A DNA stretch of 64,000 bases from Alphaproteobacteria bacterium (GTDB lineage Bacteria; Pseudomonadota; Alphaproteobacteria; Caulobacterales; Maricaulaceae). A program made the position numbers and the translations under genes. The notes beneath the pieces were generated by a model that worked only from the letters and a program-made list of their open reading frames with translations, was not told where the DNA came from and made no database searches. Below are positions 1 through 64,000 of the stretch, in pieces; the first letter of the stretch is position 1; each line of letters begins with the position of its first letter. The DNA is taken from positions 186,001 through 250,000 of the forward strand of contig JANSXV010000002.1 in assembly GCA_024742735.1 (NCBI GenBank), given 5' to 3'.

Positions 1-236
1 AGGTTCAGCACATAGTCCTGACCGTCCTTCGCCGTGTAGTTCAGGCGCACGGTCTGGGCCTTGATGGTGATCCCGCGCTCGCGCTCGAGCTCCATATTGT
101 CGAGCACCTGCTCCTTCATCTCACGGTCGGTCAGCCCGCCGGTGACCTGGATCAGCCGGTCAGCCAGGGTCGACTTGCCGTGGTCGATATGGGCCACGAT
201 GGAGAAATTGCGGATGCGGGACGGATCTGTGCTCAT
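1..236 (-). CDS. lepA: Elongation factor 4 (LepA), N-terminal fragment cut by the window edge
   Basis: Translational GTPase that acts on the ribosome in the cytoplasm (back-translocation/initiation quality control in the known family). Only the first 78 codons are present. They read [20 protein letters not shown] and continue with KST, giving the P-loop AHIDHGKST. Next come [14 protein letters not shown], the G2/switch I region typical of LepA, and LNYTAKDG. The ATG at 234-236 fits the family's usual short N-terminus before the G domain. The gene runs leftwards out of the window. It is divergent from the BLUF gene, leaving about 150 bp for two promoters. The family call is firm; the rest of the gene is unseen. 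Confidence 0.93.
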
Positions 237-384
237 GGGGCGGGGAGTTAGCACCGGGCGGGCCTTGCGCCAAGCGGGATCGGCGGCGCAGACATCCACA
301 TAGTCCCTTCACATTGTATGGGTTTTCTGCTGAGGTGAGGTTCGGGGCGCGTTGAGGTCCCGGTCCGGGGCGTCGCTTCGATCC

Positions 385-822
385 ATGATCTACAGACTTC
401 TTTATGTGAGCACGGCTGCGAATACACTCTCCGCGCCCGAGCTTGAGGCCATCCTCGAAACCGCAAAGACGCGGAACGCCGCCCTGGGTCTGACCGGGCT
501 GCTCGTCTTCACAGGCCGCCATTTCATGCAGCTTCTGGAGGGCGAGCGTGACGCCGTGGAGGCGGTCTTCGCCGCGATTTGCGCCGATGACCGCCACTCC
601 AGCGTCGCCAAGCTGATCGCCGAGCCGGCGCCGGACCGCGCCTGCCCCGAATGGGCCATGGCGCTGCAAACACCTGAGGGCGCCGAAGTCACGCCGGAAC
701 AGGCCTTCGTGGCCAATGATGCGACGATCCGCGAGAGTCTGCCGGACACGATGCCCGGGGATCTGCGCCTGCTGTTCCAGAGCTTCAATTCCGTGATGGT
801 CCCACGCGCGGCGTCAGCCTGA
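385..822 (+). CDS. BLUF-domain blue-light photoreceptor, short single-domain type
   Basis: Small (145 aa) flavin-binding photosensor. BLUF proteins bind FAD non-covalently and rearrange a Tyr-Gln hydrogen-bond network in blue light. The family N-terminus is present (MIYRLLYVS). The chromophore residues Tyr7, Asn31 and Gln49 are spaced 24 and 42 residues apart, the same spacing as Tyr21/Asn45/Gln63 of AppA. The block GLTGLLVF...F-M-Q-L-LEG is canonical. After the roughly 95-residue BLUF core there is only a short helical tail and no EAL, GGDEF or cyclase domain, so output is probably through protein-protein contact. I chose ATG 385 because the family begins directly at this strand; an upstream in-frame start at 352 would add 11 atypical residues. 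No partner gene is evident next door. Confidence 0.93.
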   Translation: MIYRLLYVSTAANTLSAPELEAILETAKTRNAALGLTGLLVFTGRHFMQLLEGERDAVEAVFAAICADDRHSSVAKLIAEPAPDRACPEWAMALQTPEGAEVTPEQAFVANDATIRESLPDTMPGDLRLLFQSFNSVMVPRAASA

Positions 823-916
823 GGGCGGGCCTGCTTAACCGGCTGGAAACCTTTCCGCCGCACCTCCGCCGCATTCACGCGTCAGCTTTGCGCCTTGACG
901 CCAAGCGGAGGAATTC

Positions 917-1537
917 ATGTCGCTCGCCCGCCTCGCCGCCCTGATCTCGCCGGTAGCGCTCCTGGCCGCCTGCGCCACACAAAGCCCGCCGCCCGAACGC
1001 ACCGGCGCGGAGCCGGGCTACGGCCAGCCCAGCGCCTATCAGGATGATATCGACACCTACTCGCGCGAAGAGATCGTCGAAGCCACGGCCGATTTCTTCG
1101 GCGTGACAGCTGAAGCTGCGGCGAGCGCGCTGGAGCGGGTGTTCTCCGATCTCGGCCGCCCGGTCGGGTATATCGCAGGCGAGGAAGTCGCCGCCGCCGC
1201 CGGGGTGGGCCTGCGCTATGGCGAGGGATACCTGACCCTTAAAGGCGCGGAAGAGTCCCAGAAGGTCTACTGGACCGGGCCTTCCGTGGGCTTCGACGCC
1301 GGGGGCAACGCCAGCCGGGTCTTCACCCTGGTCTATGATCTTCGCGATACGGACAGGCTTTATCAGCGCTTCCCCGGCGTTGAAGGGTCGGCTTACTTCG
1401 TGGCCGGGCTCGGCGTCACCTACCAGCGCGCCGACGACGTCACGCTCGCGCCGATCCGCTCCGGCGTCGGCTTAAGGGCGGGCGCCAATGTGGGTTATGT
1501 GGCCTATTCGCGCCGCCGCAACTGGATTCCGTTCTGA
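917..1537 (+). CDS. EipA-family (DUF1134) envelope integrity protein, probable lipoprotein
   Basis: Protein of 206 aa in the DUF1134/EipA family, a periplasmic beta-barrel family linked to cell-envelope integrity in Brucella and widespread in Alphaproteobacteria. The N-terminus is a signal peptide ending in a lipobox (ALLAAC, Cys19), so this copy is probably lipid-anchored. After a Pro-rich linker comes the domain at about residues 48-206, with YSREEIVEA, the glycine-rich VGLRYGEG, VYWTGPSVGFDAGG and RVFTLVYDL, typical of the family. A strong AGCGGAGG ribosome site precedes ATG 917. It is followed in the same direction by a membrane-protein gene 79 bp downstream. The family is assigned from motif memory, not a profile search. 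Confidence 0.82.
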   Translation: MSLARLAALISPVALLAACATQSPPPERTGAEPGYGQPSAYQDDIDTYSREEIVEATADFFGVTAEAAASALERVFSDLGRPVGYIAGEEVAAAAGVGLRYGEGYLTLKGAEESQKVYWTGPSVGFDAGGNASRVFTLVYDLRDTDRLYQRFPGVEGSAYFVAGLGVTYQRADDVTLAPIRSGVGLRAGANVGYVAYSRRRNWIPF

Positions 1538-1615
1538 ACCTCTCGCGCATACGCAGCGTCCATCCTAAGTTAACTTTGAGGGATGTTTGAACGCAGACGG
1601 CGAAAGCGAGGGTGA

Positions 1616-2950
1616 ATGGACCAGGTGCATGACAGCGCGGTTTTCCTGATCGGACTGGGCGCAGGCTTCGCCGTCGCCGGCCTTCTTTACCTTCTGCGCC
1701 GCAATCTCTGGCAGCTGTTCGGCGGAATCATCCGCGCCCTGCTCTGGCCGTTCCGCCTGATCCTTCGGCTCATAGGGCTGGGCCGCCGCGCCGCGCCGGA
1801 CAGCGTGGCGGACATGGGGCCGTCCTCCTGGGCGGCGGCGGCCGTGTCCGGGCACAAGACCCTGACCGACACCGCCCTTGGCGAAGACTACGAGCACGAA
1901 GAAAGCTTCATGCAGCGCCAGGGCGTGTTCTTCCGCTGGCTGGCGGTCCGTGTCGGCTTCATGCGCATGCCTGAAGAGCTGACCAAGGAGCTGGCGGACG
2001 AGTATGGCCGCCTGGCGAACGAGTTCCTGGGCGGGCCGGTGCCGATCAGTTCGGATCCGCGTGCCCTGTTTGAGGATGTGGAGGGCGCGGTGATCGCCCG
2101 CCAGTTCTTCGAAAGCGACCGGGGGGTGCTCTACCTGCTGAACGCCTCGCGCAAGGTCATGAACGACAATGTGCGCAAGCTGGCGGTCTGGTTCAGCGCG
2201 ATTCTGGGCGGCGTTCTCTTGCTTAATGTCATGCTCAACGATCTCGGCGTCATCGACCGGCTCGGCCTGTTCGCCGACGGCGCCGGGCCCATCCCCGGCG
2301 ACGCCCTGGCGTCCCTCGTGGTCGGCGCGGGATCGTGCCTGGCTGCTGCCGCGGTGATGTGGGCGCTCTACTATGCTGAGTATTCGCCCTATCAGCGCAA
2401 CACCGCGCGCGAGATGGCGAACTTCCTGACCCGTTATCTGGCCCGGGTGAACGACCACTACCGCACGGCCGTAGGCAAGGCGAAGTCAGTGACCGTGGGT
2501 CAGGAGCGCGACTCCGAGCGCCTGGCCGAAGAAGCGCGCCTGTGGTCGCTGAATATCTCCTGGATCGCGCTCAGGGTCTTCTTCATCGAGACCTATGTGC
2601 GCAATGTCGTGTTTCAGATTACGCGCAATTCCAGCTATTACCTGATTTTCGTGCCGGCCGGCTTCCTGGCCGGGCTGGTCCTGGTGCTGGGCGTTCTGGC
2701 CGCCTTCACCGGGCTGTCGCCCTTCGTGACCGTGCTGTCGCTGGGCTGGGTCTTTCTGACCCTGTTTGTGCTGATCGCGGTCCTTTACGGCTTCTTCCTG
2801 TCGACCTCCATGAAGGCGCTGGAGGAGATTGATCAGGGCGAATGGATCAGCTTCCACACGCTGCGGCTCAATCAGGTCCTGGGCGAGGTCGTGGGCAAGT
2901 ATGCCGAAGATGTCGGCTACTGGAAAAATCGGGTCGGCGGCGGGCTCTGA
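1616..2950 (+). CDS. Polytopic inner-membrane protein of unknown function
   Basis: Protein of 444 aa that I do not recognise. Hydrophobic segments lie near residues 8-28, 190-208, 230-252, 340-364 and 370-395. Between the first and second is a soluble stretch of about 130 residues containing a charged patch (GEDYEHEESFMQRQGVFFRW). A second soluble loop at about 255-310 is rich in Arg/Glu (YQRNTAREMANF, TVGQERDSERLAEEARLW). A short cytoplasmic-like tail ends the protein. There is no transporter or enzyme signature I can name. It sits between the EipA-like envelope gene and a CenR-like regulator, so an envelope role is possible but is inference. The start ATG 1616 immediately precedes a hydrophobic segment. 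Confidence 0.8.
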   Translation: MDQVHDSAVFLIGLGAGFAVAGLLYLLRRNLWQLFGGIIRALLWPFRLILRLIGLGRRAAPDSVADMGPSSWAAAAVSGHKTLTDTALGEDYEHEESFMQRQGVFFRWLAVRVGFMRMPEELTKELADEYGRLANEFLGGPVPISSDPRALFEDVEGAVIARQFFESDRGVLYLLNASRKVMNDNVRKLAVWFSAILGGVLLLNVMLNDLGVIDRLGLFADGAGPIPGDALASLVVGAGSCLAAAAVMWALYYAEYSPYQRNTAREMANFLTRYLARVNDHYRTAVGKAKSVTVGQERDSERLAEEARLWSLNISWIALRVFFIETYVRNVVFQITRNSSYYLIFVPAGFLAGLVLVLGVLAAFTGLSPFVTVLSLGWVFLTLFVLIAVLYGFFLSTSMKALEEIDQGEWISFHTLRLNQVLGEVVGKYAEDVGYWKNRVGGGL

Positions 2951-3027
2951 CACCGGGTGAACGCCCGCCCGGGCGTTCGCCTCCTCGATTTCAGCGGGCT
3001 CGGTGTTCTAACCGATGCCCGGCGCGC

Positions 3028-3708
3028 CTAGAGCTGGAGCCGGTACCCGCCGCTTTCGGTGATCAGGAGCCTCGCGCCACCCGCCGGCTCGATCTTCTGG
3101 CGCAGCCGGTAGACATGGGTCTCCAGCGTGTGGGTGTTGGCTTCGCGGTGATAGCCCCAGACCTGATCCAGCAGCTCCTCGCGCGCCACCGGCTTGCCTT
3201 CGGCGCGGTAGAGATAGCGCAGGATGTTGGTTTCCTTTTCGGTGAGGCGGATCTTCTTCTCCTCGCCGTCGATCAGAAGCTTCATGGCCGGCTTGAACCG
3301 GTAAGGTCCGATCTGAAGGACCGCATCCTCGCTCTGCTGATGGCGGCGCAGCTGGCTGTTCACGCGCTCCAGCAGGACCACGAAGCTGATCGGCTTGGCC
3401 AGATAATCATCCGCGCCCGACCGCAGCCCCAGCACATGATCGGCGTCGCCGGACTGCGCCGTGAGCAGGATGATCGGGCAGGTCACGCCGTCCTTGCGCA
3501 GGTGACGGCAGGCTTCGCGGCCATCCATATCCGGCAGGCCGACATCGAAAATGATCAGATCGACCGGCTCTTCCTTCGCCAGCGCCATGCCGGGTCGGGC
3601 GGCGTCGGCGGTGATGACGTCGAAATCATCTTCGAACCCGAATTGTTCGGCGAGCGCCTCACGCAGCGTGTCGTCGTCATCGACAAGAAGAATGGTCTTG
3701 CGGCTCAT
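3028..3708 (-). CDS. cenR: OmpR-family response regulator, probable CenR
   Basis: DNA-binding response regulator of 226 aa. The receiver domain (1-120) has the acidic pocket (LLVDDDD, residues 8-13), phospho-acceptor Asp55 (FDVGLPDMDG), Thr83 and Lys105 (DYLAKP). The C-terminal winged helix (about 128-226) has the OmpR-type recognition region (REELLDQVWGYHREANTHTLETHVYRLRQKIE) and ends GGYRLQL. In Caulobacter the essential envelope regulator CenR lies a few genes from parAB, and the N-terminus (MSRKTILLVDDDD) fits it, so I favour that name. No histidine kinase is adjacent, and the Caulobacter partner CenK is also encoded elsewhere. The response-regulator class is certain; the specific orthologue is inference. 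Confidence 0.9.
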   Translation of the reverse strand: MSRKTILLVDDDDTLREALAEQFGFEDDFDVITADAARPGMALAKEEPVDLIIFDVGLPDMDGREACRHLRKDGVTCPIILLTAQSGDADHVLGLRSGADDYLAKPISFVVLLERVNSQLRRHQQSEDAVLQIGPYRFKPAMKLLIDGEEKKIRLTEKETNILRYLYRAEGKPVAREELLDQVWGYHREANTHTLETHVYRLRQKIEPAGGARLLITESGGYRLQL

Positions 3709-3870
3709 GGTCTGCTTCCCTGTCCCCGTGGCGGTTCGGGCGATGTCTCAAGCTCGCCTGATCACCGCGCTAGCGCAAGCGCGCGCCCGGTTTGGCGCTT
3801 GTTCTTAGCCCAGGGCCGGCTCGCGAGCCCCTAACGAGTGCGTGAGCCGATTGAGAGGATCCGTGAGACC

Positions 3871-4380
3871 GTGACCGTCTACACTGCCAGATCCAGCACC
3901 GGCCGGCTTTCGGGGCCGGGCTTTGAAGCGCCATGCGTTTTCGGCAAGGGCGGCCTCATCGCCGCCGCTGACAAGCGCGAAGGCGACGGGGCGAGCCCGG
4001 TCGGCGTCTGGCCGGTGCGGCGGATCTTCTACCGCGCCGACCGGATCGAGGCGCCGCGGTCCCGGTTCCGGCTGGACGCGATCGCGCCGGAGGACGGCTG
4101 GTGCGACGCGCCCGCTGATCCGGCCTATAACCGGCTGGTGCGCCGGCCCTATGCCGCCTCCCACGAGACGCTGATGCGCGGGGACGGGCTCTACGATCTG
4201 ATCGTCGTGCTCGGCCATAATGATGATCCGCCAGTCCCGAATCTGGGTTCGGCGATCTTCCTGCATTGCCGGCCGGACCATGATCGGGGAACGCTGGGCT
4301 GCCTCGCGATTCCGCGAGACGAGCTGGTCGCGCTGATTGAGACGTTCCATCCCGGCGATGCGATCGAGATGGCGCCCTAA
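3871..4380 (+). CDS. L,D-transpeptidase (YkuD/ErfK-type catalytic domain)
   Basis: Short (169 aa) YkuD-fold protein, which would use a catalytic cysteine to make 3-3 peptidoglycan cross-links or attach proteins to the wall. The catalytic motif is visible as His132 (SAIFLHC) and, 12 residues on, the T-x-G-C block GTLGCLAI with Cys144. The upstream segment GKGGLIAAADKREGDGASPVG matches the substrate-loop region of this subfamily. No signal peptide is visible, so export is unexplained. I prefer GTG 3871 (preceded by GAGAGG and matching the family's short start) over GTG 3838, which would add 11 residues. The stop overlaps the convergent yggS stop by 4 bp. Confidence 0.85.
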   Translation: MTVYTARSSTGRLSGPGFEAPCVFGKGGLIAAADKREGDGASPVGVWPVRRIFYRADRIEAPRSRFRLDAIAPEDGWCDAPADPAYNRLVRRPYAASHETLMRGDGLYDLIVVLGHNDDPPVPNLGSAIFLHCRPDHDRGTLGCLAIPRDELVALIETFHPGDAIEMAP

Positions 4381-5072
4381 CCCCCCGGCGCCGGGCGCTC
4401 TCCGAACAGGGCGGAGCCCACCCGCACCGACGTGGCCCCGAGCCGGGCCGCCAGTTCATAATCCGCGCTCATCCCCATGGAAAGCCGCTCGAGTTCAAGC
4501 TCGGCGGCAAGTTTGGCGAGGAGCGCGAAATGCGGGGCGGCGGGCTCCTCGACGGGCGGAATGCACATCAGGCCTTCGATCTGCAGCCCATGCGCGTCGC
4601 GGCACCGCGCGACGAAATCGGGCGTATCTGCGGGGCTCACGCCGGCCTTCTGCGGCTCTTCGCCTGTGTTGACCTGAACATAAAGCCGGGGCGCGCGGCC
4701 GGTCCTGGCCATGGCCTTCGCCAGCGCGCCGGCCAGCTTGTCCCGGTCCACTGTCTCGATGACGTCAAACAGGGCGACAGCATCCTCGGCCTTGTTGGTC
4801 TGCAATGGCCCGACAAGCCGCAGCTCGAGATCGGGATGCGCCGCACGGCGGTGCGCCCAGCGGGCCTGGGCCTCCTGGACGCGGTTTTCACCAAAAACGC
4901 GTTGGCCCGCGCGCAACATGGCCTCGATCCGCTCATCAGGCTGCTTCTTGGAGACGGCGACAAGCGTGACAGCCCCCGGATCGCGCCCCGACCGCTTGGC
5001 GGCGGCGGACAGGCGTTCCAGTATCGCGGCGCGGGCGCCGGGGATGGCGTCTGTAGACTGAGGAGTGGTCAT
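4377..5072 (-). CDS. yggS: YggS/PLPBP-family pyridoxal-phosphate homeostasis protein
   Basis: Protein of 231 aa with the alanine-racemase-like TIM-barrel PLP fold. The PLP Schiff-base lysine lies in TLVAVSKKQP (about residue 42). Other family motifs in order are FGENRVQEA, LRLVGPLQTNKA, YVQVNTGEEPQKAG, GLMCIPP, LSMGMSADYELA and RVGSALFGER. Family members bind PLP without racemase activity and buffer vitamin B6 and amino-acid pools. The gene is divergent from the TenI-like gene, and the two start codons share a single CATG. It converges with the L,D-transpeptidase with a 4-bp overlap. A pyridoxal kinase fusion is also encoded in the window (62,274-63,860), but the two are far apart. Confidence 0.95.
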   Translation of the reverse strand: MTTPQSTDAIPGARAAILERLSAAAKRSGRDPGAVTLVAVSKKQPDERIEAMLRAGQRVFGENRVQEAQARWAHRRAAHPDLELRLVGPLQTNKAEDAVALFDVIETVDRDKLAGALAKAMARTGRAPRLYVQVNTGEEPQKAGVSPADTPDFVARCRDAHGLQIEGLMCIPPVEEPAAPHFALLAKLAAELELERLSMGMSADYELAARLGATSVRVGSALFGERPAPGG

Positions 5073-5694
5073 GACCCGTCCGAACTATGATGCGGCGCGC
5101 GCCCTGGCAAGGCGCGCGGCCACGCTGGACGGTCCGAGCACGCCTGCGCCGCGGCTTTTCGCGTTCACTGATCCCGAGCGGACACCCGATCCGGTCACCC
5201 TGGCGAGATGTCTTCCGCAAGGCGCCGGCATGGTGTTTCGCACCTTCGGGCGAACCGATCTTGCAGGCGCGGCGTTTGAACTCGCCGCCATCGCGCGGGC
5301 CCGGGATCTGATGTTTCTGATCGCGGGCGAACCGGAACTGGCGCTGCGGTGCGGGGCGGCGGGCGTGCACTGGCCGGAAGCCAGATTGGGGCAGGCCCCG
5401 CCCTGGCGGCGGCGCTTCGCCATCATGAGCGCGAGCGCCCACAGTCCAGGCGCGGCCCGCCGGGCGGCGAGCGTGTGTGATCTTGTGTTCGTGTCGGCCG
5501 TCTTTGCGTCCAGAAGCCCGAGCGCCGGGCGCCCGCTTGGCCCGTTCCGCCTTGCGGCTTACGCCAGGCGAACGGCCTGTGCGGTGTACGCGCTCGGCGG
5601 AATTACGCATCAAAATGCGCAACGGCTGAGCGGCTTGGGCATTTCAGGCCTGGCGGCGATTGAGGGTCTGTCGCGTCCAGCAACGAGGGGCTGA
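5071..5694 (+). CDS. Thiamine-phosphate-synthase/TenI-like protein with degenerate motifs
   Basis: Protein of 207 aa with the ThiE/TenI TIM-barrel outline. Recognisable remnants are AAGVHWPEARLG (where ThiE has GVHLGQxD), IMSASAHS (ThiE GxSxH), VSAVFASRSPS (the diphosphate loop GPxFxTxTK) and YALGGITHQNA near the C-terminus. The QLRxK substrate motif is replaced by MVFRTFG, so true thiamine-phosphate synthase activity is doubtful; a TenI-like or unknown role is possible. I chose ATG 5071 because AGGAG lies 5 nt upstream; GTG 5065 would add two residues. Its start overlaps the divergent yggS start by two bases, so the two genes cannot have separate promoters between them. Confidence 0.72.
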   Translation: MTRPNYDAARALARRAATLDGPSTPAPRLFAFTDPERTPDPVTLARCLPQGAGMVFRTFGRTDLAGAAFELAAIARARDLMFLIAGEPELALRCGAAGVHWPEARLGQAPPWRRRFAIMSASAHSPGAARRAASVCDLVFVSAVFASRSPSAGRPLGPFRLAAYARRTACAVYALGGITHQNAQRLSGLGISGLAAIEGLSRPATRG

Positions 5695-5709
5695 AGAAAG
5701 GCCTGCGCC

Positions 5710-6267
5710 CTAGAAGCGGAAGGCGCTTTCAAAGCGAAGTTCCGGCGTCTTGCGCTCGGATTCTTCACCGAAAATCTCTTCTTCCGGAGATGTGAAGCGC
5801 AGCTCGCCGCCGACCCGGACGCGTTCGGAGAATTCGAAGAACGCACCAGCGCTGAAATCGTCCAGGGAGAAGTCCTGAACGCTGCGCCCGCCCTCAGAGT
5901 AACCCAGCGTCACGCCCCACCGCTCACCGGCCTCCAGCTGAAATTCACGCGGCGCCCCGCCCCAGACGGCATAGCTCTCGGACGGCGCCACGGTGAACCG
6001 TTCATACCAGGGCAGTGCGCTGGCCGAGCCGGTGTCCGGTTCCGTGATAGGAGACGAACTCTGACGCTCGGGTGCGGGCGGGCGGGCGCCGAGCGACGTG
6101 GCGTCCACGATGCTTACGCCTGGAAGTTCGGGACCAAGCTGGACCGAGCCGGACAGGCGGACAGCGCCCTCGGACTCCTGCGCAGACGCGGCTGCGCCGC
6201 CGGCCGCAAGGGCGGCGGCGGTCAGGAGTGCGGCGCTAAACCGCTGAAAAGGCTTTGAAACCAACAT
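5710..6267 (-). CDS. ntrZ: NtrZ-family periplasmic regulatory protein
   Basis: Secreted protein of 185 aa. A signal peptide (residues 1-30, cleavage near ASA-Q) is followed by a Pro/Ser-rich linker. The C-terminal domain (about 105-185) has GERWGVTLGYSEG, DDFSAGAFFEF, RVRVGGELRF and ends PELRFESAFRF. This layout, with the xAGAFFxxxxxxRVGG block and an aromatic C-terminus, matches the NtrZ family. In Caulobacter NtrZ acts in the periplasm to inhibit the sensor kinase NtrY, and its gene lies near the origin. The start is the ATG before the signal peptide; the frame stays open far upstream only by chance. No ntrY/ntrX is in the window. The C-terminal Phe also fits a small outer-membrane beta-barrel, which is the main alternative. 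Confidence 0.72.
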   Translation of the reverse strand: MLVSKPFQRFSAALLTAAALAAGGAAASAQESEGAVRLSGSVQLGPELPGVSIVDATSLGARPPAPERQSSSPITEPDTGSASALPWYERFTVAPSESYAVWGGAPREFQLEAGERWGVTLGYSEGGRSVQDFSLDDFSAGAFFEFSERVRVGGELRFTSPEEEIFGEESERKTPELRFESAFRF

Positions 6268-6380
6268 GGCCAGCCCGTCACAAATCCCGTCAGCCTTGAA
6301 CGTAGCTTGTATAATAGGCTTTTCAGGCCGTTGGAGAAAGGGCTGATCGCGCCCCGAAGCGGCTTGGCGATTCGGCCGTG

Positions 6381-7481
6381 TCAAAAACGCAACCCCGCCT
6401 CGAAGATGAGCGCTGCGGCAGCATTGGTTTGCAGGCGGATCGCGGCCCCGGCGACGCCCCGGTCGCCGACGAATCGCGAGACTCCGGTCTGGGCGGTCCA
6501 CCCGTCACGGCCCGCCAGGTCAGCATCAGCCCGCCCGAGCTCAGCATCCATGAGCCAGTCACCGGTCTCAATGGAAACCTTCGCGCTGATCGCGGAGTAT
6601 TCAGCGTCCGCAACGCCTTCATAGGCATGGACACCACTGACGGACAGCGTGACGCCGCCTGTCTCCCTCGCCAGCTGAGCGGTGACGAGCCAGGGATCAT
6701 CCAGGGCCGCCGACAGCGGTGCGGCGACGGCGCGGCCCGCCTCGAATCCCGCCACGGCCGACCATCGGGTCCGGCTGGATGGCGCCCGACGGTCAAAGCT
6801 CACCACCGCCGAGGCGATCTGATCAACTTCGCCATATCGCACATCGAGGCACCGATCAGGGCCACAGGCGTCGCCGGAAGGGGCGAAGGACGCGGCGATT
6901 GCGAATCCGGCCAGACGCCGCGTTCGCACCGTGAGCTGGGGCGCCGGCGCGCTGAGCGAGACGCCCGTATCCACCAGCGCCCCTCCCAGCGGATCAACCA
7001 GGCCGCCATCGGCGGACGCCAGCCTCAGCACGGACGGCGGCCGGATCCGCTCACGCTGCATGGCAGTCGGGCCGAGACCGGCATAGATCTCAAACAGGGT
7101 CGACCGGATGAAGACCTCCGCCCTTTCAAGGCCGATGACCTCGCCCTCGCCGCCGTTTGACCCGCCAAGGCCGGTGACGAGACCCGCCGGCCCGCTGGAA
7201 GGGCCGCCGCCGGCCTGGAGGCCCCGCCGCCCATCGCGCGTCCGAGCAGCCAGCGCCAGAGCGCCGCCCCAGCGCAAGCCGGCTTGAGTCACCGCCTCAG
7301 CCTCGCTGCGCAGGCGGAAGTCGGCCTGAACGCCCTCGCGAACGCCGTCGGCCTCGCCAACAGCCATAACGACGTCAAGGTCAACTTCGTTTGAAAATTC
7401 AAAGTTTTGAGAGTGTGCCGGCGCGGCCGCGCAACCTATAAGGACGGCGCTGAATAGGATTGCGCCGCTATATGACCTCAT
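6381..7481 (-). CDS. Porin-like outer-membrane beta-barrel protein
   Basis: Protein of 366 aa with a signal peptide (MRSYSGAILFSAVLIGCAAA, cleavage near AHS-Q) and then alternating polar/hydrophobic beta-strand segments to a terminal Phe (FEAGLRF), the outer-membrane insertion signal for the Bam complex. Strand-like features include NEVDLDVVMAVGEADG, ADFRLRSEAEAV and RAEVFIRSTLFEIYAGLG. One disulfide-capable pair (GDACGPDRCLD) is present. It resembles general alphaproteobacterial porins, but I cannot assign a substrate or named family. It lies upstream of, and co-directional with, the NtrZ-like gene. The start is the ATG before the signal peptide. Confidence 0.75.
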   Translation of the reverse strand: MRSYSGAILFSAVLIGCAAAPAHSQNFEFSNEVDLDVVMAVGEADGVREGVQADFRLRSEAEAVTQAGLRWGGALALAARTRDGRRGLQAGGGPSSGPAGLVTGLGGSNGGEGEVIGLERAEVFIRSTLFEIYAGLGPTAMQRERIRPPSVLRLASADGGLVDPLGGALVDTGVSLSAPAPQLTVRTRRLAGFAIAASFAPSGDACGPDRCLDVRYGEVDQIASAVVSFDRRAPSSRTRWSAVAGFEAGRAVAAPLSAALDDPWLVTAQLARETGGVTLSVSGVHAYEGVADAEYSAISAKVSIETGDWLMDAELGRADADLAGRDGWTAQTGVSRFVGDRGVAGAAIRLQTNAAAALIFEAGLRF

Positions 7482-7728
7482 GGTGCGCGGCCTCGCCGGT
7501 CGGCCCCGTCCCCCCGGACGTGCGTTGCGAGTATTCCGGCTCCGCGCCGTTTGAATCAAGCGCCTGACGACGGAGGGACAAAGAGCGGTCAGTGGCTGTG
7601 TCACAAATATCACGCTTGGAAGGCGGATCATCGCAGTCGCGCGCTCTGGTCACAGGCGCAGCGCATGGTATAGAGGCATGAAGCGTTCGCGCAGCCCCAT
7701 CCACGTCCCCCGAGAGGAGGCGCTCACA

Positions 7729-8211
7729 ATGATCGTCAGCCTGATCCGCTCCGCCGGCGCAGCCGTGCTCACCCTCGCCTTCGCCACGGCCTGCATGTCC
7801 AATGGCGACCGTTCCGACGGTGATCGCGGCCTGTTCGGTGGGCTTCTGGGGTCCGGCCCGGCGGTGTCCGATCAACCGGAAGCGGGGATCGGCGTGAACA
7901 GCTATCTCTGGCGGTCCTCGCTGGATGTTCTGTCCTTCATGCCGCTGTCGGAGGTCGACCCCTTCGGCGGCGTCATCATCACGGACTGGTACGCCAACCC
8001 GGAGCTGCCCTCAGAGCGCTTCAAGGCGACGGTCTACATTCTGGACACACGCCTGCGTGCTGATGCGCTTTCTGTTCAACTTTTCAAGCAGATACGCGGT
8101 GAGGACGGATCGTGGAGCGACGCCGCCGTGGATCCGGCGACCCGGATCCAGATCGAGAACGCCATCCTGACGCGGGCCCGTCAGATCCGGATCTCCCAGA
8201 TCGACGACTAG
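7729..8211 (+). CDS. DUF3576 lipoprotein
   Basis: Lipoprotein of 160 aa. The signal peptide ends with lipobox FATAC (Cys22). The domain after a Gly/Ser/Asp linker contains GVNSYLWRSSLDVLSFMPLSEVDPFGGVIITDWY, the hallmark of the alphaproteobacterial DUF3576 family, and later RFKATVYIL and AILTRARQIRI. The function is unknown; the outer membrane is its likely site. GAGGAGG lies 8 nt before ATG 7729, which decides the start over the upstream ATG at 7678. In many Alphaproteobacteria the next gene is leuS, but here lptE follows after 28 bp. Confidence 0.88.
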   Translation: MIVSLIRSAGAAVLTLAFATACMSNGDRSDGDRGLFGGLLGSGPAVSDQPEAGIGVNSYLWRSSLDVLSFMPLSEVDPFGGVIITDWYANPELPSERFKATVYILDTRLRADALSVQLFKQIRGEDGSWSDAAVDPATRIQIENAILTRARQIRISQIDD

Positions 8212-8239
8212 GCTGGGGCCTGAAGGGAAAGCTGATCGC

Positions 8240-8734
8240 ATGAACCGCCGCTCCCTGTTTCTCGGCGCATGGTTGATCGCTGCTAGCCTTCTATCGGCGG
8301 GCTGCGGTTTTCAGCCGCTCTATGGATCAGCCGGGTTTTCAGCGCTTCCCGGCCTTGAGATTGAGGCGGGAAATTCACGCCAGGACTATATGATCGAGCA
8401 GGCCCTGGACCGCTTTCTGGGCCAGGGCCGCAGCGAGCACCGGCTGGCCTTCGAGACCAACGCCCGGGAGCAGCGGCTTGGGGTGTCCGCCGCCGACAGG
8501 GCTTCGCGTTTCGCCCTTTCGGTCACGACAAGCTATCTCCTGACCTCCCCGGCCGGCGAGCCGGTCACGGGCCGTATTACCGAGACCGTCTATTTCGATG
8601 CGCCGCGCGACCCATACGCCCTGATCACCGCCCGGGCCGATGCGGAGGAACGTGCCGCTGATCTGATCGCCCGCTCCCTCGCGCGTGAACTTGCAGCGGC
8701 GCAGCAGCGCCAGAGCCAGCAGAGCGCCTCTTGA
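8240..8734 (+). CDS. lptE: LPS-assembly lipoprotein LptE
   Basis: Outer-membrane lipoprotein (164 aa) that plugs the LptD barrel and helps deliver LPS to the outer surface. The signal peptide ends in the lipobox LSAGC (Cys22), followed at once by GFQPLYG, the LptE signature. The rest is a small alpha/beta domain with DYMIEQALDRFLG and ITETVYFDAPRDPYA and an Ala/Gln-rich C-terminal helix. The stop overlaps the holA start by 4 nt, the conserved lptE-holA pair. The partners LptA/B/C are encoded 33 kb away in this window; lptD is not present. Confidence 0.9.
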   Translation: MNRRSLFLGAWLIAASLLSAGCGFQPLYGSAGFSALPGLEIEAGNSRQDYMIEQALDRFLGQGRSEHRLAFETNAREQRLGVSAADRASRFALSVTTSYLLTSPAGEPVTGRITETVYFDAPRDPYALITARADAEERAADLIARSLARELAAAQQRQSQQSAS

Positions 8735-9774
8735 AGCTGAACGCGCGTGAGGTCGATCGGGCGCTCTCCCGCCCGAACACGGATATTCAGGCCTTCCTCA
8801 TTTTCGGCCCGGATTCCGGCCTTGTGCGCGAGCGCGCCAACCAGCTGGCCAGTGCGCTGGTCGATGATCCTGACGATCCCTTCACGGTCACTCGGCTCAC
8901 CGAAGAGGACATCAAGGCCGACCCGGCGGCTCTGGCCGACGCCATGGCGGCCATGTCGCTCATGGGCGCCGCACCGCTTGTCCGGGTCCGGCTGTCCGGG
9001 GATATGGCGGCGGTGGGAAGCTTCCTCGCTGACCTCGACAAGGGGGACGCCCAGGCTGAGGCCCGGCTCATCGTCGAGGCTGGCGATCTGAAGAAGAGCT
9101 CCAGGCTGCGAAAGACGGCCGAGGACGGGGCCCGCTTCCTCGCCGCGCCCTGTTACGCCGATGATGCGCGAGACCTGATCAAGCTGGCCGACGAGATGCT
9201 GGCGGCCGAAGGCCTCAGCCTGGCGCCGGACGCCCGGGCCATGTTGGCGCCCTTCCTCGAAGGCGACCGGGCTCTCGCCCGCGGCGAGATCGAGAAGCTG
9301 ATCCTGTTCAAGGGCCTTTCAGAGCAGCGTGGCGGCGAGGCCGGTGTGATCGAAAAGACCGATATCGCCGCCATTTCCGCCGCCGGGGCTGAAGCCGCCC
9401 TGGATCAGATCATCGATCCGGCCTTCAGCGGTGATCCGGTCGCCGCCGACCGCGCCTATGCCCGCGCCCTGTCGGCCGGCGTCAGCCCGGTCGCGGTGCT
9501 GCGCGTCCTGCAGCGGCGCATTGATCAATTCGAGATCTTCCATAGCGGCGGCGGTGACGCCGGCGCGCTGGCCCGCGCCGGGGCGCCCCGATTCGGTCCG
9601 CCGGCCGACGCCTTCAAGCGCAGCGCGCGCGCCTGGCGCGGCCGGCGCCTTGATCAGGCGCGCCGCCTCACCTTCGATGCCGAGCGCGCAGTCAAGCGGT
9701 CTGGAGCGCCTGCGGAAGCGCTGGTCGGGTCGCTCGTGCTTCGACTGGCGCGAGCGGCCGCCGGAAACCGATAG
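8731..9774 (+). CDS. holA: DNA polymerase III subunit delta
   Basis: The clamp-loader subunit that opens the beta clamp (347 aa, usual length). The N-terminal part shows AFLIFGPDSGLVRERANQL (a degenerate P-loop region of the AAA+ fold). The central part has DARAMLAPFLEGDRALARGEIEKL, the collar motif typical of HolA, and the C-terminus has VLRVLQRRIDQFEIF. The start is TTG 8731, overlapping the lptE stop (TTGA), so translation is probably coupled. The gene runs towards, and converges with, parB, with 113 bp between the stops. Confidence 0.92.
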   Translation: MKLNAREVDRALSRPNTDIQAFLIFGPDSGLVRERANQLASALVDDPDDPFTVTRLTEEDIKADPAALADAMAAMSLMGAAPLVRVRLSGDMAAVGSFLADLDKGDAQAEARLIVEAGDLKKSSRLRKTAEDGARFLAAPCYADDARDLIKLADEMLAAEGLSLAPDARAMLAPFLEGDRALARGEIEKLILFKGLSEQRGGEAGVIEKTDIAAISAAGAEAALDQIIDPAFSGDPVAADRAYARALSAGVSPVAVLRVLQRRIDQFEIFHSGGGDAGALARAGAPRFGPPADAFKRSARAWRGRRLDQARRLTFDAERAVKRSGAPAEALVGSLVLRLARAAAGNR

Positions 9775-9887
9775 GCAACGCCCTGATCTATAAGGCCTAA
9801 TGCGCTTCGCGCCCGTAATGACGCGTGAGCCCGATAGGAGTACGGCGATCTGAAATTCAGCCGCCGTGAGCGCTGCTATTTTAAGGC

Positions 9888-10826
9888 TCAGTAAGCCCCG
9901 GACTGCACGCCCTGGCTGAGGCGGCGGCAAATCTCGTCGAGCTGCTCCAGCGTTCCAAACCGGACACGCACTTCGCCGCGCTCGCCGGAGTGGACGATCT
10001 CGACGTCTAGGCCCAGGCGCGCGGCGAGGTCGGCCTCAAGCGCCCGGGTATCCGCGTCCTTCTCCGACCGGGGCGGCTGGGCGCCGCCCTTGCGTTCGCT
10101 CCGGCCGGCAGACTTGCGCGCCAGCGCCTCAGCGGCACGCACTGACAGACCCTTCGCCACGATCTCGTCAACCAGGGCGACCGGATCCGGCGCTGTCGCG
10201 ACCGCCCGGGCATGACCGGCGCTGATCTCTCCAGCCGCAAGCCGGTCCAGAACCCTGCCCGGCAGGGCCAGAAGCCGCAGCGTGTTGGCCACATGGGCGC
10301 GGGACTTACCCAGAGCCCGGGCCACGTCTTCCTGGGTATGACCGAAGGTCTCCACAAGCTGACGCAGGGCCCGCGCCTCTTCCACTGCATTGAGATCGGA
10401 CCGTTGGACGTTCTCGACAATGGCGATTTCCAGGGTCTCACGGTCCGTGAGCTCCCGCACCACGCACGGCGCTTCATGCAGGCGGGCCTTCTGGGCCGCC
10501 CGCCAACGGCGCTCCCCGGCCACGATCTGGTAGCGCTCGGTCGGACCGGGCATTGGCCGGACCAGAAGCGGCTGGATCAGCCCTTTCTCTGCGATCGATT
10601 CGGCGAGCTCGGAAAGCTCAGCGTCGTTGAACGTCTTGCGGGGCTGGTCGGGATTGGGCTCGATCAGTTCGATAGGGATGGTGCGCACGCCGGACAGAGT
10701 GCGCGAGGCGCCGTCCGCCGCGCTCTCCATCTCGCGCGCCGCATCGACGGCTTCTCCTTCGCCCAGAAGGGCCGAAAGGCCCCGGCCGAGACCGCGGCTG
10801 CGCGGCTTGTCGTCTTCCCCGCTCAT
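9888..10826 (-). CDS. parB: Chromosome-partitioning protein ParB
   Basis: ParB (312 aa) is a CTP-dependent DNA clamp that loads at parS and spreads. The N-terminal basic segment (SRGLGRGLSALLG) contacts ParA. The ParB/Srx CTPase domain has IELIEPNPDQPRKTF, the box GLIQPLLVRP and the catalytic/CTP motif AGERRWRAA. Then come the helix-turn-helix (TQEDVARALGKSRAHVANTLRLL) and a C-terminal dimer domain. Three perfect parS palindromes lie 1.4-4 kb upstream in the same operon region. The start overlaps the parA stop by 4 nt. The gene is transcribed away from the predicted origin. Confidence 0.97.
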   Translation of the reverse strand: MSGEDDKPRSRGLGRGLSALLGEGEAVDAAREMESAADGASRTLSGVRTIPIELIEPNPDQPRKTFNDAELSELAESIAEKGLIQPLLVRPMPGPTERYQIVAGERRWRAAQKARLHEAPCVVRELTDRETLEIAIVENVQRSDLNAVEEARALRQLVETFGHTQEDVARALGKSRAHVANTLRLLALPGRVLDRLAAGEISAGHARAVATAPDPVALVDEIVAKGLSVRAAEALARKSAGRSERKGGAQPPRSEKDADTRALEADLAARLGLDVEIVHSGERGEVRVRFGTLEQLDEICRRLSQGVQSGAY

Positions 10827-11659
10827 GCCGGCGCCAGCTCCTGCGAGCCCGAACGCTCCTGACGCACGACTTCACGGGCGAGACCGAGATAGGCCTGCGC
10901 GCCGGCGCACTCCAGGTCATACAGCAGGACCGGCTTGCCGAAGCTCGGCGCCTCGGAGACCCGGACATTGCGCGGTATGACCGTATCATACACCTTGTCG
11001 CCGAAATGCTCGCGCACATCGGCGGCGACCTGGGCCGAAAGATTGTTGCGCTTGTCATACATTGTCAGCACAACACCTTGAATAAAAAGGTTTTTGTTGA
11101 GATTGCCGCGTACCAGATCGATAGTTCGCATGAGCTGGCTCAGACCCTCGAGAGCGAAGAACTCGCACTGCAGCGGCACCATGACAGAGTCCGACGCCGT
11201 CATGGCGTTCACCGTAAGAAGATTGAGCGAAGGCGGGCAGTCGATCAGCACGTAGTCGCAGGTCTGGCCCTTGGCCGACAGAGCCCTGCGGAAGCGATCA
11301 ATGGCGTGGCGCAGGCGATAGGAGCGGCGCGGCGCATTGGAAAGCTCCAGCTCGGCGCCGGAGAGATCCACATCGGACGGGATGATGGACAGGCCGGGCA
11401 CGCTGGTGTCGATCAGCGCCTCCTCCATGGGTCGCTCGCCGACCAGAACGTCATAGCTGGTCGAGCGGCGCTCGGCCCGGCCGACGCCCAGCCCCGTCGA
11501 GGCGTTGCCCTGTGGGTCGAGGTCCAGCACCACGACGCGCTGCCCGATGGCGGCGAGCGCCGTGGCGAGATTGATGGCGGTCGTTGTCTTTCCGACCCCG
11601 CCCTTCTGGTTGGCGATGGCGATCACCTTGGGCGGAGCTGCTCGGGTCTCATCGGTCAC
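10823..11659 (-). CDS. parA: Chromosome-partitioning ATPase ParA
   Basis: ParA/Soj-type ATPase (278 aa) that forms nucleoid-bound gradients and moves ParB-parS complexes. The deviant Walker A motif KGGVGKTTT lies near residue 20, after AIANQ. Switch I/Walker A' follows as DLDPQGNASTGLG, and Walker B as DYVLIDCPPSLNLLT. LQCEFFALEGLSQL and RNVRVSEAPSFGKP are typical of the family. The gene overlaps rsmG upstream by 11 nt and parB downstream by 4 nt, so the three are probably translated from one message. Confidence 0.97.
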   Translation of the reverse strand: MTDETRAAPPKVIAIANQKGGVGKTTTAINLATALAAIGQRVVVLDLDPQGNASTGLGVGRAERRSTSYDVLVGERPMEEALIDTSVPGLSIIPSDVDLSGAELELSNAPRRSYRLRHAIDRFRRALSAKGQTCDYVLIDCPPSLNLLTVNAMTASDSVMVPLQCEFFALEGLSQLMRTIDLVRGNLNKNLFIQGVVLTMYDKRNNLSAQVAADVREHFGDKVYDTVIPRNVRVSEAPSFGKPVLLYDLECAGAQAYLGLAREVVRQERSGSQELAPA

Positions 11660-12293
11660 GGTTCAGAGTCCTGATCTTGAGAATGGCCGCCTCCGGCGCG
11701 GTCGCGCTGGGTATGACCTCAGGGTCAAGGGTCCAGCTTTTCCGCGCCTCGGTCAATTCTTCGCTATGGCGGCCACCCTTGGGAAGCAGCGCGATCGCGC
11801 CCTTTTCCACAAATGGATGGACATAGCCGAGCAATTTCGGGAGCGGCGCCATGGCGCGGGCGGTCACGACATCCACGGCCGGAACATCATCAAGCCGCTC
11901 GACCCGGTCTGAGATCACACTCGCCGGAGCCCCGGTCTCCTGGATCACCCGCCGGAGGAAGGCCGCCTTCTTGGCGATGGACTCCACGAGGATGACATGA
12001 GCTCCAGGAGTCTTGCGATCCATGAGCCCAAAGGCGATCGCAAGACCGGGAAAGCCCGCCCCGGCGCCCAGATCGGCCCAGCGCGCTGCGCCCGGCGCCA
12101 GATCGAGCACCTGCCAGGAATCATAGGCATGGCGGAACCAGAAGTCGGTGAGCGTCGAGCGGCCCACCAGATTGGTGTGGGCGTTCGTCTCTTCCAGACG
12201 CGCGCGCCAGTGCTCGAATCGCTCGAGTGTTTCACGTGAAACACCTGTCCGGGCCTGAAATGCGCCGGCATCGAACTCCGCCTCGCCGCTCAC
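11649..12293 (-). CDS. rsmG: 16S rRNA (guanine-N7) methyltransferase RsmG (GidB)
   Basis: SAM-dependent methyltransferase (214 aa) that makes m7G527 in 16S rRNA. The SAM-binding motif is [16 protein letters not shown]. The N-terminal helix bundle has [23 protein letters not shown], typical of RsmG, and the C-terminal half has [15 protein letters not shown] perfect parS site is embedded near the start and encodes residues 18-22 (VSRET). The gene overlaps mnmG by 4 nt and parA by 11 nt, the classical gidA-gidB-parA-parB arrangement. Confidence 0.95.
12228..12243. promoter_or_regulatory. parS site 1 (in rsmG)
   Basis: Perfect 16-bp palindrome TGTTTCACGTGAAACA, the universal ParB-binding site. 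Flanking bases extend the symmetry to 18 bp (12227-12244). It lies in codons 18-22 of rsmG, about 10.5 kb from the predicted origin. ParB loads here as a CTP clamp. Confidence 0.97.
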
Positions 12294-14182
12294 GCCGTCC
12301 GCCGCTCCCGCTCAAGCCGCTTGAGGTGCGCCAGCAGGGCGGTGAGCGCGCCGGGCGTCACACCTTCGATCCGGGCCGCCTGACCCAGGGTCGCGGGCGA
12401 CGCCGCCTCGAGCTTCTCGCGAACCTCATTGGAAAGCCCGCCAACGCCGGTGTAGTCCATGCCCTTGGGAATCCGCACGCCCTCGTCACGCCGGAAGGCC
12501 ACGATGTCGGCCTCCTGTCGATCCAGATAGCCATGATACACCGAGTCGATCTGGATCTGCTCGGCGACATCGCGCGGCCAGTCCTTGATCTGGGGCCAGA
12601 CACTCGAGACTTCATCCCACCCGATCGCCGGATAGGACAGAAGCTCGATCAGCGAGCGGCGCCGGCCATCCTGATTGACCTTCAGCCCGGCGCGCCGGGC
12701 TTCGGCCGGTGTCAGCTCCAGAGCTCGCGCGGCCTCCCGCGCGGACGCAAGCGCCGTGGACTTTTCGCGCCAGCGTGTTTCACGTGAAACACTTGCTGCG
12801 CCCAGCGCGATCGCCTTGTCGGTCAGGCGCTGATCCGCATTGTCGGCCCGGAGCGTAAGCCGATACTCAGCCCGCGATGTGAACATGCGATAGGGCTCGG
12901 TCACGCCCCGCGTGATCAGATCGTCAATCAGGACGCCGATATAGGCTTCGGACCGGTCAAGAATGAAGGGCGCTGAGCCGGACACAGCCAGCGCAGCATT
13001 CAGCCCCGCCATCAGTCCCTGGGCAGCCGCCTCCTCATAGCCGGTCGTGCCATTGATCTGCCCCGCCAGCCAAAGCCGCGGCAGCGCGCGCACCTCCAGC
13101 GTGGCGCTCAGTTCACGGGGGTCCACATAATCATACTCGATCGCATAGCCATATCGGTGCACCCTGGCCTCTTCCAGACCGGGGATCGTCTTGAGAAACG
13201 CGTCCTGAATCGCCGCCGGCAGCGAGGTGGAGATGCCGTTGGGATAGACCGTGTCATCATCCAGCCCCTCCGGCTCCAGAAAGACCTGGTGGCTGGTGCG
13301 ATCGGCGAAGCGCACCACCTTGTCCTCAATGGACGGGCAATAGCGCGGCCCCCGGCCGGAGATCGCACCGCCATATACGGCGGACTGGTCGATATTGTCG
13401 GCGATGAGCTTGTGGGTGGCCTCGGTCGTCCGCGTGATGCCGCAGCTGATCTGGGGCACGGTGATGCGATCAGACAGAAAGGAAAACGGGACGGGCTCGT
13501 CATCGGCCGCCTGCAGCTCCAGCTCGGACCACCGTATGGTCGAGCCGTCCAGGCGTGCCGGCGTGCCGGTCTTCAGCCGCCCCATACGCAGTCCGAGACC
13601 ATAGAGCCGGTCCGAAAGCCCGATGGCGGGCTGTTCCCCGTGGCGGCCGGCGGGAATACGCTCAGCCCCACGGTGGATCACGCCTTTCAGGAATGTCCCG
13701 GTGGTCAGAACCACCGCACCTGAGCGATAGGCGTGGCCGTGCGCGTCGACAACGCCGGCGCATGCCCCGTTTTCGACAATCAGATCCTCAACCGCCGCCT
13801 CGATGATGGTGAGGTTGGCCGTCTGGCTGAGCTCAGCCTGCATGGCCTCCCGGTAAAGCTTGCGATCAGACTGGGTGCGCGGCCCACGCACAGCCGGACC
13901 CTTCGAGCGATTGAGCAGACGGAACTGGATTCCCGACGCGTCGGCGATACGGCCCATGATCCCGTCGAGCGCATCGACTTCACGCACCAGATGGCCTTTG
14001 CCCAGGCCGCCGATGGCCGGGTTGCAGCTCATCTCGCCGATGGTCGCCGCCTTGTGGGTGAGCAGAAGGGTCTGAGCGCCCGCGCGCGCCGACGCAGCCG
14101 CGGCCTCGCAGCCAGCGTGTCCACCACCGATGATGATGACATCCCAGGTTTGCGCCTGAGCGAATTCAGGGTCGCGCGTCAT
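12290..14182 (-). CDS. mnmG: tRNA uridine-5-carboxymethylaminomethyl modification enzyme MnmG (GidA)
   Basis: FAD enzyme (630 aa) that works with MnmE to modify U34 of tRNAs. The N-terminal FAD-binding motif is [15 protein letters not shown], followed by [26 protein letters not shown]. The middle has [15 protein letters not shown] and YCPSIEDKV. The C-terminus has [14 protein letters not shown] and ends in a helical MnmE-binding region. I chose ATG 14182; the frame is open to TTG 14212 with no support. A perfect parS site sits in codons 465-469. The gene overlaps rsmG by 4 nt; mnmE lies 117 bp upstream. Confidence 0.97.
12776..12791. promoter_or_regulatory. parS site 2 (in mnmG)
   Basis: Perfect TGTTTCACGTGAAACA, again extended to an 18-bp palindrome by its flanks (12775-12792). 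It lies inside mnmG codons 465-469 and is 548 bp from site 1 (start to start). Confidence 0.97.
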
Positions 14183-14299
14183 GCTCACTAGATCCAGGGG
14201 CCGGGTGTTCAAGCGCCGCAGCGACCGTCGCGGGGCGCGGACCCGGCTAGATAAGGCGCCCGGCCCCCGGAGTCGAGGCGCCCGCGCGCGCCACGCCCC

Positions 14300-15628
14300 C
14301 TATTTTCCGATGCAGAACTGGCTGAACACGCGGTCGAGCACGTCCTCGACATCAATCCGGCCGGTCAGACCCTCCAGGGCGCGGAGCGCCAGATGGACCT
14401 CCGCTGCGGCGAGCTCAGGCGCATCGCCGAGGCGGCGCTGCGCGCCCTGAAGATGATCAAGCGCCCGCTCGACCCCGGCCCGGTGCCGCGCCCTCGACAG
14501 GGCCGGCGTCTCGCGCGCCGACAACCGCGCGGTCACGACCGAGGAGAGCCAGGCCTCGAGCGACTCCAGACCCTCCCCGGTCAGCGCCGACACCGCAAAG
14601 GCGTCTATACCGTCAGGCGGGGCTCCCGCCGGCGCGACGAGATCCGCCTTGTTCCAGATGACGGCGTCGCCCGGACGCAGCCTTTCGATTAGCGCCTCTG
14701 CCAGTGTTTCACGTGAAACATCCACGAGCACGAGCCGAAGATCCGCGTCCTCGGCCCGGGCGAGCGCGCGACGAACGCCTTCGGCCTCCACCTGGTCCAC
14801 AGCCTCGCGAAGCCCGGCGGTATCCGCCAGGATCACCGGGAACCCGCCAAGCACCAGGCGCACCTCAACCACGTCGCGCGTGGTCCCAGGAATGTCAGTG
14901 ACGATCGCCGCCTCCCGCCGCGCCAGGCGGTTCAGCAAGGACGACTTGCCCGCGTTCGGCGCGCCGATCAGCGCGATCACAAAGCCCTCACGGACGCGCT
15001 CTCCACGCCGGTCATCATCAAGGTGAGCGGCCAGGGCTTCGGCCAGCGCAGCCAGCGGCGCGCCCGCCGTCTCGCTGAGATGATCGGGGACATCGTCTTC
15101 ATCGGGAAAATCGATCTCGCCCTCCAGCGCGGCGAGCACCGTGATCAGCGCCTCCCGCCAGCCTTCATAGAGCGCCTTGAGCGTTCCGGTCATCTGGGCC
15201 AGCGCCTGGGCGCGCTGGCCTTCCGTCTCGGCGTCGATGAGGTCGGCCAGGCCTTCGGCTTCGGTCAGGTCCATCTTGCCGTTGGCGAAGGCGCGCCGGG
15301 TGAATTCCCCGGCCTCCGCCGGGCGCAGTCCGGCGGCGCTCAACGCGTCCGCCATCGCGGCGATGACCGCGGGTCCGCCATGGACGTGAAACTCGGCGCA
15401 GTCTTCCCCGGTGAAGCTCGCCGGCCCCGGAAACCAGAGCGCCAGACCCTGGTCGATCACCTCGCCGCCACGCGCCCTGAAGCGCCGAAGCACGGCCTGA
15501 CGCGGGGCGGGTCCGGGCGTGCCGGCCAGCGCATCAAGCGCCGTACCGGCGGCTGGCCCGCTGACGCGGATGACGGCCACGCCCGCCCGGCCCGGCCCGC
15601 TGGCCAGTGCGTAAATCGTGTCGGTCAT
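14300..15628 (-). CDS. mnmE: tRNA modification GTPase MnmE (TrmE)
   Basis: GTPase (442 aa) that forms the U34 tRNA-modifying complex with MnmG. The N-terminal formyl-THF-binding domain begins MTDTIYALASGPGRAGVAVI. The G domain lies within a helical domain and has G1 GAPNAGKSS, G2/G3 IPGTTRDVVE and DTAGLR, and G4 NKAD. The C-terminus is the diagnostic CIGK. A parS site occupies codons 304-308, between G3 and G4. This is the first gene of the mnmE-mnmG-rsmG-parA-parB block and is transcribed away from the predicted origin. Confidence 0.97.
   Translation of the reverse strand: MTDTIYALASGPGRAGVAVIRVSGPAAGTALDALAGTPGPAPRQAVLRRFRARGGEVIDQGLALWFPGPASFTGEDCAEFHVHGGPAVIAAMADALSAAGLRPAEAGEFTRRAFANGKMDLTEAEGLADLIDAETEGQRAQALAQMTGTLKALYEGWREALITVLAALEGEIDFPDEDDVPDHLSETAGAPLAALAEALAAHLDDDRRGERVREGFVIALIGAPNAGKSSLLNRLARREAAIVTDIPGTTRDVVEVRLVLGGFPVILADTAGLREAVDQVEAEGVRRALARAEDADLRLVLVDVSRETLAEALIERLRPGDAVIWNKADLVAPAGAPPDGIDAFAVSALTGEGLESLEAWLSSVVTARLSARETPALSRARHRAGVERALDHLQGAQRRLGDAPELAAAEVHLALRALEGLTGRIDVEDVLDRVFSQFCIGK
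14705..14720. promoter_or_regulatory. parS site 3 (in mnmE)
   Basis: Perfect 16-bp TGTTTCACGTGAAACA inside mnmE. Here the flanks do not extend the palindrome. It is the parS closest to the predicted origin, at about 8 kb. Confidence 0.96.
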
Positions 15629-15644
15629 GGATCTCGCGCGGCGC

Positions 15645-15893
15645 CTAGCGGTCCGATGATGACGAGCGGCCGGTGGCGGCGTTGCCCATCAGATCCATGA
15701 ACTGCTTCTGCCATTCTCCACCAAAGCTCATCCAGCTGCGCATCAGCGCCTCGGGCTCCATGGCTTCCATGTTCGCAGACATGCGCTTGCTCATTTCATC
15801 GACAAGCTGCTCGTTCAGCGGCGTCACGTCGGGCAGGCCGAAAAAGGCGCGCGCCTCCTGCGGACTGCAATCGATATTGATGTTGACCTTCAT
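15645..15893 (-). CDS. DUF6489-type small protein
   Basis: Protein of 82 aa. The N-terminus [23 protein letters not shown] followed by [11 protein letters not shown] matches a small alphaproteobacterial family annotated as DUF6489. The rest is helical ([30 protein letters not shown]), with methionine- and tryptophan-rich amphipathic character resembling phasin-like helices, and a Ser-rich tail. It lies 16 bp upstream of mnmE on the same strand, so the two are probably co-transcribed. The function is unknown. Confidence 0.78.
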
Positions 15894-16007
15894 GCAGGCC
15901 TCGCCTCACTCTCGCGCCGCCTCATGGCGGGCTTCAATGTCACAATAGGCGTGTACGCGCCTCCTGACAAAGCCCGCCTCCGACCGCAGCAGCTCATGGA
16001 GACACCC

Positions 16008-16688
16008 ATGTCCGGAACAGACGTCACTATCGCCGGCCCCGACGGATCCTTCACGGCCTATGAGGCCGGAACCGGCCCGGCCATCGTCGTCCTGCAGGAG
16101 ATATTCGGCGTCAATCATGTGATGCGCGATATCTGTGATGATCTGGCCGATCAGGGCTTCAAGGCGATCTGCCCGGACCTGTTCTGGCGCATCGAGCCGG
16201 GCATCCAGATTACGGACAAGACCGAAGCCGAATGGAAACAGGCCTTCGATCTGTTCGGCAAGTTTGATATCGACGCCGGACTGAAAGACATCGCCGCCAC
16301 CGTCGATTACGCCCGCCGCGCTGGAACCGGCAAGGTCGGTGCGCTGGGCTACTGCCTCGGCGGCCAGCTGGCCTATCTCACCGCGTGCAGGACCGACGCC
16401 GACGCCTGCGTCGGCTATTACGGAGTGAACATCCAGGAGCGTCTGGACGAGGCGGCCTCCATCTCCAGCCCGCTCATGCTCCATATCGCCGGTAAGGACC
16501 AGTTCGTACCGCCTGAAGCGCAAAAGGCCGTCATGGATGGCCTGGCCGGAAACACCCATGTCACGATCCATCATTATCCCGAGCAGGATCACGCCTTCGC
16601 CCGGGTCGGCGGCGAGCATTTCGACGCCGAAGCCGCCGATCTCGCAAACTCGCGCACCCGCGCCTTCCTGCAGGAGCACCTGAGCTGA
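16008..16688 (+). CDS. Dienelactone hydrolase family protein
   Basis: Alpha/beta hydrolase of 226 aa. The catalytic triad of the dienelactone hydrolase family is visible: nucleophile Cys116 in GALGYCLGG, Asp in [10 protein letters not shown] and His in [11 protein letters not shown]. The oxyanion region is [10 protein letters not shown]. It would hydrolyse dienelactones or related small esters; the true substrate cannot be read. GGAG lies 7 nt before ATG 16008, so I reject the upstream in-frame start at 15924, which would add 28 unusual residues. The stop shares one base with the start of the next gene. Confidence 0.9.
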
Positions 16689-17611
16689 TGCGCCGAACCG
16701 CCCTCCTCGCCGGATTCTCCCTCCTGGCGCTCACCGCATGCGGCGGCGAGCAGGCCCCGCCGGACAGCGCGGCGCCCGCCCAGCCCTGGTTCGCCGATGT
16801 CGATCTGGCCGCCTATCTCGATTGCGCGCGGGAGCGGGGTGTAACCCTGATCCAGGCGCACCGCGCCGGCGACCGGGCGGGCGCAGCGGAGAACAGCCTC
16901 GGCGCCATCGAGGCGAGCCTGGCCGACGGAGCGGTCTTTCTGGAGATCGATGTCGCCCAGACGTCCGACGGCGTGCTGGTCCTGATGCATGATCGCACGC
17001 TCGACCGCACCACGACGGGCAGCGGCGCCATTGCAAATACTCCGTATACGGAGGTCGCTGCGCTCCAGCTCCGCGATCTGGACGGCGCCGTGCTCGACGA
17101 GAGCCCGCCCACGCTCGCTCAGGTTCTCGAGGCCCTCGACGGCCGGGGCGTCGCCCAGATCGACCGCAAGGGCGATGTCAGTTTCGACCAGATCGCCGAG
17201 GCGCTGGAAGCGGCCGACGCTGTGCACCGCGCCGTGGTGATCACTTACAGCCTGGAGGACGCAATCGCCCTGCACCAGCGCCTGCCCGGCGTCATGGTCT
17301 CGGCCGGCGTCAATGATCTCGATGACCTCGCCACGCTGGACGCGGCAGGCGTGGATCGCACGCGCCTGTCGGCCTGGCTCGGGCTTGGAACCGGGGAACC
17401 GGCGCTCGACGCCGCTCTGGCCGCTCAGGGTATCGAGACCAGCTATGGCGACTTCCGAGCGGAGCGCGAGGGCGGGGCCGACTACGCGCTCATGGCGTCC
17501 AACGGCGCCGAGGTGATCAGCGTGGATGATGTTCCGGCCGCCGCTGAAGTGCTGGACGCCTACGACATGGCCCGCGCGCTGCTGGCGACCTGCGAGGCGG
17601 CGCGAGGTTAG
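16688..17611 (+). CDS. Glycerophosphodiester phosphodiesterase family lipoprotein
   Basis: Protein of 307 aa with a lipoprotein signal peptide (lipobox LTAC, Cys18) and a GDPD-type TIM barrel. Catalytic motifs are AHRAGDRAGAAENS, EIDVAQTSDGVLVLMHD (metal-binding Glu/Asp and His) and RTTTGSG. The family cleaves glycerophosphodiesters to glycerol-3-phosphate and an alcohol; lipidation places it in the periplasm. The canonical HRG is HRA here. It is translationally coupled to the dienelactone hydrolase by a TGATG overlap and converges with the GST gene with a 4-bp overlap. A second GDPD lipoprotein is encoded at 57,204-58,232. Confidence 0.88.
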   Translation: MRRTALLAGFSLLALTACGGEQAPPDSAAPAQPWFADVDLAAYLDCARERGVTLIQAHRAGDRAGAAENSLGAIEASLADGAVFLEIDVAQTSDGVLVLMHDRTLDRTTTGSGAIANTPYTEVAALQLRDLDGAVLDESPPTLAQVLEALDGRGVAQIDRKGDVSFDQIAEALEAADAVHRAVVITYSLEDAIALHQRLPGVMVSAGVNDLDDLATLDAAGVDRTRLSAWLGLGTGEPALDAALAAQGIETSYGDFRAEREGGADYALMASNGAEVISVDDVPAAAEVLDAYDMARALLATCEAARG

Positions 17612-18243
17612 TCCGCGCTCGCCCGCTTCCAGCTTTCAAGCTGGCGCAGACGATCGAAGTAGGCGCGCACCGGCTCCGGCGCGCCATCGAACTGCTTCAC
17701 GATCTTCAGAAGGAAGATCATGTAGCCCAGGCTCATGTCCGCGAGCGTCAAACGGTCGCCGGCCAGGAACCGCCGCGCGCCATTCTCCAGCCCCCGTTCC
17801 GCGAGCACTTTCAGCTGCTTGTCGACTTCCCCGCGCGCCCATTTGGCGAGCCCCGGGTTCCGGTGCGCTTCCGGCAGAAGGCTGGTGTGGGCCAGGGTCA
17901 GATTGACCCCCATGGCCATGGTCGCTTCGCCGAAATAGGTCCATTCCAGATAGCGTCCGTAATCGGCCTCGTCCGGCGTGACGACCAGCGGCGTCGGGCC
18001 GTAGCGGTGGGCGAGATAATCGCAGATCGCCAGGGACTCCAGCAGGATATCCTCGCCGTCCTGCAAGGCCGGGATCTTCTGGAGCGGGTTGACCGCCTTG
18101 AACGCCGCCCCGCCCACATCGCCATGCTGGAAATTCGGCCGCTCGATTCTATAGGGCAGACCCATCTCCTCCAGACACCAGCGCGCCCGCACCGAGCGGG
18201 ACATGGGGGCGTGGTAAAGCGTCAGGCGCGGGTCTGCGGTCAT
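17608..18243 (-). CDS. Glutathione S-transferase family protein
   Basis: Protein of 211 aa with a thioredoxin-like N-terminal domain (LTLYHAPMSRSVRARWCLEE, cis-Pro region in NPLQKIPALQDG, then ILLESLAICDYLAHRYG) and an all-helical C-terminal domain (GDRLTLADMSLGYMIF). The domain order and the ES glutathione-binding pair are standard. The substrate is unknown. The stop overlaps the convergent GDPD stop by 4 bp. Confidence 0.92.
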   Translation of the reverse strand: MTADPRLTLYHAPMSRSVRARWCLEEMGLPYRIERPNFQHGDVGGAAFKAVNPLQKIPALQDGEDILLESLAICDYLAHRYGPTPLVVTPDEADYGRYLEWTYFGEATMAMGVNLTLAHTSLLPEAHRNPGLAKWARGEVDKQLKVLAERGLENGARRFLAGDRLTLADMSLGYMIFLLKIVKQFDGAPEPVRAYFDRLRQLESWKRASAD

Positions 18244-18391
18244 GGGCGGGGCTCCGTATCTGTGTCACCCACATTTGATCAGCGCCGCCGACACTTGACC
18301 ATCCTGCCAGGTGTCATCCGCACACCAAAAAGAACACGCCGGCGCGGAGCGGGTCCGGCCGGCGCTTCACGGTTGCAGCGGGCAAGGGCCC

Positions 18392-19729
18392 CTATGTGTT
18401 CATGCTGTCGAAGAAGTCTGAATTGGTCTTCGTTTCTTTCAGCTTGCCCAGCAGGAAGTCGATGGCGTCCTGGGTGCCCATGGGGTTCAGGATGCGGCGC
18501 AGGACGTAGGTTTTCTGAAGGTCGATCCTGTTGACCAGCAGCTCCTCTTTCCGGGTTCCGGACTTGAGGATGTCGATGGCCGGGAAGACGCGCTTGTCGG
18601 CGACCTTGCGGTCCAGCACGATCTCGGAGTTGCCCGTGCCCTTGAACTCCTCAAAGATCACCTCGTCCATGCGCGATCCCGTATCGATCAGCGCCGTGGC
18701 GATGATTGTCAGCGAGCCGCCCTCCTCGATATTGCGCGCCGCGCCGAAGAAGCGCTTGGGCCGCTGCAGGGCGTTGGCGTCCACACCGCCGGTCAGCACC
18801 TTGCCGGAGCTCGGCACCACGGTGTTGTAGGCCCGGCCCAGGCGCGTGATGGAGTCCAGCAGGATCACAACATCGCGCTTGTGCTCGACGAGGCGCTTGG
18901 CCTTCTCGATCACCATCTCGGCGACCTGCACGTGGCGCGTGGCCGGTTCGTCGAAGGTGGAGGCCACCACCTCGCCCTTCACCGTACGCTGCATGTCGGT
19001 CACTTCCTCCGGGCGCTCGTCGATGAGCAGCACCATGAGATAGCTGTCAGGGTGGTTGGTCTCGATGGCGTGGGCGATGTTCTGCATCAGCACCGTCTTG
19101 CCGGTGCGCGGCGGCGCCACGATCAGGCCCCGCTGGCCCTTGCCGAGCGGCGCCACGATATCGATGACCCGGCCCGAGCGATCCTTCTTGGTCGGATCGG
19201 GCAGCTCCATATGGAAGCGCTTGTCGGGGTAAAGCGGGGTCAGATTGTCGAAGTGGACCTTGTGGCGCGACTTCTCCGGCTCCTCGAAATTGATCGAGCT
19301 CACCTTCAGGAGTGCGAAATACCGCTCATTGTCGCGCGGCGCACGGATCTCGCCCTCGACCGTGTCGCCGGTGCGCAGCCCGAAGCGGCGGATCTGGTTG
19401 GGCGACACATAGATGTCGTCCGGGCCGGGCAGATAGTTGGATTCCGGCGCGCGCAGGAAGCCGAAACCATCCTGCAGCACTTCAAGCGTTCCGCCGCCAT
19501 AGATCTCCGCGCCCTCGTCGGCGAGCGCCTTAAGGATGGCGAACATCATGCCCTGCTTGCGCAGGGATGAGGCGTTCTCGATATCAAGATTTTCAGCCAG
19601 ATCGACCAGCTCGGCCGGGCTCTTCTCCTTCAGTTCCTGGAGCGACATGCGCTCGCCGGTGCGCGTACCCGCACGCGGAGAGTCTTCGGCCTCGTCATAC
19701 TGATCGTCGTCGTACTGATCGTCATTCAT
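18392..19729 (-). CDS. rho: Transcription termination factor Rho
   Basis: Hexameric RNA helicase (445 aa). The N-terminal Rho_N domain begins at about residue 28 ([19 protein letters not shown]). The cold-shock RNA-binding domain has [30 protein letters not shown]. The ATPase domain has Walker [11 protein letters not shown], Walker [17 protein letters not shown], the Q-loop and R-loop region [26 protein letters not shown] and a [12 protein letters not shown]-terminus. The first 20 residues contain a tandem acidic repeat (DDDQY twice); the frame could also start at Met28. About 270 bp upstream separates it from hemJ and may hold a leader. Confidence 0.97.
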
Positions 19730-19999
19730 AAGTCAGGCTTTCCTGCACGCAAAATGCGTTGATCGATAACAGCTTACAGGTCAGCAAGAGTCCTCGCATG
19801 CGCGGACCCGCTGGACGATCTGCAAGCACCGGCCCTGTCGCACAGCGGCCAGGTCCGATTATGGATTGAATGGAGCGCGCTTGGAGTAACGACCGGAGGG
19901 GCCGGTCTTGATCGCGCGCAAATGGAAGGAATCCCGCTCAGGCGAGACTTGAGAAATCCCTGACACAGGCTTGGCTGGACGTCAAGCGGGCCCGATAAG

Positions 20000-20455
20000 T
20001 CAGAACGGCTTGATGACCGCGAGCAGAACCACGAGCACCGCGCCGATGGCGGGAACCTCGTTCATGAGCCGCCAGAACTTTTCGCTGCGCGGCCGCTCGC
20101 CCCTGGCGAACTTGCGTGCGCTCGCCGCATAAAATCCGTGAGCCCCGGAAATCAGGATCACCAGCAGGAGTTTGGCGTGGAACCAGCCGGAGCTGAGAAG
20201 CGCGGTGTTCGAGGCGATCATGATCAGCGCAAACGTCCACACCGCGATCAGGCTGGGGTTCAGGATGATGCGCAGGAGGTTGCGTTCCTGGATCAGCAGG
20301 GCCCGCTCCAGCTCCCCGCCGGGTTCAGCGGTGTGGTGATAGACGAACAGGCGCGGCAGGTAGAGCATGCCGGCCATCCAGAAGATCACCGCGATGATGT
20401 GCAGGGCCTGGACGACCAGGTAGCCCGTCGACTGGGGATAGAGGAAATCCATCAT
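20000..20455 (-). CDS. hemJ: Protoporphyrinogen IX oxidase HemJ
   Basis: Small polytopic membrane protein (151 aa, four hydrophobic segments) of the HemJ/UPF0093 family, which oxidises protoporphyrinogen IX in many Alphaproteobacteria. The signature ALHIIAVIFWMAGMLYLPRLFVYH carries the conserved histidine. Then come WFHAKLLLVILISGAHGF, FWRLMNEVPAI and the terminal KPF. It follows hemH with a 4-nt ATGA overlap, and hemE lies just upstream, so three late steps of haem synthesis are clustered beside the predicted origin. Confidence 0.93.
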   Translation of the reverse strand: MMDFLYPQSTGYLVVQALHIIAVIFWMAGMLYLPRLFVYHHTAEPGGELERALLIQERNLLRIILNPSLIAVWTFALIMIASNTALLSSGWFHAKLLLVILISGAHGFYAASARKFARGERPRSEKFWRLMNEVPAIGAVLVVLLAVIKPF

Positions 20456-21528
20456 GCCGCATCGGCCTCCCGCGCCGTCTCGCTCACCGCTTCATACCCC
20501 GCTTCCAAGCACGGGCAACGCCCGAACTTCGCCGGACACACCGGGGCGCCGGACGGGGGTTTCAGACCGGTCGGTCCTTCAAGAGCCCGGGAGACAAGCT
20601 TGGCGAGCGCCGAGATGAAGTCAGCCTGAGCGCCCAGCGCCGGCACGCGCGTATAGCTTTTGGCGCCGCAGTCCTCGGCGATCTCCAGGTATTCCTCGTC
20701 CAGCTCCACCAGGGTCTCGATATGCTCGGAGACGAAAGCGATCGGGGTCAGAAGAATGTCCCGGCCGTCCTCACAGGCCCGCTCGATGGCTTCATCCGTC
20801 GGCGGTCCGATCCATTTCAGCGGCCCCACGCGGGACTGGTAACAGACCTCGTGTTCTTTCAGGGCGTCAGGCAATATCTCCACGACCCGGGCGACCGTCT
20901 GCTCGACCTGCCACTGATAGCTGTCGCCGCGCTCCACGGTGATCTCCGGCAGCCCGTGGGCGGAGAACAGAACACGGGGATTTGCAGGTTTGCCGGCCGT
21001 CTCCCAGGCCTGTTCGATGAGCCTGGCGTGCGCCTTGATGAAATCGGGTTCCTCAGGATAGCAGCAGATGGTCCGCGCCTCGCCGCCGCCGGCGTCCTTC
21101 CAGGCTTTCAGCGAAGACGCCGTCGTGGTGGTGGAGAACTGAGGATACAGTGGCAGGAGCACGATTTCGTCCGGATCATAGGCCTTAACGGCCTTGACCG
21201 CCTCGGACACGAAAGGATGCCAGTAGCGCATGGCCAGGAAGCACCGCGCCTCGTCACCGGGCAGCAAGCCTTCCAGCGCCTGGGTCAGAGCGGCCGCCTG
21301 CTTTTCGGTTTCCGGCACGATCGGCGAACCGCCGCCCATCTTGGCGTAGTTCGCCGAGGCTTCCTTGGTCCGCGTCGTGGAGATCAGCCAGGCAAGGGAT
21401 TCGCGCACCGGCCAGGGCGCGCTGATGATGGCGGGGTCGCGGAACAGATTACGCAGGAACGGCCGCACCGACTGGAGCTTGTCCGGTCCGCCAAGATTGA
21501 ACAGTACGACCGCTATGCGCCGGCCCAT
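20452..21528 (-). CDS. hemH: Ferrochelatase with C-terminal CX6CXC motif
   Basis: Inserts Fe2+ into protoporphyrin IX (358 aa). Family motifs are VLFNLGGPD, MRYWHPF, LPLYPQFSTTTTASS, LFSAHGLPE (catalytic His) and AFVSEHIETLVELDEEY (catalytic Glu). The C-terminus carries CPAKFGRCPC (Cys331, 338, 340), a CX6CXC motif. The same spacing ligates a [2Fe-2S] cluster in Mycobacterium and Caulobacter ferrochelatases, with a fourth internal cysteine; a CC pair here (TICCYPEEP) could supply it. A further tail of about 18 residues follows. It lies between hemE and hemJ, with a 4-nt overlap with hemJ. Confidence 0.96.
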   Translation of the reverse strand: MGRRIAVVLFNLGGPDKLQSVRPFLRNLFRDPAIISAPWPVRESLAWLISTTRTKEASANYAKMGGGSPIVPETEKQAAALTQALEGLLPGDEARCFLAMRYWHPFVSEAVKAVKAYDPDEIVLLPLYPQFSTTTTASSLKAWKDAGGGEARTICCYPEEPDFIKAHARLIEQAWETAGKPANPRVLFSAHGLPEITVERGDSYQWQVEQTVARVVEILPDALKEHEVCYQSRVGPLKWIGPPTDEAIERACEDGRDILLTPIAFVSEHIETLVELDEEYLEIAEDCGAKSYTRVPALGAQADFISALAKLVSRALEGPTGLKPPSGAPVCPAKFGRCPCLEAGYEAVSETAREADAA

Positions 21529-21556
21529 GGGCGTGCTCCCTTGTTCCGGAGACCGA

Positions 21557-22585
21557 TCAGCCGCGCACGCGTTCGATCAATCGCGTCACGTTCTCGGGCG
21601 GGGTGTCCAGATGAATTCCGTGTCCAAGGTTGAACACATAGGGCCGGTCCGCCCATGCGGAAAGCAGACGGTCGATTTCCAGGTCCAGCGCCGCGCCCCC
21701 GGCATGAAGCACGGCCGGGTCCAGCTGACCTTGCACCGGCAGGGTTTTCGGAAGCGCTGACGCCGCCCACGCAGTGTCCACACCATGGTCGAGCGACAGG
21801 CAGTTCACGCCTGTCTGTTCGGCGTAGCGAACCATCTGCGGACCGGATCCTTTGGGAAAACCGATCACTGGCGCGGTGACGCCGTCGGCTTTGAGACGCT
21901 CCATGATCCGCCGCGTGGGCCGGATCACGACCCGGTCGAACAACGGGTCCGGTAGGCCGTCCGCCCAGGAATCAAAGATTTTCACCACATCAGCGCCGGC
22001 GCGGACCTGATCGGCCAGATAGGCCGCACTGGCGTCAGCGAGAAGATCCATGAGCGCATCGAACTTGTCAGGCTCGGCCCAGGCGAGGGAACGGGCCTTG
22101 AAGCGATCCTTCGATCCTCCGCCCTCGATCATGTAGGTGGCCACGGTCCACGGCGCGCCGCAAAACCCGATGAGAGCCGTCTCTTCCGGCAATCCAGACC
22201 GCAGGATCTTCAACGTCTCCATGACCGGCTGAAGAACCTCCCGGCTGCGCTCGATGCTCAGCGTGTTCAGATCCTCAAGACCGATCGGCTCCAGCTTGGG
22301 TCCTTCGCCCTTTTCAAACCAGACCTTCTGACCCAGGCCATGGGGAATGAGAAGGATGTCGGCGAAGACGATGGACGCATCCAGGCCATAGCGCCGGATC
22401 GGCTGGAAGGTCACTTCCGCGGCGGCCTCGGGATTGAGGCAGAAATTGATGAAATCAGGCTGCTTGGCCCGCACTTCGCGATATTCCGGCAGATAGCGGC
22501 CGGCCTGCCGCATCAGCCATATCGGCGGCGGGGACAGGGTCTGTCCTTCTAGAACGCGCATCAATTTCATTGCGGTGAGGTCCAT
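21557..22585 (-). CDS. hemE: Uroporphyrinogen decarboxylase
   Basis: Decarboxylates uroporphyrinogen III to coproporphyrinogen III (342 aa, usual length). Signatures are PPIWLMRQAGRYLPEYR near the N-terminus, SIVFADILLIPHGLG (catalytic Asp), GFCGAPWTVATYMIEGGGS and HGIHLDTPPENV at the C-terminus. ATG 22585 precedes an in-frame ATG 22570; the longer form fits the family. In Caulobacter hemE borders the replication origin, and its promoters lie within the origin. Here too the gene is transcribed away from the 517-bp candidate origin. Confidence 0.97.
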   Translation of the reverse strand: MDLTAMKLMRVLEGQTLSPPPIWLMRQAGRYLPEYREVRAKQPDFINFCLNPEAAAEVTFQPIRRYGLDASIVFADILLIPHGLGQKVWFEKGEGPKLEPIGLEDLNTLSIERSREVLQPVMETLKILRSGLPEETALIGFCGAPWTVATYMIEGGGSKDRFKARSLAWAEPDKFDALMDLLADASAAYLADQVRAGADVVKIFDSWADGLPDPLFDRVVIRPTRRIMERLKADGVTAPVIGFPKGSGPQMVRYAEQTGVNCLSLDHGVDTAWAASALPKTLPVQGQLDPAVLHAGGAALDLEIDRLLSAWADRPYVFNLGHGIHLDTPPENVTRLIERVRG

Positions 22586-22700
22586 TCCTATCGAGTTCGT
22601 CCCGGGGGGAGAGTCCGGTTTTCCCCGTTTCCCGTCGAGGGGTCTTATCGTTCTTTTTTCCGAAAGGAAAATGGAAGGGATTCAATAGGGGTGCGGGCAG

Positions 22701-22709
22701 CGTGGATAA
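22701..22709 (-). promoter_or_regulatory. DnaA-box-like site
   Basis: Reads TTATCCACG on the minus strand, one mismatch from TTATCCACA. It is the leftmost of four such sites in the candidate origin. Confidence 0.55.
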
Positions 22710-22735
22710 ACGGCCTCCAGGCCCTGCGGCGCCCG

Positions 22736-22744
22736 TTGTCCACA
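22736..22744 (+). promoter_or_regulatory. DnaA-box-like site
   Basis: TTGTCCACA, one mismatch from the consensus. It lies 50 bp left of the AT-rich stretch with the CtrA boxes. Confidence 0.55.
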
Positions 22745-22797
22745 GGGTGTGAGACGAGCTTTTCCAGACGAATGCGGTCAGGGTCTGAATAACGCGA

Positions 22798-22812
22798 TTA
22801 AGGGTTTGTTAA
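22798..22812. promoter_or_regulatory. Perfect CtrA box (TTAA-N7-TTAA)
   Basis: TTAAGGGTTTGTTAA matches the full CtrA consensus with exact 7-bp spacing. In Caulobacter phosphorylated CtrA binds such sites in the origin to block initiation and control hemE. It lies in the AT-rich core of the gap. Confidence 0.85.
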
Positions 22813-22818
22813 TCTGTC

Positions 22819-22833
22819 TAAACAAAGTCTTAA
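22819..22833. promoter_or_regulatory. Second, one-mismatch CtrA box
   Basis: TAAACAAAGTCTTAA: one half-site is exact and the other has a single mismatch, with 7-bp spacing. Its centre is 21 bp (two helical turns) from that of the perfect box, which would place two CtrA dimers on the same face. Confidence 0.6.
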
Positions 22834-22999
22834 TCCTTGGCCGAGATCATGATGACTCGATTCATCGCCTGAGACCGGCTGGGTTCTCGACGGATTGCGG
22901 AAATTCACACCGGCGGCGTCAGCGCGTCGGGCATGGATGTGCGTTGCGCAGGCGCCGATGGACAGATCATCCGAGATGAGCCGGGAGCGCTGCTGTCTG

Positions 23000-23008
23000 C
23001 GTGGACAA
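23000..23008 (-). promoter_or_regulatory. DnaA-box-like site
   Basis: Reads TTGTCCACG on the minus strand, two mismatches from TTATCCACA. It is paired with the consensus site 10 bp to the right in the opposite orientation. Confidence 0.4.
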
Positions 23009-23017
23009 CACGGTGCG

Positions 23018-23026
23018 TTATTCACA
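23018..23026 (+). promoter_or_regulatory. Consensus DnaA box TTATTCACA
   Basis: Exact match to TTATNCACA, 77 bp before the ATG of the DUF299 gene. Confidence 0.75.
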
Positions 23027-23102
23027 GGCGCTCAGCGCTGGTTTACCCATGAAGCGGTTTCGCGCCGGCGTCCGGCGTGTCCGTATCTGAAGAAGGTCCG
23101 CC

Positions 23103-23936
23103 ATGCAGCGCAGCAACGCCGAGATCCATTTCCATGTTCATATGATCTCGGACTCGACCGGCGAGACGCTCATGGAGGTCATGAGGGCCTCTGTGGCTCA
23201 ATTCAACAATGTCGATCCGATCGAGCATCTGTTCGCGCTGGTGCGGTCGCCCAAGCACCTCGAGCGCGCCCTGGCTCATGTGGAGGCTTATCCGGGCATC
23301 GTCATGTATACGCTGGTCAACAGCGACCTGCGGCGGCAGCTGGAGGATTTCTGTGCGCGCCTGGCTGTTCCGGCCATCGCCATTCTGGATCCGATCCAGG
23401 CCACTTTGAGTGCCTATCTCGGCGCGCCGATCATCGGAAAAGCCGGGGCTCAGCGTGTCCTTGACGCTGAGTATTACATGCGGATCGAAGCCATGAACTA
23501 TTCCATGGCCCATGATGACGGCCAGGGTGATGACTGGCCAAGTGCTGACGTCATTCTTCTGGGGATATCACGAACCTCCAAGACGCCCACGAGCGTGTAT
23601 CTCGGCCATCGCGGCATACGGGCTGCAAATATCCCTCTGGTTCCCGGCGCACCTGTGCCGGAGGAGATTTTTGGCCTGGCCAAGCCACTGGTCGTCGGCC
23701 TCACGGCTTCGCCGGAACGCATTATCCAGATCCGCAGGAACCGGCTGTTGAACCTGCGTGAGGATCGTTCGACCGAGTATGTGGACGCGACCTCGGTGAA
23801 AGACGAAGTCGTTTTCGCAAAACGCCTTTATGCCCGCCACAAGATTCCCGTCATCGACGTGACCCGGCGGTCTATCGAAGAGACCGCCGCGAAGGTCATC
23901 AATCTGCTCACTGAACATAAAGCCCGCAAGAAATGA
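23103..23936 (+). CDS. ppsR: Pyruvate, phosphate dikinase regulatory-type protein (DUF299/PPSR)
   Basis: Bifunctional Ser/Thr kinase/phosphorylase family (277 aa) that controls PEP synthase or pyruvate phosphate dikinase. The N-terminus has FHVHMISDSTGETLMEV. The central P-loop is ILLGISRTSKTPTSVYLG, with YYMRIEAMNYSMAHDDG before it. The C-terminus has IPVIDVTRRSIEETAAKV, as in the family. Whether the target is PPDK or PEP synthase cannot be told; neither is in the window. It is the first rightward gene from the predicted origin and begins a run coupled by 4-nt overlaps (maf follows). The Caulobacter gene RP001 occupies this position. Confidence 0.92.
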   Translation: MQRSNAEIHFHVHMISDSTGETLMEVMRASVAQFNNVDPIEHLFALVRSPKHLERALAHVEAYPGIVMYTLVNSDLRRQLEDFCARLAVPAIAILDPIQATLSAYLGAPIIGKAGAQRVLDAEYYMRIEAMNYSMAHDDGQGDDWPSADVILLGISRTSKTPTSVYLGHRGIRAANIPLVPGAPVPEEIFGLAKPLVVGLTASPERIIQIRRNRLLNLREDRSTEYVDATSVKDEVVFAKRLYARHKIPVIDVTRRSIEETAAKVINLLTEHKARKK

Positions 23937-24514
23937 ACTTGATACTCGCTTCCGGCTCCGCTTCTCGCCGGTCCATCCTGCAGAATGCCGGACTTGTCTT
24001 CGAGGTTGACCCCGCCGATGTGGACGAAGGTGCGCTGAAGCACGAGTTTCGCGGTGATGCTGCAGCGCTTGCGCTGCACCTGGCCGAAGCCAAGGCGCTC
24101 GCCGTATCGAACCGGCGCCCGGGCCTCGTTCTCGGCGCTGATCAGGTGCTGGCGTTCGACGGCAAGGTCTTCGACAAGGCTAAATCTGTCGAAGAGGCCG
24201 CCCAGCGTCTCGCTATGCTGCGAGGAGCCACGCACTGGCTCCAGGGCGGCGTGGCGCTGGCTGAAGGCGGCGAGATTGTCTGGCGCCATCAAAGCACCTG
24301 CCGGATGGTCGTTCGCAATTTCTCGGATGAGTTCCTGAAAGACTATGTGGAACAGGCTGGCGACATATTGACCAAGGGGGTCGGCGCCTATGCGTTCGAA
24401 GGTCTGGGCGCCCAACTTTTCGAGCGCGTGGAGGGTGATTATTTCGCGGTTCTGGGTCTGCCTCTTCTGCCGGTGCTGAGTGAACTGCGAGCGCGCGGCG
24501 CCGCGCCATCATGA
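23933..24514 (+). CDS. maf: Maf-like nucleotide pyrophosphatase
   Basis: Protein of 193 aa with the Maf fold. Maf proteins hydrolyse non-canonical or modified nucleoside triphosphates and were first linked to septum inhibition. The N-terminal signature is ILASGSASRRSILQNAG. The conserved acidic block is LVLGADQVLAFDGKVFDKA, and the end has GVGAYAFEGLGAQLFERVEGDYFAVLGLPL. It overlaps the preceding gene by 4 nt (ATGA); aroE follows after 10 bp. Confidence 0.93.
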   Translation: MNLILASGSASRRSILQNAGLVFEVDPADVDEGALKHEFRGDAAALALHLAEAKALAVSNRRPGLVLGADQVLAFDGKVFDKAKSVEEAAQRLAMLRGATHWLQGGVALAEGGEIVWRHQSTCRMVVRNFSDEFLKDYVEQAGDILTKGVGAYAFEGLGAQLFERVEGDYFAVLGLPLLPVLSELRARGAAPS

Positions 24515-24524
24515 GGCCGGCGCC

Positions 24525-25340
24525 GTGAGCCCGCCCTTCGCCGCCGTTGTGGGCTGGCCCGCCGCCCACTCCCTGTCTCCGCTGATGATGGCCACCTGGC
24601 TGAAGGCCGCTGGAATCGAGGGTCGGTACGGGGTGCTGGAGGTCCCGCCTGACCGCTTCGAGCCGCTTGCGGAAAGGCTGGCCGGGCTTGGGCTGGTGGG
24701 CGTCAATGTCACCCTGCCTCACAAGGAAGCCGCCCTCGCCGTAGCCGCTACGGCAAGCGCCACCGCTCAGAGCGTCGGCGCTGCGAACCGGCTGACGGTC
24801 ACGGCGCAGGGCCTCCACGCCCATAACACCGATGTGGACGGTGTCGCTGCCGCCCTGGTTGACGATGCTGGGACCGGGCCGGCCGTTCTGATCGGCGCCG
24901 GCGGCGCGGCGCGGGCCGCGCTTCATCACCTGAAGAGCCAGGAACGCGAGGTGCGTATCGTGAACCGGACGCGCGCCCGGGCCGAGATGATCGCCTCTGA
25001 GTTCGGCGTCGCCGCCGCGATCCACACCGTCCCTGAAGATGCGTTGCCTGGCGCCGCCCTCATCATCAATGCGACGTCACTGGGCATGTCGGGGAAGACC
25101 GCGTTTGCTCCGGACTTCAGCGTCTGTGCGCCGGATGCGCTGGCTTTTGACATGGTCTACACGCCGCTGCGGACGGGTTTTCTGACCGCCGCCGCGCACT
25201 CGGGACTGCGCACCGTTGATGGTCTGTCCATGTTGATCGGCCAGGCCCGGGCGAGCTTCGAGGCCTTTTACAGGGCCGTTCCGGGCCAGGACTCTCTGGT
25301 CCGCCCCGTCCTGGAAGCCCGGCTGGAGGGCCGCTCGTGA
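24525..25340 (+). CDS. aroE: Shikimate dehydrogenase
   Basis: NADPH-dependent reduction of 3-dehydroshikimate in aromatic amino-acid synthesis (271 aa). The substrate-binding motif is [13 protein letters not shown], the catalytic Lys lies in NVTLPHKE and the catalytic Asp in NTDVDG. The nucleotide site is [14 protein letters not shown] followed by VNRTRAR. The C-terminus has [15 protein letters not shown]. The start is GTG 24525, 8 nt after GAGG; an upstream in-frame GTG would overlap maf. The stop overlaps the coaE start by 4 nt. Confidence 0.95.
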
Positions 25341-25936
25341 TTGTTGTCGGACTGACCGGATCCATCGGCATGGGCAAATCGACCACGGCCGGCCTGTTCG
25401 CCGAGGAAGGCGCGGCCGTCTTTGACGCCGATGCAGCCGTGGCCGAGCTCTATGGTCCCGGCGGTGCGGCGGTGGCGCCCATCGCGGAGAGTTTTCCGGG
25501 CTGCGCAGACCCTGAAACCGGCGTCGACCGCACCGCGCTGTCGGCCGCCCTGCAGAAGGACGCGACCCTGTTTGAGCGCCTCGAGCACATTGTCCATCCG
25601 CTGGTCGCCAGGTCCCGTGCCGACTTCTTCGCGCGCGCGAAGGCCGAGGGCTGCTCGATCGTTGTTCTCGATGTCCCATTGCTGTTTGAAACCGGGCAGG
25701 CCGACCAGGTCGACGCGGTCGTGGTGGTCAGCGCGCCGGAAGCTGTGCAAAGGCAGCGTGTGCTGGCGCGGCCGGGCATGACCGAGGCCAAGCTCGACGC
25801 CATACTGGCCCGCCAGACCCCTGATTCGGAGAAGCGTGCGCGCGCCGATTTCGTCATCGACACCGGATCCGGGATTGAAGCCGCGCGTGACCAGGTCCGC
25901 GCCGTGATCGCCGCATTGAAGGAGCGCGACGCATGA
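25337..25936 (+). CDS. coaE: Dephospho-CoA kinase
   Basis: Last step of coenzyme A synthesis (199 aa). The Walker A motif is [12 protein letters not shown] at residues 5-16. Other motifs are [32 protein letters not shown] and [19 protein letters not shown]. The GTG start overlaps the aroE stop (GTGA), and the stop overlaps the dnaQ start (ATGA). aroE-coaE-dnaQ is a conserved alphaproteobacterial order. Confidence 0.96.
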
Positions 25937-26649
25937 GCAAGCGCCAGATCATTTTCGACACCGAAACCACCGGTCTTGATCCCCATGGCGGCGACCGGAT
26001 CACCGAAATCGGCTGCGTCGAGGTGATCGATCTCATCCCCACCGGCAAGGATCTGCGTATCCTGATCAATCCGGAGCGCGACATTCCTCCGGAAGTCACC
26101 GAGGTGACCGGTCATACCTGGGAGATGCTGAAGGACGAGCCGAAATTCGCCGAGGTGGCCGACGCTTTCCTGGATTTCGTGCAGGATTCAGAGCTGGTCG
26201 CGCACAATGCCGGGTTCGACCGGGGCTTCATCAACATGGAGCTCAAACGCTGCGGCAAAGCCGAGATCGATCCGGAGCGCTTCATCGACACCGCCGCCAT
26301 GGCGCGCAAGAAATTCCCCGGCGCCCCGGCGAGTCTGGACGCCCTGTGCAAGCGCTTCGATGTGTCGCTGGAAAGCCGGACCAAGCACGGCGCCCTCATC
26401 GACTCCTACCTGCTGGCCGAAGTCTATCTGGAGCTTAATGGCGGGCGGGAGCAGGCCCTGTCTTTCTCGACGGACGCCAGCCTGGCCGGTGAGGTCGTCT
26501 ACACGCCGCGCCAGCCCCGGCCCCGGTCGCTGGACTCCCGCCTGAGCGAATCAGAACGGGCCGCCCATGACGCTTTTGTCAGCGAAATGGACGCCCCGCT
26601 CTGGAGGAAGCTCGGCCTGCTTCCCGAAGGAAGCAAGACGCTGAACTAG
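25933..26649 (+). CDS. dnaQ: DNA polymerase III epsilon subunit (proofreading 3'-5' exonuclease)
   Basis: DEDDh exonuclease (238 aa). Exo I is [12 protein letters not shown] (metal ligands Asp9 and Glu11), Exo II is [12 protein letters not shown] and Exo III is [18 protein letters not shown]. The C-terminal linker and tail ([19 protein letters not shown]) would bind the polymerase alpha subunit. It overlaps coaE by 4 nt and converges with secB, with 7 bp between the stops. Confidence 0.95.
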
Positions 26650-26656
26650 ATCCGGC

Positions 26657-27154
26657 TTACGCGTTGCCGGCCGGTTCGCCACCATCTGCGGCGCCCTGCT
26701 GCTGAGCCAGTTTCTGGCGATACAGCGCGGAGAAATCGATCGGCTCCAGCATCAGCGGCGGGAAGCCCCCGTCGCGCGTGGCGTCGGCCAGGACGCGCCG
26801 GGCGAACGGGAAGATGATGCGCGGACACTCGATCAGCAGGAAAGCGTCCCGGGCGCGGTCATCCAGATTGCGGATCTGGAACAGGCCGGCATAGGTCAGC
26901 TCGGCGATGAAGAGCGGTCCGCTATCGCCTTTGGCTTCAGAGGAAATGACCAGCTCGACCTCGAACGTCTCGGCGTCGACGCCGCGCGCGCGAACATCCA
27001 CGGACAGGGAGATGTTCGGCTGAACGCCTTGGCGCAGGCTCTCAGGCGCCGACGGATTCTCGAAGGACAGATCCTTCACATACTGACCCATCACGCGGAT
27101 GGACGGGGCGGCGGGCTGGTCGCCGGGTTGCGGCGTGGCGGGCGCGTCGGTCAT
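26657..27154 (-). CDS. secB: Protein-export chaperone SecB
   Basis: Tetrameric cytoplasmic chaperone that holds preproteins for SecA (165 aa). The fold motifs are QYVKDLSFENPSAP, ISLSVDVRARG, FEVELVISSEAK, FIAELTYAGLFQI and LLIECPRIIFPFARRVLADATRDGGFPPLMLEPIDF, which is diagnostic. I chose ATG 27154 (family start, AAGAGA upstream) and not the open frame to 27274. It is divergent from timA with 217 bp between them. Confidence 0.97.
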   Translation of the reverse strand: MTDAPATPQPGDQPAAPSIRVMGQYVKDLSFENPSAPESLRQGVQPNISLSVDVRARGVDAETFEVELVISSEAKGDSGPLFIAELTYAGLFQIRNLDDRARDAFLLIECPRIIFPFARRVLADATRDGGFPPLMLEPIDFSALYRQKLAQQQGAADGGEPAGNA

Positions 27155-27371
27155 GGCGGTCTCTTTCGCAAAGAAGCTGTCCAGCCGCACCCGCGCACCT
27201 TGCTGCAGCGCACCTGTCCGGCGGACATTGATCCGGAAAGCCGCGCCGGTAGCATGGCCGCCGCATGCGAGCAAGCTGTGGTCGTGTGCCGGCGCCCGTG
27301 ACGACAGGGCGTTCCCGTCCTATATCGGGGAGCGTCGATAACAGCGTGCTGAGGCGAGGTCCGCCCCCGAC

Positions 27372-28025
27372 ATGGATATTCTGCAGATCCTGTTTTTCGC
27401 CGGTCTGGCGGTGTTTCTGGCCGTGAGGCTTTACATGGCGCTGGGCCGGCCCACGGGCCGCAGTCATGAAGATCACGTGCGCGAGGAGCGCGAGCGCGCC
27501 GCCGCCGCGCCCCAGGGTCCGCGCCCCGTCGATCTGGAAGCGGACAGGCCCGCCACCTCTCCGGCGTTCTCCGGTCCTGCGGGAGAGGGCCTCTCGGCGA
27601 TCGCCGAAGCTGACCGCAGCTTTGACCCTGAGGGCTTCGCGAGCGGCGCAAAACAGGCCTATGAAATGATCGTGGGCAGCTACGCTAAGGGTGACAAGGC
27701 CGCGTTGGAGCCTCTGCTGACCGAGCGGGTCTACAAGGCCTACGCGAAGTCCATCGACGATCGCGCCGAGGCTGGTCAAATCCTGACCACCGAGATCGAG
27801 CGGATCAAATCGGCGAAGATCGTTGAAGCCTCTCTTAACGATAATCGGGCCAGGGTGAAGGTGGCCTTCAGCGCGGAGATCGCGAGCGAATTGCGCGACA
27901 GCGACGGCCAGGCGGTGGAAGGTGATCTTTCGCTGCTCAAGACGGTCGACGAGGTCTGGAGTTTCGAGCGCGATGTCACCAGCGATAATCCGAACTGGCG
28001 TCTGGCGGCGGTCAAGACCGCGTAG
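27372..28025 (+). CDS. Tim44/TimA-family adaptor protein
   Basis: Protein of 217 aa with an N-terminal membrane anchor (residues 3-22, ILQILFFAGLAVFLAVRLYM), a charged Pro/Ala-rich linker and a C-terminal Tim44-like domain (about 85-217: YEMIVGSYAKGDKAALEPLLTERVYKAY, KVAFSAEIASEL, VDEVWSFERDVTSDNPNWRLAAV). The domain is homologous to mitochondrial Tim44, and alphaproteobacterial members are called TimA. They probably act at the inner membrane, perhaps in transport or scaffolding, but the exact role is not settled. The mltA start lies inside the 3' end of this gene. Confidence 0.9.
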   Translation: MDILQILFFAGLAVFLAVRLYMALGRPTGRSHEDHVREERERAAAAPQGPRPVDLEADRPATSPAFSGPAGEGLSAIAEADRSFDPEGFASGAKQAYEMIVGSYAKGDKAALEPLLTERVYKAYAKSIDDRAEAGQILTTEIERIKSAKIVEASLNDNRARVKVAFSAEIASELRDSDGQAVEGDLSLLKTVDEVWSFERDVTSDNPNWRLAAVKTA

Positions 28026-29238
28026 GGCCGCGCTCGGCTCAGTCCTTCTATGCCTGGCCGCCGCTTGCGCCAGTGCGCCAGCGCCGGTCAGCGCAGACCC
28101 AGCCGCGCGCCCGCCTGTCGTAGGCGGTCCGCCCCGTCCCGCCTGGCGCGCTCCGCGCCTGACGGCGACAGATTTCGACGCCGTCGCGGGCTGGCGTTCG
28201 GTGAATGCGGCCCCGGCGCTGGACGCCTTCCTGCGCAGCTGCCGGCGCTGGGACGACAAGCCGGACGGTGATTTGCTCAATCCGAATGCGCCCTATGCCG
28301 GGCGGGTGGCCGACTGGCGCGGCGCCTGTGCGGAGGCGGCCCTGTTGGCGCCGCTTGATCCGGACGCCGACGCGGCGCGCGCCTTCTTCGAGCGCAACTT
28401 CACGCCCATGAGCTTACGCGGATCGGGGCGGCTGACCGGCTACTACGAGCCTTATCTGGAGGTTCGTCCGGTCCCCGACGCTGAATTCTCCATGGCGATC
28501 CGCGCCCGGCCGAACGATCTGCTGACCGGAGATCTGGGTCAGTTCATCGCGGGTCTGGAAGGCCGGCGCATCGTCGGGCGCGCCGCCGACCAGACCTTTG
28601 AACCCTATCGGACCCGCGCCGAGATCGAGGCGCTGGATCTGGGCGTGCCGCTGGCCTGGGGCCGGCCGATCGACGTCTTCTTCCTGCAGATACAGGGGTC
28701 GGGCCGCCTGCTCTATCCTGGCGGAGAGCAGGCGCGGGTCCGGTTCGCTGCCCACAACGGCCTTGAGTATGTCTCCATCGGCCGCATCCTTATCGAGCGC
28801 GGCGAGCTGGAGCCTCACAACGCTTCCAAGCAGGATATCGAGGACTGGCTGCGCGCCCGTGGGCCGCAGGCCTGGCGGCCCTTGTTCGACGAGAACCCGC
28901 GCTATGTCTTCTTTTCCATGGACGCGCTTGATGATCCCGAAGAAGGCCCGACCGGCGCCCAGGGCGCCCCGCTGACGCCCATGGCGTCTCTGGCGGTCGA
29001 CCCCCAGCACCATGCATGGGGCGTACCGATCCTGGTGAACGCCGATTTGCCCGGCGCCCCGGGCTGGCGGGGCCTGGTGATCGCCCAGGACGCCGGCGGG
29101 GCGATAACGGGACCGGTGCGCGGCGACCTGTTCTACGGCTGGGGCGACGCCGCCGGTCAGCGCGCTGGACGGCAGAACGATCCTGACGCGCGCTGGACGG
29201 TCCTCCTGCCCCGGTCTCTGGCGGCCCGCACCTCCTGA
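27973..29238 (+). CDS. mltA: Membrane-bound lytic murein transglycosylase A (MltA)
   Basis: Lytic transglycosylase (421 aa) cleaving peptidoglycan glycan strands. A long basic n-region is followed by a lipobox (CLAAAC), giving an outer-membrane lipoprotein. The MltA domain has GSGRLTGYYEPYLEV, VFFLQIQGSGRLLYPGG and RVRFAAHNGLEYVSIGR. The 3D domain has PMASLAVDPQHHAWGVPILVNADLP and IAQDAGGAITGPVRGDLFYGWGDAAG with its catalytic aspartates. The best start, ATG 27973, lies inside timA (53-nt overlap), because no later in-frame start leaves a complete signal peptide. The stop shares one base with the smr start. Confidence 0.93.
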   Translation: MSPAIIRTGVWRRSRPRRAALGSVLLCLAAACASAPAPVSADPAARPPVVGGPPRPAWRAPRLTATDFDAVAGWRSVNAAPALDAFLRSCRRWDDKPDGDLLNPNAPYAGRVADWRGACAEAALLAPLDPDADAARAFFERNFTPMSLRGSGRLTGYYEPYLEVRPVPDAEFSMAIRARPNDLLTGDLGQFIAGLEGRRIVGRAADQTFEPYRTRAEIEALDLGVPLAWGRPIDVFFLQIQGSGRLLYPGGEQARVRFAAHNGLEYVSIGRILIERGELEPHNASKQDIEDWLRARGPQAWRPLFDENPRYVFFSMDALDDPEEGPTGAQGAPLTPMASLAVDPQHHAWGVPILVNADLPGAPGWRGLVIAQDAGGAITGPVRGDLFYGWGDAAGQRAGRQNDPDARWTVLLPRSLAARTS

Positions 29239-29819
29239 TGGCGCGCCGTCCGCCGCCCCGTCCGCTCAGCGAAGAGGAGCGTGAGCTGTGGCGGCGCACC
29301 GCCAGGGGCTTCCGGCCCCTGGACGACGCACGCCTGAAGCGGCTGGAGGCGCCGGAGCCTTTGAGCACTGAACCTGGCGCCAGACCCAAACCCCAGGGTG
29401 GCGCGGTGAAAGCCGGGGCGGCGCGGCGCGATCCGGACCCCCGGATGAGAGCGCCCGCGGACCGCTCCAGCGACCGCCGCCTGCGCCGGGGCCGTTTCGA
29501 AGTGGAGGCCCGTCTGGATCTGCACGGCCTGACCCGCGCCAAGGCGCGCCGGGAGCTCCTTGCGTTCCTGAGGCGGGCGCAGGGGAACGGCTTGCGCCAG
29601 GTGCTGGTCATCACCGGGAAGGGCGCCAATGCCCGCGCCCTCGACCGCCGCAAGTTCGAGCCGTGGGACCCGGAGGCACCGAATCTGCCCGGCGTCATCC
29701 GGCGCAGCTTCACTGATTGGATGACCGAGCCGGACTTCGCAGAGCTGGTCTCGGGCTACTCCGAAGCCCACCGTCGCCATGGCGGGTCGGGCGCCTTTTA
29801 CGTGCTCGTGCGCACCTGA
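29238..29819 (+). CDS. Smr-domain protein
   Basis: Protein of 193 aa. The N-terminal 85 residues are basic and Pro/Arg-rich (disordered). The C-terminal Smr domain (about 88-193) has VEARLDLHGLTRAKARREL, LVITGKGANARA, LPGVIRRSFTDWM and GGSGAFYVLVR. Stand-alone Smr domains, such as E. coli SmrA/SmrB, bind or nick nucleic acid, and the LDLHG and TGKG motifs belong to the active face. It is coupled to mltA through TGATG. This is the last gene before a 451-bp gap. Confidence 0.92.
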   Translation: MARRPPPRPLSEEERELWRRTARGFRPLDDARLKRLEAPEPLSTEPGARPKPQGGAVKAGAARRDPDPRMRAPADRSSDRRLRRGRFEVEARLDLHGLTRAKARRELLAFLRRAQGNGLRQVLVITGKGANARALDRRKFEPWDPEAPNLPGVIRRSFTDWMTEPDFAELVSGYSEAHRRHGGSGAFYVLVRT

Positions 29820-29967
29820 TTGAGCGCGTTTGCGACCCTGATTAAAGGTCTGCGTCATTACGCCGCATATCCTGCGAAAGTCTCATTCAAAATAGGGTCG
29901 TGACCCGCTTCAAGTGCTCCGTTTCCGGATTAATCCAGAAGAGAAACTGGGGGGCGACGGCTTGTTC

Positions 29968-29997
29968 GCGACCGCAGCAGCGCGCAGGGTTTCAAAC
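29968..29997 (+). repeat. Imperfect direct repeat, copy 1
   Basis: 30 bp matching copy 2 (30142-30171) at 26 of 30 positions. A short related block, GGCGACGG versus GGTGACGG, precedes both copies, with an indel. Copy 1 is followed by a small stem-loop and then the terminator at 30021. Confidence 0.8.
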
Positions 29998-30020
29998 GGC
30001 CGAAAGGCTGGAACCGAACT

Positions 30021-30051
30021 AACGACGGCCGGACGCGGCCGTCGTTTCTTT
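30021..30051 (+). terminator. Rho-independent terminator upstream of amt
   Basis: 11-bp perfect stem AACGACGGCCG / CGGCCGTCGTT with a 4-nt loop, followed by TCTTTT on the plus strand. It lies about 200 bp after smr and 220 bp before the amt start. Confidence 0.85.
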
Positions 30052-30141
30052 TGCTAATTCAAATACATAATTTTCTTCCGGTTCGTTTAACTTTTTTGTT
30101 GCAACGCAACACAGCTCCGCTCATAGTTTCCAGGTGACGGT

Positions 30142-30171
30142 GCGACCACAGCACCGCGCATGGTTTCAGAC
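30142..30171 (+). repeat. Imperfect direct repeat, copy 2
   Basis: Second copy, about 100 bp before the amt start and therefore probably in the amt leader. Four substitutions separate it from copy 1. Confidence 0.8.
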
Positions 30172-30270
30172 CCCGGCTGTTTTAGCCCATTGGCTCTCGC
30201 GCCTTCTCACTCGGCGCGTCGGCGAATGTTCAACTCCGTCGCTCGGCGACGCCGTCTGAAGGGGGATCCC

Positions 30271-31623
30271 ATGTCATCCAAATCACCAAGTCGCCGTCTG
30301 CGCCGCGCCAGCCTCGCCGGCTTCGCGATTGTCGCCCTCACCGGGCTTGCAGCTGCTCCCGCAGCAGCACAGGCCGCCGAAGAGACGGCCTTTATCTTCA
30401 ACACCCTGCTTTTCCTGATCGGCGGCTTCCTGGTCATGTTCATGGCGGCAGGCTTTTCCATGCTTGAGGCGGGCCTTGTGCGCGCCAAGCACGCCGCGAC
30501 GATCTGCCTGAAAAATATCGGCCTTTATTCGATCGCCGGGCTGATGTTCTACCTCGTCGGCTATAACCTGATGTATAGCGGCGTCGACGCCACCGGCTTG
30601 TTTGGAACGCCTGTTCCTTGGGGGCCCAGCGAGCTGGCGTCTGATGAGACCATCGACCTGTCCGGCGGCTATGCCAGCGCATCGGACTGGTTCTTCCAGA
30701 TGGTGTTCGTGGCGACCGCCGCCTCCATCGTATCCGGCGCTGTGGCCGAGCGGGTGAAACTCGGACCGTTCTTCATCTTCGTCGCTGTTCTGACGGCGAT
30801 CATCTATCCCATCCAGGGCAGCTGGGAGTGGGGCGAAGGGTGGCTGGACGCCCAGTTCGGCTTCTCCGACTTCGCAGGCTCCACGCTGGTTCATTCCACC
30901 GGCGGCTGGGCGGCCCTGGCCGGGATCATTCTTCTGGGATCCAGAAGCGGCCGGTTCGTCGACGGCAAGCCCGTGGTCATGCACGGGTCGAGCCTGCCGC
31001 TGGCCACGCTTGGCGTATTCATACTCTGGTTCGGCTGGTTCGGTTTCAACGGCGCATCCCAGCTCGCGCTGGGTTCGGCTGCGGACGCGGTCGCGATCTC
31101 CCAGATCTTTGCAAACACCAATATGGCGGCGGCCGGGGGCGTGGTGACGGCCTATCTGCTGTCCATGGTGATCAATAGCGGCAAGCCGAATCTGGTGGTC
31201 GCCCTGAACGGCGCTCTGGCCGGTCTTGTCTCGATCACCGCTGAACCCCTGACGCCGACGATCTATGAGGCGATCCTGATCGGCGCTGCGGGCGCGGTCA
31301 TCGCCACGTACGGCGCGATCCTGCTGGAGAAGCTGAGGCTGGACGATGTCGTCGGGGCCATTCCCGTTCACCTCTTCGCCGGCATCTGGGGTACCCTCGC
31401 GGCGCCCCTGACGAACCCGGACGCCAGCTTCCTGGGTCAGGCTGTCGGCGTGGTCGCCATCGGGCTCTTTGTCTTCGCAACCAGTTTCGCGGTCTGGTTC
31501 GGCCTCAAGGCCGTGCTCGGCATCCGCCTCGATCCTGAAAGCGAAGCCGTGGGCGGCGATCTCAGCGAGCTCGGCCACAAAGCCTATCCCGAGTTCGTGC
31601 CCGAGCCGTCCGCTACGACCTGA
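30271..31623 (+). CDS. amt: Ammonium transporter (Amt)
   Basis: Polytopic channel for ammonium (450 aa). It has a cleavable N-terminal signal peptide (cleavage near AQA-A), as in E. coli AmtB, then about 11 membrane helices. Family marks are FMAAGFSMLEAGLVRAKHA, the pore histidines in STLVHSTGGWAALAG and GAIPVHLFAGIWGTLAAP, LWFGWFGFNGAS and the NTNMAAAGG stretch. The start ATG 30271 has GGGGGA upstream; an open frame to 30160 would spoil the signal peptide. No glnK/glnB gene is adjacent, which is unusual for amtB. A TorF porin gene follows in the same direction. Confidence 0.95.
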   Translation: MSSKSPSRRLRRASLAGFAIVALTGLAAAPAAAQAAEETAFIFNTLLFLIGGFLVMFMAAGFSMLEAGLVRAKHAATICLKNIGLYSIAGLMFYLVGYNLMYSGVDATGLFGTPVPWGPSELASDETIDLSGGYASASDWFFQMVFVATAASIVSGAVAERVKLGPFFIFVAVLTAIIYPIQGSWEWGEGWLDAQFGFSDFAGSTLVHSTGGWAALAGIILLGSRSGRFVDGKPVVMHGSSLPLATLGVFILWFGWFGFNGASQLALGSAADAVAISQIFANTNMAAAGGVVTAYLLSMVINSGKPNLVVALNGALAGLVSITAEPLTPTIYEAILIGAAGAVIATYGAILLEKLRLDDVVGAIPVHLFAGIWGTLAAPLTNPDASFLGQAVGVVAIGLFVFATSFAVWFGLKAVLGIRLDPESEAVGGDLSELGHKAYPEFVPEPSATT

Positions 31624-31724
31624 CGCTTGCCATCAGCGGGGGCCTGAGCCGGGCCCTCGCTGATCCAGGACTCCGTCCTGCAAACCCCGCCTGTTCAGAG
31701 AAACAATCTATAATGGAGATTTTC

Positions 31725-32441
31725 ATGAGAATGCTGTCCAAATTCGTCCTTGGCGTGAAACTCGCCTCGGTCTCCGCCGGCGCCCTTGCAGTCTCGAGCC
31801 CGGCGCTGGCCAGCGCCCCGACCGTGGAAGGCAATGTCTCAATCGTCAGCGACTACCGGTTCCGCGGCGTATCCCTGAGCGATGAGACCATCGCGCTTCA
31901 GGGAGGGCTCGATGCGGGATGGGAGTCCGGATTCTATGTCGGAACCTGGGGGTCCAGCATCGAGCCGGTCGGCAATTCCGAACTGGAACTCGATCTGTAC
32001 GCCGGCTTCTCGTCCGAAACGGCCAGCGGGATCGGCTATGACATCGGCGTGCTGGTCTATACCTATCCTGGAGCCTCGGACACCGAGTATCTGGAGATCT
32101 ATGGGTCTCTGTCCAAAACGCTGGGTCCCATCGCGCATTCGGTCGGCGTCGCCTGGGCGCCCGAGCAGGACAATATCGGCGGGGACGACAATCTCTACCT
32201 CTACTACTCAGGCGAGGCCCCGCTTGGCGGGGTGGAAGGTCTGACGGCTGTGTTCGGCGTCGGATGGGAGAGCGGCGTGTTCGGGGACCCGGACGGGGAT
32301 GGAGACGACAAGGTCGATTTCACCCTCGGGCTGGTTCTCAGCCGGCTCGGGCTGGACTTCGGCCTGACCTATGTCGACACCACCGAGGACACGCCCGGCT
32401 CCGACTCCCAGCTCGTGCTGTCCGTCGGGCGAGCCTTCTAG
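31725..32441 (+). CDS. TorF-family outer-membrane porin
   Basis: Protein of 238 aa: signal peptide (cleavage near ALA-S), then the family's opening strand VEGNVSIVSDYRFRGVSLSDETIALQGGLDA, successive amphipathic strands (FYVGTWGSSIE, LELDLYAGFSSE, GIGYDIGVLVYTYPG) and a C-terminal Phe (VLSVGRAF). The SDYRFRG motif is typical of the TIGR02001/TorF putative porins. The pair amt-TorF suggests uptake of a nitrogen compound across both membranes, but that is inference. I chose ATG 31725 because TGGAGA lies 6 nt upstream; ATG 31713 is the alternative. Confidence 0.88.
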   Translation: MRMLSKFVLGVKLASVSAGALAVSSPALASAPTVEGNVSIVSDYRFRGVSLSDETIALQGGLDAGWESGFYVGTWGSSIEPVGNSELELDLYAGFSSETASGIGYDIGVLVYTYPGASDTEYLEIYGSLSKTLGPIAHSVGVAWAPEQDNIGGDDNLYLYYSGEAPLGGVEGLTAVFGVGWESGVFGDPDGDGDDKVDFTLGLVLSRLGLDFGLTYVDTTEDTPGSDSQLVLSVGRAF

Positions 32442-32451
32442 CGCCGCAGGC

Positions 32452-32490
32452 CGGGACTCAGGGCGGCCGACGGCGCCGCCCTGAGTCCCG
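32452..32490. terminator. Convergent terminator between the TorF porin and hslU
   Basis: Perfect 16-bp inverted repeat (32452-32467 with 32475-32490, CGGGACTCAGGGCGGC) around a 7-nt loop. It fills almost the whole gap between two converging stops. It lacks a T-run, so it may act with Rho or as a 3'-end stabiliser for both messages. Confidence 0.7.
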
Positions 32491-32492
32491 AC

Positions 32493-33794
32493 TCACAGAA
32501 TGAACTTGGACAGGTCCGCGTTCTTCGACAGGGCTTCCACCCGGCTCTTCACATAGCCGGCGTCGATGACGATGCGCTCTCCGCCCCTGTCCGAGGCGGT
32601 GTAGCTGATCTCCTCGACCACTTTCTCCATGATGGTCTGCAGCCGCCGCGCGCCGATATTCTCGACGCTCGCATTCACTTCAGCCGCAAAGTCAGCGACC
32701 GCGTCGATGGCGCTGTCTTCGAAGACCAGCTCGACCTCTTCGGTGCCCATCAGGCCGACATACTGATCGACGAGGCTGGCTTCCGGCTCGGTCAGGATCG
32801 CCCGGAAATCGTCCCGGGTCAGGGCCTGCAGCTCCACGCGGATCGGAAGCCGGCCCTGCAGCTCCGGCAACAGGTCGCTGGGCTTGGTCACGTGGAAGGC
32901 GCCCGAGGCGATGAACAGCACATGGTCGGTCTTCATGGGCCCGTACTTGGTGGCCACGGTCGCGCCCTCGATCAGGGGCAGGAGATCGCGCTGAACCCCT
33001 TCCCGGCTGACATCGGCGCCGCGGGCGTCGGCGCGGGCGGCGACCTTGTCGATTTCATCGAGGAAGACGATGCCTTCCTCCTCCGCCAGCTTGATGGCGT
33101 CGGCCTGGAGCTGGCTTTCATCGAGCAGCTTGTCGGCCTCCTCGTTGATCAGCGGCTCATAGGCGGCCTTCACCGTGGTGCGCAGCGTCTTGGTCTTGCC
33201 GCCGAACCCCTTGCCGAGAAGCTCCCCCAGATTGATGACGCTGCCCCCGGGCATGCCGGGAATGTCCATTCCGCCCAGCGGCGAGGCGTCGTCGGCCACC
33301 TCGATCTCGATCTCCTTGTCGTCGAGCTCTCCGGCGAGGAGTTTCCTGCGGAAGCTCTCCCGGGTGGACGACCCTGCGCCGGGTCCCACCAGCGCATCAA
33401 GAACCCGGCTCTCAGCCGCCGAATGGGCCTTGGCCTTCACCTCTTCGCGCTTTTTCTCGCGCACCAGCCCCAGGGACACCTCGACAAGATCGCGGGCGAT
33501 GGAGTCCACGTCCCGGCCGACATAGCCGACCTCGGTGAACTTGGTGGCCTCCACCTTTAAAAACGGCGCGCCGGCGAGCCTGGCCAGGCGCCGGCTGATC
33601 TCGGTCTTGCCCACGCCCGTTGGGCCGATCATCAGGATGTTCTTCGGCGTCACCTCCTCGCGCAGGCCCTCAGGCAGGCGCTTGCGCCGCCAGCGATTGC
33701 GCAGGGCGATGGCGACCGCCTTCTTGGCGTCGGCCTGGCCGATGATGTGTCGGTCCAGCTCGTGGACGATTTCGCGCGGGGAGAAGTCGGTCAT
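32493..33794 (-). CDS. hslU: ATP-dependent protease ATPase subunit HslU
   Basis: AAA+ unfoldase (433 aa) that feeds HslV. The N-terminus is [34 protein letters not shown]. Walker A is GPTGVGKTE, the pore motif lies in [20 protein letters not shown] and Walker B is [10 protein letters not shown]. The I domain is at about 110-245, sensor regions include [29 protein letters not shown], and the C-terminus DLSKFIL docks into HslV. The start is ATG 33794; the frame is open to 33839. The hslV gene is almost 4 kb away rather than adjacent. Confidence 0.97.
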
Positions 33795-33895
33795 GCAGGT
33801 GCGCCTTGGCGAAGGGAATACAGCTCGTCTCAGCCCCATGTAGGCGCTAAAGGGGGAGAGAACAAAGCCCCGCCCTGCGATCGAGAGGCATCCCC

Positions 33896-34321
33896 ATGAC
33901 CCAGCGCCCCCGTTTCCACCTCGCCTTCCCGGTCGATGACCTGGAAGCGGCCCGAACCTTCTACGGCGAGGTGCTGGGCTGTCCGCAAGGGCGGGAAAGT
34001 GAAAGCTGGATCGATTTCGACTTTCACGGTCACCAGATCGTCGCCCACCTCAGCCCGGAGCTGTGCGGGGACAAGACCGCCAATGGCGTGGACGGCAAGC
34101 AGGTGCCCGTGCGCCATTTCGGCCTCCTCCTGAGCTATGAAGCCTTCGACGCCCTGGCCGAGCGGTTGAAGGCGGCGGGCGCGGCGTTCGTCATAGAGCC
34201 TTACTTGCGCTTTGAAGGCCAGGCCGGCGAACAAAAGACCATGTTCATCCGCGACCCCGCCGGCAACGCCCTGGAATTCAAGGCCTTCGCCGATGACGCC
34301 CAGGTCTTCGCCAGGGGATAG
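33896..34321 (+). CDS. VOC (glyoxalase/dioxygenase fold) protein
   Basis: Protein of 141 aa made of paired beta-alpha-beta-beta-beta modules: [22 protein letters not shown] at the N-terminus, [24 protein letters not shown] in the middle and [18 protein letters not shown] at the C-terminus. Likely metal ligands are His8, a second His in VRHFG and the Glu in NALEFK. VOC members range from lyases to dioxygenases and resistance proteins, so the substrate is unknown. It stands alone between hslU and the S9A peptidase in opposite orientation to both. Confidence 0.88.
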
Positions 34322-34494
34322 CCGCGGGCGAGGACTCCGACCACGGCAGCGGATCTGCGGGCCGAAGCGCCTCAGATCCGGCGGCGCGCGGCGGCTTGGC
34401 CGGGAATTCAGGTCTTCGATGATACAAACCTCGTGAGTTCCCGGGCGAGCGCAGCGAAGACCCTGGACCTTTCCCCGGCTTCCCCAAAACAAAG

Positions 34495-34524
34495 AACCCC
34501 GGAAGCGGCGCCGCTTCCGGGGTT
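34495..34524. terminator. Bidirectional Rho-independent terminator
   Basis: Perfect 30-bp palindrome (arms AACCCCGGAAGCGGC). It is followed by TTTT on the plus strand and by a T-rich stretch on the minus strand. It serves the VOC gene and the S9A peptidase, whose stop is 24 bp away. Confidence 0.85.
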
Positions 34525-34548
34525 TTCATCAGGCCTCAAGCGCTGACA

Positions 34549-36759
34549 TCAGTCTTCCATCAGCTCCTGCATCAGGAAGGTGTATTCCAGGGCCAGGCGG
34601 TTGGCGGTTTCTTCCAGGTTCGCCGCTGCGGAGTGGCCGCCTTCCATGTTCTCGTAATACAGGACGTCCTCGCCCAGCGCGTCGAGCAGGTAGGCCATCT
34701 TGCGGGCGTGGCCGGGATGGACCCGGTCGTCCTTGGTGGAGGTGAGAAGGAAGAGCGGGGGATAGTCCCCGCCGGTCGCCACATTGTGCAGCGGAGAGAT
34801 GGAGCGCAGGAAGGCGCGCTCGTCTTCGTTCTCGTCCGGGAAGCCGTACTCGTCCTGCCAGCTGGCGCCGGCCAGCAGCAGGTGGAAGCGCAGCATGTCC
34901 AGAAGCGGCACCTGGCTGATCACCGCGCCGAACAGGTCCGGGCGCTGGGTGTACATCACCCCGGTCAGCAGGCCGCCATTGGAACCGCCCTCCACCGCGA
35001 GCTGATCGGACGTGGTCACGCCATCCGCGATCAGGGCCTCGGACACCGCGATCAGGTCGTCATAGATGCGCTGGCGGTTGGTGCGAAGGCCGGCCTGGTG
35101 CCATTGCGGCCCGAACTCGCCGCCGCCGCGAATGTTCGCCAGGACATAGGTCCCGCCGTTTTCCAGCCAGAGCCGCCCGGTCGTGCCGGAATAGTTCGGG
35201 TTCAGGGAGACCTGGAAGCCGCCATAGGCGTAGAGCAGGGTCGGGCCGGCCTCGTCGGCGTCTTCGGCGCGCACGATGAAGTAGGGGATCATCGTGCCGT
35301 CCGTGCTTTGCGCTTCGCGCTGCTCGACCACCAGGCCTTCGGTGTCGAACCAGGACGGGGCGGACTTGGCCGCGTCCAGCGTCAGGTCCGGCGTGACGCG
35401 ATACAGCGTCTCCGGCGTCAGGAAGCCTTCCACGTTCACATAGGCCAGATCGGACTGATCATCGGCGGTGACGATGGAGACCGAGGCGTTCTCAGGCGTT
35501 TCGATCGTCTGGCTGGTCCAGGCGCCGTCTTCGAAGGTGAAGGCTTCAAGCCCGCCCACCACATTGTCGTTGATGACCATGAGCAGGTGATCGGCGGTGC
35601 GGGAGACCGAACCGATGGACTGGCGCGCATTGGGCACGAACACCGTGTTCACCGCCGGCAGCTCGCCGGTTTCAGCAAACTCGGCCATGTCGAAGGACAG
35701 GATGGCGCCGGACGGATAGGTCTCTCCGCCCTCAACCGGGGTCCAGTCCTGCTCCAGGGAGAACACCACCTGTCCGTTGAACAGGGCCTGGGGCGAGGAC
35801 TTGCGCGGCAGGGGCATGCGCACCGGCTCGCCGGCTGCGCCGTCGGGCAGGTACCAGTAGACGCTTTCAAAGAAGCTCTCGGCCTGGACCGCCATCATGT
35901 AGGCGGTTCCGTCCGCGTCCTCGAAGCGGGCCGGCCAGACGCCGACATTGCTCTGCGCGCCGGAAATGACGATCTCGGCGTCTTCAATCGGCGTGCCGCG
36001 CTCCCAGCGCTTGACCACGAAGGGATAGCCCGACGTGGTCACTTCATCGGGGTTCAGCGCCGTGGCGATAAGCAGCGTGTCTCCATCGATCCAGGCGGTG
36101 GAGCCCTTGGTTTCCTCGATGGTGAAGCCGTCCTCCACGAAGGAGCGGGTCTCCATGTCCCATTCCCGGCGCACGGCTGCGTCCGAGCCGCCGTCCGACA
36201 GGGTGATCATGCAGCGCGTGTAATCCGGACCCAGGCAGTCCGCGCCGCGCCAGACCCAGTTGAAGCCTTCTTCCTCGGCCAGAGCGTCGAGGTCCAGGAC
36301 CACCTCCCACTGCGGGCTGTCGGTGGCGTAGCTGTCCTGGGTGGTCTTGCGCCACAGGCCGTGGGTGTTGTCGGCGTCACGCCAGAAATTCCACAGCTCG
36401 CCGCCGCGCACGCCCACGTAAGGAATGCGGTCCTGGCTCTGCAGGATCTCCAGGGCGCCGTCATAGAGCTGCTGGTAGCGCGGATCGGACTGCAGCCGCT
36501 CCAGCGAGCGCTCGTTCATGGCGCGGGCGAAGTCCAGAGCGCGTTCGCCCTCGACCTCTTCCAGCCATTCAAGGCTTTCTTCTTCGGCCTGAATGGCGGC
36601 GTTCAGCGTCGCGCCGGCTTCAGGCACGGTGGACTCAGCGGTCTGTTCGGCGTCTGTCTGGCCGGCGTCGGTCACGGCGTCGCTCTCCTCGGCGGGCGAA
36701 CAGGCGGCCATCGCCAGAGCGGCGAGGGCGGCGGCGGAAAGAAGGCCTTGGCGGCGCAT
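34549..36759 (-). CDS. Prolyl oligopeptidase family (S9A) serine peptidase, lipoprotein
   Basis: Protein of 736 aa. The signal peptide has a lipobox (AMAAC), then an acidic linker, a beta-propeller region (about 80-460) and a C-terminal alpha/beta-hydrolase domain. The catalytic Ser lies in AVEGGSNGGLL (about residue 593), Asp in TSTKDDRVHPGHA (about 677) and His in MEGGHSAAAN (about 709). PTLLYAYGGFQVSLNPNY and YVLANIRGGGEFGPQWHQAG are S9A marks. It would cleave short proline-containing peptides in the periplasm. GGAGGAG before ATG 36759 decides the start. Confidence 0.95.
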   Translation of the reverse strand: MRRQGLLSAAALAALAMAACSPAEESDAVTDAGQTDAEQTAESTVPEAGATLNAAIQAEEESLEWLEEVEGERALDFARAMNERSLERLQSDPRYQQLYDGALEILQSQDRIPYVGVRGGELWNFWRDADNTHGLWRKTTQDSYATDSPQWEVVLDLDALAEEEGFNWVWRGADCLGPDYTRCMITLSDGGSDAAVRREWDMETRSFVEDGFTIEETKGSTAWIDGDTLLIATALNPDEVTTSGYPFVVKRWERGTPIEDAEIVISGAQSNVGVWPARFEDADGTAYMMAVQAESFFESVYWYLPDGAAGEPVRMPLPRKSSPQALFNGQVVFSLEQDWTPVEGGETYPSGAILSFDMAEFAETGELPAVNTVFVPNARQSIGSVSRTADHLLMVINDNVVGGLEAFTFEDGAWTSQTIETPENASVSIVTADDQSDLAYVNVEGFLTPETLYRVTPDLTLDAAKSAPSWFDTEGLVVEQREAQSTDGTMIPYFIVRAEDADEAGPTLLYAYGGFQVSLNPNYSGTTGRLWLENGGTYVLANIRGGGEFGPQWHQAGLRTNRQRIYDDLIAVSEALIADGVTTSDQLAVEGGSNGGLLTGVMYTQRPDLFGAVISQVPLLDMLRFHLLLAGASWQDEYGFPDENEDERAFLRSISPLHNVATGGDYPPLFLLTSTKDDRVHPGHARKMAYLLDALGEDVLYYENMEGGHSAAANLEETANRLALEYTFLMQELMED

Positions 36760-36892
36760 GGGTGTGTCTCCTCCCAATGAGACAGGTGAAAAGCGCGCGC
36801 ATCAAAGCGGCATGCGGGCCTGTCGTCAAAGTGATCTGGATTAAACCGCTGTCATCTTGCGCAGGGACAGGCGCGCGCGTACCTCAACGCCT

Positions 36893-37717
36893 ATGAAAGC
36901 CTGGCGCATGAACGGGGCGGGCAACGCCTTCATTCTGATCGACGCACGCGGCGCGGGCCGGGCGCTGGCGCCGGCGCGCGAGTCCGTGACGGCGCTGGCG
37001 CAGACGCATCCCTTCGATCAGTTGCTTGCGCTCGAAGATGACGGGGACGCCGATGCGCGCCTGCGGGTCTGGAACCGCGATGGCGGCGAAGTCGGCGCCT
37101 GCGGCAACGGCACGCGGGCGGCGGCCTGGCTGATGTTTCAGGACACTGGCCGCGACGCCCTGACTCTGGCGAGCCTCGGCGGACCTATGAGCGCGCGGCG
37201 GCTGTCCGGCGGCGCGGTGGAGGTGGACTTGGGGCCGGCGCGCCTGGCCTGGCGGGATATCCCGCTGGCGCGCGAGATGGACACGGTGCGCCTGGACTAT
37301 TGCGTCCCCCTGCCCGGCGGCGGCCGGCTGGAGGGTCCGGGCGCGGTCAATATGGGCAATCCCCACGCGGTGTTCTTTGTGGAGGACGTTGAAGCCCTGC
37401 CGATCGCCGGGATCGGTCCCGGCGTCGAGCATGACCCGCTCTTCCCCGAGCGCGTGAATGCGGGCTTCGCGCAAGTGCGCGGCCCTGACTCCATCCGCCT
37501 GAAAGTCTGGGAGCGCGGCGCCGGCCTGACGCTCGCCTGCGGCACGGGCGCCGCCGCGGCGCTGGTGGCGGCCCATCGCCAGGGCCGGACCGGGCGCGAC
37601 GCGGTGATCGAGGCCGATGGCGGCCTTCTGCCCGTGCGCTGGGACGCCGCCGGTCACGTCCACCTGTCCGGGCCGGTGGAGCTGGAAGGCGCGGCGGAGA
37701 TCGGCGAGGGATTCTAG
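36893..37717 (+). CDS. dapF: Diaminopimelate epimerase
   Basis: Converts LL- to meso-diaminopimelate for lysine and peptidoglycan (274 aa). The catalytic cysteines lie in GACGNGTRAAAW and LACGTGAAAALVAA. The N-terminus is KAWRMNGAGNAFILID and there is a VNMGNPHAVFFVED segment. The ATG start matches the family. It is flanked by S9A peptidase and hslV genes, both on the other strand, and ends 4 bp from the hslV stop. Confidence 0.93.
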   Translation: MKAWRMNGAGNAFILIDARGAGRALAPARESVTALAQTHPFDQLLALEDDGDADARLRVWNRDGGEVGACGNGTRAAAWLMFQDTGRDALTLASLGGPMSARRLSGGAVEVDLGPARLAWRDIPLAREMDTVRLDYCVPLPGGGRLEGPGAVNMGNPHAVFFVEDVEALPIAGIGPGVEHDPLFPERVNAGFAQVRGPDSIRLKVWERGAGLTLACGTGAAAALVAAHRQGRTGRDAVIEADGGLLPVRWDAAGHVHLSGPVELEGAAEIGEGF

Positions 37718-37721
37718 CGCC

Positions 37722-38270
37722 CTAAAGCGTCTCGACGGTCAGGTTTTCGTTGGAGAAGACGCAGATGTCGGCGGCGACCTTCATGGCCTTGCGGGCGATC
37801 ACCTCGGTGTCGTCTTCGTACTCCAGAAGCGCGCGAGCTGCGGACAGGGCGTAATTACCGCCCGACCCGATGGCCGCGACCCCGTCTTCAGGCTCCAGCA
37901 CGTCCCCGGCGCCGGTGAGAATGTAGGTCTCGTCCTTGTCCGCGACGATCAGCATGGCTTCCAGGCGGCGCAGATAGCGGTCGGTGCGCCAGTCCTTGGC
38001 CAGCTCCACGCAGGCCCGCGCCAGCTGGCCGGGATGGCTTTCCAGCTTGCCTTCCAGGCGTTCAAACAGGGCGAAGGCGTCCGCCGTGGCGCCGGCGAAC
38101 CCGGCGGCGACCTTGCCCCCATGGATGCGGCGCACCTTGCGGGCGTTGGATTTGACGACTGTGTTGCCGATGGACACCTGACCGTCGCCGGCCAGCGTCA
38201 CCTTGCCCTTCTTGCGCACGCACAGGATGGTCGTGCCGCGCCAGCCGGGGAAGCGGGACTCCTCCGCCAT
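37722..38270 (-). CDS. hslV: ATP-dependent protease subunit HslV
   Basis: Threonine protease (182 aa). After a 12-residue propeptide ([12 protein letters not shown]), the mature catalytic Thr13 begins [21 protein letters not shown]. Other family parts are [51 protein letters not shown] and [14 protein letters not shown]. The start shares one base with the upstream NDUFA9-like stop (TGATG). Its partner hslU is encoded 4 kb downstream after three other genes. Confidence 0.97.
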
Positions 38271-39256
38271 CAGCGTTCGCCCTCGGGCGCTTCGGAGAAC
38301 TGGCCGCCCTTGCGGTAGCGCTCCAGATAGCCGGGCACGATGGCCTCGACGGTTTCCGGATCCACGCCCAGATCGGCGATCACGCCGGTCTCCTCTCCGC
38401 CGGCGCCGACCACATTGTCTTTTTTCAACAGCTTGACCTGATCGCGGGTCAGGAAGGGCTGGACGAAGGGCAGCTTGCCGGTGATTTCGCCGAACAGGCC
38501 CAGCCCGCCGGCGGCCAGGAACGGCACGGGAACCAGCAGGCGCTTGCGGCGGATGGTCTTCAGGATGAATTCCATCAGCTCCTTGAAGGTGTAGACGTTC
38601 GGCCCGCCCAGCTCATAGGTCCGCCCGCGCGCGGCGTCGCTTTCCAGAGCCGTGACCGCAGCGGCCGCCACATCGGCCGACCAGACCGGCTGGAACTTCG
38701 TCTTGCCGCCGCCGATCAGGGGCAAGGCCGGAGCGAAACGCGCCATATCGGCGAACTTGTTGAAGAATTCGTCCTCGGTCCCGAACACGATGGAGGGGCG
38801 CAGGATCACGGCCTCCGGGATCGCCTCGCGCACCGCCTGCTCGCCCAGCGCCTTGGTGCGGGCGTACTTGCTGTCGCTCTCCGCGTCCGCGCCGATGGCG
38901 GAGATCTGCACCATGCGGGTGATCCCCGCCTCTTTCGCCGCCTTGGCGATCGCCCCGGCGCCGCGCGCCTGCAGGGAGTCGAAGCTCTGCCGGCCATCCT
39001 CGTAGAGAATACCGACCAGGTTGATCACGCCGTCCGCGCCGTCCACGGCGCGGGCGATGGAGTCCGCGTCGCGCAGATTGGCCTGCACCAGCTGGATCTG
39101 GCCGACCACGCCCATGGGGCGCAGCTCGTGGGCCAGGTGCGGCCGCCGCGTCGCCGCGCGCACCCGGTACCCGGCTTTGGCGAGGGCCCGCACCACGTAG
39201 CGGCCGATGAAGCCGGAGGCGCCGAAGACGGTGATCATCTCATCGCGAAGGGTCAT
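38270..39256 (-). CDS. NDUFA9-like NAD(P)-binding protein (atypical SDR)
   Basis: Protein of 328 aa with an N-terminal Rossmann motif ([30 protein letters not shown]). Typical 'complex I NDUFA9 subunit family' features follow: [64 protein letters not shown] and [14 protein letters not shown]. In mitochondria NDUFA9 is an accessory subunit of complex I; bacterial homologues are of uncertain function. I chose ATG 39256; the frame remains open upstream. It is coupled to hslV. Confidence 0.88.
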
Positions 39257-39449
39257 GAGCCTGTCTTTCGCTCGAACAAACCGGCTGGATGCGGCGATCC
39301 CCGCACCGGCCTGTCCCATTACCTAGTGTCGTGGGCCGATAGACCAAAATTCGAAGCGCCTGTCCACGGCTCGAACCGCCTGCACGTGCACGCCATTGGG
39401 GCGTTGACAGCGCGCCCTGCGAGCCGTATCACCCGCCGCTCTGTTACCT

Positions 39450-39536
<87 letters not shown>

Positions 39537-39791
39537 TTCAAGCCTGTCATTCGCAGAATGAGAATTCGATCCGGGGGGATCGATTTCAGGCGAAGGACGC
39601 CCCGGCAGGGGCCCCTTTGCTGGCCTCCCTCACATCCGTGCGTTCGGTGCTCGCTGAAGCTGCGGGCGCGCGGTCGCGCTTGCGACCCGAGCCGATTCGA
39701 GACGGGTCCTTGGACCGGCGCCCTCTGATCGCTGCACTTTTCTCCACGTCCTGGTCTTGAAGCCGCCGCTGCGCGGACCGATCCTCAAACC

Positions 39792-40523
39792 ATGCTTTAT
39801 TACGCCATCGGCGACGTGCATGGCTGCGCCGCCCAGCTCGACAAGCTTCTGAAGAAGGTGAACGCCGACGCTGCAACGCGCGCGGACGGGCGCGACTGGC
39901 GTATCGTCATGCTGGGCGACTATGTGGATCGCGGGCCGGACAGCGCCGGGGTGCTGGACCGTGTGATGGCGCTCGATGCGGCAGGGCACGTCGTGCTGCC
40001 GGGCAACCACGAACAGCTCATGCATGATGCGCTGAACGCCCGACCGGCCGTGCTTGAGACGGCGGCCGACGGGTGGTGGCGCAATGGCGGCAAGCAGACC
40101 CTGATGAGCTACGGCGCCAAGCGCCTGTCGCGCCGCCGCGCCTGGCGGTCCTTCGAATGCGTCCCTGATCGCCACCGGGCCTTCCTGAAGACGCTTCTTG
40201 AAGAGCGGCCGGTCCATTTTCGCGACGATGAGGACGGGTTGTTCTTCGTCCATGCCGGGGTCAGGCCCGACACTCCTCTCTCCGACACGCGCCCGGAAGT
40301 GCTGCTCTGGAGCCGGGCGCGCGACTTCATGTCGAGGAAGGGCAAAAGCTGGGTCGAGGGTCTGCGGGTCGTGCACGGTCACACGCCGGCCGACGCGCCG
40401 GACGTCTGCAAGCACCGCGTCGGGCTGGATACCGGCGCGGTCTATGGCGGCATGCTGACCTGCGGCGTGTTCGACGGCGGCGGGCTGGTCAAGGTTCTCA
40501 GCGTCGCCGGACTTAGACGCTGA
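39792..40523 (+). CDS. Serine/threonine-phosphatase-like metallophosphoesterase
   Basis: Protein of 243 aa of the PPP/ApaH-like metallophosphoesterase superfamily. Metal-binding motifs in order: GDVHG (7-11), GDYVDRGPDS, LPGNHE, FVHAGVRPD and VVHGHTP. Members dephosphorylate phosphoproteins or cleave diadenosine tetraphosphate (PrpE-like); the choice cannot be made from sequence alone. It is a single gene 255 bp after the tRNA, converging with the STAS-like gene. Confidence 0.92.
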   Translation: MLYYAIGDVHGCAAQLDKLLKKVNADAATRADGRDWRIVMLGDYVDRGPDSAGVLDRVMALDAAGHVVLPGNHEQLMHDALNARPAVLETAADGWWRNGGKQTLMSYGAKRLSRRRAWRSFECVPDRHRAFLKTLLEERPVHFRDDEDGLFFVHAGVRPDTPLSDTRPEVLLWSRARDFMSRKGKSWVEGLRVVHGHTPADAPDVCKHRVGLDTGAVYGGMLTCGVFDGGGLVKVLSVAGLRR

Positions 40524-40532
40524 CGGTCCAGC

Positions 40533-40919
40533 TCACAGTCCTGCTGCAAAGCGGCGCGCTTCATCTAGCGAAGCGAAGGCCCGCACGCGCACGCCATGGG
40601 GAAAGGCCGCGGTCTCCATCAACATGATCAGACGCTCCCGGCCGGCGGGGGCGACCAGCGCGACCCGCTCCAGCGGAAAGTCGGATATGCAGACTTCCAT
40701 GTTTTCAATCAGTTCGCCGGGGCTGTAGGCGGGCTCGGACTGACGGACATCAAGGACCATGCCGGTGATCACACGGCCTGCAAGCCGGTCCAGAAGCGCG
40801 TGATGGGCGCGGTTCAGGCCGTCTGCGCTGATCCTGCTGACATAACGCAGGGTGAGGAGGCCGGCGCCGGCGTCGAAGTCGATTTCGACGGGCGACGTCT
40901 CGGGATTGTAGCGATCCAT
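40533..40919 (-). CDS. Small STAS-like (SpoIIAA-type) protein
   Basis: Protein of 128 aa with an alternating strand/helix pattern like STAS/SpoIIAA-type domains: VEIDFDAGAGLLTLRYVSRISADGLNRAHHALLD, ITGMVLDVRQSE, LERVALVAPAGRERLIMLMETAAF, VRVRAFASLDEARRF. Such proteins often bind nucleotides or regulatory partners. No phospho-acceptor serine is obvious. I chose ATG 40919; the frame is open to 40973. The family call is tentative. Confidence 0.6.
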   Translation of the reverse strand: MDRYNPETSPVEIDFDAGAGLLTLRYVSRISADGLNRAHHALLDRLAGRVITGMVLDVRQSEPAYSPGELIENMEVCISDFPLERVALVAPAGRERLIMLMETAAFPHGVRVRAFASLDEARRFAAGL

Positions 40920-41106
40920 AGGGGGGGGCCGGGCGTTGCTTTTGAGCGCGTTCAAAAATGCATATGGCCGCAATCAGAGTGCGGTTAAACCCCGCACTGC
41001 AGCATAGCGGCCATGCATTGCAGCTGGCGCCTTCGTTGACGCAGGCCTCCGGACACCCGATAGGTGGGGATAGGGTTGACGCGATGTAGAGAAAGACGGC
41101 GAGCGA

Positions 41107-41721
41107 ATGACCAATCACCTTCACAAGGGCGATCTTCCAGACGGGCTGGATCTGGGCGCGCGGGTCGCCGTGGACACAGAGACCCAGGGCCTGTCCCTGG
41201 TGCGCGACCGGGTCTGCCTGGTGCAGCTCTCGGCCGGCGACGGCGACGCGCACATCGTGCAGCTGGACCGGGACGGCTATCATTGCCCGAACCTGAAGGC
41301 TCTGCTGGCCGATCCGGACCGGGAGAAGATCTTCCATTTCGCCCGCTTCGACGTGGCGGTGATCCTGCGCGATCTGGGCGTGGAGACCGCGCCGGTCTTC
41401 TGCACGAAAATCGCCTCGAAACTGGTGCGCACCTATACCGACCGTCATGGCCTGAAGGACGTGGCGCGCGAAATCGCCGGGGTCGAGCTGTCCAAACAGC
41501 AGCAGAGTTCCGACTGGGCGGCGGCTGAGCTGACCAGCGCCCAGATCGACTACGCCGCCTCCGACGTCCTGCATCTCCACGCCATCGCCGATGGTCTGAC
41601 CGCCATGCTCGCGCGCGAGAGCCGCCTGGAGCTCGCCCGGTCCTGCTTTGACTTTCTGCCGACCCGCGCGCGCCTTGACCTGGCGGGCTGGGATTCGGTG
41701 GACATTTTCGCCCATTCGTAA
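41107..41721 (+). CDS. RNase D-like 3'-5' exonuclease
   Basis: DEDDy exonuclease of 204 aa without the HRDC domains of full RNase D. Exo I is RVAVDTETQGLSL, Exo II is KIFHFARFDVAVIL and Exo III is AQIDYAASDVLHLH. TKIASKLVRTYTDRHGLKDVARE is also typical. It would trim structured RNA 3' ends. In Alphaproteobacteria this short form commonly stands directly before lptC, as here (15-bp gap). Confidence 0.92.
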   Translation: MTNHLHKGDLPDGLDLGARVAVDTETQGLSLVRDRVCLVQLSAGDGDAHIVQLDRDGYHCPNLKALLADPDREKIFHFARFDVAVILRDLGVETAPVFCTKIASKLVRTYTDRHGLKDVAREIAGVELSKQQQSSDWAAAELTSAQIDYAASDVLHLHAIADGLTAMLARESRLELARSCFDFLPTRARLDLAGWDSVDIFAHS

Positions 41722-41736
41722 GGAGTACACGCGGCG

Positions 41737-42396
41737 ATGGCCGATGCGGCAGCCAGCCATGGTCTGATCGGAGAGCGCCGGGCGCGCTCCCTGGCCGGCG
41801 CGCGCCGGCGCAGCCTCGTCGTGCGCGGCCTGCGCTTCGTCCTGCTGGCGGCCATGGCGGCCGTGGCGGTCAATGCAGGCGTCCAGCTTGTGCTCAACGG
41901 CCTGTCGGCCCAGCCCGAGGCGGCCTTCACACCGGCCGGCTCCAATGAGCGCATCGTGAATCCTCGTTTCACCGGCCGCGATCAGAGCGGAGCGCCCTTC
42001 ACCCTGACCGCCGACGCAGCGACTCGCCGGTCTGGCGGGGTCGCCGGCCTGGCCGAGCTGGAGAATCCGGCGCTGGATTACGCCTTCATCGAGGCGGATG
42101 ACTCCAGCCGCGTGCTCTCGCGCATCGGCGTGTTCGACGAGGGCGAGCAGACCCTGCAATTGCGCCAGGAGGTGCGCCTGGCCACCCGGTCGGGCTACAC
42201 GTTCGAGACAGAAGCCGCGCTGCTGCGCCTGCGCGAAGGCCGAATGGAGGGCGATGCGCCTGTCAGCGGGACAGCGCCCTGGGGCGCGGTGCGCGCCCGG
42301 TCTTTCCAGGTGCGCGAAGAGGGCGGACGCATCATACTGTCCGGCGACGTGCGCACACGCATCTACATGGACGATCCACAGGAGCCGCAGCCATGA
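41737..42396 (+). CDS. lptC: LPS export periplasmic protein LptC
   Basis: Bitopic protein of 219 aa. A basic cytoplasmic N-terminus (RRARSLAGARRRSLVVRG) precedes a membrane helix (about residues 31-48), then the periplasmic beta-jellyroll of LptC: NPRFTGRDQSGAPFTLTADAATRR, DYAFIEAD, QTLQLRQEVRLATRSGYTFETEAALLRLREGRMEGDAPVSG. It would join LptB2FG in the inner membrane and pass LPS to LptA. Its stop overlaps the lptA start by 4 nt. Confidence 0.92.
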   Translation: MADAAASHGLIGERRARSLAGARRRSLVVRGLRFVLLAAMAAVAVNAGVQLVLNGLSAQPEAAFTPAGSNERIVNPRFTGRDQSGAPFTLTADAATRRSGGVAGLAELENPALDYAFIEADDSSRVLSRIGVFDEGEQTLQLRQEVRLATRSGYTFETEAALLRLREGRMEGDAPVSGTAPWGAVRARSFQVREEGGRIILSGDVRTRIYMDDPQEPQP

Positions 42397-42950
42397 ACCA
42401 CATTGTCGCCGCCGCAGCGGCCGCCGCCCTCCTCGCCGCTCCCGCCGGGTTCGCCCAGGACCGCGCGCCCGGCGAGGGCCCGCTGGATATCAGCGCCGAG
42501 CGCGGTGAAGTTTTCGATGCCGAAGGCCGCGTGGTCTATACCGGTGACGCCAATGTCGTGCGCGGTGGAACCCGCCTGCGCGCCGACCGGATCGAGGCGT
42601 TTTTCACCCGCACCGCCAATGGCGGCTTCTCCGACCTCCAGCGCATCGTGGCCCAGGGCGAAGTGTTCTACGTCACCGAGCGCGAGATCGCCCGCGGCGA
42701 TCGCGGCGTCTACGACCTGATCGAAGGCGTCATCACGCTGACCGGGTCTGTCGTGCTGACCCAGGGCTGCAACGTGTCCACGGGCGAACAGCTGGTGGTC
42801 AATCTTGAAAGCGGGGCGGCGCGCCTGACCGGCGGGGGCGAGAACCAGCGCGTGCGCTCGGTCTTCTTTGATGATGACACGGCCGCCGCCCAGGAAGACT
42901 GCCCGCCGCCGACCATTCCCGGACGCGGCCCGGTCGCCTTCGAGGGCTAG
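42393..42950 (+). CDS. lptA: LPS transport periplasmic bridge protein LptA
   Basis: Protein of 185 aa with a signal peptide (cleavage near GFA-Q) and an OstA-like beta-jellyroll: PLDISAERGEVFDAEGRVVYTGDANVVRGGTRLRADRIEAFF, VAQGEVFYVTEREIARGDRGVYDLIEGVITLTGSVVLTQG, GEQLVVNLESGAARL. LptA forms the periplasmic filament that carries LPS from LptC to LptD. A 57-bp gap separates it from lptB. Confidence 0.92.
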   Translation: MNHIVAAAAAAALLAAPAGFAQDRAPGEGPLDISAERGEVFDAEGRVVYTGDANVVRGGTRLRADRIEAFFTRTANGGFSDLQRIVAQGEVFYVTEREIARGDRGVYDLIEGVITLTGSVVLTQGCNVSTGEQLVVNLESGAARLTGGGENQRVRSVFFDDDTAAAQEDCPPPTIPGRGPVAFEG

Positions 42951-43007
42951 GCTACAGGCCAGGTCCCTGGATCGTTTCACTCTTTTTTAGGCCTGGAGGC
43001 GTTAAGC

Positions 43008-43775
43008 ATGGCTGAGATCGCGACCCGCTCCGAATCGCCGGAGGCCGCCGCCGAGGGCGAAGGCGTCCGTGTCGAGGGTCTGGCCAAGGCCTATGGCCGG
43101 CGGGCGGTCGTGAAGAATGTGTCCTTGAAGCTGCGCCGCGGGGAGGTGGCCGGTCTTCTGGGACCGAACGGGGCGGGCAAGACCACCTGCTTCTACATGA
43201 TCACCGGCCTCATCAAGGCCGATAGCGGGACCATCATGCTCGACGGCGAGGACATCACCGGGCTTCCCATGTACCAGCGCGCCAGGCTGGGCATCGGATA
43301 TCTGCCGCAGGAAGCCTCGATCTTCCGCGGGCTGTCGGTCTACGACAATGTCGCCGCCGTGGCCGAGATCTGCGAGCCTGACAAGGCGCGCCGCAAGGCC
43401 CTGATCGAGGATCTGCTGGAAGAGCTGCACATCGCGCACCTCAAGGACAGCCCGGCCATGGCCCTGTCCGGGGGCGAGCGCCGCCGGGTGGAGATCGCCC
43501 GGGCTCTGGCGGCCCAGCCGGCCTTCATGCTGCTGGACGAACCCTTTGCGGGCATCGACCCGCTGGCGATCGCCGATATTCGCGACCTGATCACCTATCT
43601 GAAGGGGCGCGGCATCGGCATTCTGATCACCGACCACAATGTGCGCGAGACGCTGGAGATCTGCGACCGCGCCACGATCATCCATGACGGCGAAGTGCTG
43701 TTTGAAGGATCGCCGGAGGATGTGCGCAACGACGAAGCCGTGCGTCGTCACTATCTCGGCGACCGGTTCAACTAG
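43008..43775 (+). CDS. lptB: LPS export ABC-transporter ATPase LptB
   Basis: ATPase of 255 aa. Walker A is LLGPNGAGKTT, the Q-loop is YLPQEASIFRGLSV, the ABC signature is LSGGERRRVEIARALA and Walker B is FMLLDEPFAGIDPLA, followed by a switch His in LITDHNVRETL. The N-terminal 15 residues are an Ala/Glu-rich extension. It drives LPS extraction with LptFG, which are not in the window. rpoN follows 8 bp downstream, the common lptB-rpoN order. Confidence 0.95.
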   Translation: MAEIATRSESPEAAAEGEGVRVEGLAKAYGRRAVVKNVSLKLRRGEVAGLLGPNGAGKTTCFYMITGLIKADSGTIMLDGEDITGLPMYQRARLGIGYLPQEASIFRGLSVYDNVAAVAEICEPDKARRKALIEDLLEELHIAHLKDSPAMALSGGERRRVEIARALAAQPAFMLLDEPFAGIDPLAIADIRDLITYLKGRGIGILITDHNVRETLEICDRATIIHDGEVLFEGSPEDVRNDEAVRRHYLGDRFN

Positions 43776-43783
43776 GGGAAAGC

Positions 43784-45298
43784 ATGGCGGGGCTCGGACA
43801 ACGACTCGAGGCGCGCCAGGGCCAGGGCCTGGTCATGACGCCCCAGCTGCAGCAGGCGATCAAGCTGCTGCAGCTGAACAATATGGAGCTCACCGAGTTC
43901 GTCGAGGAAGAGCTGGAGCGCAATCCGCTGCTGGAGCGTGATGAGCGTCCCGAGGCGGGCGACCGCGAAGCCCAGACCGCCGCGGAGCGCGATGGCGCGG
44001 ACGAGCCCGCCGGCTCTGACGAGTTGAGCTTTGACGCGCCGGGCAAGGCTGACGAGGCGCTCGACGCGGATTCCGAGGCCATGTACTCCGATTCCAAGGC
44101 CGACATGGCCGGTGCGGAGAACACCGGCGGCTCTGTCGACTGGTCGCGCGCGGGAACCGGCGGGGGCGGGTTTGACGGCGAGGACTATGACGCCGCCGCG
44201 AACGCCACCCGCGAGAAGACCCTGCACGAACATCTCCATGACCAGCTCGCCGAGCTGAGCTTTGATCCGTCCGACCGGATGATCGCGGCCCACCTCATCG
44301 ATCTGACCGAGGATGACGGCTATCTGCGCGCGGATCTCGATGAGACCGCCCAGCGCCTGGGCGTCACCCGCTCGGAGATCGAGGCGATCGTGGATCGTCT
44401 GCAGCAGTTCGAGCCGGCCGGCGTCATGGCGCGCTCGCTTCAGGACTGCCTGGCGCTGCAGCTGAAGGAGCGTGATCGGCTGGACCCGGCCATGGCCGCC
44501 CTCGTCGACAATCTGCCGCTCCTGGCCAAGCACGATTACGCCGGGCTGAAGGCGGCCTGCGGCGTCGACGCTGAAGACCTCACCGACATGATCGCCGAGT
44601 TGAAGCGCCTCACCCCCAAGCCGGGCCTGGGGTTCGGCGGCGATGGCGCACGCAGCGTCGAGCCGGACGTGACCGTGCGCGAGCGTCCCGATGGCGGCTG
44701 GGCGGTGGAGCTGAACACCGACACCCTGCCGCGCGTGCTGATGAATAATCGCTACGCCGCGCAGATTTCCGGCGCCGCGCGCACCGAGGAGGAGAAGGTC
44801 TTCATCACCCAGTGCGCCCAGAACGCGTCCTGGCTGGTGAAGAGCCTGGATCAGCGCGCGCGCACCATCCTGAAGGTCTCCAGCGAGATCGTGCGCCAGC
44901 AGGACGCCTTCTTCGCCAAGGGCGTGGCCTGGCTGCGCCCGCTGAACCTGAAGACCGTCGCCGACGCCGTGGACCTGCACGAATCCACCGTCAGCCGTGT
45001 GACCTCGAACAAGTATGTCGCCACGCCCCGCGGCCTGTTCGAGCTGAAATACTTCTTCACCTCCTCCATCGCCTCGTCCGACGGCGGGGAAGCGTACTCG
45101 GCCGAAGCCGTGCGCTATCGCATCAAGGCAATGATCGACGCTGAAACCGCCGGCGACGTCATGAGCGACGACAAGATCGTCGATCGCCTCCATGCCGACG
45201 GGGTGGAGATCGCCCGGCGCACTGTGGCGAAATACCGCGAGGCCATGAACATCCCCTCCTCCGTCCAGCGCCGGCGGATCATGAAGGGCGCCGGGTAG
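43784..45298 (+). CDS. rpoN: RNA polymerase sigma-54 factor
   Basis: Protein of 504 aa. Region I (residues 1-50) is glutamine/leucine-rich (LVMTPQLQQAIKLLQLNNMELTEFVEEELERNPLL) and binds enhancer-binding proteins. Region II is acidic (about 55-145). The core-binding and helix-turn-helix parts include DLHESTVSRVTSNKYVATPRGLFELKYFF. The RpoN box ARRTVAKYREAMNIPSS near the C-terminus contacts the -24 element. ptsN and hpf, usual partners, come after an insertion of three genes. Confidence 0.96.
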   Translation: MAGLGQRLEARQGQGLVMTPQLQQAIKLLQLNNMELTEFVEEELERNPLLERDERPEAGDREAQTAAERDGADEPAGSDELSFDAPGKADEALDADSEAMYSDSKADMAGAENTGGSVDWSRAGTGGGGFDGEDYDAAANATREKTLHEHLHDQLAELSFDPSDRMIAAHLIDLTEDDGYLRADLDETAQRLGVTRSEIEAIVDRLQQFEPAGVMARSLQDCLALQLKERDRLDPAMAALVDNLPLLAKHDYAGLKAACGVDAEDLTDMIAELKRLTPKPGLGFGGDGARSVEPDVTVRERPDGGWAVELNTDTLPRVLMNNRYAAQISGAARTEEEKVFITQCAQNASWLVKSLDQRARTILKVSSEIVRQQDAFFAKGVAWLRPLNLKTVADAVDLHESTVSRVTSNKYVATPRGLFELKYFFTSSIASSDGGEAYSAEAVRYRIKAMIDAETAGDVMSDDKIVDRLHADGVEIARRTVAKYREAMNIPSSVQRRRIMKGAG

Positions 45299-45319
45299 GC
45301 GCCGGATCGCCGGCCGCGC

Positions 45320-46531
45320 TCACGACCGGCCCCATTCGGGAAACGGATCAGGCAGGCCCGCCCAGTCGTCCGGGCTGAAGCTCTCCGCGTCGACGAGGCA
45401 GGCGTCCAGCTCACGGCGCAGGGCGCCTTCGTCCATGCCGATGCCGATGAAGACAAGCTCATTGCGCCGGTCGCCCCAGTCTGCGTCCCAATGCTGTGCG
45501 AGCATGGTGTCGAAGGCTTCGCCCGCGGGCCAGTGCGGCTTGGGCACGGCGGCCCACCAGCGCCCCAGCGCCTCGTGACGCACCAGGGCGCCGGCCTGGC
45601 TAACTTCGGCGATCCAGTCAGGGCGCGTAGCGATCCAGAAATGGCCCTTGCAGCGGATGACGTTCTGCCAGGGCCGATTGAAGAAGGCGTGCAGCTTGTC
45701 CGGCGCAAACGGACGGCGCGCGCGGTAGACGAAATGCTCTACGCCATACTCCTCGGTCTCCGGCGTATGGTTCTCGAAATCGTAGAGCTCCTTGGCCCAG
45801 AGCGGGTGGTTCTGCGCGCGTTCGAAGTCGAACAGACCGGTCGCAAGGATCTGATCAGGGGCGACGCGGGAAAAGTCGGTCTCCAGGATGCGGGCTTCCG
45901 GATTGAGCCCGGTGACGACCTTACGGACGACATCCAGCGTCTGCGGCCCGGCCAGCCCGGCCTTGTTGATGACGATGATGTCGGCGAATTCGATCTGATC
46001 GACCAGCAGATCAATGATCGCCCGCGTATCGCCTTCGCCCGCCGTTTCTCCGCGATCGGACAGGAAGTCGGTCGAGGCGTAATCCTTCAACAGGTTCACC
46101 GCATCCACCACGGTCACCATGGCGTCGATGCGGGCGTGATCGCCGAGGCTCTGGCCGGCCTCGTCGCGGAAGTCGAAGGTGGCGGCGACGGGCAGGGGTT
46201 CGGAGATGCCGGTGGACTCGATCACCAGGGCGTCGAAGCGGCCCATGTCCGCGATCCGCTTGACCTCGGTCAGCAGGTCTTCGCGCAGCGTGCAGCAGAT
46301 GCAGCCATTGGTCATCTCCACCAGAGTTTCGTCGGTCTTGGTCACCGCCCCGGAGCGCTCGACGAGGTCGCCGTCGATGTTCACTTCGCTCATGTCGTTG
46401 ACGATCACAGCGATTTTCACACCATCAGTGTTCGTCAGAAGGTGATTGAGCAAGGTCGTCTTGCCGGCGCCGAGAAACCCCGACAGAACGGTCACAGGCA
46501 GACGATCGGCGGGTGTAGGTGCGGACTGCAT
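45320..46531 (-). CDS. CobW/ZigA-type zinc metallochaperone GTPase
   Basis: G3E-family GTPase of 403 aa. Walker A is [14 protein letters not shown], the zinc-binding motif is [13 protein letters not shown], Walker B region [14 protein letters not shown], and the base-specificity motif INKAGL. The C-terminal CobW domain has [33 protein letters not shown] and [21 protein letters not shown]. Such proteins deliver zinc to client enzymes under zinc shortage. GGAGG before ATG 46531 decides the start. A Zur-like operator lies 25 bp upstream. It points opposite to rpoN and divides the rpoN-hpf-ptsN neighbourhood. Confidence 0.92.
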
Positions 46532-46555
46532 TATTGACCTCCGAGCTTGGGCGAC

Positions 46556-46575
46556 GCAATGTAATAACATAACGC
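46556..46575. promoter_or_regulatory. Zur-like operator
   Basis: GCAATGTAATAACATAACGC contains the inverted half-sites ATGT and ACAT around AATA and resembles the ATGTTATA-type boxes of alphaproteobacterial Zur. It sits between the CobW start and the divergent small gene, where it could control both. This is a motif judgement by eye. Confidence 0.5.
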
Positions 46576-46596
46576 ACACTTGGAAAGGCGAAGGCG

Positions 46597-46941
46597 GTGA
46601 TCGAGCTGTATTCAGTGGATCTTGAGGTTCATCATCCCATTCAACACGTTCGGCATGTGGACCAGGTCGGGCGTGTCGCGAGCCTGCGCCTGGCCCCTGG
46701 CTCAGCGGTGCCGGAGAGCCGAAGCCAGCCGGTATTGATCGTCGCCGTGACGGACGTCGATCTTGAGGTCGGCGTGCCTCAGTCCCGGCCGACCCGCACC
46801 GTCTCGCTGCGAGCCGGAGAGGTGGAGTTCCTGAGCTCCGGCGTGGCCGTCATCAGGAATGCCGGGCGCGCGCACGCGCAGTTCAGCCTTATCGACGTGC
46901 GCGGGGCGGCGTTGGACGGCGGGGCCGATTATGCGCCCTGA
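46597..46941 (+). CDS. Small protein with His-rich N-terminus, cupin-like outline
   Basis: Protein of 114 aa that I do not recognise. Residues 12-20 hold four histidines ([12 protein letters not shown]). The rest alternates short beta-strands with turns ([63 protein letters not shown]), which suggests a small cupin-like sandwich. It has no signal peptide. GTG start 46597 follows GGAAAGGCGAAGG. It is divergent from the zinc chaperone across the Zur-like site, so a zinc-linked role is plausible but unproven. The next gene overlaps its 3' end. Confidence 0.6.
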
Positions 46942-47380
46942 CGCCGATCAGCGAGACGCCATGCTGAACCTCATTTTGAAAATGCGGCCGCTATTCGGCC
47001 TGATCGCAATCGCGCTTTGCATCTGGGCCTGGTGGGTCGACCTGGCCGGCATCGCCTATGTCTGCCCGTTCTGCCGTGTTCAGCGCACGATCATCGGCCT
47101 TCTGGGCGTCATGATGCTGCTTCCGGTCCATGGCTTCTGGCTCACGCGATACGTGTCAGCCACGCTTGGCTTCTTCGGCGGAGTCGTCGCTGCGACTCAG
47201 CATTTCGGGGGCTGGGCGCGGATCTCAGCCGGCGAATTCGAGTTTCACGATCCGCTCTATTTCGATTCGTTCCTGCTTTCCGGCGCCGCGCTCTGGATCA
47301 TCTCAGGTCTGGTGATGCTGTTATGGGTGCGTAGCCCGGCCCGGCTTGCAGGAAGCGCTGCGATTGAAGCCGGGACCTGA
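46931..47380 (+). CDS. DsbB-like membrane protein with a single CXXC
   Basis: Protein of 149 aa with four hydrophobic segments (about 21-38, 54-70, 75-95, 120-140). After the first comes YVCPFCRVQRTIIG (Cys45, Cys48), matching the CxxCxxQR quinone-side motif of DsbB. The second cysteine pair, which in DsbB contacts DsbA, is absent: the later loop (QHFGGWARISAGEFEFHDPLYF) has none. It may be a DsbB/DsbI relative or an unrelated CXXC membrane protein. ATG 46931 overlaps the preceding gene by 11 nt; ATG 46961 is an alternative. Confidence 0.65.
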   Translation: MRPDADQRDAMLNLILKMRPLFGLIAIALCIWAWWVDLAGIAYVCPFCRVQRTIIGLLGVMMLLPVHGFWLTRYVSATLGFFGGVVAATQHFGGWARISAGEFEFHDPLYFDSFLLSGAALWIISGLVMLLWVRSPARLAGSAAIEAGT

Positions 47381-47554
47381 GGCCCGCGTTCACCCTTATC
47401 CAGAGTCAAGATTGACGCTGCTCGGCGCGGAGCGATACCGTGATTTCCCGGATCGCTCAGCGGTCCGGGCCGCGCAACCGGCGCGGACGGGATGACCCTC
47501 CCAGGCGCGCCGTGGATTTCGCCGCGCGGCTTTTTCAAGGCCACAGGAGGTCCC

Positions 47555-48181
47555 ATGCATATTCAGTTCGTCTCCAAGGGCATCGATGTGTCAGCCGCGC
47601 TTCGCGAGCGGATCGAGGACCGCATCACCGAAGCGGCCTCGAAATATTTCAATCGCCCGGCCGAGGCCTTCGTGGTGGCGACCAAGGAGGGGTATGGATT
47701 CAAGGTCGATATCTCCGTCCACCTGCCCTCGGGCGCCTTTCTTCAGGCCTCAGGGACCGGAGGCGACGCTTATGGCGCCGTGGAAGACGCGGCCCAGCAC
47801 ATGGAGAAGCGCCTGCGCCGCTACAAGCGCAAGCTGAAGGACCACCACGCCGACAACAAGTCCGACCTGCCGGCCATGCAGGAAACCCCGGTCGTCGTCC
47901 TGCGCTCTGATCGCAAGGAAAACTGGGACGACGAGGAGGATGACGGCGGGGCTGAAGGCGGCCTGGAGCCTGTGATCATCGCCGAGCAGGTGGCCGAGCT
48001 GAAGACCCTCACCGTCTCCATGGCGGTCCTGGAGATGGATCTGGCCGATGCGCCCTTCGTGATGTTCCGCAACGCCGGCGGCGGCCAGCTGAACATCGTC
48101 TATCGCCGCCCTGACGGACATGTGGGCTGGATCGATCCGGCGCGAGCGGCTAAAGGGAGCGCCGAAGCGGCGGCGGAGTAG
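47555..48181 (+). CDS. hpf: Long-form ribosome hibernation promoting factor (HPF)
   Basis: Protein of 208 aa. The N-terminal ribosome-binding domain (1-105) has MHIQFVSKGIDVSAALRERIEDRI and AAQHMEKRLRRYKRKLKDHH. An acidic linker (NWDDEEDDGGAEGG) follows, then the C-terminal dimerisation domain (about 143-200: ELKTLTVSMAVLEMDLADAPFVMFRNAGGGQLNIVYRRPDGHVGWIDP). The long form dimerises 70S into 100S ribosomes. AGGAGG at 47545-47550 fixes ATG 47555. ptsN follows. Confidence 0.95.
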   Translation: MHIQFVSKGIDVSAALRERIEDRITEAASKYFNRPAEAFVVATKEGYGFKVDISVHLPSGAFLQASGTGGDAYGAVEDAAQHMEKRLRRYKRKLKDHHADNKSDLPAMQETPVVVLRSDRKENWDDEEDDGGAEGGLEPVIIAEQVAELKTLTVSMAVLEMDLADAPFVMFRNAGGGQLNIVYRRPDGHVGWIDPARAAKGSAEAAAE

Positions 48182-48252
48182 CGCTCCGGCGCCGTGAATC
48201 GCGGGATCAGCGCCGGAGAGGGGCGCGGATCCTCGCACCTTTGTCATCAGCA

Positions 48253-48732
48253 ATGACGAGCGCACGCATGGCTCTGTCCGACCTGCTTCCGCCCGGCGGC
48301 GTCGTCGCCGACCTGAACGCCACCAGCCGCAAGCAGGCGCTTCACGCCCTGTGCGAGCTGGCGCAGAAATCCCTGCACGTGCCCGCCCGGCCCCTGCTGG
48401 ATGCGGTGACCGAGCGCGAACGCCTGGGCGCCACCGGCGTCGGGGACGGCGTGGCGATCCCCCATGCCCGCACCGATCTCGTGGACCGGGTGTGCGGCGT
48501 CTTCGCGCGCTTCAAGCATGCGGTGGATTTCGACGCGCCGGACGGCCGCCCGGCCGATCTGGTCTTCCTGCTGATCGCTCCAGAAGACGCCGGCGCGGAG
48601 CATCTCAAGGCGCTTGCTCAGATCTCCCGCCTGTTCCGGCGCCAGGATATCCGTCAGGCGCTCCGGGCCGCCCCGGATTCAGCCGCCCTGGAAGGCATTC
48701 TCAATAGCGGCGTGAGAAGCGACGCGGCCTGA
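48253..48732 (+). CDS. ptsN: PTS IIA-like nitrogen regulatory protein PtsN (EIIA-Ntr)
   Basis: Protein of 159 aa. The EIIA-Ntr fold has DLLPPGGVVADLNATSRKQALHALCELA, the phospho-acceptor His71 in GDGVAIPHARTD, CGVFARFKHAVDFDAPDGRPADLVFLLIAPED and HLKALAQISRLFRRQDIRQAL. It relays phosphate from the nitrogen PTS and regulates potassium and envelope functions. Possible starts are ATG 48253 and ATG 48268; neither has a strong ribosome site. It sits in the usual rpoN-hpf-ptsN order, except for the insert upstream. Confidence 0.93.
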   Translation: MTSARMALSDLLPPGGVVADLNATSRKQALHALCELAQKSLHVPARPLLDAVTERERLGATGVGDGVAIPHARTDLVDRVCGVFARFKHAVDFDAPDGRPADLVFLLIAPEDAGAEHLKALAQISRLFRRQDIRQALRAAPDSAALEGILNSGVRSDAA

Positions 48733-48759
48733 CCGTACAGATCCACGCTCAAAGAAAAA

Positions 48760-48787
48760 CCGCCGGCGCGAAGCTTCGCGCCGGCGG
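48760..48787. terminator. Bidirectional terminator between ptsN and the carbonic anhydrase
   Basis: Perfect 28-bp palindrome with arms CCGCCGGCGCGAAG. On the minus strand it is followed by a T-rich run (complement of AAAGAAAAA). It lies between two converging stops. Confidence 0.85.
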
Positions 48788-48815
48788 CTTGCGTTTCAGG
48801 CCTTGAAGCCTGGCC

Positions 48816-49709
48816 TTACTCGATCGGCGAGAGAAGGCGCGGATCGGTGACCAGCTGGCGCACGCCATGGCTTTCGGTCTCGTTGAAGACATTGCCCTCT
48901 TCAGCCCAGCGGTGAAGCGAGCTGATGTCCACGCGCGCGCACTGCGGCCGCACATTCCAGGTCACCTGGAGCGGCGAACAGGTCGCCTGCGTGTAGCTCG
49001 GCCCGGTCGTCGAGCCGCGGAACAGGACCGGGTCGCCGGTGCCCGTGGGGAGCATGGCGGGCTGGTGCAGGCCGGCCTCATTGGCTGAACCGGCATAGTC
49101 GAACTGGGTGAAGTCCAGCGCGTCCGGGTCGTTGACCACCAGGAAGGTCTGGGCCTCCACGCGCAGGAGCGGGTTCTCGCAGGTGTCGGACAGGCAGGAG
49201 CCCAGGCCCTCGCCCGGCGTGATGTCGCAGGACGAGAACACCCAGTGCACCTCGATCGTATCGCCCGGCGCGACCCGGCCGAACGCGCCCTCGCCGTTGA
49301 AGGGATCAACCAGCTCGGCTTCGGTCAGGTTTTCGGTGTCGTTGCAGGCATAGCCGCCATAGTCGCTGTCATTCACGAAGACCGAGAAGTCCGGGCCCTT
49401 GTGTTCCGCGTTGGTGTGGGTGTGGATGTTGCACAGGTTCATTTCGGACGGATCGGGCGCCAGGGCGAACTCCACCGGGTTGGTCCCGGCGGCGCTGGTG
49501 ATGTCGCGCGGGGTCTGCGGGCCAAAGCCTTCGCAGATCGGAGCCTCGGCGGTTTCCGTCACGGTCTCGGCGGTCTCGGCTGCGGTCTCGACAACATCTT
49601 CCGCAACATCGACGGTTTCGTCGCCCGCCACGTCAGCGGCCTCCTCAGCCGGCTGACAGGCCGCCAGGATCAGCGCCGCGGCGCTCACGCCTAGAAGGTA
49701 GGTACGCAT
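48816..49709 (-). CDS. Delta-class carbonic anhydrase, lipoprotein
   Basis: Protein of 297 aa. The lipobox LAAC (Cys18) is followed by a highly acidic, Glu/Thr/Val-rich linker (about 20-57) and a catalytic domain. Putative zinc ligands are His96 and His98 (CNIHTHTNAEH) and His155 (IEVHWVFSSCD). GLGSCLSDTCENPLLRVEAQTFLVVND is typical of bacterial relatives of diatom delta-class (TWCA1-like) enzymes. It would interconvert CO2 and bicarbonate at the outer membrane or periplasm. Several cysteines could form disulfides. I recognise the family by these motifs and have not run a profile. Confidence 0.8.
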   Translation of the reverse strand: MRTYLLGVSAAALILAACQPAEEAADVAGDETVDVAEDVVETAAETAETVTETAEAPICEGFGPQTPRDITSAAGTNPVEFALAPDPSEMNLCNIHTHTNAEHKGPDFSVFVNDSDYGGYACNDTENLTEAELVDPFNGEGAFGRVAPGDTIEVHWVFSSCDITPGEGLGSCLSDTCENPLLRVEAQTFLVVNDPDALDFTQFDYAGSANEAGLHQPAMLPTGTGDPVLFRGSTTGPSYTQATCSPLQVTWNVRPQCARVDISSLHRWAEEGNVFNETESHGVRQLVTDPRLLSPIE

Positions 49710-49910
49710 GAAGTCATCTCCCCAGTTGAATCTGATCCAAAGGTTGTCGCGCCGGGCCTCTTTTCAAGACCGGGCCGGACAGAAATCGACCTGTGCGCTC
49801 GGGTTTTCCGAAAATCGCCCGAAGGCAGCCTCGGCAGGGAGATAGCAGAGGCCTGTCCATCCATTAAATACAATTAATGAGATATAGCGTTCAGATAAAC
49901 AGAACGGTTC

Positions 49911-50783
49911 TTACCGCACGCCCGCTTCCACGCGCCCGTCCGCATGCACGATGGCCCGCTTCATGCCGGGAGAATTGAACCGGGCGCAGACCGCGCCGGT
50001 GGCGTCCACGGCTATGATTCCCCCCTCTCCGCCCAGCTGGGCCACATCACCCAGCGCGCCATCGACGGCCGCCTCCAGCGCCTCGCCGGCATACCGTACC
50101 CGCGCGCTGACATCGGCGGCGGCGTTGGCGCGCATGAAATACTCGCCCTGACCGGTGCAGCTCACCGCGCAGCGTTCATCCGCCCAGGTGCCTGATCCGA
50201 TGATGGGCGTATCGCCGACCCGGCCCCAGACCTTCTTGAGCGTGCCGCCGGTCGAGGTCGCCGCAGCCAGATGGCCCTGCTGATCCAGCGCGACGGCGCC
50301 GACGGTCCCCGTGGCGATGGCCCGGCTGTCCGGCGCGGCGGCCGGGGTGTAGTAGCCCGGCGCGTCGATCACCGGCTCCAGGCCTTGATCGGTACAGAAG
50401 CGCGCCGCGCCTGACCCGGCGAGGAGGACGTGGGGCGTGCGCTCCATGACCGCCCGGGCCGCCTCGATGGGCGAAACAAATCCCTCCAGCGCCGCGACGG
50501 CGCCGGCCTGCCGGCTGGCGCCGTCCATGAGCGAGGCGTCCAGCTCATAGCGTCCAGCCTGATTGGGCGAGGCGCCCTTGCCGGCCACATAGAGCCCTGA
50601 CGTCTCCATGGCCTTCACAGCCGCACAAACCGCGTCCAGCGCCGATCCGCCGGCCTGAAGCGCATCGCGCGCAGCCTCGGCGAGCTGCGTCATGTGGGTG
50701 AGTTCCGCGTCATAAGACCGGTCGGCGAGCACGCCGGCGCCGCCATGCAGGACGAAAGCGACGGGCGAAGATGAAGCAGGCAT
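49911..50783 (-). CDS. Isoaspartyl peptidase/L-asparaginase (Ntn hydrolase, type 2)
   Basis: Protein of 290 aa. The precursor autocleaves before catalytic Thr160 (AIATG-TVGAVALD) to give alpha and beta chains. The N-terminus is FVLHGGAGV, with GKGASPNQAGRYELDASLMDG upstream of the cleavage site and SCTGQGEYFMR (substrate site) downstream. It would remove beta-aspartyl residues or hydrolyse asparagine in the cytoplasm. There is no signal peptide. It is followed by about 200 non-coding bp before the carbonic anhydrase gene. Confidence 0.93.
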   Translation of the reverse strand: MPASSSPVAFVLHGGAGVLADRSYDAELTHMTQLAEAARDALQAGGSALDAVCAAVKAMETSGLYVAGKGASPNQAGRYELDASLMDGASRQAGAVAALEGFVSPIEAARAVMERTPHVLLAGSGAARFCTDQGLEPVIDAPGYYTPAAAPDSRAIATGTVGAVALDQQGHLAAATSTGGTLKKVWGRVGDTPIIGSGTWADERCAVSCTGQGEYFMRANAAADVSARVRYAGEALEAAVDGALGDVAQLGGEGGIIAVDATGAVCARFNSPGMKRAIVHADGRVEAGVR

Positions 50784-50804
50784 GGGGCGGCTCCGAAGCG
50801 GCTG

Positions 50805-52085
50805 TCAGGATGAACGCCGCATCCAGTAAAGCCCGGCGCCGCCTGCGGCAATGATCAGGACGATCACAATCAGCCAGGGCGGATCCTTCCGGCCGCGATC
50901 CTGCTCGCGTGCGATGTCCTGGATCGCGGTCGCGACTTCAGCGGCCTCCTGCGCCGTGACGAATCGCCCTCCCGCCGCCTCGACCTGGGACGCGACGCTG
51001 TCACGGACCTCGTCGGTCATCTCCACGCCGATCACGTAGACCGACGGCGAGCCGTTGTCCGTCGGCGGGGCCTCATCATCCCCGGCTTCAGACGCGGCGT
51101 CTGGTTCGAGCGGCGCAGGCTCATGAAGAAGCGTGGCGAAGACCGGCGGGCCGTCGGGGCGTGCGCCGGTGCTCTCGATCACCAGCGTGTAGCCGCCCTC
51201 GGTCAAGCGTACGGGCGGGATCATTGCGTCGCGGCCGCCTTCAGGCCGGATGCTCAACGTGACATCGGCCGCGGCGTTGGACAGGCGTGCGGTGTAGATC
51301 CCGGCCTCCTCGACCTCGAACCGCGCCTCCACACGGTTCTGGCCCACCGGGAGCGCTGCGGGACGGAAGGGCTCCAGGGCGAGCTCGCCAGCTCCGGCCG
51401 CCGGCTGCAGCGCGCTGAGCGGCGGAGCGGCGACTAGGACGAATTCCACCAGCTGAGGATCGAACCCCGTAGCGTCCGGCGCGCTGAGGCGCAGCACGTA
51501 GTCGCCGGCGCCCAGCTCTGTCAGGTCCTGCACCGGCTCGCCGGTTTCAGCAGAGAGCACGGCGAAATCCGGGGCGGCCTCGTCACCGAACGCGACCTGC
51601 AGGCTGGCGGCTTCGGGCAAGGTGAAGCTGAAGTGATCTACGTCTGAAGCCGGAAACAGCACGGCTTGCGTGATCGCCTCCAGCTCGACCGGCCAGGCGA
51701 GCGCCGGGCTGTCATTGGGCTCGGCGTAATCCATCTCGGGGCGAAAGCGCAGGGTGATGGCGGGGGGAAAGCCCCCTGGACCCGCGCTCAGGCGCGCCGT
51801 CAGGCCCTCGATCCGGCTCACCCGCGCCGCATTCACGCCCAGCGTCCGCCCGTCCGCGTCAAGGATTTCGGCGCTGACAGGCGCGTCGTCATCAGCCGCT
51901 TCGACGGCGAGATAACCCGGACCGGGCAGGGTCACATTGACGATCACCGGTCCGCCGTCCTGGGGCGGGGTGATCTCCACCTGGCCTGTGGTTTCAGCGT
52001 AGGGGCCGTCGTCCTGGCCAGAGGCGCCGCCTGTCAGCGCGAGGAGGAGGGCTGAGGCCGCAAGCGCGGCGAGCGATCGTGGCAT
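50805..52085 (-). CDS. Exported, C-terminally anchored protein with PPC-like and VWA-tail-like regions
   Basis: Protein of 426 aa. The signal peptide (1-23) is followed by beta-rich segments. Residues about 115-180 (MDYAEPNDSPALAWPVELE ... DVDHFSFTLPEAASLQV) resemble a pre-peptidase C-terminal (PPC) domain. Residues about 348-393 (VYVIGVEMTDEVRDSVASQVEAAGGRF then VTAQEAAEVATAI) look like the last strand-helix units of a von Willebrand A domain. A membrane helix (about 404-421) and MRRSS end the protein, placing the body in the periplasm. It is coupled to the upstream VWA gene: ATG overlaps its TGA by one base, and GAGGAGG lies in the upstream coding end. I do not recognise the gene as a known family. 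Confidence 0.7.
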   Translation of the reverse strand: MPRSLAALAASALLLALTGGASGQDDGPYAETTGQVEITPPQDGGPVIVNVTLPGPGYLAVEAADDDAPVSAEILDADGRTLGVNAARVSRIEGLTARLSAGPGGFPPAITLRFRPEMDYAEPNDSPALAWPVELEAITQAVLFPASDVDHFSFTLPEAASLQVAFGDEAAPDFAVLSAETGEPVQDLTELGAGDYVLRLSAPDATGFDPQLVEFVLVAAPPLSALQPAAGAGELALEPFRPAALPVGQNRVEARFEVEEAGIYTARLSNAAADVTLSIRPEGGRDAMIPPVRLTEGGYTLVIESTGARPDGPPVFATLLHEPAPLEPDAASEAGDDEAPPTDNGSPSVYVIGVEMTDEVRDSVASQVEAAGGRFVTAQEAAEVATAIQDIAREQDRGRKDPPWLIVIVLIIAAGGAGLYWMRRSS

Positions 52086-54616
52086 CAGGGCCTCCTCAGC
52101 TGCACGAGGCGGTCGGCGCGCTCCTCGGCGTAGGCGACGGCGTCAGGAACGGACTGATTGCAGGCTTCCTGCCCGTCGGTCACGACGATGATCACGCCGC
52201 GCGCCGCATTGCGTTCGGACAGCCCGTCGGCGGCGGCGATGATCGTTGCAGCGAGCGGCGTGTTGCCGTTCGCCACGGCGCCGGTGACGGCGGCCTGAAC
52301 CGCGTCGAGATCGGACGTGAAGGGCGCGGCGACGCGCGCGCCACAGGCCCCGTCAAAGGTGTACAGCGCCGCCTCATCCCCGGCGCGCAGCTGGCCGGAG
52401 CTCAAAAGCCCTGTAAGCGCCGCCTGGGCCTGGCTGAAGCGGCTGGCGTTCGGGTCCGGGCTTTCATCCGGGGCCATGGAGCCGGAGGTGTCCAGCACCA
52501 GCGCGAACGCCGCCCCCGCCGGCGGGTCCAGGGTCAGGCCGTGATGGGTGTCGGGCCCCTGCTCATAGCGCTCCATGCGTGACGCGATCGGATCCCAGAC
52601 CGTGATGGTTCGCGGATCATCCAGCAGGCGGCCCGCCACGGCGGCGTGCTCGGCCTCCACGGCAAGGCCTGCATCCCCGCCGGTCAGGTCGCGGGGATCG
52701 AACCGGACGGTCCATTCTGCGCCGGAGCCCGACGGCGTCAGGGCTTCTCCGCCCAGGGTCAGGCTCGTGATCGTCACGGGTGCGGAGAAGGTCAGGGTCA
52801 TGTCCGCCCGGCGCCCGCGCACCTGGGCGTCGCGCCGGACCTCCAGCGTCCTCTGGCCCGCCACCCGGTCCAGCTCGTCCTCAAGGGCCGGGATGACCTC
52901 ATCAGCGAGGATCGTCTGGATATGGCGCTCGACCAGGCGCGCGCGGCCTTCGTGCTGGAGGAAGGCGGCGCTGAGCCGGGCCTGGATGTCGGCGTTGATA
53001 TAAGCCTCCCAGACTTCCAGCCTCTGGGCTTCCAGCCCGGTCAGGATCCCGTCCCGGATCGCCGACTGGACCAGGCCCAGAAAAGCGGCCCGGCCGACAT
53101 TCGGGTCCTCGCCGAAGACCAGCTCGATCAAGACGGACTTGCCCACGCCGGTCGGCGACTCAAACTGACCCTGAAGCCAACCCAGACCGGCGCCGACCGA
53201 GGTGTCGGGCTCGAACATGTCGGGATCGGGCGGGACGGAATAGGCCGTGGAGCGCCCGAACACGGCGGCCAACGTGCGCACGCCGTGCTCGGCGACCAGC
53301 TGGTCGCGAAAGTCCTCCGCGTCCGGGTCCACGCTCACGCGCGCGTAAAGCGCCTCCAGCGTCGTGCGCACCTGGGCTGAGTCCACGCGCTGGATGAAGG
53401 CCTGTTCGGCCCCCGGCGCGGCCCCCGAGCGCGCGGAACGGATGGCGTCGTTGGCCATGGGCAGCGCCTCGACGCTCCAGGTCTCGTTCTTCGGCTCGCC
53501 CTTGATCGCCCGTGCGGCCACGTCGGTCAGCTGGAAGATGGCTTCGACCGCCAGGGCATGGTGGGGCAGCATCCCGCCCTGCATGTTCATGCCCGCCGAC
53601 ACCATGGCGTCGGCGAATTCCACGCCGATCTTGGTCCAGGTATGCGAACCGCCCGTGATCAGAGCGCCCAGCGTTCCGCCGCTGACGGCGTCCAGGCCGC
53701 GCTCGACATAGCCCAGCACCCCGTCATGGGAGCCGCCGATCATGTCCACATAGGCTGCAAGGCGACGGTCCGCCTCCGCCTGGTCGGCCTGAAGGATGGT
53801 GATCCATTCCTCGATGATCTCGCCGCGCCGCTCTGTAGACCGGGTCAGATCTTCCAGCAGGTAGCGCGCCAGGCGCAGCTGGCCTTCCAGATCAACCGCT
53901 GGCTCGGTCCACTCGGCCTCATAGACCGTCGCGCCGCCGGCCCCGACGACGACCTGCCGCAGGAAGGGCGGCGCGGTGTCGGCCAGGAAGATGCGGGCGT
54001 TGTCCTGGGCCAGGTTCATGGCGTTGCGCGCGTCATCAAGACGCCGGCGCGCGGATTCGATGCGGATGCGCGCCGCGTCGTATCCGCGCTCCAGATCGCG
54101 CACCTGACCACGCAGGACCTGGACCTGTTCGTAGAGCCGGTCGGCGGCCATGTCGGCCTGCAGCCGGCGCAGACGGGCCGGGGCGCCATCGCTCTCGGCC
54201 CGGGCGATCTGGCGGCGCACATCCTCCAGCGCGGCCTCCATCTCGGCGATGGCGTCGGGATCGGCGCCGGTTTCGTACAGGCGCACAAGGCGGTCCGAAA
54301 GCGCGTCACGGCGGGCGGTCAGCGTCACCGGGACCGAGGACACGGCGCGGTCGGCCCGCTGGACACGGGTTTGCGCAGCGGCAAGCTCGGCGCTCAGTTC
54401 ATCCAGCCGGGCGGCAAGCGCCTCATACCGCTCCATGACCGGGCGGCCCTGGGCCAGGGCTGCGTCGAGCTCGGCCTGGGCGGCTGATGCTTCGGTGCGG
54501 GCCTCGCGCACCTGCTCGGCATAGCGCCGCTCTTCGTCGGTCTGGCCAAAGGCGAGGCCTGGGGTCAGGAGGCCGGCGCAAGCCAAAACCACCAGGGTGT
54601 GGATGAAAGCCTTCAC
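52085..54616 (-). CDS. Exported coiled-coil protein with a C-terminal von Willebrand A domain
   Basis: Large exported protein (843 aa). The signal peptide (1-25, cleavage near AFG-Q) is followed by long coiled coils (about 27-205: Ala/Glu/Arg-rich helices such as SAAQAELDAALAQGRP, VRRQIARAESD). A mixed region (about 205-600) includes a hydrophobic Gly-rich stretch (GGTLGALITGG), then a beta-rich segment. The VWA domain begins at about 703. Its metal site is complete: Asp709, Ser711 and Ser713 (VLDTSGSM), Thr786 (GNTPLA) and Asp814 (VTDGQE). The protein stops soon after that last motif, short of a full VWA fold. It forms a two-gene unit with the downstream membrane-anchored gene. I do not recognise the architecture. 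Confidence 0.8.
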   Translation of the reverse strand: MKAFIHTLVVLACAGLLTPGLAFGQTDEERRYAEQVREARTEASAAQAELDAALAQGRPVMERYEALAARLDELSAELAAAQTRVQRADRAVSSVPVTLTARRDALSDRLVRLYETGADPDAIAEMEAALEDVRRQIARAESDGAPARLRRLQADMAADRLYEQVQVLRGQVRDLERGYDAARIRIESARRRLDDARNAMNLAQDNARIFLADTAPPFLRQVVVGAGGATVYEAEWTEPAVDLEGQLRLARYLLEDLTRSTERRGEIIEEWITILQADQAEADRRLAAYVDMIGGSHDGVLGYVERGLDAVSGGTLGALITGGSHTWTKIGVEFADAMVSAGMNMQGGMLPHHALAVEAIFQLTDVAARAIKGEPKNETWSVEALPMANDAIRSARSGAAPGAEQAFIQRVDSAQVRTTLEALYARVSVDPDAEDFRDQLVAEHGVRTLAAVFGRSTAYSVPPDPDMFEPDTSVGAGLGWLQGQFESPTGVGKSVLIELVFGEDPNVGRAAFLGLVQSAIRDGILTGLEAQRLEVWEAYINADIQARLSAAFLQHEGRARLVERHIQTILADEVIPALEDELDRVAGQRTLEVRRDAQVRGRRADMTLTFSAPVTITSLTLGGEALTPSGSGAEWTVRFDPRDLTGGDAGLAVEAEHAAVAGRLLDDPRTITVWDPIASRMERYEQGPDTHHGLTLDPPAGAAFALVLDTSGSMAPDESPDPNASRFSQAQAALTGLLSSGQLRAGDEAALYTFDGACGARVAAPFTSDLDAVQAAVTGAVANGNTPLAATIIAAADGLSERNAARGVIIVVTDGQEACNQSVPDAVAYAEERADRLVQLRRP

Positions 54617-54770
54617 GCGCGCCCTCCGCGAACTGTCTGCAAAAGGTTAACCGCAGGGCGCGGTCCCGTCGAGCGCGCGGCTTTCCCCAGCCGTCCCGAC
54701 GCGCTATTTGCGGGGCGAACCCCGTCCGGCGCGCCCGGAGGGAAGAGAGATCATGGAGGAGACTGAAGGC

Positions 54771-55544
54771 ATGAACGTCAAAGGTATCGCAGCGGTCGTC
54801 ACCGGCGGAGCGTCAGGTCTGGGCGAGGGCACGGCCCGTCGCCTGGCTGCGGACGGAGCGAAGGTCACGATCTTCGACCTGAACGAAGAGCGCGGCGAAA
54901 AAGTCGCCAGCGAAATCGGCGGCGTGTTCGCCAAGGTGAACGTGGCCGACGCAGAAAACGTGAAAGCCGGCTTTGACGCCGCCCGCGCCGCCCACGGGCA
55001 GGAGCGCGTTCTGGTCAACTGCGCCGGCATCGGCTGGGCGGAGAAAACCGCGCGCCGCTCGTCCAAGGGCGATATCGTCATGCACCAGCTGGATAAATTT
55101 GCGCTGGTCGTGAACATCAACCTGATCGGCAGCTTCAACTGCGCGGCCATCGCCGCAGCGGGCATGCTGGAGAACGAGCCGGACGCGTCGGGCCGCGGCC
55201 TGATCGTGAACACCGCCTCGGTCGCCGCTCAGGACGGCCAGATCGGCCAGGTGGCGTACTCGGCCTCCAAGGGCGGCATTTACGGCATGACCCTGCCCAT
55301 GGCGCGCGATCTCGCGCGTGAAGGCATCCGGGTGAACACCATCCTGCCGGGCTTCTTCGAGACCCCGATCTACGAGCAGATGCCGCCGGAGGTGAAAGTG
55401 AACCTGGCCGCCAACCTGCAATTCCCCCAGCGCTTCGGCACGCCGGCTGAGTACGCCGACCTCGTCGCCTTCATGGTGACCAACGACTACATCAACGCCG
55501 AATGCGTCCGCCTGGACGCCGGCGCGCGCATGCCCCCGAAATAA
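54771..55544 (+). CDS. Short-chain dehydrogenase/reductase (HSD10/3-hydroxyacyl-CoA dehydrogenase type)
   Basis: Protein of 257 aa. The cofactor motif is VVTGGASGLGEG with a following acidic FDLNEE (NAD preference), the structural motif VNCAGIGWA, catalytic Ser in VNTASVAAQDGQIGQVAYSASKGG with Tyr and Lys, and the FFETPIYEQMPPEVK loop. Similar proteins are annotated as 3-hydroxyacyl-CoA dehydrogenase type 2. I chose ATG 54771 because GGAGGAG lies 9 nt upstream; ATG 54753 is possible. A strong terminator follows at 55569. Confidence 0.9.
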   Translation: MNVKGIAAVVTGGASGLGEGTARRLAADGAKVTIFDLNEERGEKVASEIGGVFAKVNVADAENVKAGFDAARAAHGQERVLVNCAGIGWAEKTARRSSKGDIVMHQLDKFALVVNINLIGSFNCAAIAAAGMLENEPDASGRGLIVNTASVAAQDGQIGQVAYSASKGGIYGMTLPMARDLAREGIRVNTILPGFFETPIYEQMPPEVKVNLAANLQFPQRFGTPAEYADLVAFMVTNDYINAECVRLDAGARMPPK

Positions 55545-55568
55545 GGGCTGTCAGCGGCGAATCTGAAA

Positions 55569-55598
55569 AGCCCCGGGCGAGGCCGCCCGGGGCTTTTT
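55569..55598 (+). terminator. Rho-independent terminator after the SDR gene
   Basis: 11-bp perfect stem AGCCCCGGGCG / CGCCCGGGGCT with AGGC loop, then TTTT. It is 25 bp after the stop. Confidence 0.92.
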
Positions 55599-55734
55599 CA
55601 TTTGCCAGTCATTGCGTGGACGCCCCATGATCCGCCGTATCGGCATGGGGGCTGGACATGAGCGTACTCGCATCGCCCGTCTTCGGTGTCCTGACCGCCT
55701 GGGGTGGCGGTCAGTCGCGCCCGGATCCGGGCCC

Positions 55735-56490
55735 ATGATCCTTTCGCGCCTCTCCAAATCCATCCGCGAGCAGAACTACTACGCCGTGGCGCTGGAATTC
55801 GTGATCGTTATCGCGGGCGTGGTGATCGGCTTTCAGATCCAAGGCTGGAACGAGGCGCGCGGAGAGCGGGCGCGGGAGGCCGCCTATCTGCAACGTCTGC
55901 ACATCGAAATCGAGGAGCTGGTTATCACACGCGAGGGGCGCGTTGCGAGACGCGAGCGCACAAAGGCTGATCTGGTTGAGTTCGTCGATATGCTGGAGGG
56001 CCGCTCGGCCGCTCCTCCCGGCGACGCGCACTGCAACGCGATCGGCCGTTCCTTCATCGTCAGCTATCCGACCGACAGCATCGCCGTGATTGACGAAATC
56101 CTGTCTGTCGGCGCACTTGACACCATTCGGTCGTCCGAGGTGCGCGCCGCTGTTTCGAACTATTTGCTGATCACACGGCGGGCGCGCGACGCCAACGAGT
56201 TTTCCGAGGCGATCAGCGTAGTCCTGAGTGAAAGATTCCCCCATCTTATCAGCGTCAGCGCGGCTTCCGTCGGGAACGGGTTGCTCGGCACCGAATATGA
56301 ATGCGACTTCGACGGCATGCGTGCCGATGCGTCATTCGGGAATGCGTTCGCGATCAACGCCTTCGGCTACACCTCCCACACCCATCAGAACGGTCTCGTC
56401 GATCAGGCGCTCGAAGCCCTGCACGCCGCGGTGGATCAGGCGCTCGGCCTGAGTCCCGGTCATGATCGCGCGCCTGAGGTCGCGCCATGA
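55735..56490 (+). CDS. Single-pass membrane protein, paralogue A (DUF6090-like outline)
   Basis: Protein of 251 aa. It starts MILSRLSKSIREQNYYAVALEFVIVIAGVVIGFQIQGWNEARGERAREAAYL: a short basic N-terminus, one membrane helix (about 20-37) and the GFQIQGWNE tail. This pattern resembles DUF6090-type proteins. A long helical region follows, probably coiled (IEIEELVITREGRVARRERTKADLVEFVDMLEG), then a domain with two cysteines. The function is unknown. Its stop overlaps the next gene's start by 4 nt (ATGA), and the next gene is a paralogue. The ATG is chosen because it aligns with the paralogue's N-terminus. Confidence 0.8.
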   Translation: MILSRLSKSIREQNYYAVALEFVIVIAGVVIGFQIQGWNEARGERAREAAYLQRLHIEIEELVITREGRVARRERTKADLVEFVDMLEGRSAAPPGDAHCNAIGRSFIVSYPTDSIAVIDEILSVGALDTIRSSEVRAAVSNYLLITRRARDANEFSEAISVVLSERFPHLISVSAASVGNGLLGTEYECDFDGMRADASFGNAFAINAFGYTSHTHQNGLVDQALEALHAAVDQALGLSPGHDRAPEVAP

Positions 56491-57200
56491 TCCTCTCGCG
56501 CATCACGATCGCCGTCCGGGATCAGAACTGGCTCGCGGTCCTCGTGGAGTTCCTGATCGTGCTAGCCGGCGTGGTGATCGGGTTCCAGATCAGCGCCTGG
56601 AACGAGGACCGGGCCGCCGCAGCGGACTATCGCGACGCGCTGGCGGAGGTCGAAAGCCAGATCCGGGCGGATATCGCCGAAATCGACTATCAGCTCGGCC
56701 GAATCGCCGAGGTCCGGGCCCTGGCCGAGGAGGTGTTCCCCGCGCTGGAAGCCTGCCGCACTCCTGACGGGGGCGTCGCCGCGCTGAACAGGCTCATCGT
56801 TCTGCTGGCCAATGACGTGGTCCCGACCTACGAAACCCGCGGGGTGAGCCGCCTGCTCGGCTCGGAGAGGCTTCGCGCGCGCGCTGACGACGCGGTCCTG
56901 GCGGCTCTGGAGCGCTACGATGCGGCCATGGCCGAGGAGAACAGCCAGCTCTCCGTGAACTTCCAGCTTCTGTGGGCCGAGCATGTCCTCCATCACCCGG
57001 CCATGACCGCCAATCTGGACCCGCAAGGGGAGGAGGCGCCCTTCGCGCTGGGCGTGCCGCTGGGCGAAGCCTGCGCCGACCGCACCTTCAAGCGGCGGCT
57101 GGCCGTGACTCACGCCTTCTTTGTCACGTTCGGGCTTCGCATGACGGACTTCCGCGTCCAGGCCGAGGACGCGCTCGCCGCCGTGACAGAGGCGGCTTAG
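56487..57200 (+). CDS. Single-pass membrane protein, paralogue B (DUF6090-like outline)
   Basis: Protein of 237 aa sharing with paralogue A the N-terminal pattern MILSR...QNxxAVxxEFxIVxAGVVIGFQIxxWNE, with the helix at about 20-38, and the helical segment after it (ESQIRADIAEIDYQLGRIAEVRALAEEV). Similarity fades in the C-terminal halves. It probably forms a complex with A. It converges with a GDPD gene 3 bp away. The function is unknown. Confidence 0.8.
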   Translation: MILSRITIAVRDQNWLAVLVEFLIVLAGVVIGFQISAWNEDRAAAADYRDALAEVESQIRADIAEIDYQLGRIAEVRALAEEVFPALEACRTPDGGVAALNRLIVLLANDVVPTYETRGVSRLLGSERLRARADDAVLAALERYDAAMAEENSQLSVNFQLLWAEHVLHHPAMTANLDPQGEEAPFALGVPLGEACADRTFKRRLAVTHAFFVTFGLRMTDFRVQAEDALAAVTEAA

Positions 57201-57203
57201 GGC

Positions 57204-58232
57204 CTACTCGCCCGCCATCGCCGCGCGCACCGCCGCCGCCGTCGCCGGGTGATCGGTGAACACGCCGTCCACGCCCAGGCCATAGAGCGCGCGCAGCTCG
57301 TCTTCGACGGTTTCACCGGTGATCGGAACGCGGTCGGCGCGAACGGTCCAGACATGGATGTCGAGGCCCAGCGCGTGGGCGCGTTCCAGATAGCCGGTGC
57401 TGGTTCCGTCCGGGTTGATCAGAACGGCCTTGTAGGCGCCGACCCCGTCGGCGAACTCTGCGATCTGCTCCAGGCTCAGCCCGCCTGCGTCATAGCCGGC
57501 TTCATCCGGGCCGGCGTAGAGCATGGCCAGCTCCAGCGGCGTCTCGGGGCGCAGGCGCTGGAGGAAGGCCGGATCGAAGGACTGGATGACCACCGGCGCG
57601 CCCTCGGTATTGAGATCGCGCGCCTCCAACGCATCGATCAGGGCGGGCAGCGGGTCAAGGCCCGCCTCGGCGTAGAGGCCGGGCAGCTTCACCTCCGGTT
57701 CGATGGGGATCACGCAGCTGCACAGGATTTCCTGTTCCGACACGAAATCGAGGAAGTCCACGAAGGTCAGCACCGGATACTGGTCGTTATAGCCCTGGTC
57801 GCGATCCTCGAAGACCTGGCGCGCAGTCAGGGTGCGCAGCTCGGCGGCGGTGAAGTCCATGACCCACCAGTCGGTCTGGCCGTTGCGCTCGGTCAGGCGA
57901 TCGGCGAACTCGGGCCGGTTCGCCACATCGGTGGAGGTCGACAGGTAGGGGTCATGGCGCACGATGAGCTGGCCGTCCGCGCTCATCTGCAGGTCCGGCT
58001 CCAGCACGTCCGCGCCCTGCTCCAGCGCCAGCGCATAGGCCGCCTCGGTGTGTTCGGGCCGCTCGCCCGACGCGCCGCGATGGGCGATCACCAAAGGCGC
58101 TTCGCCGGAACGGGTGTTCCATGCGAAGGCGGCGGCATCGGCCGGTCCTGTCGCCGGTTCGGCCGGCGCGCCCCCGTCAGAGCAGGCGGCGACCAGAAGC
58201 GGAACAGCGAAGGCGAGCGCGATACGGGCCAT
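57204..58232 (-). CDS. Glycerophosphodiester phosphodiesterase, GlpQ-like lipoprotein
   Basis: Protein of 342 aa. The lipobox VAAC (Cys17) follows MARIALAFAVPLL. The catalytic domain has VIAHRGASGERPEHTEAAYALALEQGADVLEPDLQMSADGQLIVRHDPYL, the canonical GDPD/GlpQ active site (HRG, ExD, H), and ends HVWTVR...DGVFTDHPATA. It would release glycerol-3-phosphate from phospholipid-derived diesters in the periplasm. I chose ATG 58232 (signal peptide), not the open frame to 58409. It is more GlpQ-like than the window's other GDPD at 16,688. Confidence 0.93.
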   Translation of the reverse strand: MARIALAFAVPLLVAACSDGGAPAEPATGPADAAAFAWNTRSGEAPLVIAHRGASGERPEHTEAAYALALEQGADVLEPDLQMSADGQLIVRHDPYLSTSTDVANRPEFADRLTERNGQTDWWVMDFTAAELRTLTARQVFEDRDQGYNDQYPVLTFVDFLDFVSEQEILCSCVIPIEPEVKLPGLYAEAGLDPLPALIDALEARDLNTEGAPVVIQSFDPAFLQRLRPETPLELAMLYAGPDEAGYDAGGLSLEQIAEFADGVGAYKAVLINPDGTSTGYLERAHALGLDIHVWTVRADRVPITGETVEDELRALYGLGVDGVFTDHPATAAAVRAAMAGE

Positions 58233-58441
58233 GGGGGAAGTCCTGAACAGGCGTTGCCGGAGATCGAATCTGCGCCAATTTACAAAAGCGGCGCGCCAGC
58301 GCCCATGATGATTTGATGACGGTCGCGCCGGGCGAGGGCGTCCTGCCGGTTGACCGGGCGGGCTGGGCGGACGATACCGCGCGCTGCGGCGCAGGCCGCC
58401 TGTCCACACCCGTTCGTCCAGTTCGAAACGAAGATCCCGCC

Positions 58442-59956
58442 ATGACGCGCAAAGAGCTCACAGTCGAAGACACCAAGATCCAGCCCTCCGCCGACCCGAT
58501 CCAGGCGCGCAAGGACAAGCTGGACAAGCTCCTCGCGCTGGGCGTCGACCCCTATCCGACGACCTGGCGGGTGACCCACCGGGCCGCTGACCTGCAGCAC
58601 CAGTATGCCCATCTGGAAGACGGCGAGGTGACCGAGGACCGCGTGGTGATCGCCGGGCGCATCACCGCCTCGCGCAATTCCGGCATGTTCCGCGATCTGC
58701 GCGACGGCTCGGGCCGGATCCAGGTCTTCACCCATAAAGAGCATGCCGACGAGACCTCCATCGCCCTGAAGACGCTCATCGATCTGGGCGACTTCATCGG
58801 CGTCGAAGGCCATGTGCGCCGCACGCCCGCCGGGGAGCTGACGGTCAACGCCGAGAAGATCACGCTGCTGACCAAGACCCTGCTGCCCATGCCGGAGAAG
58901 CACCACGGGGTCACCGATTCAGAGGTGCGCACGCGCAACCGGACCCTGGATCTGATCGCCAATGAGCGCTCGCGCGAGGTCTTCCAGGCCCGCTTCCGCG
59001 CCATCGCGGAGATCCGCAAGATCATGGCCGGAGAAGACTTCCTGGAGGTGGAGACGCCGGTCCTGCACCAGGTCTATGGCGGCGCCAGCGCGGACCCCTT
59101 CATGACCCACTACAATGCGGTCGATCAGGACATGTATCTGCGCATCGCGCTGGAGCTGCACCTGAAGCGCACGCTGGCCGGCGGGCTGGCCGACCGGGTC
59201 TATGAGATCGGACGGGTGTTCCGGAACGAGGGCGTTTCCACGCGCCACAATCCCGAATTCACCATGCTGGAGGCCTATCAGGCCTATGCCGACTACACCG
59301 ACATGATGGCGCTGACCGAAAAGATCGCTGAAGGCGTGGCCCTGGCCCTGCACGGCTCGGCCGAGGTGACGTTCGGAGAGCATACGCTGACCTTCAAAGG
59401 CCCCTTCCCGCGCCTGCCCATGCCGCAGGCGGTCAAGGACGCCACGGGTCTGGACTTCCTCGCCATGGCCGACGCCGCCGAGGCGCGCGCGGCGCTGAAG
59501 GCGAAATTCCCTGATCTGGAGATCGAGGCCGACGCCACCTGGGGGGAGTGCCTGGAGGAAGCCTTCGCCGAAGCGGTGGAGCCGACGCTGATCCAGCCGA
59601 CCCATGTCACGCACTTCCCCAAGGATATCAGCCCGCTGGCGAAGTCCGACCCGAACGACCCGCGCCTGGTCGAACGCTTTGAAACCTTCTGCAATGGCTG
59701 GGAGATCGCCAACGCGTTTTCCGAGCTGAACGATCCGGTCGAGCAGCGCGCGCGCATGGTCGATCAGGTCGAACAGGCCCACGCCCGCGGCGAAGACGCG
59801 CGCGAGCTGGATGAGGATTTCCTGGCCGCCATCGAGCAGGGCATGCCGCCCACGGGCGGTCTGGGCATCGGCGTGGACCGGCTCATCATGCTGATGACCG
59901 ACACCCATACGATCCGCGATGTGATCCTGTATCCGGCCCTCCGGGCTAAGGGATAA
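58442..59956 (+). CDS. lysS: Lysyl-tRNA synthetase, class II
   Basis: Protein of 504 aa. The OB-fold anticodon domain has VVIAGRITASRNSGMFRDLRDGSGRIQVF. Class II motif 1 is MAGEDFLEVETPVLHQVYGGASADPF, motif 2 is YEIGRVFRNEGVSTRHNPEFTMLEAYQAYADY and motif 3 is GGLGIGVDRLIMLMTD, ending RDVILYPALR. The start is ATG 58442 (family start); the frame is open to 58313. It is divergent from the GDPD gene with about 210 bp between. Confidence 0.97.
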   Translation: MTRKELTVEDTKIQPSADPIQARKDKLDKLLALGVDPYPTTWRVTHRAADLQHQYAHLEDGEVTEDRVVIAGRITASRNSGMFRDLRDGSGRIQVFTHKEHADETSIALKTLIDLGDFIGVEGHVRRTPAGELTVNAEKITLLTKTLLPMPEKHHGVTDSEVRTRNRTLDLIANERSREVFQARFRAIAEIRKIMAGEDFLEVETPVLHQVYGGASADPFMTHYNAVDQDMYLRIALELHLKRTLAGGLADRVYEIGRVFRNEGVSTRHNPEFTMLEAYQAYADYTDMMALTEKIAEGVALALHGSAEVTFGEHTLTFKGPFPRLPMPQAVKDATGLDFLAMADAAEARAALKAKFPDLEIEADATWGECLEEAFAEAVEPTLIQPTHVTHFPKDISPLAKSDPNDPRLVERFETFCNGWEIANAFSELNDPVEQRARMVDQVEQAHARGEDARELDEDFLAAIEQGMPPTGGLGIGVDRLIMLMTDTHTIRDVILYPALRAKG

Positions 59957-59979
59957 GCGGTTCAGCTCAAGGGGGGGAC

Positions 59980-60705
59980 ATGGTCGCCATCAACACAGTC
60001 ATCGCCGAAACGCTCGTGCTGGCAGGGATGTGCCTCATTGCAGCCCTGCTGTTGAGGGGCCGCGTTTCCTGGGGGTGGATGCTGGGGGCGATCGGCCTGT
60101 ACGCCGTCCACAAGGTGGCGGTGTTCCTCCCAATCATGGGTCTGGTCCCGGACCTGACTCCCGGCCGCTACAACTGGGAAGGCAAGCTGCTGGGCGTCAT
60201 CCTGGTTCTGTTGGTCGGTTGGCTGGTGTTCCGCGGCGATCTCAGATCCTGGGGCCTTACGCTGTCCCAGCGCGGCCCCGCGCCGGCCGCCGGCTTCATT
60301 GTGGCGGGCCTGACCGCGCTGGCGATGGCGGCCTTCATGTATCTGTATTTTCCTGGCGTGAAGTCGGAGCCGGCTTTGGATGTGGCCTACCAGATGACCA
60401 TGCCGAGCCTGGACGAGGAGTTCTTGTATCGCGGCGTCATGCTGGTGATGCTGGAGCGCGCCTTCCGGCCGACCTTCCGCCTATTCGGCGCGCCTTTGGG
60501 GTTCGCGGCGCTCATCACGACACTGCAATTCTATGCGACCCACGCCATGGGGGTCGGGGCCGACTGGACTCTCACCATGGCATGGTTCGACATCGTGTCG
60601 CTGATCACGGGAGCGCTCTACGTGTATGTGCGCGCGGCCACGGGCAGCTTGCTTCTGCCCATCCTTCTGCACAGCTGGTTCAACTGCGCGGGCTATTTGA
60701 TGTAG
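59980..60705 (+). CDS. CPBP (Abi/CAAX) family intramembrane metalloprotease
   Basis: Protein of 241 aa with about seven hydrophobic segments. The three CPBP motifs are visible: LDEEFLYRGVMLVMLER (EExxxR), QFYATHAMG (FxxxH) and LHSWFNCAG (HxxxN). Prokaryotic members serve in bacteriocin immunity or membrane-protein maturation; the substrate here is unknown. It follows lysS by 23 bp in the same direction. Confidence 0.9.
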   Translation: MVAINTVIAETLVLAGMCLIAALLLRGRVSWGWMLGAIGLYAVHKVAVFLPIMGLVPDLTPGRYNWEGKLLGVILVLLVGWLVFRGDLRSWGLTLSQRGPAPAAGFIVAGLTALAMAAFMYLYFPGVKSEPALDVAYQMTMPSLDEEFLYRGVMLVMLERAFRPTFRLFGAPLGFAALITTLQFYATHAMGVGADWTLTMAWFDIVSLITGALYVYVRAATGSLLLPILLHSWFNCAGYLM

Positions 60706-60712
60706 GCCGCGC

Positions 60713-60934
60713 CTAGAACAGGCCGAAGATCAGCTCGCGCACATCCTCGAGCCGCCACAGGCCGAACGCCGCGCCGGCCAGCAGGATCAGCAGGATCCAC
60801 CAGCGATAACCGCGCAGGGTCCGCCAGACGAGGAGGACCGCGCCCCAGGTGGCCCTCCACCCGAACAGCCTCAGCGGTACGCCCAGGGCCAGCGCGCCGG
60901 CGGCGCTCAGACCTGCACTGTATGCGAATTCCAT
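60713..60934 (-). CDS. Small two-helix membrane protein
   Basis: Protein of 73 aa with two hydrophobic stretches (about 5-23 and 44-60) separated by a basic loop (FGWRATWGAVLLVWRTLRGYRWW), rich in Trp/Arg. I recognise no family. A GGGGG run before the ATG could serve as ribosome site. It lies between two longer genes with little spare space, which supports it weakly. Confidence 0.5.
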   Translation of the reverse strand: MEFAYSAGLSAAGALALGVPLRLFGWRATWGAVLLVWRTLRGYRWWILLILLAGAAFGLWRLEDVRELIFGLF

Positions 60935-61027
60935 GACCGGCCCCCTGTCCGCCGCTTCGTTCGGGGAATGAGACTGGCGGGCGGGTTCGGCGTCAATAAG
61001 GCCGGGACGTTCAGGACGGGTTCAGCG

Positions 61028-61369
61028 CTAGAGCGCTTCGAGGATCGTCTCCGTCGGGCGCCCGATCGCGGCCTTGGCGCCGTTGATCAGGATCGGGCGC
61101 TCGATGAGCCTGGGGGTCTCGATCATCGCCGAGACCAGCGCCTCCTCGTCGTCGACATCCTTCAAGCCGAGGTCTTTATACTCGGCTTCCTTGGTGCGCA
61201 TGAGGTCGCGGGCGCTGGACAGGCCGAGCGCCTTGATGACGTCCTTCAGCTCCGCCGCGCTCGGGGGCGTCTTCAGGTATTCGCGCACCTCAGGCTCGAC
61301 GCCTTTCTCCCGCAGCAGCGCGAGGGCCTGGCGGGACTTGGTGCAGCGCGGATTGTGCCAGTATTCCAT
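61028..61369 (-). CDS. ArsC/Spx-family protein (arsenate reductase-like)
   Basis: Protein of 113 aa with the thioredoxin-like ArsC fold: catalytic Cys9 in WHNPRCTKSRQAL, then VREYLKTPPSAAELKDVIKALG, and the arsenate-binding-type arginine region IERPILINGAKAAIGRP. The family covers true arsenate reductases and YfgD/Spx-like proteins; no ars operon is here, so arsenic reduction is not established. It is 7 bp downstream of the CoA-ester lyase gene on the same strand. Confidence 0.9.
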   Translation of the reverse strand: MEYWHNPRCTKSRQALALLREKGVEPEVREYLKTPPSAAELKDVIKALGLSSARDLMRTKEAEYKDLGLKDVDDEEALVSAMIETPRLIERPILINGAKAAIGRPTETILEAL

Positions 61370-61376
61370 CGGCTAT

Positions 61377-62249
61377 CTAGTCCTTCATCGTTGCGGCGGC
61401 GGCGAGGACGGCGCGGGCCTGTTTCAGATGCATGGCCTCGACCATGCGGCCCTCCACCGGAACCGCGCCCTTGCCGGCGTTGGCGGGATCTTCAAAGGCG
61501 GCGATGACCTTGCGCGCCCATTCAATCTCGGCCTCGTCAGGACCAAAGGCGGTGTTGGCCGGCGCAACCTGAGAGGGATGGATCAGCGTCTTGCCGTCAA
61601 AGCCGAGCGCCCGGCCCGCGCGGGCTTCAGCCCTGAACCCGTCCGCGTCCTGATAGGCGTTGTAGACCCCGTCCAGCGCCGCCATCCCGCCTGCGCGGGC
61701 GGCGAGCACCAGGCGCGCCAGGTGCAGCTCGCAACCGGACCGGCGCGCAGTCTCCGGCAGGCGCAGCTGTTCAGCCAGATCATTGGTCCCGGCGACCAGC
61801 GCCGTGAGGCCCAGCGCGGAACCGCGCGTAGCGAAGGCGTCGAGATTGAGGATGGCGCGGGGACTTTCGACCATCGCCCACAGGGCCGGCTCGATCCCGG
61901 CTTCCGTCAGGCGGCCGCGGATCGCGGTGAGCTGGTCGGGGTGGTTTACCTTGGCGACGAGCACCGCATCGGGCCGGGCCGTGACGGCGCACGCCAGATC
62001 GGCGTCGAGATCGGGGCTGTCCGGCTCGGCGATACGCAGCACCGCAAGCGCGCCGGACTGCCTGAACGCTGCGATCGCTTCGTGCGCGGCGGCGCGGGCG
62101 GCCGTCTTGTTCTGCGGCGCGACGGCGTCTTCCAGGTCCAGCATCAACACGTCCGCGCCCAGCCCCGGCGTCTTTTCAAGGGCGCGCGGCTTGTCGCCGG
62201 GCACGAACAGGGCGGACCGCATCGGTCGCAGGAACGGCTCGTCAGTCAT
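61377..62249 (-). CDS. HpcH/HpaI aldolase-citrate lyase family CoA-ester lyase
   Basis: Protein of 290 aa of the CitE/malyl-CoA lyase type. MRSALFVPGDKPRALEKT, DVLMLDLEDAVAPQNKTAAR, LWAMVESPRAILNLDAFA (catalytic Glu), ALVAGTNDLAEQL and GFDGKTLIHPSQVAPAN mark the TIM barrel and its CoA/metal site. It might be malyl-CoA, citramalyl-CoA or related lyase. The frame stays open over the adjacent pyridoxal kinase, but the family start is ATG 62249. It is divergent from the pyridoxal-kinase fusion, 24 bp between starts. Confidence 0.92.
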   Translation of the reverse strand: MTDEPFLRPMRSALFVPGDKPRALEKTPGLGADVLMLDLEDAVAPQNKTAARAAAHEAIAAFRQSGALAVLRIAEPDSPDLDADLACAVTARPDAVLVAKVNHPDQLTAIRGRLTEAGIEPALWAMVESPRAILNLDAFATRGSALGLTALVAGTNDLAEQLRLPETARRSGCELHLARLVLAARAGGMAALDGVYNAYQDADGFRAEARAGRALGFDGKTLIHPSQVAPANTAFGPDEAEIEWARKVIAAFEDPANAGKGAVPVEGRMVEAMHLKQARAVLAAAATMKD

Positions 62250-62273
62250 GGATTGAAGGATTACAAGACCGCC

Positions 62274-63860
62274 ATGAGCGAGGCCACACCCCAGAGCGCT
62301 TTCACGCCGCCGCGCCCGGTGATCGCCATCACCTCGCAGGTGGCGGGTAATCCCGTGGGCGGGGCGGTGACGAGCGCGGTGCTGTTCAACGCCGGCTTCC
62401 GGCCCGTGCTGGTTTCGACCGTCGTGATGGGCCGCCATCCCGGACGCGGCGCGCCGGGCGGCTCCATGCTGTCCGGGGGTGAACTGTCCAGCGCGCTGGA
62501 GGCGATTATAGGTGAAGGCCTGGTCGAGCAGGCGGCGGCGATCTTCACCGGCTATGCAGCGCGGCCGGACCAGGTCGAGGCGATTGCGGCGTTTCTGGCC
62601 GAAGCCCGGCGCCGCCGCCCGGATCTGCCGGTCTGGGTCGATCCGATTCTGGGCGACGGGCCGGGCGCGCCGGAGGATGGGCGGCTCTATGTCCGGCCTG
62701 AAACCGCCGCGGCCGTTCGCGATCAGCTGGTCCCGTGCGCGACGGTCATCACACCGAACCTGTTCGAGCTGGCCTGGCTTTCGGCCCGCCAGCTTGAGGA
62801 TGAGGCCGCCGTCATCGAGGCGGCCCGCACGCTGGCGCCGGCGGCGCTGGTGACGTCTGCTCCGGCCCCGGAGGGCCGGGTCGGCGTGCTCGCGGTCACG
62901 CAGGATGACGCGCAGGCCGCCGACACCGCCCATATCGCCGGTGCGCCGAACGGGGCGGGCGACCTGTTCGCGGCGCTGGCGCTGACCGAGGTCCTGACGG
63001 GCGCCGCGCTGCCCCAGGGGGCGGCGAGCGCTGCTGGAACCGTCGGCGCGGTGTTTCGCGCCAGCGCCGAGGCCGGGTCGGGCGAGCTGATCCTGACGCC
63101 GGCGCTCCTCAATGCTCCGGCCCCGCGTCCTCATCTGCGACGCCCCGGCGCCAAGCGGCCCGCCTGGGCGCTGGGGGTGGACGGGTGTCCCGGCGGATGG
63201 ATCGGGGTCTACGCCGATATGAACGGGATCGAGCCGCCCGGCTGCCGCGTCTTCGCCGACTTCCAGGCTGTGCTGGATTTCGGCGCCCAGATCACCGCCG
63301 TGGACATGCCCATCGGCTTTCTCGACGCGCCGGACGGAACTGGCATGCGCGCCTGCGAGCGCGAGGCGCGGGCGCTGCTGGGCCCGCGCCGCTCCAGCGT
63401 GTTCCCCAGCCCCCTCAGGCCCGCCCTGTATGCGGACAGCTATGAGGCGGCCAACGCCGCCAACCGCGCCGCCGGCGGCAAGGGCCTGTCGAAGCAGAGC
63501 TTCAACATCATGGGCAAGATGGCCGAGATCGACGCGCTGATGAGCCCGGACATGGAAGGGTTCGTGTTCGAAACCCACCCTGAAACCAGCTTTGCAGCCC
63601 TCACCGGGGCGCCGGCCGCCCACGCCAAGAAAACAAGGGACGGACGGGCCGAGCGGCTGGCGGTGTTAACCAGGAACGGCCTGCCTGAATCCTTGTTTCA
63701 CCCTCACCCCTATGCGCGAAAGACCGCCGCGCCGGATGATCTGATCGACGCAGGGCTGTGCCTGCTGACTGCGCTGCGCATCGCCGACGGGACGGCCATG
63801 AGCCTGCCCGCTGATCCGCCGCGTGACGGCGAGGGCCTGCGCATGGCGATCTTCGCCTGA
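62274..63860 (+). CDS. Fusion of a pyridoxal kinase-type domain with a DUF429 (RNase H-like) domain
   Basis: One frame of 528 aa. The N-terminal half (1 to about 285) is a ribokinase-fold pyridoxal kinase: VIAITSQVAGNPVGGAV, VWVDPILGDGP, CATVITPNLFELAWLS and the anion-hole/ATP motif GAPNGAGDLFAALAL. A short basic Pro-rich linker (about 288-298, APRPHLRRPGAKR) follows. The C-terminal half (299-528) is DUF429: LGVDGCPGGWIGVY, ITAVDMPIGFLD, FVFETHPETSFAAL and DDLIDAGLCLLTALR, a predicted RNase H-like nuclease fold with acidic residues in place. ATG 62274 is the only sensible start. The frame is open through the junction, so no frameshift is needed. The function of the union is unknown. Confidence 0.87.
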   Translation: MSEATPQSAFTPPRPVIAITSQVAGNPVGGAVTSAVLFNAGFRPVLVSTVVMGRHPGRGAPGGSMLSGGELSSALEAIIGEGLVEQAAAIFTGYAARPDQVEAIAAFLAEARRRRPDLPVWVDPILGDGPGAPEDGRLYVRPETAAAVRDQLVPCATVITPNLFELAWLSARQLEDEAAVIEAARTLAPAALVTSAPAPEGRVGVLAVTQDDAQAADTAHIAGAPNGAGDLFAALALTEVLTGAALPQGAASAAGTVGAVFRASAEAGSGELILTPALLNAPAPRPHLRRPGAKRPAWALGVDGCPGGWIGVYADMNGIEPPGCRVFADFQAVLDFGAQITAVDMPIGFLDAPDGTGMRACEREARALLGPRRSSVFPSPLRPALYADSYEAANAANRAAGGKGLSKQSFNIMGKMAEIDALMSPDMEGFVFETHPETSFAALTGAPAAHAKKTRDGRAERLAVLTRNGLPESLFHPHPYARKTAAPDDLIDAGLCLLTALRIADGTAMSLPADPPRDGEGLRMAIFA

Positions 63861-63901
63861 GCGGTTGCGTGAAGCGGTGCGCGGCGCTACCTCGCAGCGC
63901 C

Positions 63902-64000
63902 ATGAGCATCGAGATTCACGGACATGTCGCCCCCGGCTTCGAGCCGGTGCGCGACGCCTTCGAGGCCAATTTCGCCGAGCGCGGCGAGATCGGCGCGGCC
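63902..64000 (+). CDS. Beta-lactamase-family serine hydrolase, 5' fragment cut by window edge
   Basis: Only 33 codons: MSIEIHGHVAPGFEPVRDAF then EANFAERGEIGAA. This opening (IEIHG.....FEPVRDAFxxNF....EIGAA) is typical of the EstB-like class C beta-lactamase-related esterases. The catalytic SxxK lies beyond the window, so the call rests on the N-terminus alone. Confidence 0.65.
   Translation, partial: MSIEIHGHVAPGFEPVRDAFEANFAERGEIGAA

Follow-up and report, generated by a model that had tools for sequence, protein, structure and literature searches.

A published rule places the chromosomal origin of replication between hemE and a gene of the COG1806 type (stated in the accessible part of PMC1914354). 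At Cori, the origin of Caulobacter crescentus, DnaA bound to its boxes opens an AT-rich core and CtrA keeps DnaA off (accessible part of PMC4468827), and it is from this origin that the analogies drawn below are taken. According to the same review, as far as its accessible part goes, the origin is under CtrA control in some marine species as well, and this control has probably evolved independently (PMC4468827). Here we investigate a stretch of 64,000 bases (the window), bases 186,001–250,000 of contig C19 (577,908 bases) in the draft genome of a Maricaulaceae bacterium, which has 3,226,148 bases in 34 contigs. A sequence-only reading of the window had proposed a likely chromosomal origin in the gap between hemE and a DUF299 gene. 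The neighbouring genes, the cluster of sites, the proximity of parS and conservation across species support this proposal and make it very probable that the gap at 22586–23102 is where the chromosome starts to replicate, an origin of the hemE/COG1806 (Cori) type. The kind of origin is a known one because the rule was already in print (PMC1914354, accessible part).

The gap is bounded exactly by hemE on the minus strand and ppsR, the DUF299 gene, on the plus strand, as had been proposed (Table 1). Position beside hemE or COG1806 is among the criteria of PMC1914354, and the gap adjoins both. By the ppsR protein, the nearest named relatives are Oceanicaulis. Ten matching loci were found in named genomes, from Oceanicaulis (five), a Maricaulaceae bacterium, Glycocaulis, Marinicauda, Alkalicaulis and Maricaulis, with 69–83% identity, and the genome is placed in Maricaulaceae on this basis. 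To the right of ppsR the order maf, aroE, coaE, dnaQ, secB is as the sequence-only reading had it, the profile scores of maf and aroE being slightly below their curated cut-offs; these genes do not all leave to the right, since secB is on the minus strand and faces the gap. Likewise, the statement that most genes are oriented away from the gap holds nearby, over about 10–13 kb on each side (11 of 13 genes to the left, 10 of 11 to the right); counted over the whole window, it weakens to 13 of 24 genes on the left and 27 of 39 on the right. These counts are from mechanical gene picks, plus one Tim44 gene that was added. The gene pair is conserved as well: of 61 genomes, 59 have a ppsR match, the DNA upstream was examined in 58 of these, and in 56, our own included, hemE runs divergently from ppsR (29/30 and 27/28). 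No hemE is present in the stretch taken upstream of ppsR in G046 and G024.

Table 1. Features of the putative origin region and its surroundings, in window positions unless a contig is named.
Feature	Position	Strand	Evidence or remark
parB	9888..10826	-	TIGR00180 over cut-off; ParB_N, HTH_ParB, ParB_C
parA	10823..11659	-	AAA_31, 202.7 bits; ParA-type ATPase
parS core GTTTCACGTGAAAC, within gidB	12229..12242	.	C19:198229-198242
parS core, within gidA	12777..12790	.	C19:198777-198790
parS core, within mnmE	14706..14719	.	C19:200706-200719
hemE, uroporphyrinogen decarboxylase, left boundary	21557..22585	-	TIGR01464, 393.5 bits, over cut-off; PF01208
Origin region (very probable), hemE-ppsR gap	22586..23102	.	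Site cluster, conserved divergent neighbours, parS nearby
DnaA-like box TTATCCACG	22701..22709	-	Block CGTGGA, mean identity 0.90 in 19 rows
GGCGCC palindrome, two bases before DnaA-like box	22728..22733	.	Exact in 13/19 aligned rows
DnaA-like box TTGTCCACA	22736..22744	+	Block TCCACA, 0.89 in 19 rows
AT-rich core, candidate unwinding element (putative role)	22797..22838	.	Under the CtrA sites; 30-base windows up to 77% AT
CtrA site TTAA-N7-TTAA, exact	22798..22812	.	Pattern match, alignment
CtrA-like site TAAA-N7-TTAA, one mismatch	22819..22833	+	Match with one mismatch or none at this place in 15/19 rows
Second GGCGCC palindrome	22951..22956	.	Exact in 7/19 aligned rows
DnaA-like box TTGTCCACG	23000..23008	-	Block GGACAA, 0.80 in 19 rows
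DnaA-like box TTATTCACA	23018..23026	+	Best conserved gap block, TTCACA, 0.98; exact in 17/19
ppsR (DUF299, COG1806 type; Kinase-PPPase), right boundary	23103..23936	+	NF003742, 312.7 bits, over cut-off; PF03618
dnaA	C19:20901-21377		Profile match

The sites that the sequence-only reading had listed within the gap were all recovered. TTRTNCACR occurs four times, only the last copy (23018–23026) fitting the consensus TTATNCACA and none of the four in the gap sequence being TTATCCACA. Both the perfect and the near-perfect CtrA box are present, GANTC is found at 22611, 22679, 22854 and 22859, and there is an AT-rich core, with the richest 30-base window starting at 22805, on the CtrA sites. The criteria of PMC1914354 call for DnaA and CtrA sites together between two genes, as is the case here, and for an AT content above that of the genome; the gap has 42% AT vs 33% for the contig. 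In GC terms this is 57.8% vs 66.8%, with equally low values in 2.2% of contig windows.

Could such a cluster have arisen by chance? The DnaA and CtrA sites are far too clustered for that. When the gap was simulated 5000 times with a first-order Markov model, four DnaA-like sites were never reached and two CtrA sites were reached in 0.24%. Four GANTC sites occur in just 1.5% of contig windows; they are not in excess for the composition of the gap, because 38% of the 5000 simulations reach four. Genome-wide there are 162 copies of TTRTNCACR vs 97 of the control, the same pattern read backwards, and 13 exact CtrA sites vs 8 for the backward pattern. Away from the gap, no 517-base window of contig C19 contains three DnaA-like sites, and none contains two together with a CtrA site that has no more than one mismatch. 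A further criterion of PMC1914354 is that such a set of sites recurs in no other intergenic region of the genome. The set is unique within this contig, which is 18% of the genome; among the first 100 of the 162 genome-wide matches listed there is no other group of three DnaA-like sites within 517 bases. An IHF site is also among the criteria of PMC1914354; the sequence WATCAANNNNTTR, which we take to be the IHF consensus, has no exact copy in the gap. With one mismatch it is found at 22799–22811 (minus strand) and 22820–22832 (plus strand), inside the two CtrA sites. Two or more one-mismatch copies appear in 2.7% of 1000 simulations, and these sites share their TTAA letters with the CtrA sites.

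When 19 close gaps are aligned, the DnaA and CtrA sites rank with the best conserved blocks, the mean identity across all blocks being 0.59. The top blocks are TTCACA at 23021 (0.98), GGGCGC at 22939 (0.91) and CGTGGA at 22701 (0.90), followed by TCCACA at 22739 (0.89), TCCACA at 22887 (0.87), TCTTTT at 22652 (0.85) and TTAACC at 22809 (0.84). The window itself reads GTGCGT at the GGGCGC block and is degenerate at the TCCACA block at 22887. In 18 of the 19 rows the core has a CtrA site with one mismatch or none, where the stretch counted spans most of both sites. Gaps from distant families often contain no strict match to TTRTNCACR; the top enriched word is TCCACA or CACAGG in families f2, f3 and f4, and TCCACA is weakly enriched in f5.

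Three other conserved stretches were observed in the alignment. Near hemE, TTTTCCCC at 22616–22627 resembles the weak W-box TCCCCA of Cori, and CTTAYC-TTCTTT at 22644–22660 may belong to the hemE promoter. At the other end, a stretch like GGTTTA-AC-CAT at 23040–23050 adjoins the last DnaA box and is possibly a further CtrA half-site.

The partition locus is close to the gap. The exact 14-base parS core occurs three times in the genome, all within C19:198,229–200,719 (window 12,229–14,719), and the control pattern does not occur at all. The three cores are 8–11 kb to the left of the gap, among parAB-gidBA-mnmE, the gidB profile score being slightly below its curated cut-off. An exact parS 16-mer is present in 49 of 61 genomes, our own included. 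Distances between parS and ppsR were taken in 29 relatives and our own genome, from 32 relatives among the matches listed; G033, with no ppsR match, and G059 and G005, with parS and ppsR on different contigs, were left out. In these 30 genomes the median distance from ppsR to the nearest listed parS is 8.0 kb, and all listed copies are at most 20 kb from ppsR in 29, the exception being G047 at 51–53 kb. The side on which parS is found varies, being that of hemE in 22 of the 30 and that of ppsR in eight, while the distance is kept, as if small inversions round the origin had swapped the sides.

As the sequence-only reading had noted, dnaA is outside the window: the single dnaA is 188 kb to the left of the gap. 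A second dnaA profile match, on contig C20, is below the cut-off and is perhaps an Hda-like protein. The distance between dnaA and ppsR ranges from 22 to 660 kb in the 29 genomes, our own included, that have both on one contig (499 kb in G056, outside that set), and the absence of dnaA from the window is therefore no evidence against an origin. In this group dnaA is unlinked to the origin. The genome also encodes CtrA (C23:124,113; 428 bits, cut-off 350), GcrA and a CcrM-like protein with a RAMA domain (PF18755).

GC skew was computed on contig C19 and on four closed relatives, in 20 stretches each (400,000 bases; 398,000 for G028). A minimum of the whole-genome cumulative skew at the gap had been named as a check, and on the contig the outcome is mixed. 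The raw minimum is at C19:208,334, 252 bases to the left of the gap, and one of 2000 block shuffles brought it to 1 kb or less from the gap. The detrended minimum is 110 kb away at C19:319,206; a trough as deep appeared in none of 2000 block shuffles, but it is at 319,206 that this trough is found. The skew of our own genome is nearly flat, at -0.006 to the left and +0.005 to the right. In the relatives, skew is greater to the right of the gap than to the left (one-sided) in G010 (P 0.009), G011 (P 0.0004) and G036 (P 0.00009), with no significant difference across the gap in G028 (P 0.24). In a scan by GC, the best switch point agrees with the gap to within the grid of 20 kb in G011 and G036, and is off by 19–59 kb in G010 and 132 kb in G028. 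The motif GGGNAGGG does not switch in C19 (16/25 to the left of the gap, 37/35 to the right). Between the two sides of the gap it differs in G010, G011 and G036; in G028 the difference is not significant (P 0.065). It locates the switch less precisely than GC does: its best score is reached at the gap and also across a stretch past it in G010 and G036, and its best switch is 80–140 kb off in G011 and about 270–330 kb off in G028. A search for skewed 7- and 8-mers in C19 gave nothing clear. Skew supports the origin weakly, without proving it in our own genome.

Is the gap then an origin, or merely a shared control region of hemE and ppsR on which CtrA and DnaA act as transcription factors, with replication starting elsewhere? 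In C. crescentus both proteins do regulate genes as well (accessible part of PMC4468827), and the detrended skew minimum would offer a start at about 319 kb of the contig, just as dnaA would offer another. A plain control region sits poorly with a site cluster that no other window of C19 has, and a start elsewhere with a parS cluster that adjoins the gap, with a dnaA that is far off and at widely variable distances in relatives, and with the skew switches of G011 and G036, which are closest to the gap. We regard this explanation as highly improbable. The gap might also encode a short RNA regulator similar to CcnA of C. crescentus, which would add to the origin reading without replacing it; the stretch 21000–25000 has no Rfam match at the gathering threshold, and we think such an RNA rather unlikely.

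The anatomy of the gap, its uniqueness at the level of the contig, its conservation, the gene order, the nearby parS and the regulator genes are what the analysis shows. If the gap is the origin, it may work much as Cori does. By this analogy, DnaA-ATP would assemble on the boxes on both sides of the AT-rich core, open the core and load the helicase from which two forks set out. In non-replicating cells DnaA would be kept off by phosphorylated CtrA bound to the two sites over the core, and methylation of GANTC by a CcrM-type enzyme may mark replicated DNA. The parS cluster would be copied soon after firing and its copies then moved apart by ParAB. Several independent lines short of experiment place the origin of a Maricaulaceae chromosome here. 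From genome to genome parS remains near the gap, even as it switches sides and as dnaA shifts position. The aligned gaps of relatives would also allow a closer look at the independent gain of CtrA control that is reported for marine species.

The gaps may have a further component, the palindrome GGCGCC. This side observation covers the hemE-ppsR gaps of loci L004–L033, L039, L043 and L153–L180. In 31 gaps there are 66 copies vs 11.3 expected from a Markov model, about sixfold, which makes it the seventh most enriched 6-mer, and it is present in 21 of the 31. The excess in our own gap is modest (2 vs 1.05 at the contig rate). The 83 copies scored in 58 gaps are concentrated at 0.2–0.3 (26 copies) and 0.6–0.8 (35 copies) of the gap length. 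By family, it is present in 17/22 close f1 gaps, 3/14 other f1, 1/6 f2, 5/5 f3, 0/5 f4 and 3/6 f5, and the gaps of G028 and G036 lack it. No longer consensus was found round the copies. Is this simply an effect of high GC? The count exceeds the Markov expectation, yet GGCGCC is frequent in coding DNA too (27 copies in equal lengths of ppsR), and it stays a lead. Within a limited literature search we know of no report of it as an origin element, the sole match concerning Streptomyces. We suggest tentatively, as a minority possibility, that GGCGCC is an unrecognised origin element in Maricaulaceae and at least one related family, flanking the CtrA-bound core, often just before a DnaA box, and that it might be the site of an unnamed origin-binding or DNA-modifying protein helping to set initiation. 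It is a concrete thing to test.

How does this gap compare with known origins? The origins of marine Caulobacter species, reportedly studied by Shaheen in 2009, are probably the nearest studied ones and are described in PMC4468827. The one-mismatch IHF-like sites over both CtrA sites recall the dual IHF/CtrA site of Cori that Siam is said to have described in 2003, a likeness that is weak because of the shared TTAA letters. The gap here also has the two GGCGCC palindromes. The origin of Rickettsia prowazekii has the same boundary gene pair and differs in being 384 bp long with 82.6% AT, vs 517 bp and 42% AT here (PMC1914354, accessible part). Cori is 404 bp (PMC1914354, accessible part) vs 517 here, and the accessible text counts five CtrA sites in it, along with five weak W-boxes and two G-boxes TGATCCACA, whereas this gap has no TGATCCACA, two CtrA sites and four TTRTNCACR boxes. 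In other respects the two are alike: hemE and COG1806 are the boundary genes of both (PMC1914354, accessible part), CtrA and DnaA sites occur together, AT is higher than in the genome, and parS is about 8 kb from Cori in C. crescentus (PMC6399470, accessible part) and 8–11 kb from the gap here.
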